A stretch of DNA of 48,354 nucleotides, from positions 1-48,354 of the forward strand of contig JAHDSB010000142.1 in the NCBI GenBank assembly GCA_018433015.1, in the 5' to 3' direction. The notes under the pieces are model-generated. The model did no database searches and was not told the origin of the DNA. It worked only from the letters and a program-made list of their open reading frames with translations. Both the position numbers and the translations under genes were made by a program. The stretch comes from Clostridia bacterium (GTDB lineage Bacteria; Bacillota; Peptococcia; DRI-13; SV3-B141). This document shows positions 1 to 48,354 of the stretch, one piece after another; the first letter of the stretch is position 1, and each line of letters starts with the position of its first letter.

Positions 1-566
1 CCCCAAACAACCATCCAAAATTTAGACAATACATATTGACCGGGATACAAGGCTTCTAGAGTTGCAAAAGCAAGTAAAATCGTCCCCGAGGGAGGAATCA
101 TGGGTCCTAAAGAGCTGCTTGACATTTCTACCGTAGCCGCCAAATGTCGGGGAAATCCTGTCCTGATCATAGTAGGAATTGTAAACACCCCTGTGGAAGC
201 AACATTTCCCGGCCCTGTTCCCGATAAAGAAGCCATAAAAGTGCTGCCCAAAAGACTTACATAACCTGCTCCTCCTTTTATTCTGCCTACTAACGAAAGA
301 ATAACATTAATAATATCATTAATAACATTAGTTTTACTAAAGAGATATGCTAAAACTAAAAAGGCTACTATGGCATAAAAAAGAGTATTAGTAGAAGGCT
401 TTACTAATAAGGGTAGGAACTGATCATATTGACCTGTAACGGCAATCATTACTAAATATCCCATAAACATAGCTTCATAGACAGGTCTTTTATAAATCAC
501 AAACACAATCAAAATTGTCAGCAACAGAACTAATAAATACATAATTTCCACTGGAAGACTTCCCAT
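1..566 (-). CDS. TRAP-type transporter large permease (DctM-like), partial
   Basis: The coding sequence runs off the left edge; only the first 188 or so residues are present. It starts at ATG 566-564 behind a strong AAGGAGG ribosome site. The peptide is very hydrophobic with several membrane segments and carries the motifs SGTGPGNVASTGVFTIP and SSSSLGPMIPPSGT, which match the substrate-path loops of the DctM large subunit of TRAP transporters (Na+-driven, binding-protein-dependent uptake of organic acids). No DctP or DctQ partner is visible in the window; they may lie beyond the edge. It is on the same strand as the DUF4387/AtuA-like genes but separated by 259 bases and a strong hairpin, so co-transcription is uncertain. 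A fused or UIT-type permease is an alternative. Confidence 0.7.
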   Translation of the reverse strand, partial: MGSLPVEIMYLLVLLLTILIVFVIYKRPVYEAMFMGYLVMIAVTGQYDQFLPLLVKPSTNTLFYAIVAFLVLAYLFSKTNVINDIINVILSLVGRIKGGAGYVSLLGSTFMASLSGTGPGNVASTGVFTIPTMIRTGFPRHLAATVEMSSSSLGPMIPPSGTILLAFATLEALYPGQYVLSKFWMVVW

Positions 567-825
567 AATTGAACCTCCTTTATGTTTTTTATTTTTAAAT
601 TATAGGGAGTTAAATCATCACCTCTTTTCGTTATTTTCTAACAATTCAAAATATATATATCCTGGGTAAACTTTAAAGCTACCCTTAAATAAATAGAGTT
701 CTTAGCTATCGGATAAAACCAGGCCTATCACAGATAAATTCCCGCTGCAATTGTCCGTAAGCCCCCTCTACCTGAACAAGAGGGGGTTAACGGACTCTAG
801 CAATGATTTGCTAATTAATTTCCCT
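567..825 (-). other. Intergenic region with strong hairpin and repeat
   Basis: This 259-base gap between the DUF4387 gene and the TRAP permease contains a strong inverted repeat at 753-795: GTCCGT pairs with ACGGAC and CCCCCTCT pairs with AGAGGGGG around a 9-base loop. No clear U-tract follows on either strand, so it is a poor intrinsic terminator; an mRNA processing or stabilising hairpin is possible. At 689-707 lies ATAAATAGAGTTCTTAGCT, which recurs with one mismatch at 28031-28049. Confidence 0.55.
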
Positions 826-1149
826 TTATTTAATTGGTATTTCTACATCTAATAAAGGCGGGTACTGCTGACAGCCAAAGATATCACTCTCTCCCGGACT
901 ACCGCTGGGTTTTTTCCGGAAAATAGTAAACTTTATAGCATAAGCAGGGTCAAATTCTACAAAATCAGCAATATCTTTTTCTTTAATATTGAAAAGGGAG
1001 CAAATTAGCTTATTATTTAACACCCCGCTATTCTTTACCAACTCGTAATTTTCTTTTTCCCTAAAGATAATGTCAAAAGTAATTTTATCTGTCCCTGCAT
1101 TTTTACTGCGAATAGTTTTCGCCAAATCAGCAAGTTTTTTTGTTTTCAT
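826..1149 (-). CDS. DUF4387 family protein
   Basis: A 107-residue soluble protein. The pattern LADLAKTIRSKNAGTDKITFDIIF near the start, FDPAYAIKFTIFR in the middle and PSGSPGESDIFGCQQYPPLLDVEIP at the end match the DUF4387 family as I know it. Family members are usually encoded beside AtuA/DUF1446 proteins, as here, where the gene starts 14 bases after the AtuA-like stop with a GGGAGG ribosome site. That tight pairing suggests the two polypeptides form one enzyme or complex; some homologues carry both domains on one chain. The biochemical role is not established to my knowledge. Length is normal and no defect is seen. Confidence 0.85.
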   Translation of the reverse strand: MKTKKLADLAKTIRSKNAGTDKITFDIIFREKENYELVKNSGVLNNKLICSLFNIKEKDIADFVEFDPAYAIKFTIFRKKPSGSPGESDIFGCQQYPPLLDVEIPIK

Positions 1150-1163
1150 TTTTCTATCCTCCC

Positions 1164-2528
1164 TTATCCAATCTCCATCATATTAACTTTAAACAGTTCC
1201 ATCGGATCATCGACAGCAACAGTGTGATCCAAAGTCCAAGTATAAGCCGGAGTAGCTCTAATAACTTCATCTAAAACAAAGGCTACTGAGCCGGCCGTGC
1301 CTTTAACTTCCGGCAAACGAGCATAAAACATTTGACGAGTACCTGTCATAGTTATTTCTTCCGCCATTTGTGCCGTAGGAGCAACTCCTTCTACGATGAC
1401 ACACAATTCATGGGATTTTATTTCTCTAACAGGCTCCAAATCACCCATGACTCCGTTCTTGCCATACACTAAATAATTCAGAAGATAACCTTCATCACCA
1501 TAGATATCTTTAACTTGACTTTTAGCCCAATCAATAACTTTATCAATATTCTTAATAGTATAAGGATCTCTGATACCAGCTATCCCAATATAACGTTCCC
1601 CAACTTTTCCGGACCCTTCTAATTTCACCTTTACTTTTCCCTCTACGGGAATAAACTTAGACCCCGTGATACGACAAGTTTTTTCATCATACTGTTCATA
1701 TACACATTGGGACATGTCCAGCATCCCACCGGCCACATATTCATAGAAAGGATTACTTCTCTCATACATGGCATGACCTGCTACAGAAGCAACAGTACAT
1801 CTTTGCTGGGGATGCATAGCTTTAACTTTTACATCCTGTTCAGTGATTGTGCCCAATACTGATTCCTTTCCACCGTAGGGTTCCGCGCAGAAGGAAGCAC
1901 ATTCCAGAACTTTACCTAAATAGTAAGCTAAATCAGGGGAATGTCCATGGTACAGGGCAGGAGCTGCAAATACTGCCACATCACTACAGCGACCACCTAT
2001 AATAACATCTGCTCCCATTTCTAATAATTTCAAATAAGGATGAACTCCTGCCACTCCGACGATTCTGTCGGTCTTCTCCAGCTCAGCTTTAGTTAAATTA
2101 GCTCTGCCATCTAGACCTTCGATCTCCACCCCTGCTTCTATTTTCTTAAAAAGATACTCTTTATCTACTTCTGAGTAGAAATACCCTAATTTAAACTTAG
2201 GCAGCTTATGTTTTTTAGCTAAATCTTTGATAATTTCTACATACATATCCACCTTACTATTTGTTCCTGTATCCCCTGCAGAGCCAATAATCATAGGTAC
2301 GCCTAACTTGCGTGCTTCTACTAACATTATTTCTAAATCATGGGTTTGGGTAGATTTCAAACTGGTACAAATGTCTGCCCCCAGGGGTACGGGACCGATG
2401 TCATCACTGCCAGAATCGCACAAGATAAAATCTGGCTTTTCTTTAACCCCTAAGTAATAACTTTCCTCCTTAGTAGGGGCGAATCCTAAGTGCCCATTAG
2501 GACAAAGAAATTTTAACTCCTTCTTCAT
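1164..2528 (-). CDS. AtuA-like (DUF1446) acyclic terpene utilization family protein
   Basis: A 454-residue protein starting MKKELKFLCPNGHLGF, with the family hallmarks DFILCDSGSDDIGPVPLGAD near residue 35, IGSAGDTGTNSKVD near 80, and ADVIIGGRCSDVAVFAAPAL near 175. AtuA was named from acyclic terpene (citronellol/geraniol) degradation in Pseudomonas, but most family members lie in unrelated catabolic loci and their reaction is unknown, so the name should not be read as a terpene function here. The partner DUF4387 gene follows 14 bases later. Upstream are a symporter and a candidate GntR operator at 2560-2579. Start ATG 2528 has an AAGGAG ribosome site. I infer a carboxylate or CoA-linked substrate imported by the adjacent transporters, without direct proof. 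Confidence 0.85.
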   Translation of the reverse strand: MKKELKFLCPNGHLGFAPTKEESYYLGVKEKPDFILCDSGSDDIGPVPLGADICTSLKSTQTHDLEIMLVEARKLGVPMIIGSAGDTGTNSKVDMYVEIIKDLAKKHKLPKFKLGYFYSEVDKEYLFKKIEAGVEIEGLDGRANLTKAELEKTDRIVGVAGVHPYLKLLEMGADVIIGGRCSDVAVFAAPALYHGHSPDLAYYLGKVLECASFCAEPYGGKESVLGTITEQDVKVKAMHPQQRCTVASVAGHAMYERSNPFYEYVAGGMLDMSQCVYEQYDEKTCRITGSKFIPVEGKVKVKLEGSGKVGERYIGIAGIRDPYTIKNIDKVIDWAKSQVKDIYGDEGYLLNYLVYGKNGVMGDLEPVREIKSHELCVIVEGVAPTAQMAEEITMTGTRQMFYARLPEVKGTAGSVAFVLDEVIRATPAYTWTLDHTVAVDDPMELFKVNMMEIG

Positions 2529-2559
2529 GTTCTCGTCTCCTTTTCATTTATCTTCTTAA

Positions 2560-2579
2560 ATGTTATTACATGTTATTAC
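2560..2579. promoter_or_regulatory. Candidate GntR operator upstream of atuA-like
   Basis: Two tandem copies of the 10-base word ATGTTATTAC lie in the 68-base gap between the symporter stop and the AtuA-like start. Each embeds GT-N4-AC, the core spacing of many GntR/HutC-type operators. The same 16 bases TGTTATTACATGTTAT recur at 4064-4079 beside the regulator gene. The position suggests a second, internal control point in the operon. Confidence 0.55.
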
Positions 2580-2596
2580 CATCAAGAGTAAAAAAA

Positions 2597-4018
2597 TTAC
2601 AAGGGTACATTATCTACATTACTTTTCTTTCTTTTGAAAGACATTTCTACCAAACTAAACATAACGGTACTAATAGCAGCAACTATAACAGAAGCATAAG
2701 TTTCTGATAACCAGGGATGAATAGGATACTGCCCGAATATGGCTTTATAAACAACCCAATATAAACCCACTAAACTAGTAAGTAACATGGCACTAATAGC
2801 ACCTTTAGGTGTAGTATATCTCCAATATATCCCGAAAAGCAGCACAACAAACAATGATCCTCGAATAGTGTAGGCAAAATAAACTATATCTAATATTCTA
2901 GTCCCACCGTATAAAAGCATAGCCAAAACTATACAAGTAATACCGGCTAAGCCAGTCATTAAGCGGGACATCTTTAATATTTCTTGGTCTGTAGCTTGAG
3001 GTTTTATAATACGCTGATAAATATCTTTAGTAACCATGGTACCCGCTGCAAGTATAATGGGAGCTATTGTTGATAAGATAGCGGCTAAAATAGCGGCTAA
3101 TACAAGCCCTCCTGCCCCCGGCTGCAAAGTCATCATTAAAGTGGGAAGAGCCAGCTTAGCATTAGTTAATTCAGGAAAATTAACTCTGGCCATCATCCCT
3201 AAGAGAGCAGTCAAGATTCCAAAGGGCGCTACCACCAGAGCAGTAATAAAGGCGGCTTTTTTCGCAACTTTTACATCTTTAGCGGCAAGTATTGGCTGAA
3301 TGCCGGCTTGGGCTGTACAAGCCCCTAAAATAGAAGCGACTATCCACGAAGATACCTTAATTTTTCCGATACTAAACCAATTAAAGTAAGGTTCCTTAGG
3401 CATAATATTAAGAATATTATCAATACCACCTATATTATTACTCGATAATATTAAAGCTAAGATTATGCCTCCATACATAAATATTAGGTGGAGTATATTT
3501 GTATACCCCACGGCCGTCATTCCTCCCGCCAAGGTATAAATAATGAACCCAACTCCCAAGATAACAACTGCCGAATAATAATTGAGGCCTAATACACTCA
3601 CTCCTAAAGTCCCTGCTGCTATAATTTGGGCAGTACCAACTGCTATCATCACAAAAGTTAATAAAACACTAGAAACAACCCGCGCATTTACACCTACATA
3701 CTTTTCAATTATACCCGGGACAGTTACAGTTTCTAAACTTCTATACAACTTGGCAAAAAACAAAGCTAGCACTATTACCCCTATAGAATTGGCTACAGTA
3801 TACCAAGCTCCCGAGAGCCCATATAAATAACCGTACTCTGATACTCCTGTTGTGGCAGTTCCTCCCAACCATTCTCCCGTCCCTGCGGCAACACACATTA
3901 AAATGCCAAGGTTAGCCCCATGAAAAGCACTGGCAGAATTAGCTTTTCTTTTAGCATATAGACCTATGACAACTGTTACTGCAAAATAAAGAATGATTAT
4001 TACCAGTTGTAGCGACAA
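2597..4018 (-). CDS. Sodium:solute symporter (SSS family)
   Basis: A 473-residue integral membrane protein with about 13 predicted hydrophobic segments. The N-terminal IILYFAVTVVIGLYAKRKA, the AGTGEWLGGTATTGVSEYGYLYGLSGAWY segment and LAAILAAILSTIAPIILAAGTMVTKDIYQ later in the chain are typical of the SSS (solute:sodium symporter) family, which imports organic acids, amino acids, sugars or vitamins with Na+. Substrate cannot be read from the sequence; co-localisation with AtuA-like and DUF4387 genes suggests it supplies their substrate. Translation starts at TTG 4018, five bases after GGGAGGTG. The promoter and candidate operator at 4064-4107 lie directly upstream, divergent to the GntR gene. 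The C-terminus is short and basic. Confidence 0.9.
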   Translation of the reverse strand: MSLQLVIIILYFAVTVVIGLYAKRKANSASAFHGANLGILMCVAAGTGEWLGGTATTGVSEYGYLYGLSGAWYTVANSIGVIVLALFFAKLYRSLETVTVPGIIEKYVGVNARVVSSVLLTFVMIAVGTAQIIAAGTLGVSVLGLNYYSAVVILGVGFIIYTLAGGMTAVGYTNILHLIFMYGGIILALILSSNNIGGIDNILNIMPKEPYFNWFSIGKIKVSSWIVASILGACTAQAGIQPILAAKDVKVAKKAAFITALVVAPFGILTALLGMMARVNFPELTNAKLALPTLMMTLQPGAGGLVLAAILAAILSTIAPIILAAGTMVTKDIYQRIIKPQATDQEILKMSRLMTGLAGITCIVLAMLLYGGTRILDIVYFAYTIRGSLFVVLLFGIYWRYTTPKGAISAMLLTSLVGLYWVVYKAIFGQYPIHPWLSETYASVIVAAISTVMFSLVEMSFKRKKSNVDNVPL

Positions 4019-4063
4019 CCAATCACCTCCCTTTTAAGTTTTTATTTTATACTCATTATAACT

Positions 4064-4079
4064 TGTTATTACATGTTAT
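4064..4079. promoter_or_regulatory. Candidate GntR operator between symporter and gntR
   Basis: TGTTATTACATGTTAT, identical to 2561-2576. It includes TGTTATTACA, an imperfect palindrome with GT-N4-AC spacing, and overlaps the likely start of symporter transcription. In the divergent intergenic region it could also serve autoregulation of the GntR gene. Confidence 0.6.
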
Positions 4080-4107
4080 ATTATATAGGTAAATATCATT
4101 TTGTAAA
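4080..4107 (-). promoter_or_regulatory. Promoter of symporter-AtuA-like operon
   Basis: On the minus strand TTTACA (4107-4102), a 16-base spacer and TATAAT (4085-4080) form a good sigma-A type promoter. The candidate operator 4064-4079 abuts the -10 box on its downstream side, which is the position expected for repression by the divergently encoded GntR protein. Confidence 0.6.
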
Positions 4108-4269
4108 GTACTTTTGGTAAAAAGTTATATATTCTTTATATTAATAACAACTAATATTAATGAATCCTCACCACTACTTGACACCAAATTGTTCTTAGTA
4201 GTATTGTTAGTTAAAGAATCGCCATAAGGAAGGTGTTTTGAACTGATTAAGGAATTAGATAAAAACTCA

Positions 4270-4998
4270 TTGCCTTTACACTTACAATTAAAAAAAATAA
4301 TCAAAAAAAAGATAAAAGAAGGTCTCCTAAAACCAGGAGAAAAGTTACCCTCCGAACGGGAACTCTGTGAAAAATATGGAATAAGCCGTATCACCGTGCG
4401 GCAAGCCTTAGGAGCCCTCAGTAACGAAGGGCTAATCTTTAGTTCCCACGGGAAAGGAAGTTTTGTAGCTCAAAATAAAGTGGAACAGGAATTGCTTTCT
4501 ATAACTCCTTTCCAAAACTTCATCTTAAGCAAGGGGTTAAAACCCGGCACCAAGTATATTAGCTGCAACTTCATCCCCAATTCATATCAATTAAGTAAAA
4601 TCCTCAATGTTCCTCTTTCTGATAATCTAATGGAACTTACATTAATCGGGCTTGGTAATGATCAACCCATGGCCCTGTATCAGAGTTATTTTCCTGGTGA
4701 ACTGGGGGAAAAAATGCAAAAATTAGCACAAAAGTTTTCCCAAGATGAGAAACCCTTTACTACACTAGATCTGTATAAACATATACCGGACGTAACTTTA
4801 GGCGTCATTAACCAAACCTTTGAAGCTTCCCTGGCTGACTTAGATATTGCTAAAAAACTAAATATTAAAAAGGGAAGCCCCATCTTAATCGTGGAGTCAA
4901 TAATATATTCTTCCGATGATCAGCCCTTAGAATATAAAAATACTATTTATAGGGGAGATAAATATAAATTTTCCATAGTCCGCAAACCTACTTATTAA
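4270..4998 (+). CDS. GntR family regulator with UTRA effector domain
   Basis: About 242 residues. The N-terminal winged helix (LKPGEKLPSERELCEKYGIS then ITVRQALGALSNEGLI) is the standard GntR DNA-binding fold, and residues from about 80 to the end form a UTRA (HutC-type) ligand-binding domain. It is the only plus-strand gene in this region and is divergent from the symporter operon, so it is the likely local regulator, responding to the transported compound or a derivative. The start is unclear: TTG 4270 is used here, but the AAGGAAGG site at 4226-4233 is better spaced for CTG 4243, which would add nine residues (starting M-IKELDKNS) and restore the usual family N-terminus. A strong terminator follows the stop codon. 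Confidence 0.85.
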   Translation: MPLHLQLKKIIKKKIKEGLLKPGEKLPSERELCEKYGISRITVRQALGALSNEGLIFSSHGKGSFVAQNKVEQELLSITPFQNFILSKGLKPGTKYISCNFIPNSYQLSKILNVPLSDNLMELTLIGLGNDQPMALYQSYFPGELGEKMQKLAQKFSQDEKPFTTLDLYKHIPDVTLGVINQTFEASLADLDIAKKLNIKKGSPILIVESIIYSSDDQPLEYKNTIYRGDKYKFSIVRKPTY

Positions 4999-5003
4999 AA
5001 ATC

Positions 5004-5046
5004 AAACCCTTAACCTTGCCACCCGGCAAGATTAAGGGTTTTTTCT
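5004..5046 (+). terminator. Bidirectional intrinsic terminator (gntR / eno)
   Basis: AAACCCTTAA pairs with TTAAGGGTTT and CTTGCC pairs with GGCAAG around the ACCC loop, followed by TTTTTT on the plus strand. On the minus strand the stem is followed by GATTTTTA, so it can also end the converging eno operon transcript. Confidence 0.85.
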
Positions 5047-5080
5047 TATGTACATACGTTATAATTTTTTTCTATTTTCC

Positions 5081-6379
<1,299 letters not shown>

Positions 6380-6461
6380 TTACAATTTAATCTCTTATTT
6401 AGCTTTTGCCAAAAACTACTTACTAGCTATCATCTAATATACCACAAACAAGCTCTTTTGT

Positions 6462-8015
6462 TTAATCACTTTTCTTCACAAGCAAACTCTCGCCCGTCAT
6501 TTCTTGTGGTTTAGCTAGATTAAGCAAATCTAAAAGAGTTGGGGCTATATCTTGTAAAGCACCCTTTTCCCGTAACTCAAACTCGTTTTTATCTGTACTT
6601 ACTAGTAAAGCTGGAACTAAATTGGAAGTATGAGCAGTATGGGGTTGTTGGGTCTGACAGTCCAACATACATTCAGCATTCCCGTGATCAGCAGTTATAA
6701 AAAGAACACCATCTTGTTCCAAAACAGCCTTAACTACACTTTCCATACAGCTATCTATAGTTTCAATAGCTTTAACACAAGCCGTAATTTGTCCCGTATG
6801 GCCCACCATATCCGGATTAGCGTAATTCAACACTATAAGATCATATTTATTTTCCCGGATTTTTTCTATTACTTTATTAGTAACTTGGCAAGCGCTCATT
6901 TCCGGCTGCAAATTATAAGTTGCTACTTTAGGAGAATTAATAAGGACTCTGTCCTCACCCTCATAAGCTTCCTCAATACCACCATTAAAAAAGAAAGTCA
7001 CATGAGCATATTTTTCCGTTTCCGCTATCCGCAGCTGCTTCAATTCTGCAGCACTAACAACTTCCCCCAAGGTATTGTCTAAGTTCTGAGGAGGATAAGC
7101 TACAGGGGCATGGATAGTTACATCGTACTGGGTAAAACAAACATAGTGCAAATTGAGATAACCCCCGGGCCTAGTAAAGTTCTGGAATTCTTGGTCCGTG
7201 AAGGCATGAGAAATCTGTCTAGCCCGATCAGCTCGGAAATTAAACATGATCACCACATCGCCCTTGCCAATCTTTCCTACCGGTGCTCCCTGATCATCTA
7301 CAATTACCGTAGGTTCCACAAATTCATCAGTTACTTTTAGATTGTAAGATCTTTCTAAAGCCTCCATAGCCAGGTTAGCCTTCATCCCCTCGCCGGCAAC
7401 CATGGCACGATAGCCTTTTTCTACTCTGTCCCAACGTTTATCCCTATCCATGGTATAATAACGTCCCGCAACCGTAGCAATTTTACCTACTCCCAGGGAT
7501 TTTAATTTCTTCTCCAGTTCCACTATATATTCTTTGGCACTGGCAGGAGGTACATCCCGCCCATCTAAAATAATATGTATAAATATCTTCCGTAAGCCCT
7601 TATCCTTAGCCATATCTAATAGTGCCATGAGATGATCTAGATGACTGTGCACACCTCCATCGGAGAGAAGCCCCAATAAATGCAAGGGTTTATCTTCCTC
7701 TAAAGCCTTATCCATGGTTTCCACCAAAACCCGATTTTCCCGGATTTTCCCCTGGCGCACATCTCTATTGATCCGTGTCAGTTCCTGATAAACAACACGT
7801 CCTGCACCGATATTCAAATGTCCCACTTCCGAATTGCCCATTTGCCCTTGCGGCAAACCCACAGCTTCTCCGGAAGCTTCCAATACTGCATGGGGATATT
7901 CCTTTACCAAGCGGTCATAAAAGGGCTTTCGAGCCTGGGCAATGGCATTTCCTTCTGTGGTTTCAGATATTCCCCAGCCATCCAAGATCATTAGCATTAT
8001 AGGTTTCTTAGTCAT
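6462..8015 (-). CDS. gpmI: 2,3-bisphosphoglycerate-independent phosphoglycerate mutase
   Basis: Encodes a 517-residue Mn2+-dependent mutase converting 3-phosphoglycerate to 2-phosphoglycerate. MLMILDGWGIS near the N-terminus and MGNSEVGHLNIGAGR (catalytic serine loop) are diagnostic, with metal ligands in FITADHGNAECM near the C-terminus. The reading frame is open nine codons further upstream, but ATG 8015 has AGGAGGA at ideal spacing and gives the family's normal MTKKPIMLMILDG start, so I prefer it. It begins 14 bases after the tpiA stop, inside the cggR-to-eno operon. Spore formers depend on this pH-sensitive isoform to hold a 3-phosphoglycerate pool in spores; that point is family knowledge. 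Confidence 0.97.
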   Translation of the reverse strand: MTKKPIMLMILDGWGISETTEGNAIAQARKPFYDRLVKEYPHAVLEASGEAVGLPQGQMGNSEVGHLNIGAGRVVYQELTRINRDVRQGKIRENRVLVETMDKALEEDKPLHLLGLLSDGGVHSHLDHLMALLDMAKDKGLRKIFIHIILDGRDVPPASAKEYIVELEKKLKSLGVGKIATVAGRYYTMDRDKRWDRVEKGYRAMVAGEGMKANLAMEALERSYNLKVTDEFVEPTVIVDDQGAPVGKIGKGDVVIMFNFRADRARQISHAFTDQEFQNFTRPGGYLNLHYVCFTQYDVTIHAPVAYPPQNLDNTLGEVVSAAELKQLRIAETEKYAHVTFFFNGGIEEAYEGEDRVLINSPKVATYNLQPEMSACQVTNKVIEKIRENKYDLIVLNYANPDMVGHTGQITACVKAIETIDSCMESVVKAVLEQDGVLFITADHGNAECMLDCQTQQPHTAHTSNLVPALLVSTDKNEFELREKGALQDIAPTLLDLLNLAKPQEMTGESLLVKKSD

Positions 8016-8029
8016 TTGCTTCCTCCTAT

Positions 8030-8800
8030 TTAACATCCACAAACCTCAGCAGCACTTTTTACAATACTATAAAAAGAATCTGCCTTGAGGCTGGCTCCAC
8101 CGATTAAAGCTCCATCAATGTTAGCTTGTTTGAAATAATCTACAGCATTGTTAGGTTTAACGCTGCCGCCATATTGAATACGTATTTTGTCGCCGATTTC
8201 CGTCCCATATTTAGCACTGATACATTGCCGTACAAAGGTAATAGTACTATCGGCATCCTCTACACTGGCATTGACCCCGGTACCAATAGCCCATACGGGT
8301 TCATAAGCAATGACTATTTGGTCCATTTCTTTAGCTGTTATATCTTGCAAAGACCCGAAAATCTGAGTTTTACAAATCTCTTCCATCTTACCTGCTTGTC
8401 TTTCTTCCAACGTTTCACCTATACAAAGAATGGGCTTTAACCCGTGGACAAGGGCGGCCTTAACTTTTTTATTTATCAGCTCATTACTTTCTTGGAAGAT
8501 ATGACGTCTCTCAGAATGTCCCAGAATAACATAAGTACATCCCAAGTCCTTTAACATCGCCGGGGATATTTCCCCTGTATAAGCTCCCTTATCTTCATAA
8601 TACATGTTTTGAGCACCTAACTTAACTCCTGTGCCTTCCAAGCCTTTACTCACTGCTTGTAAACAAGTAAAAGGTGTACAAACAACAACTTCCACCTTCT
8701 TATATAATTCTGCATCGCCCGGAAGATCCGCTGTAAAACTTTCAGCTTCTCCCACTGTTTTATTCATCTTCCAGTTGGCAGCAACAATCGGAACACGCAT
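8030..8800 (-). CDS. tpiA: Triosephosphate isomerase
   Basis: A 256-residue TIM barrel interconverting dihydroxyacetone phosphate and glyceraldehyde 3-phosphate. Evidence: VAANWKMNKT near the start (catalytic Lys), YVILGHSERR (catalytic His near residue 96), VIAYEPVWAIGTG (catalytic Glu followed by the flexible loop) and the phosphate-binding IQYGGSVKPNNA and GALIGGASLK. It starts 14 bases after the pgk stop and is followed closely by gpmI, so it is translated from the same operon mRNA. Nothing unusual in length or composition. Confidence 0.98.
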   Translation of the reverse strand: MRVPIVAANWKMNKTVGEAESFTADLPGDAELYKKVEVVVCTPFTCLQAVSKGLEGTGVKLGAQNMYYEDKGAYTGEISPAMLKDLGCTYVILGHSERRHIFQESNELINKKVKAALVHGLKPILCIGETLEERQAGKMEEICKTQIFGSLQDITAKEMDQIVIAYEPVWAIGTGVNASVEDADSTITFVRQCISAKYGTEIGDKIRIQYGGSVKPNNAVDYFKQANIDGALIGGASLKADSFYSIVKSAAEVCGC

Positions 8801-8814
8801 CTCACTCTTCCCCC

Positions 8815-9996
8815 TTATCGATCCTGTAAAGCTACTATCCCAGGCAAGGACTTGCCTTCTAAAAATTCCAGAGAGGCTCCTCCTCCGGTGGAAATATGAT
8901 AAATTTTCTCGGCTACACCGGCCTTTTCCACAGCCGCTACTACATCTCCTCCGCCAATTATTGTCTTGGCTTCAGCTTCAGCAACTATACGAGCCGTCTC
9001 ATTTGTTCCCGCAGCAAATTTAGGGAACTCATATACACCTAGTGGTCCATTCCACACGATGGTCTTAGCTTTATTTATTACTTCTGCAAAAACCTTTAGA
9101 GTAGCAGGTCCCAAATCCAAGGCCATGGCCTGAGCCGGGATATTATTAACATCCACAACCTGGGACGAAGCATCCTCCGCAAATTTATCGGCCGCTACCA
9201 CGTCTACCGGTAAGATCACTTCAGCCCCAGAAGTTTTAGCTTCTGCTAAAATCTCTTGAGCCACCTCAAGTTTCTCCGGTTCAATCAAGGATTTACCCGT
9301 TTCATAGCCTGCTGCCTTTAGGAAGGTATTAGCCATGCCTCCGCCTACCAATAGATAATCTACCTTACCCAGAAGATTTTGCATCACAGAAATTTTATCT
9401 GATACTTTAGCTCCTCCTAATATAGCGGCAAAAGGCTTTTGAGGATTACCTACAGCACTGGATAAAGCTTCGATTTCTTTTTCCATTAGAAATCCAGCTA
9501 CGGCGGGGAGATGATGGGCCACTCCTTCCGTAGAGGCATGAGCCCGGTGGGCAGTTCCAAAAGCATCATTCACATATAAATCAGCTAAACGGGCTAAAGC
9601 TTCGGCCATCTTAGGATCATTTTTCTCCTCTTCTGCATAAAAGCGAGCATTTTCTAAGAGTAAAACCTGCCCTTCTTTCATTTCCTCTGCTACTTGGCGA
9701 GAATCTTCTCCCCCACAATCCCGGGCATATAAAACCTCTTCTCCTAATAATTCGCTTAAATGTTCTACTATGGGTTTCACACTCATCTCCGGTACGACCT
9801 TGCCTTTAGGTCTGCCCAAATGTGTCACCAGAATAGTTTTTGCCTTCTGCTCCTGTAAGTACTTTATAGTAGGCAAAGCTTTTACCATCCTGGTATCATC
9901 GTTAATCTTACCGTCCTTCATAGGAACGTTAAAATCAACACGTACCAAGACCTTCTTTCCTGCCACATCAATATCACGCAGCGTTTTCTTATTCAT
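8815..9996 (-). CDS. pgk: Phosphoglycerate kinase
   Basis: A 393-residue kinase transferring phosphate from 1,3-bisphosphoglycerate to ADP. Recognised from KKVLVRVDFNVPMKDG at the N-terminus, the substrate-binding TILVTHLGRPKG, FAAILGGAKVSDKI in the hinge region and IVWNGPLGVYEFPKFAAGT plus the GGGDVVAAVEKAG nucleotide site in the C-lobe. It follows gap by 45 bases and precedes tpiA by 14. Start ATG 9996 is preceded by GAGGAGGG. In some bacteria pgk is fused to tpiA; here they are separate. Confidence 0.98.
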   Translation of the reverse strand: MNKKTLRDIDVAGKKVLVRVDFNVPMKDGKINDDTRMVKALPTIKYLQEQKAKTILVTHLGRPKGKVVPEMSVKPIVEHLSELLGEEVLYARDCGGEDSRQVAEEMKEGQVLLLENARFYAEEEKNDPKMAEALARLADLYVNDAFGTAHRAHASTEGVAHHLPAVAGFLMEKEIEALSSAVGNPQKPFAAILGGAKVSDKISVMQNLLGKVDYLLVGGGMANTFLKAAGYETGKSLIEPEKLEVAQEILAEAKTSGAEVILPVDVVAADKFAEDASSQVVDVNNIPAQAMALDLGPATLKVFAEVINKAKTIVWNGPLGVYEFPKFAAGTNETARIVAEAEAKTIIGGGDVVAAVEKAGVAEKIYHISTGGGASLEFLEGKSLPGIVALQDR

Positions 9997-10041
9997 CTTG
10001 CCAAAACCCTCCTCTTTCTGGAGAAAATTAAACCAATTTAA

Positions 10042-11094
<1,053 letters not shown>

Positions 11095-11132
11095 CTAAAC
11101 TACTCTCATTCACCCTGGTGTTTCTTATGACA

Positions 11133-12176
11133 TTATTCCTCAATTTGCTTTTTAATAACCTCGGCTGCTCCTTGATCCACAATCAAAACATCCACAAAAC
11201 TTGCTCTAAGCACAGACATAATGGCATCGGCCTTGCTCTTTCCTCCGGCAACAGCTACAACCATATCCAGCTTAGCTATATCTTCGACTTTTGGTCCTAC
11301 TGTAGGAGTAACTAGGGCTACGGAACCATCGGCTGCAAAATATGTTCCAAAGGCTTCTCCTACCGGTTCTTTTCGGGAATACCGCTGAATACTTTGCCAA
11401 TCTGAATCCCGTCGTAAAGCCATGACCTCAGGGATACCTATCCCATGAACTAATAAATTGGCTTTTTTGCTCAAATTTATAACTTCTTGCACTTTGTGAT
11501 CCGACAATAAAGGCTCTAAGGTCTCATTCTGTATACCATCGGGGACGTGTAGCAAACGATAAGAGGCTCCTAAACGCTGTGCTATTTCGGCAGCAATAGT
11601 GTTGGATTGTATCTCCACATCCTCACCTAACCCACCTCTTCCCGGAACTACCAAGACATCTTTTTTTCCTACCGTCTGGGGAATATTGTGGGCAACTTCT
11701 GCCATAGTCGTTCCACCTGTCACTGCTATGACCCACTGATCCTGAACAACATCCCGCAGAAAAGCACCTGAAGCTTGGCCCAGCTCATGTAAAATTTCAC
11801 AATTCTGATCTGCATCTCCCGGTACAATCACAACTTTAGTTAAATCAAGCTTTTGTGCCAGATAGTTTTCTAAAGGAGCTAACCCTTCAACTTTATGTAT
11901 TAATAGACTTAACTGGGGGAGCAGTTTTTTACCCTCCTCCGTTAAAGATACTCCGGCAGCATTAGATTCTAGTAAATTATGGTCTTTCAAAAAATCTATT
12001 TCACTGCGCACTCCTCTTTCTCCCAGAGCTAATCTCTCCGCTAAAAGGCGCCTACCAATGGGCTGATTATACTTGATAGTACGTAAAATAGTGTAGCGTT
12101 TTTGAAAAACAGGGAGCATTTCCGGAACTAATAATTTAAATAATAGCAATGAGTTATCAGTATTATTTTCTATCAA
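11133..12176 (-). CDS. cggR: Central glycolytic genes regulator CggR
   Basis: A 347-residue SorC/DeoR-family repressor. Residues about 20-90 form the winged helix (RYTILRTIKYNQPIGRRLLAERLALGERGVRSEIDFL), and the rest is a sugar-phosphate-binding domain with VTGGTTMAEVAHN and LVVPGRGGLGEDVEIQSN. In B. subtilis CggR is released from its operator by fructose-1,6-bisphosphate, so the gene and the operon downstream are induced by glycolytic flux. Being first in the operon and preceded by a matching operator at 12195-12230 supports autoregulation. It starts at TTG 12176 behind GGAGGAAA, a weak start that may keep repressor levels low. Confidence 0.95.
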   Translation of the reverse strand: MIENNTDNSLLLFKLLVPEMLPVFQKRYTILRTIKYNQPIGRRLLAERLALGERGVRSEIDFLKDHNLLESNAAGVSLTEEGKKLLPQLSLLIHKVEGLAPLENYLAQKLDLTKVVIVPGDADQNCEILHELGQASGAFLRDVVQDQWVIAVTGGTTMAEVAHNIPQTVGKKDVLVVPGRGGLGEDVEIQSNTIAAEIAQRLGASYRLLHVPDGIQNETLEPLLSDHKVQEVINLSKKANLLVHGIGIPEVMALRRDSDWQSIQRYSRKEPVGEAFGTYFAADGSVALVTPTVGPKVEDIAKLDMVVAVAGGKSKADAIMSVLRASFVDVLIVDQGAAEVIKKQIEE

Positions 12177-12194
12177 TCAATTTCCTCCTCACGG

Positions 12195-12230
12195 GTCATT
12201 TTATATCCCGCTATTACATTTTGCGTCCCG
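12195..12230 (-). promoter_or_regulatory. CggR operator
   Basis: Read on the minus strand, the 36 bases are CGGGAC, six bases, TGTA, four bases, CGGGAT, six bases, TGAC. This matches the known B. subtilis CggR operator layout (CGGGAC-N6-TGTC-N4-CGGGAC-N6-TGTC) in spacing and in most fixed bases. It lies between the promoter and the cggR ribosome site, so a bound repressor would block elongation. Confidence 0.88.
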
Positions 12231-12261
12231 CTATGTTTATAAAAAATATTATTTCATATTA

Positions 12262-12290
12262 AATATACCAAATTTATTAGTACCTAGCAA
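12262..12290 (-). promoter_or_regulatory. Promoter of the cggR-gap-pgk-tpiA-gpmI-eno operon
   Basis: On the minus strand TTGCTA (12290-12285), a 17-base spacer ending in TGG, and TATATT (12267-12262) form a sigma-A promoter with an extended -10 (TGN). Transcription would start near 12255, about 25 bases before the CggR operator. Confidence 0.65.
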
Positions 12291-12301
12291 GATATACTTG
12301 G

Positions 12302-12334
12302 AAAAAAAAGGGCTATTAACATAACGTTAATAGC
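12302..12334 (-). terminator. Intrinsic terminator of rpoN
   Basis: GCTATTAAC pairs with GTTAATAGC (9 bp, five-base loop), followed on the minus strand by CC and eight T residues. The stem overlaps the last codons and the stop of rpoN. It separates rpoN from the glycolytic operon promoter. Confidence 0.88.
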
Positions 12335-13700
12335 GCCTACGTTGACCGGTATTGGGGATATTAAGCTCTTCTCGATATTTTGTCACTGTTCTGCGAGCTA
12401 TATTAATTCCCTTTTCCTTCATAAGATTAGCAATTTTTTGATCGCTCAAAGGTTTTCTGGCATCTTCGGCCTGAACAATTTCCTGCATAAGTTTTTTGAT
12501 ACTTTCCGAAGAAGCACAATCCCCCCGTTTCGTATTAAAGCCTGAGGTAAAGAAAAATTTAAATTCGAAAATTCCATGGGGAGTTTGAATATATTTATTC
12601 GAGGTGGCTCGGCTCACTGTGGATTCATGGACACTAATCTGTTCCGCTATTTGTTTTAAAGTCATGGGTTTCAATTTCTTAATTCCACAGTCAAAAAATT
12701 CTCTCTGCATTTTAACTAGTGTCTCTGTAACCTGATAAATGGTGCTCCTGCGCTGTTCGATACTTCTTATTAACCAAACAGCCTGATTTAATTTATTTTC
12801 CACAAAATTTTTCGTAACATCATCTGTTTTACCCCTATTATTAAGAATAGAACTGTACGTCTTGTTAATTGTTAGACGCGGGGTATGATTATCATTAACT
12901 AGAATTACATATTCCCCATCGATCCGTTCTACCGTAACATCGGGTACGATATAGCGAATACTGTCGCTGCCACCAAAGGAAGCACCTGGTTTAGGATTTA
13001 AGTTCTTAATAATATCTGCCAATTCTTGAACTTTACTTATAGGCAAGTTCATATCCTGGGCCACTCTATTCAATCTACCTGCACCGATATTTATTAAATG
13101 CTTATCAATAATTTTATGCAGATCAGGATTGTGAATTCCCCTTTGATTCAGCTGGATCAATAAACATTCTCGCAGGTTGCGTGCACCTACACCGGGAGGA
13201 TCCAAACTATGAATCAGATCTAAAACAATTTCCGTTTCTTCTTTTGTTACCTGCAAGTCTTTTTGACATTGTTCTAACGTTACCGCAAGATACCCGGTAG
13301 AATCAATATTGCCAATTAAATAATAAGCTATTTTATTATTGCGGGAGTTTAAGGGTAGCACTCCAATTTGAGATAGTAAATGTTCATGTAAACTAATGCC
13401 CTTCGTTACCATATTCTCGAAAGTAACTTCAGGCTTTACTTCTTTAAACCTGCTTCTATCAGGTACATCTCTCATTTCTCGCATATATTCGGACCAATCT
13501 ATTTCCGGTTCCTTTTTCTCCTGAGATTGAGCAGGTTCTTCTTCTTTAAATTCTATTAAGGGATTTTCGAGAATAGCCTGATTAACATATTCTGTCAGCT
13601 CGAGAGAAGATAGCTGGAGAATCTTAATGGCCTGGCGTAACTCGGGGGTCATAATCAGTTTTTGATTTTGTTCCAAGCGTAAACCATAGCCTAAATTCAT
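12327..13700 (-). CDS. rpoN: RNA polymerase sigma-54 factor
   Basis: A 457-residue sigma-54 (SigL). Region I at the N-terminus (LRLEQNQKLIMTPELRQAIKILQLSSLELTEYV) interacts with activators, an acidic stretch follows around residue 55-70, the core-binding domain is central, and the helix-turn-helix (MTLKQIAEQISVHESTVSRAT) and RpoN box (ARRTVTKYREELNIP) are near the C-terminus. Sigma-54 needs an AAA+ activator; none is encoded in this window and I found no convincing GG-N10-GC promoter here, so its targets are elsewhere. It is next to cggR but ends at its own terminator. Length is normal. Confidence 0.97.
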   Translation of the reverse strand: MNLGYGLRLEQNQKLIMTPELRQAIKILQLSSLELTEYVNQAILENPLIEFKEEEPAQSQEKKEPEIDWSEYMREMRDVPDRSRFKEVKPEVTFENMVTKGISLHEHLLSQIGVLPLNSRNNKIAYYLIGNIDSTGYLAVTLEQCQKDLQVTKEETEIVLDLIHSLDPPGVGARNLRECLLIQLNQRGIHNPDLHKIIDKHLINIGAGRLNRVAQDMNLPISKVQELADIIKNLNPKPGASFGGSDSIRYIVPDVTVERIDGEYVILVNDNHTPRLTINKTYSSILNNRGKTDDVTKNFVENKLNQAVWLIRSIEQRRSTIYQVTETLVKMQREFFDCGIKKLKPMTLKQIAEQISVHESTVSRATSNKYIQTPHGIFEFKFFFTSGFNTKRGDCASSESIKKLMQEIVQAEDARKPLSDQKIANLMKEKGINIARRTVTKYREELNIPNTGQRRRY

Positions 13701-13866
13701 CCTAATAAAACCTCTTTTCTAATATATTATTAATAATTGCTTTATTTTATATTCTTGTTTAAATTTTCAATATTATATATATATTATTCAGATTATATTG
13801 ATTAACTAATATTTGGAAGATTCAGCCGTCTCCTTTTGCTTTCCCTACTACTATTATACTTGATTT

Positions 13867-14490
13867 TTAGGATTTGCGCCTTAACTTATTTTGCCTGACA
13901 AGGTACCCTGTAACAATAAGCAGGAATGAAGTCAATCCATAAGTAAAATACTTGACTATTCCCAGTTGCTGGATTTCATAGAGATAAGGGTGTAGATTCC
14001 AACTATAGTCCACATAATCATTAAATATCAGCCAGATACCGATTATAAACCATACTTTGAACGAAGGTCTAAATAGTAATAAATATAATAGTCCTTCTAA
14101 AGCCATGCCCAAATGACTTACCCACAACATAACTTCCTGACCTAATATTCTCCCGGAAATCAACCAATAATGGGTATTTACAAACATGGCCCAAATACCA
14201 TATTTAATTAAGCTAACATTGGCAAGAAAATTCAGATAAATATTGCTTTTCCCTTTCAACAACTGTAAAAGCATTATTACAAATAGTGTTGTAGCCAATG
14301 GGGAATCGGGGGTGAAGATCCAAAAAATCCAGGGAGTGTTGGCTAATTGTTCTTTGTACCAATAGTATCCGTATAAGGACCCCAGAAAATTTACACTTAT
14401 TAATATTTTTAGAAAAAGAGGATGTAGGAAAATGTTTGCTAGTTTGTTGTGCTCATGCTTAAACTTGTGCAACTTTTTCATTTCCTCCAT
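13867..14490 (-). CDS. DUF1405 family membrane protein (YpjA-like)
   Basis: About 207 residues with roughly six hydrophobic segments. The sequence around NFLGSLYGYYWYKEQLANTPWIFWIFTPDSPLATTLF and IKYGIWAMFVNTHYWL is characteristic of DUF1405, the family of B. subtilis YpjA, whose function is unknown. The reading frame overlaps the upstream acyltransferase gene by 32 bases, implying translational coupling. Start is uncertain: ATG 14490 lacks a good ribosome site, while ATG 14481 sits only two or three bases after GGAGG. Confidence 0.8.
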   Translation of the reverse strand: MEEMKKLHKFKHEHNKLANIFLHPLFLKILISVNFLGSLYGYYWYKEQLANTPWIFWIFTPDSPLATTLFVIMLLQLLKGKSNIYLNFLANVSLIKYGIWAMFVNTHYWLISGRILGQEVMLWVSHLGMALEGLLYLLLFRPSFKVWFIIGIWLIFNDYVDYSWNLHPYLYEIQQLGIVKYFTYGLTSFLLIVTGYLVRQNKLRRKS

Positions 14491-14971
14491 AACTCATTCT
14501 AATTCTTTGTATGGGTACTCCTCCTACGAACTCTCCCTTTTCTACATCCCTATTAACTAAAGCTCCTGCAGCAACAACAGCATCATCACCAATATCTACA
14601 CCTGCCAAGATAGTAGCATTTGCTCCAATTAAGACATTTGCTCCAATATTTATTTTTCCTAAGCGTAATTCGCTACACAGAAATTCATGACATAAAAGGG
14701 TAGAATTATAGCCCAGTATAGAATTATCTCCTATAGAAATCATTTCCGGCCAAAAAACATCAGCCATGGCCATTAAGCCCCAAGAAACTCCTCTCCCCAC
14801 TTTCATTTTCAAAAAGCGTCTAGCTAAAAAATTTTTAAAACTTAATGAAGGAGAATACCGACAAATCTGGATAATCAAGAAATTTTTTATCACTTTCCAG
14901 GGGCTACAAAATTTCGTCCAATATTGCAGGGAATTCCAGCCTTTTACAGGGTAAACCTGCAATTTTCGCAC
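14459..14971 (-). CDS. Hexapeptide-repeat (left-handed beta-helix) acyltransferase
   Basis: About 170 residues. The C-terminal half has hexapeptide repeats such as INIGANVLIGANATILAGVDIGDDAVVAAGALVNRDV, the left-handed beta-helix of the LpxA/CysE/maltose acetyltransferase superfamily, ending in VGGVPIQRIR, the usual coenzyme-A-side turn. The acceptor substrate cannot be told; the N-terminal basic and hydrophobic part suggests work near the membrane on a cell-surface precursor. The frame is open to ATG 15016, but GTG 14971 has a GGTGG site at good spacing and removes an unlikely N-terminal tail. The DUF1405 gene overlaps its 3' end. Confidence 0.75.
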   Translation of the reverse strand: MRKLQVYPVKGWNSLQYWTKFCSPWKVIKNFLIIQICRYSPSLSFKNFLARRFLKMKVGRGVSWGLMAMADVFWPEMISIGDNSILGYNSTLLCHEFLCSELRLGKINIGANVLIGANATILAGVDIGDDAVVAAGALVNRDVEKGEFVGGVPIQRIRMSYGGNEKVAQV

Positions 14972-15138
14972 AAATCCACCATCTTTCGCTAATTTTATTA
15001 TAACATATAACACCATCTATTGATATTATCCCACGGCAAATATAATTATATCCGCTTAGCTACTACTACTATATTTATATAGCAACTCCCTCCATTTAAT
15101 ACCTAATAAGTATAATTAATTTGAACAAGCTGTGAAAA

Positions 15139-15173
15139 TATAAAAAGATGTTGGCAATTATCACCAACATCTT
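15139..15173 (-). terminator. Intrinsic terminator of the ferredoxin gene
   Basis: AAGATGTTGG pairs with CCAACATCTT (10 bp) around a nine-base loop; on the minus strand it is followed by TTTATATTTT. It lies 26 bases past the ferredoxin stop. Confidence 0.8.
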
Positions 15174-15198
15174 GTCCGCACTAATAGTGCCTTATTTT

Positions 15199-15369
15199 TT
15201 ATGCTTGTTGAGGTGCGCCTACAGGGCAAACATCTGCACAGCTACCACAATCAGTACATTTAGCTGCATCGATTACGAATTTGCCATCGCCTTCGCTAAT
15301 AGCTTCTGCTGGGCATTGTGCTTCACAAGCACCGCAGGAAATACATTCATCATTAATTACGTATGCCAT
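15199..15369 (-). CDS. 2[4Fe-4S] ferredoxin
   Basis: A 56-residue clostridial-type ferredoxin with two cluster motifs, CISCGACEAQCP and CTDCGSCADVCP, each C-x2-C-x2-C-x3-C. It is a low-potential one-electron carrier for reactions such as pyruvate:ferredoxin oxidoreductase and hydrogenase. The chosen start ATG 15369 (MAYVINDECISCG) is preceded by GGAGGTG and matches the family length; the frame is open a few codons upstream. It is monocistronic, with a terminator downstream. Confidence 0.95.
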   Translation of the reverse strand: MAYVINDECISCGACEAQCPAEAISEGDGKFVIDAAKCTDCGSCADVCPVGAPQQA

Positions 15370-15439
15370 AATTTTCACCTCCAACTCCTAGTAAATCACC
15401 AACTCTATTAAATTATACTAGAAGAATGTAAATAAAACA

Positions 15440-16447
15440 CTAATAATTTTCCGGTTTTTTAATTTTTTTTAGCCTTTTACCCTTTAAATTCATGCTATTT
15501 CGCAGTTCTTCTGCTAAATCTTCGATTTTCCTCATGCGGTGATTAACCCCTGACTTACTAATAGCAGGCATCATCATTTCACCCAGTTCTTTGAGGCTTA
15601 CATCGGGATTATTTAAACGCAATATGGCAATTTCCTGCAGACGGGGCGAAAGCTTGTCAATTCCAATAGTATTTTCTATCAACTTAATATTTTCCACTTG
15701 TTTAATTGAGGCATTAACAGTTTTATTCAAATTAGCCGTCTCACAATTTACCAGACGATTCACCTGGTTGCGCATACCTTTTACAATCCTGATATTTTCA
15801 AAATTTAATAAAGCTTGATGAGCACCAATAATGTTAAGGAAAAATACGATCTGTTCACTTTCCTTCAAATAAACTATATTCCATTTCTTTCTGACACTTA
15901 TTTTGGCATTGAGTCCATCAAATTCATTAATTAAATTAGTCAGAGCTTGAGCAAATTCTGAGCTATTAGTAATTATCTCTAAATGGTAATTGCTTTCCGG
16001 ACTATTAACGGAGCCCGCTCCTAAAAAAACTCCCCTCAGATAACTGCGTTTGCAACACTGCTTTTTTACCAGAGATTTTTTAATCCCCGGCAATACTGCC
16101 CCATCTTCCCCCAATAAACCGATTTCTTTAAAAAACTCATGCTTATTTGTTTCCTGGGGTAAAAATTGCTGATTAAATCTAACGCAATACAAATTTTTCT
16201 TTCTGAGGCGCATTCTTCTCAACACGCGGACTTCCGTATCCATATTATAAACCTGTTTGGCCAGACGGAAGATTTTGCGAGCCACAGCAGCATTCTCCGT
16301 AGTAACATTTAAACCAACTTTATGTTGGGGACTGATAGTAATGGTACCATCCAATCTAATCAAGGCTGATAATTCTGCCAATTGGCAGCATTTTTTGTGC
16401 GGAAAAATATGGGCCAGCTCATCCTTAGTTTGGGTAGAAAAAGTCAT
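15440..16447 (-). CDS. whiA: DNA-binding protein WhiA
   Basis: A 335-residue WhiA homologue: N-terminal degenerate LAGLIDADG homing-endonuclease-like fold (CCQLAELSALIRLDG and SYLRGVFLGAGSVNSPESNYHLEI) and C-terminal helix-turn-helix around ELGEMMMPAISKSGVNHRMRKIEDLA. In Streptomyces it controls sporulation septation; in Firmicutes it affects cell division and chromosome segregation. It forms the conserved cluster with rapZ and yvcK and overlaps the yvcK 3' end by 23 bases, so the genes are translationally coupled. Confidence 0.96.
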   Translation of the reverse strand: MTFSTQTKDELAHIFPHKKCCQLAELSALIRLDGTITISPQHKVGLNVTTENAAVARKIFRLAKQVYNMDTEVRVLRRMRLRKKNLYCVRFNQQFLPQETNKHEFFKEIGLLGEDGAVLPGIKKSLVKKQCCKRSYLRGVFLGAGSVNSPESNYHLEIITNSSEFAQALTNLINEFDGLNAKISVRKKWNIVYLKESEQIVFFLNIIGAHQALLNFENIRIVKGMRNQVNRLVNCETANLNKTVNASIKQVENIKLIENTIGIDKLSPRLQEIAILRLNNPDVSLKELGEMMMPAISKSGVNHRMRKIEDLAEELRNSMNLKGKRLKKIKKPENY

Positions 16448-17795
16448 TATTTTCCTCCCCTTTCTTCAATTTTTCAGTAAGAATATAGTGATCTATTATA
16501 TTAGGAAATGGTTTAATAATCCTTTTATCTAAAATTAATTGAATAATTTGCCGTGCAACTTTGGTGGAATTATGATGTATGAGGTTTTCTTCATCAATCA
16601 GAGGAGCTGAAATAAGTTTTATCTTCATTTTACTTAACTTTTCTTTATCTATATCTACAGGCTGAGAACCTACCAAAGAATATCTTTGCAAATGTTCCTC
16701 TGCTACCTTTTGGTTATTAACAATAATATAATCTACTAATCCAGGCACGGTATGACGATACAGGGCCTTAAGATGATCACTGGCTTTATAACTTTCCGTT
16801 TCCCCTGGCTGAGTCATTACATTACACACATACACTTTTAAGGCCTTGGACTTAGTAATAGCCTCAACTAAACCGGGAACTAATAAATTAGGAATAACGC
16901 TTGTATATAAACTGCCTGGACCTAACACGATAGCATCGGCTTCCAGGATGGCTTCAATGGCTTCCGGTACCGGCTTACAGCTATTAGGGATAGTAAAAAC
17001 TTTTTTGATGGGCTTGCTGGACTTACTGATATTTGTTTCACCTCGAACCATGGAACCGTCCCGCAGTTCGGCAGCTAATACAATATCATCCAGGGTAGAA
17101 GGTATAACCTTCCCATGTATAGCCAGTACTTTGCTTATTTCATGAATAGCCGTCTGAAAATTCCCTACTGAATCAGCCAAAGCAGTGATTAACAAATTTC
17201 CTAAGTTATGCCCTGCAAAATCATTACCGTCCCCGAAACGATAATTAAAAAGCATTTCCATGGCAGGCTCCGTATCGGCCAAGGCTACCAGACAATTGCG
17301 CAAATCTCCCGGAGGCAGTATGCCGAATTGTCCCCTGATAATGCCTGAGCTACCTCCATCATCAGCTACAGAGACTATAGCAGTAATATTAGACGTGTAT
17401 TCTTTTAAACCTCTTAGCAAGACTGATAGACCGGTGCCTCCTCCGATAGCTACAACCCGGGGTCCCCTTCTCAAGTACTGTCTGTGGTATACGTTTTTCA
17501 TGCGGTTATTAGTATGTTCAGGAAAAGCAGCATTTAAAAAAACTTTTACAGCTCTTTTAAAGCTGTAAAATATTATTGCCAAACCTAAAAAAAGAAGTCC
17601 TATTCCTCCTACTGTCTTACCTCCGTAACCCAAAGATTGCAATACTATTGTTTTCAGTTTAAATTCAAATAAACCTAAAATTTCGCTTTGTACTAAAATA
17701 CTTACCCCGGCACTAGCGATAATAATTCCTACTATAGCCAAAAGCAACCAGCGCTTAAAATGCAATCCCGGGTAGAACCATTGCCAAAAATTCAT
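16425..17795 (-). CDS. yvcK: YvcK family gluconeogenesis factor / cell envelope regulator
   Basis: A 456-residue protein. The N-terminal 95 residues contain two hydrophobic segments (WLLLAIVGIIIASAGVSIL and GIGLLFLGLAIIFYSF), an extension present in many clostridial homologues that anchors the protein to the membrane. The remainder is the YvcK/CofD-like domain with VVAIGGGTGLSVLLRGLK, VADDGGSSGIIR and LGPGSLYTSVIPNLLV. In B. subtilis YvcK binds UDP-GlcNAc and is required for growth on gluconeogenic carbon and for normal shape. The gene overlaps rapZ by one base (TAATG) and whiA by 23. Confidence 0.95.
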   Translation of the reverse strand: MNFWQWFYPGLHFKRWLLLAIVGIIIASAGVSILVQSEILGLFEFKLKTIVLQSLGYGGKTVGGIGLLFLGLAIIFYSFKRAVKVFLNAAFPEHTNNRMKNVYHRQYLRRGPRVVAIGGGTGLSVLLRGLKEYTSNITAIVSVADDGGSSGIIRGQFGILPPGDLRNCLVALADTEPAMEMLFNYRFGDGNDFAGHNLGNLLITALADSVGNFQTAIHEISKVLAIHGKVIPSTLDDIVLAAELRDGSMVRGETNISKSSKPIKKVFTIPNSCKPVPEAIEAILEADAIVLGPGSLYTSVIPNLLVPGLVEAITKSKALKVYVCNVMTQPGETESYKASDHLKALYRHTVPGLVDYIIVNNQKVAEEHLQRYSLVGSQPVDIDKEKLSKMKIKLISAPLIDEENLIHHNSTKVARQIIQLILDKRIIKPFPNIIDHYILTEKLKKGEENNDFFYPN

Positions 17796-18685
17796 TAGGT
17801 TTCACCCTTACCCTTCTTCAACATATCCCGATGCCTAACTATCACATTGTAATTATGAGTAGCAAGCATCTTACTGATACTGTTAGCTAAAGTAACAGAA
17901 CGGTGCTGACCACCTGTACAACCTATGGCTATCACCAGATGAGTTTTGCCTTCTTTTACATAATGAGGCAATAAAAAAGTCAATAAATCATTATATTTTG
18001 CTAAAAATTCTGTTGTGGTAGGTGAACTTAAAACATAATCCCTTACTTCCGTATCACACCCTGATTGATCACGTAATTGTTTAACATAATAGGGATTAGG
18101 CAAGAAACGCACATCTATTACTAAATCAGCATCTAAAGGAATGCCATATTTATAGCCAAAGGAAACTACAGAAATGTGAAGTCTCACTTTATCGTTTTTA
18201 GGACCATATAAATCATTAATCTCCGTCTTCAATTGATTAGGCGTTACTTCCGATGTGTCAATAATCTTATTAGCTATCCCCCGGAGCTCTTCCAGGTATT
18301 TTCTTTCCAATACTATATCTTCCAGAAGTCTCCCATGACTGGATAAAGGATGACGCCTTCTGGTCTCTTTAAATCTTTTTATTAATACTTCCGTACTGGC
18401 TTCCAAATACAGAATTTCGTAGGGACAATTTTGCTTATCCAACTCTGCCAGGGCTAAGAATATATCATTAAAAAAATCTCCTCCCCTTACGTCTATCCCC
18501 AAAGCCACACGTTTAATATGAGTTTTATCCTCCATATATAATTCCGCAAATTTAGCAAGCAAGGCTGGCGGTAAATTGTCAATACAGAAATAACCTAAAT
18601 CCTCTAAAGCACGCAGGGCATGGGTCTTACCTGCACCTGATAAACCTGTAATAATTAAAAAATTTATATCCTTCTTAAGTTCCAT
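17795..18685 (-). CDS. rapZ: RNase adapter / nucleotide-binding protein RapZ (YvcJ)
   Basis: A 296-residue P-loop protein with Walker A GLSGAGKT near residue 15, followed by [18 protein letters not shown], and the C-terminal domain [20 protein letters not shown] that binds RNA or an aminosugar in E. coli RapZ. Homologues bind and hydrolyse GTP/ATP; in B. subtilis YvcJ affects competence. The frame is open 12 codons upstream, but ATG 18685 has a GGGGGAG site and gives the normal start [17 protein letters not shown]. It lies between the PHP gene and yvcK in a tight operon. Confidence 0.95.
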
Positions 18686-18726
18686 TTCAGTCAACTCCCC
18701 CTGCTGATATATATTAATCAAGAATA

Positions 18727-19461
18727 CTAATCTACCTTGGCATTCTTAATTTTCTCCGGTGGTACTCCCACCTTTTCTAAAACCCAGGACCCATACTCTA
18801 AACAACCTACAGATTCAGGAAAATGAGCATCACTATTAACAATAAAATCAACACCGTAACCGGCAACTTCTTGCACCTTTTCATAGGAAGGGAACTTATG
18901 GCCCGCATTTATTTCCCATAAGGTGTCACACCTTATGCAAGCCCGCGCCACTTCATAAGCATCCACATCCATCTTTAATCCAGGATGAGTAATGGCCCAT
19001 AAATCATAGTTATGAATAGCTTCAACTAACGCCTTGGTATTATTAGTTTTCACCCGTTCCTTCAAAGCAGGAAACACCTTCATAATTTGATTCTCTAAAA
19101 TCCAATCCACCCCTTGCAAACCTTGAGGAATGATGTAGGGGTGAAGCCCGGCCAACAGATAATCCAGTTCTTTAATAACCTTCTTACTAATATCCAGCTC
19201 CCCTGTTAAATTAAGGACATCGGCTTCTGCTCCCACTTTAAGTTGCAGTGAGGGAAAATTAACCTGCAACTTATTCAGGCCTTCTTTAATCTCTAAAAAT
19301 ATACTCTCATTTTTTACACCTGTACCAATGTTACGAGGGCCGTGATCTGCTATCCCTAACTCCTGTAAACCTTGGGCTTTAGCGGCAATAATCATTTCCT
19401 CCAGGGAAGCGCGCCCATCACTATATAAGGTATGGGTATGATAATCTCCTTTAAACTCCAC
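18727..19461 (-). CDS. PHP domain phosphoesterase (YcdX-like)
   Basis: A 244-residue PHP-domain protein. [14 protein letters not shown] at residues 6-20 gives the first metal ligands, GIADHGP near 60, and a conserved His/Asp pair at VNSDAHFP near the C-terminus completes the trinuclear metal site. The family includes histidinol phosphatases, YcdX and nucleotide phosphatases; the exact substrate is unknown. It heads the PHP-rapZ-yvcK-whiA operon, a placement seen in other Clostridia, and no his genes are near, which argues against a histidine-biosynthesis role. Confidence 0.85.
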
Positions 19462-19653
19462 TTAGGAGCCTCCTTACATGATATGGCAGGATCTTATTCT
19501 TTATTATCAGTTTCTCCCCTTTATTATAAACTTATATCACACTGCAAGCCAGCGTGGAGAAACTTTCCGGGGAAATTTCCGACAGCAGTTCACCTTTAAA
19601 AAGTTTTCCCTAAAAAAATAACACTCCATTTCCCCCTGATGGAGTGCCTCATT
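19462..19653 (-). other. Short intergenic region upstream of the PHP operon
   Basis: It must hold the promoter of the PHP-rapZ-yvcK-whiA operon, but I see no convincing promoter pair. A spo0E terminator occupies its right part. No small gene was found. Confidence 0.4.
19611..19646 (-). terminator. Intrinsic terminator of the spo0E-like gene
   Basis: CACTCCAT pairs with ATGGAGTG around a nine-base C-rich loop; on the minus strand it is followed by TTATTTTTTT. It lies seven bases beyond the stop codon. Confidence 0.85.
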
Positions 19654-19836
19654 CTATCTACTTTTTTCTTTTAGCCGAATATTCATATGTTTAACTATCA
19701 GCTTGTCCAACCGTTTACTTACTTCATAGATCTCCCTTGTCGTCAAGAGTTCCCTTTTACCGTTAGCAAGAGTATAAAGTTCATTTCTCAGCATTTCCAT
19801 CTCTTGCAAAATTTTTTCCGAAGCTGCGCCTATCAT
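19654..19836 (-). CDS. Spo0E-like aspartyl-phosphate phosphatase
   Basis: A 60-residue two-helix protein with the motif SKRLDKLIVKH (consensus SxxLDxLI) near residues 40-50. The family dephosphorylates Spo0A~P and so delays sporulation in Bacillus; here it suggests an endospore-forming lineage with a Spo0A phosphorelay. It starts at ATG 19836 behind AGGAGGAGG, a strong site. It is monocistronic with its own terminator. The family is very short and divergent, so the exact target is inferred. Confidence 0.87.
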   Translation of the reverse strand: MIGAASEKILQEMEMLRNELYTLANGKRELLTTREIYEVSKRLDKLIVKHMNIRLKEKSR

Positions 19837-19923
19837 TTCCTCCTCCTATATTTTTTTCCATTATTTTCTTTTATAGAGACTTTATTCGACTCTTAAATTC
19901 AAAATCCTCCCATTCCAGGAAAT

Positions 19924-19952
19924 TATTTTGTTAATTTTTGTTAATTTTTGTT
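19924..19952. repeat. Short 10-base tandem repeat (TTAATTTTTG)
   Basis: Two exact copies of TTAATTTTTG at 19931-19950 flanked by partial copies, one helical turn apart, upstream of the spo0E-like gene and downstream of the HAD gene. It could be a binding array or simply AT-rich slippage. Confidence 0.6.
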
Positions 19953-19989
19953 CTCTTGTTAACATATGGTAATTTATGGTAACTGTCAT

Positions 19990-20787
19990 CTAAGTTAAGA
20001 CAAATTTTTCAATTGCTTCCGCTACACCATCATCATCATTTTTACAAGTAATATAGCGGGCCAGCTCTTTAATTTGAGGCACAGCATTGCCCATGGCTAC
20101 CCCCAAACCAGCATATTCTATCATATCCAAATCATTTTGGCTATCTCCTACAGCCATAACTTCCTCAGCAGTAAAACCTAAGCTGGTAGCTAAACTGTGT
20201 AAAGCCCGGCCTTTGGTCGCCAAGGGATGAGCAAATTCCAGAAAAAATGATTTAGACTTAGTAATATGCACAATATCCCTAAAATCTCCCGTAAGTTCCT
20301 TATATAAATCATCCAGTTTATCGGCATCGCCAATTACCAGGATTTTAGAAGGTTCCGTTTTGATAGCCTCCACTAAGTTAGGTACTACATGATAAGGCAC
20401 CTTACATACTCTAGCATAACGTTCTAGCTCCGGAGACTCTTCCTCAATATATAATTCATCATTGATATAAACATTGATCTGGAAACTATATTCCCTCAGT
20501 CGTTTAAGCAAAGCTTTAGCATATTTAAGTTCTAAAGGCTGTTGGTGAACAACTCTCCCATCTGCATATTTCACAAGGGCCCCTTGATAAGTTATCAAGG
20601 GCAAATCCAGCCCTAGGTCCTGAGCATATGGAAGGGCCGAAGCATACATCCGTCCCGTAGCTAAAGTGACTAGGGTCCCTTGTTCCACGGCTTCCTTGAT
20701 GGCCTTCTTAGCTCTAGGAGAAATGGTTAAGTCCGTTCTCAATAAAGTATCATCTAAATCTAACGCTACCAGTTTAATTTTCTCCAT
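19990..20787 (-). CDS. Cof-type HAD-IIB family phosphatase
   Basis: A 265-residue HAD hydrolase. Motif I is VALDLDDTLLRTD at the N-terminus (nucleophile Asp), followed by VTLATGRMY, a C2-type cap domain in the middle, and motif IV AVGDSQNDLDMIEYAG with VAMGNAVPQIK near the C-terminus. The Cof/YwpJ-like group dephosphorylates sugar phosphates, flavin or pyridoxal phosphates, often with broad specificity, so the substrate is not assigned. It follows the small membrane protein gene by about 40 bases and may share its transcript. Start ATG 20787 has GAGGAG upstream. Confidence 0.9.
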   Translation of the reverse strand: MEKIKLVALDLDDTLLRTDLTISPRAKKAIKEAVEQGTLVTLATGRMYASALPYAQDLGLDLPLITYQGALVKYADGRVVHQQPLELKYAKALLKRLREYSFQINVYINDELYIEEESPELERYARVCKVPYHVVPNLVEAIKTEPSKILVIGDADKLDDLYKELTGDFRDIVHITKSKSFFLEFAHPLATKGRALHSLATSLGFTAEEVMAVGDSQNDLDMIEYAGLGVAMGNAVPQIKELARYITCKNDDDGVAEAIEKFVLT

Positions 20788-20825
20788 GGTAACACTCCTC
20801 TTCCCCCAAAAATTAACTTTACACC

Positions 20826-21170
20826 TTATTTTTTGTCATCAATTAAAATAGTTAAGAAATAGCTGGTAATAGATAAGAGAATAGAACCTATTACAGCTGT
20901 AATAATCCCGTCTATCCTAAATCCTCCCACAACGGAGGCCGCTAATTTCAACATTATGCCATTTAAAACAAAGGTAAATAACCCTAAAGTGAAAACATTT
21001 ACAGGTAATGTAAGCAACCAAAAGATGGGCCTAATTACCGCATTTACTATACCTAACACTAAAGAGGCAATCAGAGCAGCTCCTAAACCACTCACATATA
21101 TACCCTCTAAGAGATATGCGGTGATTATCAAAGCTATACTATTCAATAGCCAACGTACTAACAATGACAT
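20826..21170 (-). CDS. Small four-helix membrane protein (phage holin IV / YvlD family)
   Basis: A 114-residue protein made almost wholly of four hydrophobic helices, with the family core VLGIVNAVIRPIFWLLTLPVNVFTLGLFTFVLNGIML. It belongs to the group annotated as phage holin family 4 superfamily (B. subtilis YvlD), which is chromosomal and not tied to prophages; function unknown, with links to envelope stress in Bacillus. No phage genes surround it. Start ATG 21170 is preceded by AAGGAGGG. Confidence 0.85.
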   Translation of the reverse strand: MSLLVRWLLNSIALIITAYLLEGIYVSGLGAALIASLVLGIVNAVIRPIFWLLTLPVNVFTLGLFTFVLNGIMLKLAASVVGGFRIDGIITAVIGSILLSITSYFLTILIDDKK

Positions 21171-21223
21171 ATTTTTCCCTCCTTATCTCCTTATCCCGTT
21201 CTCCCTTTAAATCAATCCTTATT

Positions 21224-23041
21224 TTATTCTGCAGGATGAAAAAATTCATAAATCTGTTCCGCTATCTGTTCATTTATACCTTCAACTTCTGATAATTCTT
21301 GAGGTGTTGCTTGCATTATTTTCTTAATGGAAAAATTAAAGTGCTTTAACAAAGCTTCTTTTCTCTTTTTACCTATGCCCGGTATATCCGTCAGTACAGA
21401 AGATAAATTGCGCTTGCCTCGCAACAATCTATGATAAGTTATGGCAAAACGGTGAGCTTCGTCACGTATTCTCTGGATTAAATACAATCCTTGGGAGCGG
21501 CGAGGAAGAATAATAGGTTCACTGCTGTCTTCTGTAAAAATCCATTCATTTTCTTTAGCCAAACCTACGGTAGGTATATCTCCATACCCCAGCTCTTCCA
21601 TGACCTTACGAGCCGATGATAGCTGCCCTTTTCCCCCATCAATAACTATTAGTTGAGGTAATGTAGCAAATTTTTCATCTCCTGCCGTGGCTTTATTAAA
21701 ACGACGCCTAATTACTTCCTCCATGCTGGCAAAATCATCGGGTCCTTCCACAGTTTTTATTTTAAATCTGCGGTACTCTGAGGAGCAAGGCTTGCCCTCC
21801 ACAAATACTACCATGGAAGCCACAGTTTCTGCTCCCTGAATATGGGAGATATCATAGCATTCCATGCGCTGTGGCTTATCTTCCAGTTTTAAAGACGCCG
21901 CTAATTCTGCTAAACCGTCCTGGGGGTTATTCCTGCTCATACTGGCCACTATTTCCTGCTGCAAGCTGTCCAGGGCATTTTTCCCTACCATCTCCAGGAG
22001 ATGTCGTTTATCCCCTTGTTTAGGAACTTTCAGTTCCACCCGGCCTCCTCTTTTTCCTTTCAGCCAGGCGGTAAGGACTTCCTGTTCCTCTACTTCTTCC
22101 GGCATAAGGATCTCCCGGGGAATATACTCCACTTGATTGTAATATTGTTTGAGAAAAGCGCCTAAAACTTCTGCCCCTTCCGTCTCTTCTGTAGTCTCTA
22201 AGAAGAAATGGTCCCGGCCTAACAATTTACCTTCTCTAATCATAAAGACTTGAACACAGCTCTTCTTAATACTTTTAACATAGTTTATTACATCCATATC
22301 GGCATAGCGATCAGAAATTATTTTTTGTTTGGCTACTACTTTTTCTACCGCCGCCAATTGATCTCGAATTTCCGCGGCCCGTTCAAAGTTTAACTCTTCC
22401 GCCGCTTTTTCCATCTTTTCTTGCAGAGCTTTTAATAAGTTTTCCTGTTTACCTTCTAAAAAAAGGATAACTTCCTGAATCATTTTATTATATTCTTCCT
22501 GGCTTATTTTTCCCACACAAGGTGCTGCACAGCGTTTGATGTGAGCATTAAGGCAAGGACGGTCCCGTTTAGGCAAGGTCCTCTGTTTGCAGGAACGTAT
22601 GGGGAAGATCCTCTTCAACAACCGCAAAGTCTCATGGACTGCCGAAGCACTTGTAAAGGGCCCGAAATAGCGGGCCCCATCTTTTTTTAAGGATCGCACA
22701 ATTTCCAAGCGAGGATAGCTTTCTTGGAGGGTAACCCTAATAAAAGGATAATTCTTATCATCTGTTAAACGCACATTATATTTAGGCTTATGCTCTTTAA
22801 TCAGGTTATTTTCTAAAATTAAAGCTTCTATTTCCGTATCCGTAATTATATATTCTAAATCGTAAATATTTTGCACTAAAGCTCGTGTTTTAGCAGAGTC
22901 CCGATGTTGAGAAGAGAAGTATGATTTTATGCGATTTTTTAGGTTTACAGCCTTACCAACATAAATAATCTTATCCTGCTTATTCTTCATCAAATAAACT
23001 CCGGGAAGGCTGGGCAAATTTTGCAGTTTATCCTCCAGCAC
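21224..23041 (-). CDS. uvrC: Excinuclease ABC subunit C
   Basis: A 605-residue UvrC, which makes the two incisions around bulky DNA lesions after UvrA-UvrB loading. N-terminal GIY-YIG nuclease (LPGVYLMKNKQDKIIYVGKAVNLKNR), Cys-rich segment CKQRTLPKRDRPCLNAHIKRCAAPC, UVR domain near residues 200-240, RNase H-like nuclease (ECYDISHIQGAETVASMVVF, then VIDGGKGQL) and C-terminal helix-hairpin-helix. It follows uvrA by 31 bases in the order uvrB-uvrA-uvrC. Complete and normal in length. Confidence 0.98.
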   Translation of the reverse strand: MLEDKLQNLPSLPGVYLMKNKQDKIIYVGKAVNLKNRIKSYFSSQHRDSAKTRALVQNIYDLEYIITDTEIEALILENNLIKEHKPKYNVRLTDDKNYPFIRVTLQESYPRLEIVRSLKKDGARYFGPFTSASAVHETLRLLKRIFPIRSCKQRTLPKRDRPCLNAHIKRCAAPCVGKISQEEYNKMIQEVILFLEGKQENLLKALQEKMEKAAEELNFERAAEIRDQLAAVEKVVAKQKIISDRYADMDVINYVKSIKKSCVQVFMIREGKLLGRDHFFLETTEETEGAEVLGAFLKQYYNQVEYIPREILMPEEVEEQEVLTAWLKGKRGGRVELKVPKQGDKRHLLEMVGKNALDSLQQEIVASMSRNNPQDGLAELAASLKLEDKPQRMECYDISHIQGAETVASMVVFVEGKPCSSEYRRFKIKTVEGPDDFASMEEVIRRRFNKATAGDEKFATLPQLIVIDGGKGQLSSARKVMEELGYGDIPTVGLAKENEWIFTEDSSEPIILPRRSQGLYLIQRIRDEAHRFAITYHRLLRGKRNLSSVLTDIPGIGKKRKEALLKHFNFSIKKIMQATPQELSEVEGINEQIAEQIYEFFHPAE

Positions 23042-23072
23042 ATACTCTCCTCCCTTCTTAAAAGTTATACCA

Positions 23073-25895
23073 TCACTGTTCTAATACTCTTTTAAGATAA
23101 AGTCCCGTATAACTCCGGGGATTAAGGCAGATTTCTTCGGGGGTTCCCTGAGCCACGATTTCTCCCCCTTTATCTCCACCTTCCGGTCCTAAATCGATAA
23201 GGTAATCTGCGGACTTGATCACATCCAAGTTATGCTCAATAACTAAGACTGTATCTCCTGCTTCCACTAAACGGGTAAGGACTCCTAGGAGCTTATGAAT
23301 GTCGGCCATATGCAGCCCCGTGGTAGGTTCATCTAAAATATATAAAGTTTTTCCGTTGCTGCGCCGGCTTAATTCCGAAGCCAGCTTGATTCTTTGAGCT
23401 TCCCCGCCCGACAGGGTGGTAGCCGGCTGACCTAACCTGATATAACCTAAGCCTACATCCTGCATAGTTTTAAGCTTGCGGTAGATTTTAGGATGGTTTT
23501 GGAAAAACTCTGCCGCTTCATCCACAGTCATTTCTAAGATTTGGGCAATATTCTTTCCTTTATATTTAACTTCCAAGGTTTCCCGATTGTAACGCTTTCC
23601 TTTACAAACTTCACAAGGCACGTAAACATCGGGCAGAAAGTGCATTTCTATTTTAATAATTCCATCACCGCTACAAGCTTCACACCGCCCTCCTTTAACA
23701 TTAAAGCTGAAGCGTCCCGGCTTATAGCCGCGCATCCGAGCTTCCGGAGTTTGGGCATAAACTTCCCGAATTCCGTCAAAGACCCCCGTATAGGTGGCGG
23801 GGTTGGAACGTGGAGTACGACCTATGGGTGATTGATCTATATTGATTATTTTATCTAGATATTCTAAACCGGTAATCTCTTTATGAACACCGGGTTTAGT
23901 CCTTGAACCATGAAGCTCATGGGCTAAACGCTTATAAAGGATTTCATTGACTAAGGTACTCTTACCCGACCCCGATACCCCTGTTACACAAACAAAAAGA
24001 TTAAGGGGTATGGCAGCTGTAATATTTTTTAGGTTATTTTGCCGAGCTCCCGTTATTTTTAACCACTTACCATTAGGATCTCGTCTCTTAAAAGGTACAG
24101 GGATTTTTTCTCGTCCACTTAAATATGCTCCCGTCATAGATGGTTCTGACGCCATAATGTCCTGTAAAGTTCCCTGGGCTACTATTTTTCCGCCATGGGC
24201 ACCTGCTCCCGGTCCAATATCAATGATATGATCCGCAGCCCGCATAGTATCCTCATCATGTTCTACAACTAGCACCGTATTCCCTAAATCCCGCAAGGAT
24301 AAAAGGGTATCAATCAAACGGCTGTTGTCCCGCTGATGCAATCCTATAGAAGGTTCATCCAGGATATATAAAACCCCCATTAAGCTGGAACCTATTTGGG
24401 TAGCTAATCTGATTCTTTGGGCTTCTCCTCCCGATAAAGTACCGGCGGAGCGATGTAAAGTAACATAATCCAGTCCTACATTCACTAGAAAGCCCAGACG
24501 GGCCTTAATTTCTTTCAAAATCTGACGTGCGATAAAAGCATCCCTCTCCGAAAGCTGTAAGTTTTCAAAAAAGCTTAAGGACTCACGGATGGAAAGGCTG
24601 GTAATCTCCCAAATATTTTTTCCTTCAATGGTGATAGCCATGCTTTCCGGCTTAAGACGGGTACCCTTACATTGGGGACAGGAAATACTATTCATATAAG
24701 ATTCAATTTCCCGCCGCACATAATCGGATTGAGTTTCCCGATAACGCCGTTCCAAATTAGGTATAACCCCTTCATAAGCAGTATCGAAAACCCGCAATTC
24801 TCCTTGAGAATTGTAGTAGCGAAAACGTATTTTTTCCCCGTTAGCTCCATAGAGAATCATATCCTGCTGTTGAGGAGTCAGTTCGTTAAAAGGGGTATCC
24901 ATGGAAAAATTAAATTGGCGAGCCAAAGATTCCAGCATTCCCGTGTACCAGTTGGATGAACCTCTGCTCCAAGGTTCTACAGCTCCTTGAGCTAAGGATC
25001 TGGAGCGATCAGGCACGACCATTTCCGGATCTATTTCTAATTTAAAACCTAAGCCGCCACAAACAGGACAGGCTCCAAAAGGACTATTGAAAGAAAACAT
25101 GCGCGGAGTAACTTCCTCAAAACTGATGCCACAATCTATGCAGGCAAATTTTTCACTGAACAATAATTCTTCTTGATCGATAACCTGTACTGTAGCAATA
25201 CCTTCTGCCAGATTCAGAGCTGTTTCCAAGGAATCAGCCAGGCGTTTTTCTACCCCATCTTTGATTATTATTCGATCTATTACTACTTCGATGGTATGCT
25301 TTTTATTCTTTTCTAGCTTAATATCCTCAGCTACTTCCCGTACTTCTCCATCCACTCTCACTCTGACATAACCATTTTTCTGGATTTGCTGGAATGTTTT
25401 TTGGTGGGTTCCTTTACGTCCCCTTACTATAGGAGCTAGAATCTGCATCCGTGTCCTTTCGGGATAACTCATAAGTTTGTCCACCATTTGGTCCACAGTT
25501 TGCTGCTCAATAGGTTTTCCACAACTATAACAATGGACTTTGCCGATGCGGGCATACAGCAGCCGCAGATAATCATAAATTTCCGTCACCGTCCCCACTG
25601 TAGATCGGGGGTTGCGGCTCGTTGTTTTCTGGTCAATAGAAATGGCAGGGGATAGCCCTTCAATATAGTCTACATCAGGCTTATCCATTTGCCCTAAAAA
25701 TTGACGGGCATAAGCAGAAAGGGACTCCACATACCTTCTTTGCCCTTCCGCATAAATAGTATCAAAAGCCAGGGAAGACTTCCCTGAGCCACTGAGTCCT
25801 GTAATAACTACCAGTTTATCGCGGGGGATCTCTACATCAATGTTCTGGAGATTGTGGGAGCGAGCTCCTTTTATAATAATTTTATCTTTTGCCAT
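23073..25895 (-). CDS. uvrA: Excinuclease ABC subunit A
   Basis: A 940-residue UvrA, the DNA-damage recognition ATPase. It has two ABC modules, with Walker [21 protein letters not shown] near the N-terminus and [19 protein letters not shown] in the second half, signatures [14 protein letters not shown] and [14 protein letters not shown], and zinc-binding CPVCGGLG and [14 protein letters not shown] segments. The frame continues to GTG 25907, but ATG 25895 gives the normal [20 protein letters not shown] start. It lies 32 bases after uvrB. Confidence 0.98.
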
Positions 25896-25927
25896 TTTTA
25901 ACACCACTCTTAATAAAATAATATCGC

Positions 25928-27904
25928 TTATAGCTGCCCTTTCAATTCAAAGATGATATCTCGTAATTCGGCAGCTTTTTCAAAGGCCAATTCTCGCGAA
26001 GCCTTCTTCATATCCTTTTCCAATCTAACAATCATATCTTTTATTTCTAATTTAGACATTTTCTTAATATTAGCCGTTTTGTATTGTTCCCCTTCTTCCG
26101 CTACATGAGTAGCCTCCAGCACATCACGGATAGCTTTCTTAACAGTTTGCGGGGTGATGTTGTGTTTTTTATTATAGGCCACTTGTTTTTTCCGTCTTCT
26201 ATCTGTTTCATCAATAGCTTTTTTCATAGAATCAGTTATGCGGTCGGCATACATAATAACATGTCCCTCAACATTACGGGCTGCCCGGCCGATGGTCTGG
26301 ATTAAAGAACGTTCAGAGCGCAAAAATCCTTCTTTATCAGCATCAAGAATAGCAACCAAGGAGACTTCTGGCAAATCCAAGCCCTCCCGTAATAAGTTTA
26401 TTCCTACCAAAACATCAAAGACTCCTAACCGCAAATCCCGGATAATTTCCACCCGTTCTAAAGTTTTTATTTCTGAATGGAGGTAGCGCACTTTTATCCC
26501 CGTTTCCCTGAGATAATCCGTGAGATCTTCTGCCATTTTTTTCGTTAGAGTCGTAACCAGAACCCTTTCTTTCCTATCTATCCGTAGCTTGATTTCCTCC
26601 AAAAGGTCATCAATTTGCCCTTTCGTAGGCTTAATTGTTATTTCCGGATCTACTAAACCCGTAGGTCTAATAATCTGTTCCACAACTTCCCTACTCATCT
26701 TCATTTCATAGGGACCCGGTGTAGCCGAAACAAAGACTACTTGATTTACTCGCTGTTCAAATTCCTCAAATTTTAAGGGTCTATTGTCCAGGGCAGAGGG
26801 TAAACGAAAACCGTGGTCTACCAAAGTATTTTTGCGAGATCTGTCCCCTGCATACATCCCCCCAACTTGGGGCACCGTCACATGGGACTCGTCAATCATC
26901 ATTAAAAAGTCTTTAGGAAAATAATCCAATAAGGTGTAAGGAGCTTCACCCTCCTGACGTTGGGTCAGATGGCGAGAATAATTCTCAATACCGGAACAGA
27001 AGCCAACTTCCCGCATCATTTCCATATCGTATCTGGTGCGCTGTTCCAAACGTTGAGCTTCTAACAACCTGTGGTGGGAACGTAATTCCCTCAATCTCGT
27101 TTCCAGCTCTGCTTCGATCTTCACCAGAGCTTTATCCATCTTTTCTTTAGCTGTAACGTAGTGACTGGCGGGGAAAATACTGACATGACGACGCGAACCC
27201 AGCACCTCTCCCGTCAAGGTGTCCACCTCTACGATTCTGTCCACTTCATCGCCGAACAGTTCGATGCGCACAGCTTTTTCTCCATAGGAGGCCGGGAAAA
27301 TATCAATGACATCTCCTCTAACTCTGAAGGTTCCCCGTACAAAATTTACATCATTTCTGTCATACTGAATATCTGTTAAACGTCTCAAGATAAAATTACG
27401 GTCATATTCTTGTCCCACTCGTAAAGACAAGCTCTGCTCCCCATAATCTTCCGGGGAGCCCAAACCATAAATACAAGAAACGCTGGATACAACTATTACA
27501 TCTCTTCTCTCAAAGAGGGCCGCCGTAGCAGAGTGGCGCAATTTTTCTACTTCTTCGTTGATAGAGGAATCTTTTTCTATATAAGTATCAGTCTGAGGTA
27601 CATATGCTTCAGGCTGATAATAATCGTAATAACTGACAAAATACTCTACGGCATTATCGGGAAAAAATTCCTTAAACTCGCTACAGAGTTGGGCCGCCAG
27701 GGTCTTATTGTGAGCAATGATTAAGGTAGGTTTCTGTACCTTTTCTATAACATGGGCCATGGCAAAGGTCTTGCCTGTCCCCGTAGCCCCTAGTAAGGTT
27801 TGATGGGCAATTCCTTTTTTTATGTTATTGACTAGAGCCTCTATGGCCTGGGGCTGATCTCCTTGAGGCGTGTATTCTGATTTTAAGACAAAGCGATTTT
27901 CCAT
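25928..27904 (-). CDS. uvrB: Excinuclease ABC subunit B
   Basis: A 658-residue UvrB helicase-like subunit of nucleotide excision repair. Walker [15 protein letters not shown], the beta-hairpin [25 protein letters not shown]-like [10 protein letters not shown], helicase motif [11 protein letters not shown], and a C-terminal UVR domain ([22 protein letters not shown]) that binds UvrC. ATG 27904 with GGAGG five bases upstream is preferred over an upstream in-frame start. It is the first gene of uvrB-uvrA-uvrC. No GAAC-N4-GTTC LexA box is visible upstream, so SOS control is not supported. Confidence 0.98.
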
Positions 27905-27953
27905 GTTATCCTCCACTTTTGCCATTTATAGGATATTGATTGAATATCACATT

Positions 27954-27959
27954 ATTATA
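27954..27959 (-). promoter_or_regulatory. Extended -10 promoter upstream of uvrB
   Basis: On the minus strand TGATATAAT gives an extended -10 (TG-A-TATAAT), 49 bases before the uvrB start. The matching -35 (TTAAAA at 17-base spacing) is weak, as is usual with extended -10 elements. Confidence 0.5.
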
Positions 27960-28030
27960 TCATACTAAGAGTATTTTTTTAAACACTTAAAGAGGAGTAA
28001 CAAATTATGTCACTCCCCTGCTTTTTCTTC

Positions 28031-28085
28031 ATAAACAGAGTTCTTAGCTTCAGAGGGGGTTATAACCTACCACTGAAGGTTAGCT
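28031..28085 (-). repeat. Intergenic structured element with copy at 689-707
   Basis: ATAAACAGAGTTCTTAGCT at 28031-28049 differs by one base from 689-707. Next to it lie nested inverted repeats: CTTCAG (28048-28053) with CTGAAG (28073-28078), enclosing the perfect palindrome GGTTATAACC (28058-28067). The 687-790 region also has a nearby AGAGGGGGTTA word beside a hairpin. It sits between the PDZ protein stop and uvrB. It may be a small interspersed repeat or the end of a lost element. Confidence 0.45.
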
Positions 28086-28113
28086 ATGGGACAAACTTCA
28101 AGATCTTTACCCT

Positions 28114-29364
28114 TCAGGGCTTAAGTTTTGTCCTCAATTTTTTCCACCATTTCTCCATTACACTTACTCCGCCCTTAACCTCCAAGTAGCGATAATCATG
28201 TTCTTCCGGCACAGCTATAAATCCTAAAGGATTGCCGGGTTTGCGTTTCACTACTAATTCTTCTATCTGCTCCGTTTCTTTCTTTACTATAGTCAGTTTA
28301 ACTTCTTTCTCCTCATCAAGCAACAAACTCTGAATCTGATAAGTATCATTAACAGGGCAATCATTAACTTCCAGGACAATATCACCTATACTAACACCTG
28401 CTTTTTTCAAGGGAGACTTGTGCAACACATACAAAATTTTTACTCCCTCCTGAGGTTGCACAAACAGGGGTGGGCTTTTCATCTCCCGCTTCTGTCCTAC
28501 ATAAATTAAATACTCATGTCCCAAAGGTCCGAAAAGAGCCGGGATAAGGGCAAATTTCGGAACATAACTGGCAGTAATTGCAAAGATAAGCAAGATTACG
28601 CTGTACAATGCTAGCTCTCTGCTGGAACGCCGTGTTTTTTCTCGGGGCATACAGGAAAGGGCCAAATCTCCATAACCTAAAGCAGCAATTACGGGCATCA
28701 TCATATAGAAAGGTTCTCCTGAACCTTGTAAAAATTCCGCCTTAATAAGGGGCCACCAGTCCGGCATCTGCACTGCGTTTGTGATAACGTCCTGACTGGG
28801 TAGACTCCAGGCCAACAAAGCCACTAAAGGCAGAGGCCAAAATTTTTGGAGATTAAAACCTCCTACCACATCCCCTGCTCTGGTTCTCAGATAAATAGGC
28901 AGGGGTTGCAAGTGGGCGCTAAAACGAATTAACAGGGCCTCTACCATATGAAGAATGGCTACAAGACCCATGACCTGAGGTATGCTTACCTGGGGAAAAC
29001 CCAAAAAGATTCTGGAGAGGGAAAGCAATCCTCCGGCATAAGCAAAGCATAAGAAACGCTGTCTAATAAACATCAAGAAAATAGCTGTAATCCACAGGTA
29101 TTTAATTCCTATTTCTAATACAGATATACCTACCAGGACCAGCAAGAAGCTACCGATGATTCCACCAATTATGCCAAAAAAGGCGGCCGTAAAAAAAGAG
29201 GGCCAGAGGGGCTCTTCAGGCATATCAAAAAGCTGTTGAGACATTCTGGCCATTCTACGATTTTGGAAACCTATAAACAACACAATCAGCCAAAAAATAC
29301 CGCTAGACATCAGGGATTTAAAGCTTTCTAACATCAATGCACTAAGCTTTACAAAGGGAAACAT
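28114..29364 (-). CDS. PDZ-domain polytopic membrane protein (MinJ-like position)
   Basis: A 416-residue protein with about eight hydrophobic segments over residues 1-270, then a PDZ domain near residues 310-370 (EGVKILYVLHKSPLKKAGVSIGDIVLEVNDCPVND) and a basic tail. B. subtilis MinJ has this architecture (transmembrane helices then PDZ) and is encoded beside ctpB and ftsEX, as here, so a topological or division-site role is a reasonable inference. Sequence identity cannot be judged by eye. It starts 21 bases after the S41 protease stop and is probably the last gene of the ftsE operon. Confidence 0.7.
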   Translation of the reverse strand: MFPFVKLSALMLESFKSLMSSGIFWLIVLFIGFQNRRMARMSQQLFDMPEEPLWPSFFTAAFFGIIGGIIGSFLLVLVGISVLEIGIKYLWITAIFLMFIRQRFLCFAYAGGLLSLSRIFLGFPQVSIPQVMGLVAILHMVEALLIRFSAHLQPLPIYLRTRAGDVVGGFNLQKFWPLPLVALLAWSLPSQDVITNAVQMPDWWPLIKAEFLQGSGEPFYMMMPVIAALGYGDLALSCMPREKTRRSSRELALYSVILLIFAITASYVPKFALIPALFGPLGHEYLIYVGQKREMKSPPLFVQPQEGVKILYVLHKSPLKKAGVSIGDIVLEVNDCPVNDTYQIQSLLLDEEKEVKLTIVKKETEQIEELVVKRKPGNPLGFIAVPEEHDYRYLEVKGGVSVMEKWWKKLRTKLKP

Positions 29365-29385
29365 AATCAGCCCCCTTCATCTCCA

Positions 29386-30540
29386 TTATTGTAGCTGTTC
29401 TTGTAAAACCTCCACAGCTTTATTTAGCTGTACATCTTCTTGATCCTTAATGTTTTGATCGGTAAATTCTACATGGATATCAGGTTCTATTCCTTTTTCA
29501 TGAATATCAATTTTATTTGGAGTGAGATACTTGGCCGTAGTTAAGGTCATTCCTTCCCCTCCTGTGAGAGGATAAACTCCCTGTACAATACCCTTACCAA
29601 AACTTTTTTCTCCAATCAAAATACCTGTTTTGGTATCTTTGATGGCACCTGACAAAACTTCCGAAGCGCTGGCACTTCCTCCGTCAATCAATACAGCTAA
29701 AGGCATATTAAGTTGTAATCCTTCTCCCATAGCGTACGTAACCAACTTACCTGTTCGATTTACCGTATATACTAAAGGCCCCGAAGGTATAAACTGCTTA
29801 GCAATGTTCACAGCCGAGTTTAAATCTCCTCCCGGATTATTACGTACATCCAGGATTAAAGCTTTGATATTTTGCTGACGTAATTTATTTAATTCCTCCA
29901 CTACGGCTTCATCAGTATTGCTGGCAAAATGATTTATCCGCATGTAGCCAATATCTTTATTATCGGGCAATACCGCACTGGCCACCGTAGAAACTTCGAT
30001 TTCTTCTCTAGTCAAATTAAATTCCAAGAGTTCCTTCTCCCCATCCCGCATAACGCTGATTTTAACAGGGGTACCCGGCTCTCCTCTCATCATAGCTACG
30101 GCTTCATTATATTGAATTTTACTGGTCAGAACATCATCGATTTTCATGATTATATCTTCACTCTGAATACCGGCCTTATAGGCAGGAGTACCTTCGATGG
30201 GTGATACAACTACCAGCTTATCTTCTTTAACATCAATATATACACCGATACCTCCGATAGAACCTTGAATATAGCTTTGTAAACTTTGATATTTTTCATT
30301 ACTCATATACATTGAATAAGGATCCTCCAGGGTTTCAACCATTCCCTGGGCTGCACCTTCCATTATTTGTTTCATGGTGAGATTATGCAGAGGTTGAGTT
30401 TTTAGCAGAAAACCCACCTGTAAAAATCTGCTAACTTCATGGCTATAAGCTACACAAAAAATACCTACTCCTGCCGTTACCAGAAAACAAAAAACCGTTA
30501 TTACACTTATTAGTCTTTTAAATAGTTTAGAACCTTTCAA
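29386..30540 (-). CDS. S41 family carboxy-terminal processing protease
   Basis: About 384 residues: an N-terminal signal anchor (ISVITVFCFLVTAGVGIFCVAY), a PDZ domain around YIDVKEDKLVVVSPIEGTPAYKAGIQSEDIIMKIDD, and the S41 catalytic region with VRNNPGGDLNSAVNIAK, IDGGSASASEVLSGAIKD (nucleophile Ser) and GEKSFGKGIVQ (Lys). It is exported and anchored, cleaving envelope proteins; B. subtilis CtpB acts in sporulation signalling. TTG 30540 has GGCAGGTG at good spacing; GTG 30579 is an alternative with a poor site. Neighbours are a murein hydrolase activator upstream and a PDZ membrane protein downstream. Confidence 0.9.
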   Translation of the reverse strand: MKGSKLFKRLISVITVFCFLVTAGVGIFCVAYSHEVSRFLQVGFLLKTQPLHNLTMKQIMEGAAQGMVETLEDPYSMYMSNEKYQSLQSYIQGSIGGIGVYIDVKEDKLVVVSPIEGTPAYKAGIQSEDIIMKIDDVLTSKIQYNEAVAMMRGEPGTPVKISVMRDGEKELLEFNLTREEIEVSTVASAVLPDNKDIGYMRINHFASNTDEAVVEELNKLRQQNIKALILDVRNNPGGDLNSAVNIAKQFIPSGPLVYTVNRTGKLVTYAMGEGLQLNMPLAVLIDGGSASASEVLSGAIKDTKTGILIGEKSFGKGIVQGVYPLTGGEGMTLTTAKYLTPNKIDIHEKGIEPDIHVEFTDQNIKDQEDVQLNKAVEVLQEQLQ

Positions 30541-30644
30541 TATTAAACACCTGCCGCTTCTATACCTTTTTTGTTCCACCTTATATTTATATGTAACTAA
30601 ATACTACTATATTAATTCTGGAAAAACAATATTTCCCTGGAGCT

Positions 30645-30677
30645 AAAGAAAAAGGCAGCCCACTTTATTTAGGCTGC
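30645..30677 (-). terminator. Terminator after the M23/EnvC-like gene
   Basis: GCAGCC pairs with GGCTGC around an 11-base loop; on the minus strand it is followed by CTTTTTCTTT. The stem overlaps the end of the coding sequence. The S41 protease may therefore depend on readthrough or its own promoter. Confidence 0.65.
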
Positions 30678-31828
30678 ACATACTGCAAAGGATTTTGCGG
30701 GGTTCCCTTAACTCGCACAATAAAGTCTAAATGATGTCCTGTGGACCAACCCGTACTATCTATTTTACCAATCACATCACCTTTATCAACAGCCTGTCCC
30801 ACAGTTACAGAAAATTTCCAGAGGTGAGAATACTGGGTAGAAATACCTCCCCCGTGATCCACTATCACGCAATTACCGTAGGCCGTCTTTTTCCCTACAT
30901 AAATTACTTTTCCCCGCTCCGCCGCTCTACATTCCGTGCCTAAAGGCGCCGGAATATCTATGCCGTGATGAAAGCTCTTTACACGATGTATGGGATGAAT
31001 CCGGGGCCCAAAATAGGAGGATATTCTTTTATGGCCCGGTACAGGCCAAGCCATCTTGCCTATCCCCATATAGGCTTCCTGATGTTGTTCCTGCCAGGAT
31101 CTGATAAAAGCATCAATATTTTGCCGCACAGCTTCTAATTCATCACAAGTCTTTTTAAATTCATCCTTTTGCTGCTGAATTCTACTTAGCAGCCCTTCTT
31201 TTTGCCTCGATTGAATTGTGTATTGTTGTTGTTTATTTTCTTTCTGTTTTTTTAATGTATCATATTTCTCCGCTTTCAGCTCTAATTCCTGTTTCTTGCT
31301 GACCAGCTGGCGTTGGGCCTGAAGTAATTCCTGTAATACGGAAGCATCATGATTAGCTATTATTTGCAACATATCATAGCGGGTTAAAAAATCAGTAAAG
31401 CTGCTGGAACCTAAAAGCACTTCCAGGTAAGCCACATTCCCATCCATATAAATCTGTTTAACCCTCTGATTTAAATAAGTGGATCGTTCCTCTACCCGCT
31501 CTGTAGCTACACTTATTTCCTCTTCTGTTTTAGCAATTTCACCTTTGGTAATATCGAGTTGTGAATCCAGATCGTCACACTCTCGTTCCAGCTGTTCTAC
31601 CTGATTTTCAATATTTTTAATCTGTCCCAGCACCTGATTTTCTTCTTTTTTCTTCTGCTGATAAAGGTTCTCATATTTATCTATTTCTCGCTGTATATCT
31701 TGCAATTCCTGGATTTTTTTATCCAGTTCATCTTGAGCCTCCAAAGGTTGGCTCCAACTTAAGATTATTCCACAGCATACTACTATACACCCTAAGATCC
31801 TCAAGATCCGCCAGCGCTGCCATGCCAT
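30665..31828 (-). CDS. Murein hydrolase activator / M23 (LytM) family protein, EnvC-like
   Basis: A 387-residue exported protein: signal peptide ending near LSWSQPLEAQ, a long coiled coil to about residue 235, then a LytM/M23 domain (MAWPVPGHKRISSYFGPRIHP, FHHGIDIPAPLG, STGHHLDFIVRV). Downstream of ftsEX this matches EnvC or PcsB-type effectors whose coiled coil is moved by FtsEX ATP hydrolysis. The HxxxD metal half is present, but the usual HxH motif reads HLD (residues 366-368), so one zinc ligand is Asp rather than His. It could still bind metal, or act only as an activator. ATG 31828 has GAGGAG upstream, within a hairpin. Confidence 0.85.
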   Translation of the reverse strand: MAWQRWRILRILGCIVVCCGIILSWSQPLEAQDELDKKIQELQDIQREIDKYENLYQQKKKEENQVLGQIKNIENQVEQLERECDDLDSQLDITKGEIAKTEEEISVATERVEERSTYLNQRVKQIYMDGNVAYLEVLLGSSSFTDFLTRYDMLQIIANHDASVLQELLQAQRQLVSKKQELELKAEKYDTLKKQKENKQQQYTIQSRQKEGLLSRIQQQKDEFKKTCDELEAVRQNIDAFIRSWQEQHQEAYMGIGKMAWPVPGHKRISSYFGPRIHPIHRVKSFHHGIDIPAPLGTECRAAERGKVIYVGKKTAYGNCVIVDHGGGISTQYSHLWKFSVTVGQAVDKGDVIGKIDSTGWSTGHHLDFIVRVKGTPQNPLQYVQPK

Positions 31829-31858
31829 GATTTCCAACTCCTCGCCCGGGGCCGAGGC

Positions 31859-32746
31859 TTATACCTTTAAGAAACGACGCAAACTAATGGCACTACCTAC
31901 TGCCCCTAAAAAAGTTCCCATTAATAGTAAATTTTTGTAGATATTCAAGAGTATATTCATATCTGTCAATACAGGAAGAAAATTAACAGTAAGACTAATA
32001 TTCTTAACTAACTGACTATAGAATAAATGTAAGCATCCCACGGCGATCAAAGCCCCAGTTAAACCAATAAGCATTCCTTCTAAAAAGAAGGGTCTGCGAA
32101 TGTAGCCGTTAGTAGCGCCTACTAACTTCATAATCCCTATTTCCCGCCGGCGGGAAAAGACAGTAAGTCTAATAGTTGTAGCAATTAAGAACACAGCAGC
32201 CAATCCCACAGCAAAAATAACCACCAGGCCCGCCGTACGTAACCAATGGGTAAAGGACAACAGTTTTTCTACCATACCTTGTCCATACCTGACGCTTTCT
32301 ACGCCTTGAATAAGTTCCACATCTTTAGCAATTTGAGGAACTAAATCGGCATTATCAGCTTTTAAACGATACCGATCAGGGAGGGGGTTGGCATCTGCCA
32401 TAGCTTCCTGAATTTTGCCTTCTCCGTCCATCCGATCTTCCAAGAGCTTTAATCCATCTTCTTTAGAAACAAAAATAACTTCTGCTACACCGGTGATCTT
32501 CTCAAATTCAGGTTTCATATTAAGGGCTTGTTCTCTAGTGACTTCTTTCAATAGATAGACGTTTACTTCTAGTTCTGACTCCATCTTAGTAGCTAAGAAG
32601 TTAGCATTCAAAACCAACAGCCACGCACTTCCCAAGATCAACAAGGAAATAGCAACCGTAGCCATGGAGGCAATACTCATAAATTTATTGCGTCGAAAGG
32701 AACGCAGAGCATCCCGTAAACTATATTGTATGCTGCTTAGATTCAT
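31859..32746 (-). CDS. ftsX: Cell division protein FtsX
   Basis: A 295-residue membrane partner of FtsE. It has an N-terminal cytoplasmic stretch (YSLRDALRSFRRNKFMSIASMATVAISLL), a large extracellular loop, and three C-terminal membrane helices including the conserved SRRREIGIMKLVGATNGYIRRPFFLEG. FtsEX is an ABC-type complex that does not transport but activates cell-wall hydrolases at division, here probably the neighbouring EnvC-like protein. ATG 32746 lies one base after the ftsE stop (TAA A ATG), so they are coupled; an upstream start at 32770 would overlap ftsE. Confidence 0.95.
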   Translation of the reverse strand: MNLSSIQYSLRDALRSFRRNKFMSIASMATVAISLLILGSAWLLVLNANFLATKMESELEVNVYLLKEVTREQALNMKPEFEKITGVAEVIFVSKEDGLKLLEDRMDGEGKIQEAMADANPLPDRYRLKADNADLVPQIAKDVELIQGVESVRYGQGMVEKLLSFTHWLRTAGLVVIFAVGLAAVFLIATTIRLTVFSRRREIGIMKLVGATNGYIRRPFFLEGMLIGLTGALIAVGCLHLFYSQLVKNISLTVNFLPVLTDMNILLNIYKNLLLMGTFLGAVGSAISLRRFLKV

Positions 32747-32747
32747 T

Positions 32748-33428
32748 TTAATAACCGCCCCTTTCTTCATCTCGTACTATACGACCACTGGAAAGGGCAA
32801 TTACTCGTTTTTTCATAAGATCCACCATTTCTTTATCGTGGGTAGCTGTAACAATAGTTGTTCCTCGCTTATTGATAGCCAGTAAAATATTCATGATTTC
32901 CCGGGATGTTTCGGGATCCAGGTTACCTGTAGGCTCATCGGCAATAATTAAGAGGGGATCATTTACGATGGCTCGAGCAATACATACCCGCTGCTGCTGC
33001 CCCCCCGATAATTGATGGGGATAGCAGGACATCTTATCTTTTAACCCTACCAATTCTAAAACAGAAGGAACCCGCGCTTTAATTTCGCTCCGGGACGTTT
33101 CTATAGCTTCCAGGGTAAAAGCTACATTTTCAAAAATAGTTCTGTCCATTAGCAACTTAAAGTCTTGAAAAACTGTACCAATCTTCCTCCTATAGTGGGG
33201 AATCTCCCGCTGTCTCAGCCTGGGTAAACTCCTTCCTTCCACCATAATCTGCCCCTTGCTGGGAACTTCTTCTCTAATCATCAACCGCATCAAAGTAGAT
33301 TTCCCTGCACCACTGGGTCCTACAATAAATACAAATTCACCCTTTTTTATATGAAGACTTATATCATCCAGGGCCTTAACCAGTACATCCCCCTCATAAG
33401 TCTTTGATACATTGAACATCTGTATCAT
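32748..33428 (-). CDS. ftsE: Cell division ATP-binding protein FtsE
   Basis: A 226-residue ABC ATPase with Walker A GPSGAGKST, Q-loop VFQDFKLL, signature LSGGQQQRVCIARA, Walker B LLIIADEPTGNLD and the switch His in TATHDKEMV. With FtsX it couples ATP hydrolysis to periplasmic/extracellular hydrolase activation. The start ATG 33428 (MIQMFNVSKTYEG) is chosen over an upstream frame extension because it fits family length and an AAGGATGTGG site. It is the first gene of the operon ftsE-ftsX-M23-S41-PDZ. Confidence 0.97.
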   Translation of the reverse strand: MIQMFNVSKTYEGDVLVKALDDISLHIKKGEFVFIVGPSGAGKSTLMRLMIREEVPSKGQIMVEGRSLPRLRQREIPHYRRKIGTVFQDFKLLMDRTIFENVAFTLEAIETSRSEIKARVPSVLELVGLKDKMSCYPHQLSGGQQQRVCIARAIVNDPLLIIADEPTGNLDPETSREIMNILLAINKRGTTIVTATHDKEMVDLMKKRVIALSSGRIVRDEERGGY

Positions 33429-33581
33429 TTTAATAACCACATCCTTGTATAACTGATTATATCTTGTATTACTAATAATATAATATAAAACTAACACTAT
33501 TTGACGAAAAAATATAGAAAAAGTTCCATTTTTTCATAACTTAGCTATTATTTTTTAACTATGTCTTTCTTTCGACAATAT

Positions 33582-33663
33582 AAAAAAAAATCCTGCTGGA
33601 AAACCATGCAAGATTAGTCCAAATAACTATAAGTGGGAATCAAGCAAACCCCCACTTATAGTT
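33582..33663 (-). terminator. Tandem hairpins ending the transketolase transcript
   Basis: Two hairpins follow the transketolase stop on the minus strand. The first is a perfect 13-bp stem, AACTATAAGTGGG with CCCACTTATAGTT (33625-33663), without a U-tract. The second, TCTTGC-A-TGG with CCAGCAGGA around TTTT, is followed by nine T residues (33582-33590) and is a good intrinsic terminator. This 290-base gap also contains the ftsE promoter. Confidence 0.75.
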
Positions 33664-33718
33664 GTTGAACTATATTACTTCATTTTGTCTAGCTAATATC
33701 AGTCAATTTACACTTCTC

Positions 33719-34663
33719 CTACACGTCTCTTTTTCTGTTCAGCACTCGATAGGCAGCCTCTTGTATATGTTTGGCTGTTAGTCCATATTTTTCTAACAAA
33801 TCCTGGGGCTTTCCTGATTCCCCGAAAGTATCGGAAACTCCTACTCGTTCCAGAGGTACAGGGACATTTTCTCCCAGTACTTCTGCTACAGCACTGCCTA
33901 ATCCTCCGATAATATTATGTTCCTCTGCCGTAACTACAGCTCCCGTATCACGGGCTGCTGCAACAACAGCCTCTTTATCTAAAGGTTTGATAGAAGCCAT
34001 ATTGATTACCCGAGCTGAGATTCCTTCCTTAGCCAATTCTTCCGCCGCCTTAAGGGCTTCTGCCACCATGATACCACAAGCTAAGAGGGCCACATCCTGC
34101 CCCTCTTTTATAATAGAGGCTTTACCTAATTCAAATTGATAATCCTCCGCATAAATAATAGGCACCTTGGAACGACCTAAGCGGATATATACAGGTCCAT
34201 CCATTTCAGCGACAGCCAATACAGCTTTCTCTGCTTCAATCCCATCGGCAGGTACAATAACTTTCATCTGGGGCAACACACGCATCAAAGCAATATCGGC
34301 AATAGCCTGGTGGGAAGCTCCATCTTCCCCTACCGTCAGGCCTGCATGACTGGCGGCAATTTTTACATTCAAATGGGGATAAGCTATGGAATTTCTGATT
34401 TGTTCAAAAGCCCGTCCCGTAGCAAAGATGGCAAAGGTACTGGCAAAAGGAATTTTTCCACTTGCAGCTAAACCTGCCGCAGTACCCATTAAGTTTTGTT
34501 CAGCAATACCCATATCAAAAAAGCGTTCCGGAAATTTCTTTTTAAATTCAATAGTTTTTGTAGATTTAGCTAGGTCTGCATCCAATACTACCACATTGGA
34601 ATTTTGTTCTCCCAGCTTGACTAGAGCTTTACCATAAGCATCCCGTGTCGCCATTTTTTCCAT
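33719..34663 (-). CDS. Transketolase, C-terminal subunit
   Basis: A 314-residue polypeptide equal to the C-terminal two domains of transketolase: the pyrimidine-binding domain (VVLDADLAKSTKTIEFKKKFPERFFDMGIAEQNLMGTAAGLAASG, with catalytic Glu in GIAEQN) and the C-terminal domain ending near the GLTAKHIQEAA tail. It pairs with the upstream N-terminal subunit, only 11 bases away, to make the split transketolase frequent in Clostridia and Archaea, linking glycolysis to pentose phosphates. DXS is less likely because the chain is split and the gene order is that of tkt. Confidence 0.93.
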   Translation of the reverse strand: MEKMATRDAYGKALVKLGEQNSNVVVLDADLAKSTKTIEFKKKFPERFFDMGIAEQNLMGTAAGLAASGKIPFASTFAIFATGRAFEQIRNSIAYPHLNVKIAASHAGLTVGEDGASHQAIADIALMRVLPQMKVIVPADGIEAEKAVLAVAEMDGPVYIRLGRSKVPIIYAEDYQFELGKASIIKEGQDVALLACGIMVAEALKAAEELAKEGISARVINMASIKPLDKEAVVAAARDTGAVVTAEEHNIIGGLGSAVAEVLGENVPVPLERVGVSDTFGESGKPQDLLEKYGLTAKHIQEAAYRVLNRKRDV

Positions 34664-34674
34664 ATCTATCCCTC

Positions 34675-35490
34675 CTACACCAGTTCTGCCAAGGCTTGTT
34701 TTGCTTGTTCTTCACTAGGAGCATTTCCATGCCAACCGACTTCATTTTCCATAAATGAGACCCCTTTACCTTTAATGGTTCGGGCAACTATTACTGTGGG
34801 TTTATCCTTGATTTCTTTAGCCCGGGCAATAGCAGCACTTATCTCCTCTAAAGAATGTCCATCGATTTCTTCCACATGCCAACCAAAAGCAGCAAATTTC
34901 GGAGCAATAGGATAGGGCGACATAACCTCTGTACAAGGACCATCTATTTGTAGTCCGTTGCTATCCACAAAGGCCGTAAGATTATCTAACTTATAGTGGG
35001 CAGCAGCCATAGTAGCCTCCCACACTTGTCCTTCTTCTATTTCACCATCCCCTAATAAAGCATAGATCCGATAGTCCTTATTATCCAACTTACCGGCTAA
35101 ACCCATACCCACTGCGGCAGAAAGGCCTTGACCTAAGGATCCTGTAGACATATCTATGCCGGGAAGTTTTTTCATATCGGGATGTCCTTGCAACCGGCTA
35201 TTAATTTTTCTCAGGGTTAAAAGTTCTTCTCGGGGAAAGAAGCCTTTTTCCGCTAAAGTAGCAAAGAGGGCCGGAGCAGCATGTCCTTTTCCTAATACAA
35301 AACGATCCCTCTCGGACCATCGGGGATTAGCGGGGTCCACTTTCATTTCTCGAAAATATAGGGTGGTTAGAATTTCTACTGCCGAAAGGGAACCCCCGGG
35401 ATGGCCCGACTGGGATTCCGTCAGCATCTCGATAATATTTCTCCGAATCTGACGGGCAATTTCCTTCAATTTTTCTTGCTGTTGCTCCAT
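34675..35490 (-). CDS. Transketolase, N-terminal subunit
   Basis: A 271-residue thiamine-pyrophosphate-binding subunit. The GDGE-to-N motif (ALLGDGEIEEGQVWEATMAAAHYKLDNLTAFVDSNGLQIDG) binds TPP and Mg2+, and GHPGGSLSAVEILTTLYF and DRFVLGKGHAAPALFATLA are typical. ATG 35490 has AAGGAGG at seven-base spacing; a GTG lies just upstream at 35493. It is paired with the C-terminal subunit gene and follows prfB by about 50 bases. No terminator lies between prfB and it, so readthrough from secA-prfB is possible. Confidence 0.93.
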   Translation of the reverse strand: MEQQQEKLKEIARQIRRNIIEMLTESQSGHPGGSLSAVEILTTLYFREMKVDPANPRWSERDRFVLGKGHAAPALFATLAEKGFFPREELLTLRKINSRLQGHPDMKKLPGIDMSTGSLGQGLSAAVGMGLAGKLDNKDYRIYALLGDGEIEEGQVWEATMAAAHYKLDNLTAFVDSNGLQIDGPCTEVMSPYPIAPKFAAFGWHVEEIDGHSLEEISAAIARAKEIKDKPTVIVARTIKGKGVSFMENEVGWHGNAPSEEQAKQALAELV

Positions 35491-35542
35491 CACAAAACCT
35501 CCTTAATGATCAAATCTGAGTGTGCTAAGATATTTTTTAAGA

Positions 35543-36644
35543 TTAGTGTTGACCGCCCGCTTGCATGCGTAAATATGCATCCATAAACTTGTCAATATCA
35601 CCATCCATAACATTGTTGACATTTCCTACTTCCACATTGGTACGGTGATCTTTAACCATACTATAGGGATGAAAAACATAAGAACGAATTTGACTGCCCC
35701 AGCCAATTTCCTGTTGATCCCCTCTAATATTAGCCAAAGCCTTTTCTTGTTCCTGGCGTTTCAGTTCTAACAATTTGGCCTTGAGTATCTTCTCCGCTGC
35801 CATCCTGTTAGATATCTGGGAACGCTCATTCTGACATTGAACCACAACACCCGTAGGTAAATGGGTCATCCGCACTGCCGAGTCTGTTTTGTTAACGTGC
35901 TGTCCACCCGCTCCTCCCGAACGGTATGTATCCACCTTGATTTCCGTAGGATCCAGCACTATTTCATCGGCCAGTTCATCGGCCACTTCCGGTAAAACAT
36001 CTATGGCAGCAAAGGAAGTATGACGTCTCCCGGAAGAATCAAAAGGAGAAATTCTTACTAAACGATGTACTCCCTTTTCCGCTTTAAGATAGCCATAGGC
36101 GTTTTCTCCCTTGATGAGGAGGGAAACACTTTTAACCCCCGCTTCATCTCCTGCCAAATAATCCAGGATCTCTACGCCAAACCCCCGCCGCTCAGCCCAA
36201 CGAGTATACATCCTTAACAGCATGTCCGTCCAATCCTGGGACTCCGTACCTCCTGCCCCGGGATGTAAAGAAATAATGGCATTGCTAATATCATATTTAT
36301 CGGAAAATAACAGCTGTAATTCTGCCTCATTTAATTTTTCGTCTAGCTCCAGCAGCTTTTTTTCCGCTTCCCCAAAATATTGTTCTTCCTCTTCCCCCAG
36401 TTCATACATGATTTGAGCTTCTTCGTATCCTTCATAAAGTTCCTTGTATTCCTGGAGTTTGTTCTTGAGGGAGCTACATTGCTGCCCTAATTTTTGGGCT
36501 TCTTCTAAATTATCCCAAAAATTAGGTTCTGCCATTTTTGCTTCTAACTCTGCTACCTTTTGTTCTTTACCAGGTATGTCAAAGAGACCTCCTGAGTTCA
36601 GCTAATCTTTGTTCTGTTCTTTCCAGTTCCCGTTTGATTTCCAC
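35543..36644 (-). CDS. prfB: Peptide chain release factor 2 with programmed +1 frameshift
   Basis: Encodes RF2 (about 366 residues after frameshifting), which reads UGA and UAA. The zero-frame starts at GTG 36644 behind AGGAGGT, codes 21 residues ([21 protein letters not shown]) and hits TGA at 36579-36581. A +1 shift at CTT-TGA-C enters the main frame with DIPGKEQ. The main frame carries the SPF codon-recognition tripeptide ([14 protein letters not shown]) and the GGQ motif ([22 protein letters not shown]) that triggers peptide release. It is co-transcribed with secA, starting 12 bases past its stop. An annotation beginning at 36535 would miss the N-terminus. Confidence 0.97.
36579..36593 (-). 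promoter_or_regulatory. RF2 programmed frameshift site
   Basis: On the minus strand AGGAGG (36593-36588) acts as an internal Shine-Dalgarno, followed by TCT, the slippery CTT and the in-frame TGA, then C. This has the layout of the E. coli prfB site (SD, three bases, CTT TGA C) and gives autoregulation: low RF2 stalls at UGA and favours the shift. Confidence 0.95.
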
Positions 36645-36656
36645 AGATATTACCTC

Positions 36657-39332
36657 CTATTTATTACGACCGCAGCATTTTTTATATTTTTTGCCGCTTC
36701 CACAAGGGCAGGGATCGTTTCTCCCAATCTTATTGTGTCGTACCGGTTCATGGTCTTTCTCGTCCCCGGCTTCATTGCGATTTTCCGTTAAATCTTTGCG
36801 TTCTTTAGGTCTTTCTACTACTGTCACATGATAAACCAATCTTACTATATCTTCCTGAATCTCTTCAATCATCTGATTGAACATATCATATGCTTCATAT
36901 TTATATTCTACCAAGGGGTCTTTTTGCCCGTAAGCCCGTAAGCCAATTCCTTGGCGCAGTTGATCCATGGCATCCAGCTGATCCATCCATTTTCTATCAA
37001 CTACCCGTAAAGTAACTAAGCGTTCCAGTTCCCGTAAGTTTTCGGAACCTAATTCTTCTTCCCGCTTTTGATATTCCTCTACAGCCTTTTCTTTTAAGAA
37101 AGCAATCAGCTCTTCGCTTTCCAGCCTACCTAATTCCTCGGGTGTTACTTCATAAGAAGGTAAGAAGATCTGTTGAGCTTGTTTGCTCAAGCCCTGGAGA
37201 TCCCATTCCTCCACATATTTGTTGCCCCCGGTAAATGCTGCTACAGTACGATCCACTACTTTTTCAATCATATCTAAGACGCTATCCCGGACATCTCCCC
37301 CCATGAGCACAGTGCGGCGCTGTCCATAAATAACTTCCCTCTGCTGGTTCATGACATCATCATATTCCAAGACATTCTTACGAATATCAAAGTTTCTGCT
37401 TTCCACGCGGCGCTGGGCATTTTCGATAGCTTTAGAGATGAGATTATTTTCAATGGGCATATCGTCATCCATTCCCAGTTTATCCATGATGCCCATGATA
37501 TTTTCTGCTCCGAAAAGACGCATCAGATCATCTTCCAGAGAGATAAAGAACTGGCTGGAACCAGGGTCTCCCTGACGACCGGCACGACCACGCAACTGAT
37601 TGTCGATACGTCGGCTTTCATGGCGCTCCGTACCGATAATATGAAGTCCTCCCGCCTTAATAACTTCCTCATGTTCCCGATCTGTATGAAGCTTGTAGCT
37701 CTCATGGAGGCGGCCATAGTGTTCCCGGGCCTGCAAGATCTGGTCATCATCAGTAACACTGTGGCTGGCAGCTTCTTCAATTAGCTCCGGATCGAAACCC
37801 TCCTCCAACATCTCTTGTCGTGCCAAGAAATCAGGGTTTCCTCCCAGAGTGATATCTGTACCACGACCGGCCATGTTAGTGGATACGGTAACTGCCCCTT
37901 TACGACCTGCTTGGGCTACTATCTGGGCCTCCATTTCATGGTGCTTAGCATTTAACACCTGATGGGGAATCCCATTTTCATCTAACATGGAGCTTAACAG
38001 TTCCGACTTGTCGATGGAAATAGTACCGACCAGAATGGGCTGTCCTAGGGCATGCTTAGCGGCAATTTCTTCTACTACCGCCTTAAATTTGCCCTGCTCC
38101 GTACGATATACAGTATCGGCCATATCCTTACGTATCATGGGTTTATTAGTAGGGATAACATAAACATCCAGTTTATAGATCTTGCGGAATTCCTCTTCCT
38201 CGGTAAGGGCTGTACCCGTCATACCTGCCAATTTACTATACATTCTAAAATAATTTTGGAAGGTTACTGTAGCCAAAGTTTGGGACTCTTTTTCAATAGT
38301 TACCCCTTCTTTAGCTTCAATGGCCTGATGGAGACCTTCACTATAACGACGTCCAAACATGAGTCGTCCCGTAAATTCATCAACGATGATAATTTGACCA
38401 TCTTTAACTACATAATCCACATCCCTTTTCATCAGGGTATGGGCCCGTAGGGCCTGATTAACATGGTGACTCAATTCAATATTGTTATCATCAAAGAGGT
38501 TTTCTACCCCCAGCATATCTTCGACTTTATCAACGCCCTGTTCTGTAAGACTGACCGTTTTAGCCTTTTCATCCACAGTATAGTCCTCTTCATTTTTCAA
38601 ACGAGGAATGACAACCGCCACTTTTTTATATAAATCTTTAGGTTTATCCCCAGGTCCGGAAATAATTAGAGGAGTACGAGCCTCATCTATTAAGATACTG
38701 TCCACTTCGTCCACAATAGCAAAGTTCAAGTCCCTCTGCACCATATGGTCAGGATGAAACACCATATTATCCCGCAAATAATCAAAGCCGAATTCATTAT
38801 TTGTCCCATAGGTTATATCCGCACTATAAGCGGCTTTTCGCTGGGAGAAATCCAGTCCGTGTACAAGGGTTCCTACCGTAAGACCTAAAAACTTATGAAC
38901 CTGTCCCATCCATTCGCTATCTCTCTTAGCCAAATAGTCGTTTACGGTAACTATATGAACTCCCTTTCCCGTTAAAGCATTGAGATAAGAAGGTAACGTT
39001 GCCACAAGAGTTTTTCCTTCCCCTGTCTTCATCTCGGCGATATTTCCCTCATGCATAACCATGCCACCAATTAATTGCACATCAAAGTGTCTCATGCCCA
39101 GCACACGTTTGGAGGCTTCCCGTACAACGGCAAAAGCTTCCGGTAATAAATCATCAAGGTTTTCCCCTTGTTGGAGACGTCCCTTAAACTCCTGGGTTTT
39201 TCCTTGGAGATCTTCGTCACTTAAAGCTTCCATCTGACTTTCTAAATCATTTATTATTAGAACTTTTTTACTCAAGCGCTTAATTGTTTTGGCATTTTCA
39301 TCTAACAAATTTTTAAGGAATCCCAACACCAT
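36657..39332 (-). CDS. secA: Preprotein translocase ATPase SecA
   Basis: An 891-residue SecA motor driving export through SecYEG. Walker [19 protein letters not shown]-like [19 protein letters not shown], preprotein cross-linking and helical domains, [14 protein letters not shown], and the C-terminal zinc SEC-C motif [20 protein letters not shown] 39332 ([17 protein letters not shown]) has an AGGTG site; GTG 39341 is an alternative giving three more residues. It heads the secA-prfB operon, an order common in Firmicutes. A hairpin lies in its upstream region at 39382-39404. Confidence 0.98.
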
Positions 39333-39381
39333 CGGTTGCACCTGCTTTCTTCTTAAAGTAAAACTTCACTATTTAATAAAG

Positions 39382-39404
39382 AGGGACCTTATCACCAGGT
39401 CCCT
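39382..39404 (-). other. Hairpin upstream of secA
   Basis: AGGGACCT pairs perfectly with AGGTCCCT around a seven-base loop, 50 bases before the secA start. On the minus strand only a weak T-rich stretch (CTTTATT) follows. It could be an attenuator or leader structure; no known secA leader (such as the SecM arrest peptide) is visible. Confidence 0.4.
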
Positions 39405-39463
39405 TCTTACCTAACATATAATTTTAGCACTTAGCAACCAATAGCGCAATTAATATAGGAAAT

Positions 39464-39493
39464 AAAAAAACCTGCCGCTGAAGCAGGTTTTTT
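39464..39493 (-). terminator. Terminator of the glycyl radical operon
   Basis: AAAAAACCTGC pairs with GCAGGTTTTTT around a seven-base loop, giving a U-tract on both strands. It lies about 57 bases past the activase stop and separates it from secA. Confidence 0.9.
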
Positions 39494-39549
39494 CCCCTCC
39501 AAATTTCATCTCTTTATTCTAGCCCTATAATTCACCTTTAATTTGCTTG

Positions 39550-40488
39550 CTAATTTATAATACAAGTAACTCCCATATCTTCCATTATTTCTTTGATATG
39601 TTCCATTTTATCATCATCGGGGGTCTCTATCTCTTCTTGCAAGTATTCCATGCCCAGTTGTTCATATTTGCTGACTCCTAATTTATGATAGGGCAAGATA
39701 TTAATTCTAGTGATACCATATTCTAAGCAAAAGGCTGCCGTGGCGGCCATATTTTTATCATCATCATTAGAGCCCGGTATTATGGGAACACGAACCAAAA
39801 CCGGCTTATATCTGGCCGTCAAGGCAATATTTTTCAGGATCAGTTCATTAGGTACCCCTGTTAATTCCTTATGCTTCTTGGAATTCATATGTTTAATATC
39901 CGTCAAGAATAAGTCAGTAACAGGCAAGAATTTCTCAATTTTTTCTCGTTTAGCAAACATGGCACTCTCAATAGCCGTATTTACATACTCTTCCTTACAA
40001 GCTTGCAAAAGCTCTATAGCAAACTTCGGCTGATAAACAGGATCTCCTCCCGAAAGAGTTACTCCTCCTTTTCCTCGATAAAAAGGAAGATCCCTTTTAA
40101 CTGCCTTCACCACTTCTTCTACCGTCATCAGTTTCCCTGTTAATTGTAAGGCCCCATTAGGGCAAGCTGCTACACATTCTAAGCCCAGACATTTAGCGCA
40201 TTTTTCCCTGTCAATGCAAATTTTAGGTTGCTTTTTCCCTTCCCTACAAGCTTCACTAAAAAGAGTTATGGCACCGTGGGGGCAGACTTCTGCACAGGCT
40301 AAACATCCTACACATTTCATTACATGGTAACGAACTTCTGGAAAAAGCTTCTGACCTTCCGGATTGGCACACCATAAGCATCTTAACGGACAGCCCTTTA
40401 AAAAGATCAGGGTTCTTATTCCCGGTCCGTCATGCACAGAAAAGCTTTGAATATCAAACACTAAACCAGTCTTTTTTAAATTAGTCAT
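39550..40488 (-). CDS. Glycyl-radical-enzyme activating protein (radical SAM)
   Basis: A 312-residue activase. Radical SAM motif CPLRCLWC (CxxxCxxC) in IFLKGCPLRCLWCANPEGQ is followed by an inserted ferredoxin-like domain with two 4Fe-4S motifs (CVGCLACAEVCP and CAKCLGLECVAACP), then VTLSGGDPVYQPKF for SAM binding. The extra clusters are typical of activases for the eliminase and decarboxylase glycyl radical enzymes, not of PflA for pyruvate formate-lyase. It reductively cleaves SAM to place a radical on the C-terminal Gly of the partner enzyme, here the gene at 42171-44782. ATG 40488 has a GGGGGTAA site. Activase is intact even though its partner is frameshifted. Confidence 0.92.
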   Translation of the reverse strand: MTNLKKTGLVFDIQSFSVHDGPGIRTLIFLKGCPLRCLWCANPEGQKLFPEVRYHVMKCVGCLACAEVCPHGAITLFSEACREGKKQPKICIDREKCAKCLGLECVAACPNGALQLTGKLMTVEEVVKAVKRDLPFYRGKGGVTLSGGDPVYQPKFAIELLQACKEEYVNTAIESAMFAKREKIEKFLPVTDLFLTDIKHMNSKKHKELTGVPNELILKNIALTARYKPVLVRVPIIPGSNDDDKNMAATAAFCLEYGITRINILPYHKLGVSKYEQLGMEYLQEEIETPDDDKMEHIKEIMEDMGVTCIIN

Positions 40489-40548
40489 TTTATTACCCCC
40501 ACTCTCCATATTTTTAAATATAAATAGCAAATATATTAAAGCTTATGA

Positions 40549-41872
40549 TTATTCTACGGGTACAGCCTTCTCTTCCATCTTGCTTGATTCAACAGGTACT
40601 TTGCAGGGCTTTTTGACGGCAAAACACAAAATAGCAGTCAGGGCATATACAGCACATGCTAACCAGATAGAGGCCTGATAATTTCCGGTAATATCTCGTA
40701 AATATCCACCCACATATGGTCCTAATCCGGCACCTCCGGCTACCCCCAGAGCAGTGGTAAGGCCCCAAATAGCTCCCATGGACTTGGCTCCAAAAGTAGT
40801 CCCTACATAAGCAGCCACGCTGGGAATATAAGTACCAAAAGGTATGCCAAAAATCAGGGCGTAAACAAGATACATCCCCGGAGTCTTTACATGGGATAAC
40901 CAAGCTGAAGCCAGACAAGCTATAATATAACAGGATGTAATAACTACCTTACGACCTTTGAATTCATCGTTATATTTAGTTCCCAATTTATCCGCTATGG
41001 AACCTCCCAGAGGACCACAGATCAAGAAACACAGGCCCACCAAGGAAAAGATATAAGTGGCCGTCTTTAAATCAAAACCCCGATCCGTTACCACATAGTT
41101 GACGGAATGGGAAAAAACAATATATTCTGCAAAGTTACTGCAAAACCACATGATAGCAATGGTCCAAAAAGCGGGGGTATGCAGGGCCTCTTTTAAAGAC
41201 CAGAATACCTCAGCCGTGGAAGCAGCTTTAGTTTTGCCGTGGGTTTCCAACTTGGCTTCCTCATAACCAAAGGGTTTTAAACCCATATCCTCCGGTTTAC
41301 CCCGCATAAATACTGTGGCTAAGGCCACACCCAGCATAATAATAAGCCCAAAAACCTTCATAGCAAACTGCCAGGTATACGATCTCAATCAAATACATAG
41401 AAGCAATGGGGGCCACAAAAAAACCTAACCCTGCCCCTGAAACGGCAAACCCCAAAGCTTTACCCATATCCTTGACGAACCATTTACGCACCATTACAGT
41501 AGGCGGCACAAAGAGAGCTCCCGCACCTATACCGCCCATAATTCCGTACGTCAAATAAAACTGCCAGGGTTCTACAGCATAGCTGGATAAGATTAAACCT
41601 AAACCCATTAATACCCCATGGAGGAACATAACCCTTCTGGGCCCGAATTTATCCACAGACCTGCCGGCAAAGAAAGCCGTAACTCCGTAGCATAACATAA
41701 ACAAAGATAAACCTATGGACACTTTAGCTGTGGACCAACCTAAATCTTTTCCCATAGGTTTTAAAAACACAGCAAAAGAGCCTCTAATGCTCAAATGCAG
41801 AAATATAACAGTAAAGGCTGTCATTACGATAATCCAACCGTAGAACAACCCTTTTTTTTGCGATTGTGTCAA
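40549..41872 (-). pseudogene. MFS transporter (OFA-like), single frameshift
   Basis: Two overlapping reading frames together make one 12-helix major facilitator. The N-terminal part (from TTG 41872, MTQSQKKGLFYGWIIVMTAFTVIFL) ends in wrong-frame residues after VAPIASMYLIE, while the second frame resumes at SYTWQFAMKVFGLIIMLGVAL and runs to 40549. Removing one base near 41380-41386 would join YLIE to SYTWQF as in homologues. The family includes oxalate:formate and monocarboxylate transporters. It lies between the glycyl radical enzyme and the activase, so it likely moves that enzyme's substrate or product. A sequencing error, a real lesion or slippage are all possible. Confidence 0.85.
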
Positions 41873-42170
41873 CTTTTAGCACCTCCGGCAATTTCCTCTT
41901 ATCAAAGAACAGAAAACCAAAATTCCGCTAATTGTCGCTAAAATTTGTAAATTATCACTTAATTCGCTATAATCTAAATAAGAGGCATTTACTTTCTTTC
42001 TATAGAAAGATGGCTGGGCTGTTATTTTTCTATGGTAAAGGAAAGTAATGTCTCCCTTTTTTTCCGATACAAATTTTCCTAATATACACCGCTTTAATTA
42101 AATCACAGGGGTAGCAAGATACACTTTAATTGCAGGAGGGGATAAACCCCTCCTGTAATGCTGTAATTTA
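41873..42170 (-). other. Intergenic region between glycyl radical enzyme and MFS gene
   Basis: 298 bases without a gene. Near the enzyme stop, CAGGAGGGG pairs with CCCCTCCTG (42133-42155) around ATAAA, a strong 9-bp hairpin with little U-tract. At 41996-42009 CTTTCTATAGAAAG is a perfect 14-base palindrome. Three CGCTA words (41926-41930, 41936-41940, 41965-41969) precede the MFS start, which is TTG 41872 behind GGAGGTG. These may be regulator sites; no protein is coded. Confidence 0.5.
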
Positions 42171-44782
42171 CTAGCAATCACAATACTCCGTACGAGCAAT
42201 TATTTCATCCTGAATAGGTTTAGCTAATTCTACCCAGTAAGCACTAAAGCCGGCTACACGAACAATAAGGTCACGATAATTTTCCGGATGTTCTTGAGCA
42301 TCTCTCAGCATATCAGAATCCACAATATTAAACTGTACATGATACCCGCCTTGCTCGAAATAAGTTTTACTAAATCTACTAATTTGCGGGAACCTTCTAC
42401 ACCCTTAACAGCATTAGGATGCATTTTCATGTTCAATTGCACACTGCGCATTTTGGTAGGATCTAATTTAGTACCGGACTTCATCAGGGCTATAGGACCG
42501 TTAACATCAGTACCTGGTGTAGCAGAAAGGATACCGTCGGTTAAGCTAACACCTGCTACCCTACCATCGGGAGTAGCGCCACAAACACGGCCGAAAGGTC
42601 CATGGGCCGAAATGGATAGAGCTGCGGGAACCCAAGGATATCCTAAATATGTAGTTTCGGAGAAGCAGGTATCATTATATTGATGCCACAGATCTACAAA
42701 TATTTGATCTACATAATCGTCATCATTTCCAAACTTAGGAGCTTCCATCAGGTCTTTATGTAGGTTTTCATATTTGCGATCTATTCGTTTTTGTTCCAGC
42801 ATGGAGAAGTTGCCAACTTTATCGGCTCTTTCAAAGCCAAAGTTTGCGGACATGCCCTCTTTGATTTCCTCTAAAGTGTATTTTTTCTCTTCAAAGACTA
42901 ACCTCTTCAAAGCAGCCATGGAATTGGCCACATTGACCATTCCTGAATTTAAGAGGGTTACTGTCTTGTTATAGCGGGCTCCGTTGGAATCCAGCGGTTT
43001 CCCTTTAGCAACACAGTCTTTTACTAGAACTGATCCAATTACCAAAGGATTGATTTCCCTATGTACTGCTAAAACATAGTTCCAGTAGCGCATGTACACT
43101 TTCATAAATTTACTTTCCACTTTGCACCAAGCCTGCCATAAATCATCAAAGGTTTTAAATTCTCCTAGGGGCTCAAAGACACGAAGACCCGTCCGGGGAT
43201 CCACACCATCATTCAGTACAATTTCGAAGCACTTAACTTCGTTGAAGAAAGCAGGATGGCAAATACCATGGCATGTACCCTGCATTTGTATTTCTACGCA
43301 ACCACCCATAGCGATGTCTCTGGCATCTTCCAGGGTAACGCCTTCTTCCATGTGATTTTGCAAGCAGTGTTCGATAGACATATTATTGTTATACCAAGCG
43401 GGATAACCTGCCCCCGTCTTTGTACATTCTGCCGCTTTCATTAACAACCTATCACTAGTCTTGGTATTGACTTCTACCCCTAAAGTAGGCTGAATAGTTT
43501 GCATTCTAATGCCGGCTTCCAGGATAATTTCTTCTAACTGGTTGTCGGAACATCTGCCATTTTTATCGACTCCACCCACAATCATGTGCTGGAATAAGTT
43601 ACCTGATGCCAAGGATTCCCAACTGCGGGATGAAACATATTCTTCACTGGAGAACTTAACCCGCAATAACTCCATTAATTCCAGAGCCTGTTCTTTGGTT
43701 AGTCTTCCTTCTTCTATATCTTTAGTGAAGAGAGGATACAACAACTGTCCCCACCGTCCGGGAGAGAGTCCAGGGATAGGACCATCCAAACTAACGGCTG
43801 TATGAGCTGCCCAAGCTGCTTGCAAGCCTTCATAAAAAGTCCGGGCCGGTTTAGCCGGTACCCATTCTAAATTTTCGGCAATTTTTATTAATTCTGCTTT
43901 TCTCTTACCATCTTTTTCTGCTGCTGCCATTTCCCGAGCCTTCTTAGCATAATTTCCGGCCCAGTTGATAACGCCTTCGCATACAAGAATAGTAGCCCGC
44001 CAGAAGATGACTTTTTCCGCTACCTCTCGGGTAGTGGGAATAGTATTCTTAATCTTTTCTTTACAATCTGCAATAATAGCTTCTAAACCTTGGTTAACAA
44101 CCATATCATAGGCCGGTATCCAACGTCCCTCCATGATAGCAACAACACTAGGAGGATAAAGTACAGTCTTAAAAGCATTCTCCAAATCATCAAATTCCGG
44201 CATGCTTTCTCTCAGGAATTTTTCCGCTTCATCTTCAATACACTTGCCATCCCAATAGTTACATGTCTCAATTAAGGGTTCAGCTTCTTCTTCCTTCATG
44301 CCGAAGATACCCATTTGAATCATACCTTTTGTTTCCTTATGGGTACGTCCTCCCCCCATGCCTACATCATATACTTCATCATCGGCATGCTCAGCTTTGG
44401 AAATCATTCCCGGATAATATCTTTGGCTGTACTGGGCGTAGACTACAGCACCCCGAATATAGCGGGATTTTTGCATAGCAATAAGTTCATCGGGATGAAT
44501 TACGGGAGTAATATTTTCAATAGCATACTTATAAGCGCGGGCGCGGCGAATTAACAGGGGCTCTCCTTCTGCTTTTTTCCACTCTTCTGTATAAAGCATG
44601 GTAAATTCAGGATCTAACATACATCTGGCACTTAATAAACGTTGTTTAATTCTTCTGCCCCTCTCTGTGGAAGGTTCTTTCACAACCTCGCGAGGAATAT
44701 ATCCTTCTTTGGCTGATTCTTCTAAGGTTGGTGGCCATTTTACAGTTTTCCCTTTCTCAAAATCAATAAGTTGTGTGGCCAT
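42171..44782 (-). pseudogene. Glycyl radical enzyme (pyruvate formate-lyase superfamily), frameshifted before the radical site
   Basis: A full glycyl radical enzyme of about 870 residues if one base is restored. The frame from ATG 44782 holds the catalytic loop MGGCVEIQ (Cys495, GCVE as in eliminases and decarboxylases) but runs off into wrong-frame residues and stops at 42305. The other frame continues [15 protein letters not shown] to [12 protein letters not shown], with radical Gly at codon 845, and stops at 42171. A missing A in the AAAA run near 42365-42368 explains it. GCVE plus the two extra clusters in the activase argue against true pyruvate formate-lyase; arylacetate decarboxylase, diol dehydratase or C-S/C-N lyase types are open. 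Without the Gly the truncated protein would be inactive. Confidence 0.9.
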
Positions 44783-45054
44783 GTCTCTAAACTCCTTTCT
44801 CTCATTCCTGTATTTTCAATCCTTGTTTACAGCATATCAAGTTCACCGTCTTACTTAGAATCGGGTAAATGTCGGAATTATCCTGAGGTAAAAGGAAGGA
44901 ATCAGACAAAAGTTTGAGTAAAGGGAAAAAATACCTCCTACTTTAGTCTCAATATGGTCTAAGGATGGATTTTACTATCACAAAAAGGACTAAATTATTG
45001 TAATAGAGAATAATTATTTACATAATATTAAAATAATATACAAGAAGGTGTATT
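44783..45054. promoter_or_regulatory. Divergent control region (glycyl radical enzyme / PocR-LuxR)
   Basis: 272 bases between two divergent genes. TTTAGTC (44942-44948) and its inverted copy GACTAAA (44988-44994) lie 39 bases apart and could bind a LuxR-type regulator. GGTAAA occurs twice near 44865 and 44887. For the enzyme gene a possible minus-strand TTGATA-N17-GAAAAT lies near 44812-44840. No good sigma-54 site was found. Confidence 0.4.
44998..45026 (+). promoter_or_regulatory. Promoter of the PocR-LuxR gene
   Basis: TTGTAA (44998-45003), a 17-base spacer and CATAAT (45021-45026), followed by AAGAAGGTG and ATG 45055. The spacing is ideal and the boxes are fair. Confidence 0.55.
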
Positions 45055-45813
45055 ATGGATAATATTCTGCAAAAAGTTATGTCGCCGGAAATAATCGCTT
45101 ATATTCAATCTTTGCAAGATTCTTTAGCCAGTTTAGCCAACATTTCTTTGGTAATTACCGATCTCCAAGGTAATGCTCTGACCATATCTTCCAACATAAC
45201 GTTTAAATGTTCCCAGTGTTCCGATAAATTCTCCGAACTCCCCTGCATCAATACTTTTCGCACCGCCATAAACGAAGCGGCCCAAAAAAGAAAAACCGTA
45301 ACCGTACAAGGGCCTTGTAAATTATTCACCTCTGTAGTCCCCTTAGGGTCCATTACTAACAATAACCACAGGGGTATTGATACCGTATTATGGGTAGGCA
45401 AAGTCTTCCTACACAATGAGTCTTATTCCGAATTATTTGCTCCCACCAATTCCTTCTCTCCTCAAAATGTGGACATCCCTACTTTAACTACCAGAGAATT
45501 TGGACAAATAGTGAAAACCTTAGGTCAAATATTTGATTTAATATTTTTCTTTGCTTTAAATAAAGAAAAAATGAAGCCGGAATTTTTTATGAATAAAACT
45601 GCGTTGGCTAGTTCCCAGGACTATTCCCTCTTAACAAAAAGGGAAAAAGAGATTTTAGGTCTAGTGAGCCTGGGACTTTCCAATATTCTTATTGCTAAAC
45701 GCCTCTATATCAGCGAAAAAACCGTTAAGAGTCACATTACAAATATTCTGAAAAAACTTCACTTAAAAAACCGCACGGAGCTGGCTATTTACTCCGTGCA
45801 ATTTCGCAAATAA
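45055..45813 (+). CDS. PocR-type sensory domain fused to LuxR DNA-binding domain
   Basis: A 252-residue regulator. Residues about 10-170 form a PocR sensory domain (SLASLANISLVITDLQGNALTISS, then the Cys-rich FKCSQC...LPCINTF...VQGPCKLFTSVVPLG). PocR domains bind small molecules in 1,2-propanediol regulation. Residues about 190-250 form a LuxR helix-turn-helix (LTKREKEILGLVSLGLSNILIAKRLYISEKTVKSHITNILKKL). There is no receiver domain, so it is likely a one-component sensor. It is divergent from the glycyl radical enzyme, which it probably controls, and heads an operon with a histidine kinase. Four cysteines might bind a metal or sense redox; that is inference. Confidence 0.82.
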   Translation: MDNILQKVMSPEIIAYIQSLQDSLASLANISLVITDLQGNALTISSNITFKCSQCSDKFSELPCINTFRTAINEAAQKRKTVTVQGPCKLFTSVVPLGSITNNNHRGIDTVLWVGKVFLHNESYSELFAPTNSFSPQNVDIPTLTTREFGQIVKTLGQIFDLIFFFALNKEKMKPEFFMNKTALASSQDYSLLTKREKEILGLVSLGLSNILIAKRLYISEKTVKSHITNILKKLHLKNRTELAIYSVQFRK

Positions 45814-45830
45814 AGGATGGACTAAAAAAT

Positions 45831-47834
45831 ATGAAGCCTAACTTTTTTCACAAGAATTTGAAATACCAATTTTTATGTGTTTCCATTTTAGTTATTTTTT
45901 TATCCACAGCTTTCTTTGTCTTAAGTTTTTATTTTGTTATAAGTAAAGTAGAGATAAGTTCTGCCACCAGGTTGCTGGATACCGCTTTAAAAACGGCCTG
46001 GGCCGAATTCTATAATGATCCCAAGCAACTGCAAGGTATTTTAGTGGAGGCCAGTCAAAGAACGGAGATTAAGGACGCCATCACAGAATCAGGGCAAGAA
46101 AAGCTTCATAGCACCATCACTAACTGGCAAGAAGCCTATCCCCATGTAAATTTTTGGACTATCCTTGATGCCCAAGGCAAGGTACTTTGCAATACTAATT
46201 CATCCCATTATCAGAAGTGGCATCTCCACTATCTGTTAGAAAAGTTAACAGAAACATCTCCAGCCTTGATCTCCACCGAATTAGTACCCGCTTCTGTGCT
46301 AAAAGAAGAAAATCCCCACTTGTTTTGTGAAGCAGAAATACCTGTGCAAAACTTACAAAATAATTTTACCGATGCCCTGATCAATGTGGTGGTAACCCCT
46401 GTTCTTGATAAGGAGCACAAAATAATCGGTTATTTATCGGGAGGATTTTTGCTGAACGATAATACTTTAATTCCGGAAAATTATACAAAAAAAATCCCCC
46501 ACACCTATCTTTCCATAGGAGTGAAAGGGATTCGCATTACTTCCAATATAAAAACTACAGACTTATATCGACCTATCGGAAGCCTGCAAGAAACAGAGCT
46601 CATCGAACATACCAGCAGGGGTGAACAATATCGAGGAGTCATGTACGTAAACGGTAAAAAATCTTTAATAGCATCTGATCCCATCAAGAATTGCACCGGA
46701 GAGGTAATAGGCAAACTAGGCGTTGGAGCACCTGTAGATTTATTAACAAATTTTAAAAGAAATGGAATCAAGGCCTTCCTGCTCCTAGCATTTGTCATCT
46801 TATGTATTGCAACTTTTTTCACAAATAAGCTCAGCTCTATTACTCTTAAACCCATCTACCAACTAAAAAAAATTGCTCATGATGTAACAAACGAAGTAGT
46901 AGTTCCCGAAAAAATAACCTGGTCCAATGAAAAAACCCCTACTGAAATCTCAGAATTGGCTTATACCATTATCTCTATGGCTCAAGCCCTTAAACAAAAA
47001 GAATCTGAAGCTCAAACCTATGCCCAAGAATTATCAGATGAAAAAGCCAAATTGGAAATCAAGGTGCAGGAACGCACCCACGAACTGGCCCATACCGTGG
47101 CAGAACTGGAAACAGCCAATCAGTATAAATCCCAATTTTTAGCCAATATGAGCCACGAACTTCGTACTCCCTTAATCTCTATCATCGGCTTTGCCCAACT
47201 GCTGGCAGATGAGGTAGCGGGTAAAATAAACACTAGCCAAAGACGCTATACAAAATTTATTTTAAGCAGTGCTAATCAACTGTTAGAAATGATTAATGAT
47301 ATCCTGGATCTGATAAAAGTTGAACAAAACAAAGATAAATTAAGGCTGGACTATTTTCCCTTACCTAAACTCATAAAGCATTCCCTTTGTCTTTTCGAAG
47401 GAGAACTTAAGAAGAAAGATCTTCAAGTATCCATTGATGTGGAAGCCGACCTTCCTCAACCTTTTTGGGACATGAAAAAGATTAAACAAGTACTGGCCAA
47501 TTTACTGTCCAATGCTATCAAGTTTACACCTCAGAACGGTGCTATAAATGTGGCAGCTGCACAACAACAAGACAAGATTTTAATAAAAGTTCAAGATACC
47601 GGGATAGGTATCAAACCCGAAAACCATCAACGAGTTTTTCTAGCTTTTGAACAAGCAGAATCCTCATATACCCGCCAATTTCAGGGGACAGGACTAGGTT
47701 TATCTATTAGCAAAAAATTAGTTGAACTGCATGGGGGCCAAATCTGGTTGGAAAGCGAGGTTGACAAAGGAACAACACTATATGTGCTAATACCTATTAT
47801 GCCTATTCCTCACATCAAAAAGGGAGGTAAGTAA
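45831..47834 (+). CDS. Membrane histidine kinase with extracellular sensor domain
   Basis: A 667-residue kinase. A transmembrane helix at about residues 14-35 and another near 320-340 bound an extracellular Cache-like sensor of some 280 residues; a HAMP-like linker and a coiled coil (about 385-430) lead to HisKA with the phospho-acceptor His442 in NMSHELRTPL. The HATPase domain has N box NLLSNAIKFTP, G1 DTGIGI, and G2 GTGLGLSISKKLVELHGG. It starts 17 bases after the LuxR gene and its stop is one base before the response regulator start, so the three form one operon. The ligand is unknown; the substrate of the adjacent glycyl radical enzyme is an attractive guess. Confidence 0.92.
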   Translation: MKPNFFHKNLKYQFLCVSILVIFLSTAFFVLSFYFVISKVEISSATRLLDTALKTAWAEFYNDPKQLQGILVEASQRTEIKDAITESGQEKLHSTITNWQEAYPHVNFWTILDAQGKVLCNTNSSHYQKWHLHYLLEKLTETSPALISTELVPASVLKEENPHLFCEAEIPVQNLQNNFTDALINVVVTPVLDKEHKIIGYLSGGFLLNDNTLIPENYTKKIPHTYLSIGVKGIRITSNIKTTDLYRPIGSLQETELIEHTSRGEQYRGVMYVNGKKSLIASDPIKNCTGEVIGKLGVGAPVDLLTNFKRNGIKAFLLLAFVILCIATFFTNKLSSITLKPIYQLKKIAHDVTNEVVVPEKITWSNEKTPTEISELAYTIISMAQALKQKESEAQTYAQELSDEKAKLEIKVQERTHELAHTVAELETANQYKSQFLANMSHELRTPLISIIGFAQLLADEVAGKINTSQRRYTKFILSSANQLLEMINDILDLIKVEQNKDKLRLDYFPLPKLIKHSLCLFEGELKKKDLQVSIDVEADLPQPFWDMKKIKQVLANLLSNAIKFTPQNGAINVAAAQQQDKILIKVQDTGIGIKPENHQRVFLAFEQAESSYTRQFQGTGLGLSISKKLVELHGGQIWLESEVDKGTTLYVLIPIMPIPHIKKGGK

Positions 47835-47835
47835 T

Positions 47836-48354
47836 TTGTTAAGCACTCACAAAATCCTGGTAGTAGAAGACAATCTGGCTACATTAGAGCTCTTGAAGGA
47901 AATCCTGGAACACAATAATTACCAAGTAATAACGGAAATGGATGGGCTTAAAGGTTTAAAAACAGTGGAGCATACTAAGATAGATTTAGTATTACTGGAT
48001 GTAATGCTTCCCACTCTGAATGGTTTTGAGGTATGCGAAAGGATCCGTAAGAATCCCAACTACCACACTATCCCCATTATTATCCTCACTGTTCTCACCG
48101 AGCCCCAACACCGCATCCGCGCTTTACAAGCAGGGGCCACCGACTTTATGAACAAGCCCTTTAATCACGCGGAACTAATAAATAAGATCAAATCTTTATT
48201 GGACTTAAAAGACGAAATTTCCCAGAGAGAGCATTTTCAAGACATCTCCTTTTGTCTTTTAACAGCCCTGGGCAGTCGCAGCCCCCGGATTCTGTCACAC
48301 TGCCGGAGAGTAGCAAAACTCTCGGAGCAGTTAGCTTTTAGAATGAGTTTACCC
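47836..48354 (+). CDS. Response regulator with apparent HD-GYP output domain, partial
   Basis: The first 173 codons of a gene cut by the right edge. A receiver domain spans residues 1-120 (KILVVEDNLATLELLKEIL, phospho-acceptor Asp55 in LVLLDVMLP, NKPFNHAEL), followed by a linker and FCLLTALGSRSPRILSHCRRVAKLSEQLAFRM, which is the start of an HD-GYP-type phosphodiesterase domain that hydrolyses cyclic di-GMP (the HD and GYP residues lie beyond the window, so this is provisional). The start is TTG 47836 behind AGGGAGGT at seven-base spacing, one base after the kinase stop. It likely receives phosphate from that kinase. Confidence 0.85.
   Translation, partial: MLSTHKILVVEDNLATLELLKEILEHNNYQVITEMDGLKGLKTVEHTKIDLVLLDVMLPTLNGFEVCERIRKNPNYHTIPIIILTVLTEPQHRIRALQAGATDFMNKPFNHAELINKIKSLLDLKDEISQREHFQDISFCLLTALGSRSPRILSHCRRVAKLSEQLAFRMSLP

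Follow-up and report, generated by a model that had tools for sequence, protein, structure and literature searches.

GntR/HutC repressors, as presented in the available part of the survey by Suvorova et al. (2015, PMC4494728), combine a GntR and a UTRA domain, have palindromic sites in which GT and AC stand 4 nt apart, and are encoded divergently from their target operon. The regulator studied here shares these traits. According to the same part of the survey, most HutC-type sites, but not all, keep only the 4-nt spacing, and sites of other symmetry are listed. GntR-family sites are also described there as carrying weaker half-sites 7-12 nt from the centre, and position 39 of the HutC domain, most often Met, is tied to the two central bases of the site. 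Among solved structures, the nearest relative of our regulator is YvoA/NagR of Bacillus subtilis (PDB 4u0v and 2wv0, E-value 7.2e-42) and the next is DasR (2.5e-24), both with the same two-domain build.

The closest described enzyme is the citramalate lyase CmlA/CmlB (PDB 9erq and 9evf), and counterparts of both its subunits are adjacent in the operon studied here. The Pfam names of the two families, AtuA (DUF1446) and DUF4387, give no hint of this likeness. In the accessible part of PMC4682846, a DUF1446 gene of unknown function is reported to adjoin a methylaspartate ammonia-lyase gene in some bacteria.

Results

The window, i.e., the whole stretch of 48,354 nucleotides that was analysed, carries on its minus strand a sodium:solute symporter gene (2597..4018; Pfam SSF, 7.5e-46), an AtuA-family (DUF1446) gene related to CmlA (1164..2528; Pfam AtuA, 5e-20; PDB 9erq chain A, 7e-71) and a DUF4387 gene related to CmlB (826..1149; Pfam DUF4387, 2.3e-37; PDB 9erq chain B, 4.1e-22). 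The gene of a TRAP transporter large permease (DctM, 1..566, minus strand; Pfam DctM, 3e-29), cut by the window edge, is possibly the last gene of this operon. Taken with the matches to CmlA and CmlB, the presence of the symporter, AtuA, DUF4387 and TRAP permease genes leads us to propose that the operon probably serves to take up a small 2-hydroxy acid and cleave it. The enzyme would probably be a lyase of the CmlAB type that needs no CoA and uses a 2-hydroxy acid similar to citramalate; since the matches to both chains are distant, its substrate may differ from that of CmlA/CmlB.

The regulator gene, gntR (4243..4998), lies on the plus strand opposite the symporter gene, and is thus divergent, as stated in the sequence-only reading that preceded this analysis. 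Its product of 251 amino acids has the features of the HutC subfamily: an N-terminal GntR winged helix (PF00392, 1.9e-21) and a C-terminal UTRA domain (PF07702, 6.4e-24). Its putative operator, a palindrome with 4 nt between GT and AC (core GTTATAAC), fits this subfamily as well. Residue 50, in the recognition helix, is Ile. Translation probably starts at a CTG (4243); this codon stands after AAGGAAGG, and a CTG occurs at the matching place in G003, the nearest relative compared. The strict HutC centre, GTMTAKAC, is absent from the core (GTTATAAC/GTTATTAC), which has AT at its centre instead of TA. HutC, PhnF, TreR and the other named GntR/UTRA regulators share the domain build, and their profiles match the protein, but all these NCBIfam equivalogs score far below their cut-offs (e.g., 113.6 against 220 for TIGR02018), which indicates that the regulator is none of them. 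Adjoining the operon, positions 5081-12176 hold what we take, from the similarity of the translations, to be a glycolytic block (enolase, phosphoglycerate mutase, triosephosphate isomerase, phosphoglycerate kinase, GAPDH and a CggR-like regulator).

The word TGTTATTACATGTTAT occurs as exact copies at 2561-2576 (copy 1) and 4064-4079 (copy 2), where the sequence-only reading had placed them. Copy 1 is indeed just upstream of the atuA-like gene, 33-48 bp before its ATG (2528, minus strand). Copy 2 (plus strand) is found between the starts of the symporter gene (4018, minus strand) and of gntR (4243, plus strand). The GT-N4-AC spacing that had been pointed out in the word is present in GTTATTAC. 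When up to three mismatches were allowed, the window had five matches to the word, against a mean of 0.92 (maximum 3) in 100 shuffles. Among 20,000 shuffled versions of the gap pair (68 and 224 bp; dinucleotide shuffling), two had a common word of at least 16 bases, so the 16-base identity is unlikely to be fortuitous, in line with the earlier argument. The genome-wide scan that had been suggested as a check gave a divided answer. The exact word has no third copy in the 3.75-Mb genome. When up to two mismatches are tolerated, however, it has 8 matches and its reversed control 11, and the loose word is therefore not distinctive and makes a poor genome-wide marker on its own. These genome-wide counts rely on IUPAC patterns, and the motif matrix described below was applied to the window and the fetched loci. 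The lack of enrichment of the loose word speaks for a chance match between AT-rich spacers. We give this explanation almost no credence, given the rarity of 16 common bases in shuffled gap pairs and the fact that a motif learned elsewhere picks both places; for copy 2, chance is refuted by the held-out scan.

This motif was obtained from other genomes. A scan for homologues gave 66 loci, among which 64 (L032-L095) were used and two (L096 and L097) left out. The training set comprised, for each of 61 loci, 10 bp of the AtuA gene and the 300 bp that precede it. It excluded the window and G003, and three further loci (L086, L090 and L094) stayed outside because the AtuA start was absent. A motif search without prior pattern in the 61 regions returned the palindrome TAACTTGTTATAACAAGTTA, of 22 bits, with GT-N4-AC in its core. 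At a threshold of 13.5 bits, set after copy 1 had been seen at 13.7, there were 63 sites over 66 sources (the 64 loci, L098, which is the G003 locus, and 12 kb of the window; 725,707 bases). Intergenic sites numbered 52, whereas the intergenic share was 104,097 of the 725,707 bases, and the reversed matrix gave four matches, none of them intergenic. The typical site stands some 20-70 bp upstream of AtuA. Two of the loci counted, L052 and L088, are near copies of each other. Only the window, L098 and L112-L118 are independent of the training set, all others being in it or overlapping it; sites of at least 13.5 bits were found in four of seven held-out gntR-linked stretches. Upstream of AtuA in 20 distant relatives (L012-L031), left out of the counts, no site scored above 4.4 bits.

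Scanned with this held-out matrix, the 48-kb window has its top score at 4059-4078 (24.8 and 24.3 bits on the two strands), whereas the best score in 100 shuffled windows averaged 11.7 and peaked at 20.2; none of 5,000 shuffles of its gap reached the window score. This place, which we regard as the main operator, is a 20-bp imperfect palindrome, TAACTTGTTATTACATGTTA, with its GT-N4-AC core at 4065-4072, and it includes most of copy 2 as its right part. The result supports a redefinition of what had been described as a 16-nt word: the putative operator would be the 20-bp palindrome, of which the word misses the left 5 bp. The pattern TAACWTGTTATWACAWGTTA has a single match without mismatch in the whole genome, the main operator itself, and the other matches to the 20-mer, with two or three mismatches (L103, L105-L111), score at most 15.4 bits.

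The main operator adjoins a predicted promoter of the symporter operon (4080..4107, minus strand; -35 TTTACA at 4107-4102, a spacer of 16 nt, -10 TATAAT at 4085-4080), which matches the consensus at 11 of 12 positions, in a region where promoter-like sites are as numerous as in shuffles. The spacing from the predicted boxes places the expected transcription start at about 4073, within copy 2. The overlap with the symporter transcription start that had been claimed for the second copy thus agrees with the predicted promoter. The main operator begins 1 base downstream of the predicted -10 box and covers the expected start. The symporter start is 50 bp away from it and gntR about 175 bp, which makes autocontrol of gntR less certain. 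A promoter-like pair before gntR (4178..4207, plus strand; TTGACA, 18 nt, TATTGT) was identified by consensus match only.

The second-ranked place in the window, 2556-2585, scores 13.7 and 13.5 bits, and every other position at most 11.1. It includes copy 1 and has two GT-N4-AC cores 10 bp apart (2562-2569 and 2572-2579) with a degenerate left outer box. The held-out motif thus ranks first and second the two places at which the sequence-only reading had seen a GntR operator, but the copies are unequal (13.7 against 24.8 bits), and copy 1 appears to be the weaker and less certain site. We consider it a candidate secondary operator. There is a substantial, though smaller, chance that only copy 2 functions as an operator and that copy 1 is fortuitous or decayed and has no effect. 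Besides the difference in score, this is suggested by the poor promoter just upstream of copy 1, where the best match to the consensus is 9 of 12, and by the gap between symporter and AtuA in G003, which has no site at the place of copy 1 (best 0.6 bits). Yet copy 1 is the second best place in 48 kb, its score was reached in one of 5,000 shuffles of the 68-bp gap, and it is identical to copy 2 over 16 bases. Moreover, second sites exist in or between related operons: they precede a Peptidase_C26-DctM pair in four loci (L038, L040, L069 and L098) and stand near DctM in three (L036, L048 and L095). A second site in such a regulon would therefore not be odd.

Other features accompany these loci. 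Two strong sites about 150 bp apart are found upstream of AtuA in four related loci (L059, L060, L066 and L093), a spacing that could suit a DNA loop. Beside the operon there is often a gene for a Peptidase_C26 protein (gamma-glutamyl hydrolase-like) that has a site of its own (L098, positions 1236-2154; also L038, L040 and L069), which hints at a gamma-glutamyl compound in the pathway. Sites together with GntR also occur in records named Rhodospirillales, Streptomyces, Marinobacter and Cytobacillus (L062, L075, L079 and L095, respectively). Going by these names, the unit spans phyla, possibly by transfer.

The motif has outer TAAC/GTTA boxes 7-10 nt from the site centre. For 38 main sites, we scored every surrounding offset for the 8-bp core. 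An extra core occurs in 24% of the sites at offset -10 and in 29% at +10, and no other offset exceeds 8%; half of each extra core lies inside the 20 trained columns, and the mean scores at these two offsets are therefore partly built in. These extra cores allow the shared word to be read as one GT-N4-AC core plus the first half of the next. Given the weaker half-sites described in the part of PMC4494728 cited above, such 10-bp extra half-sites are of a known kind. The comparison with G003 had suggested a simple, non-palindromic tandem repeat; this was dropped, the motif of the 61 regions being a palindrome, while the cores phased at 10 bp stay.

The presence of sites follows that of the regulator. 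Of the 35 loci whose stretch includes a GntR-UTRA gene, 32 have a site of at least 13.5 bits upstream of AtuA; of the 28 whose stretch includes none, 11 do (63 loci, i.e., the 61 of the training set, the window and L098, with L099 dropped as a copy of L068). Fisher's test gives p = 2e-5 for this association, a value that overstates the evidence because the loci are related to each other. The three GntR-UTRA loci lacking such a site are L048, which has an 18.9-bit site before gntR/DctM instead, L098, whose site is at the symporter/gntR promoter and scores 13.4 bits, and L077, where the GntR is a poor match. We searched for the regulator in nine genomes, corresponding to seven of the 11 site-bearing loci without GntR plus L034 and L049. 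Orthologues were found in the genomes of L033, L065, L082, L084 and L087, with E-values of 7e-53 or better, and also in that of L042; the L035 genome gave only a distant match. In four cases (L033, L082, L084 and L087) the orthologue is encoded some 6-7 kb from AtuA, just beyond the stretch first fetched.

Four other matches counted among the 11 (L037, L045, L051 and L085; 14.1-17.5 bits) lie about 180-230 bp upstream of AtuA. We read these as false, since they are in coding sequence and belong to loci with a sigma-54 response regulator (among 11 of that cluster). Such a regulator is found near AtuA/DUF4387, with no GntR-UTRA gene seen in the stretch, in L037, L039, L041, L045, L047, L051, L057, L085 and L092. 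The alternation of sigma-54 response regulator and GntR-UTRA beside AtuA/DUF4387 is an apparent exchange of control system.

The centre of the site covaries with residue 50 of the regulator (SR-I-TVRQ). Among 34 linked regulators this residue is Ile in 32 and Thr in two (L054 and L063), and both Thr50 loci have a C in the site centre. From this we predicted, before reading the residues, a Thr50 orthologue in the genomes of L033, L035, L065, L082 and L087, where the sites are of the GTTACTAC type and the fetched stretch lacks a regulator gene. An orthologue turned up in four of these genomes (L033, L065, L082 and L087), each time with Thr50 as predicted. Thr50 is also present in L034 and L084, and the regulator of L042, whose site has an AT centre, has Ile50. 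Overall, at 13.5 bits or more, the Thr50 group has 17 sites, 11 of them with a centre that differs from AT, and the Ile50 group has 51, of which one has such a centre; the six AT-centred sites of the Thr50 group show that the covariation is not strict. Residue 50 aligns with the Met of SRMTVRQ in YvoA, and this alignment suggests that it corresponds to the position 39 mentioned above.

In Clostridia, the redox repressor Rex has the half-site TTGTTA, with several bases between the two half-sites. A palindrome bound by another regulator such as Rex, linked to GntR by neighbourhood only, would account for the TTGTTA half-site that the motif has in common with Rex sites, and AT-rich palindromes are frequent in such genomes. 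We nevertheless judge it very unlikely. The half-sites of the motif abut (TTGTTA-TAACAA, with GT-N4-AC; TTGTTATAACAA), unlike the spaced half-sites of Rex, the presence of the site follows the GntR group and its centre covaries with a residue of the GntR recognition helix, and the sigma-54 response-regulator loci without GntR have weak matches at most.

Discussion

We propose, with a probability of roughly 0.88, that the shared word marks operators of the divergent HutC-type GntR/UTRA repressor. A GntR dimer bound to the palindrome 4059-4078, over the start of the symporter-AtuA-DUF4387 operon, would hinder RNA polymerase, and the binding of an inducer to the UTRA domain would lift this block. 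We infer both repression and its relief from what the GntR family does. The compound taken up by the transporter, or one related to it, would probably act as the inducer. Each core is accompanied, 10 bp away and on the same helix face, by an outer half-site that would probably receive a second dimer or strengthen binding, possibly in a cooperative way. The weaker site before AtuA (2556-2585) may act as an auxiliary site of the same GntR.

A broader generalisation is more doubtful, and we put it forward tentatively. Operators of an unusual build, with a GT-N4-AC core every 10 bp, could allow a single group of HutC-type regulators to run lyase operons of the CmlAB type across several phyla; dimers would bind next to each other along one helix face, one recognition-helix residue (Ile50 or Thr50) would set the central bases, and a citramalate-like 2-hydroxy acid would be the inducer.

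These results provide a firm candidate operator, and with it a natural reporter, for the AtuA/DUF1446-DUF4387 pair, about whose role in the cell little is known. The identity of the compound that induces this GntR repressor would indicate what the pair acts on. The covariation of Ile50 and Thr50 with the site amounts to a small rule, open to testing, on the way in which a repressor of the HutC type recognises the middle of its operator.

Literature searches for DUF4387, PF07287, citramalate lyase with CmlA, and 9ERQ returned no relevant paper, and a search for the string TTGTTATAACAA returned nothing relevant by title. As far as these searches reach, we found the regulon undescribed, while this kind of repressor and operator is itself known. 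YvoA/NagR and DasR control other genes than this GntR, and their operator has a sequence different from TAACTTGTTATAACAAGTTA. The term "atuA" is absent from the main text of PMC4494728, the part of that survey available for this comparison. Relative to the sites in that text, ours differs in its sequence, TAACTTGTTATAACAAGTTA, and in its AtuA/DUF4387 targets; it resembles those of the GntR/HutC family described there in that one recognition-helix residue goes with the bases at the site centre.
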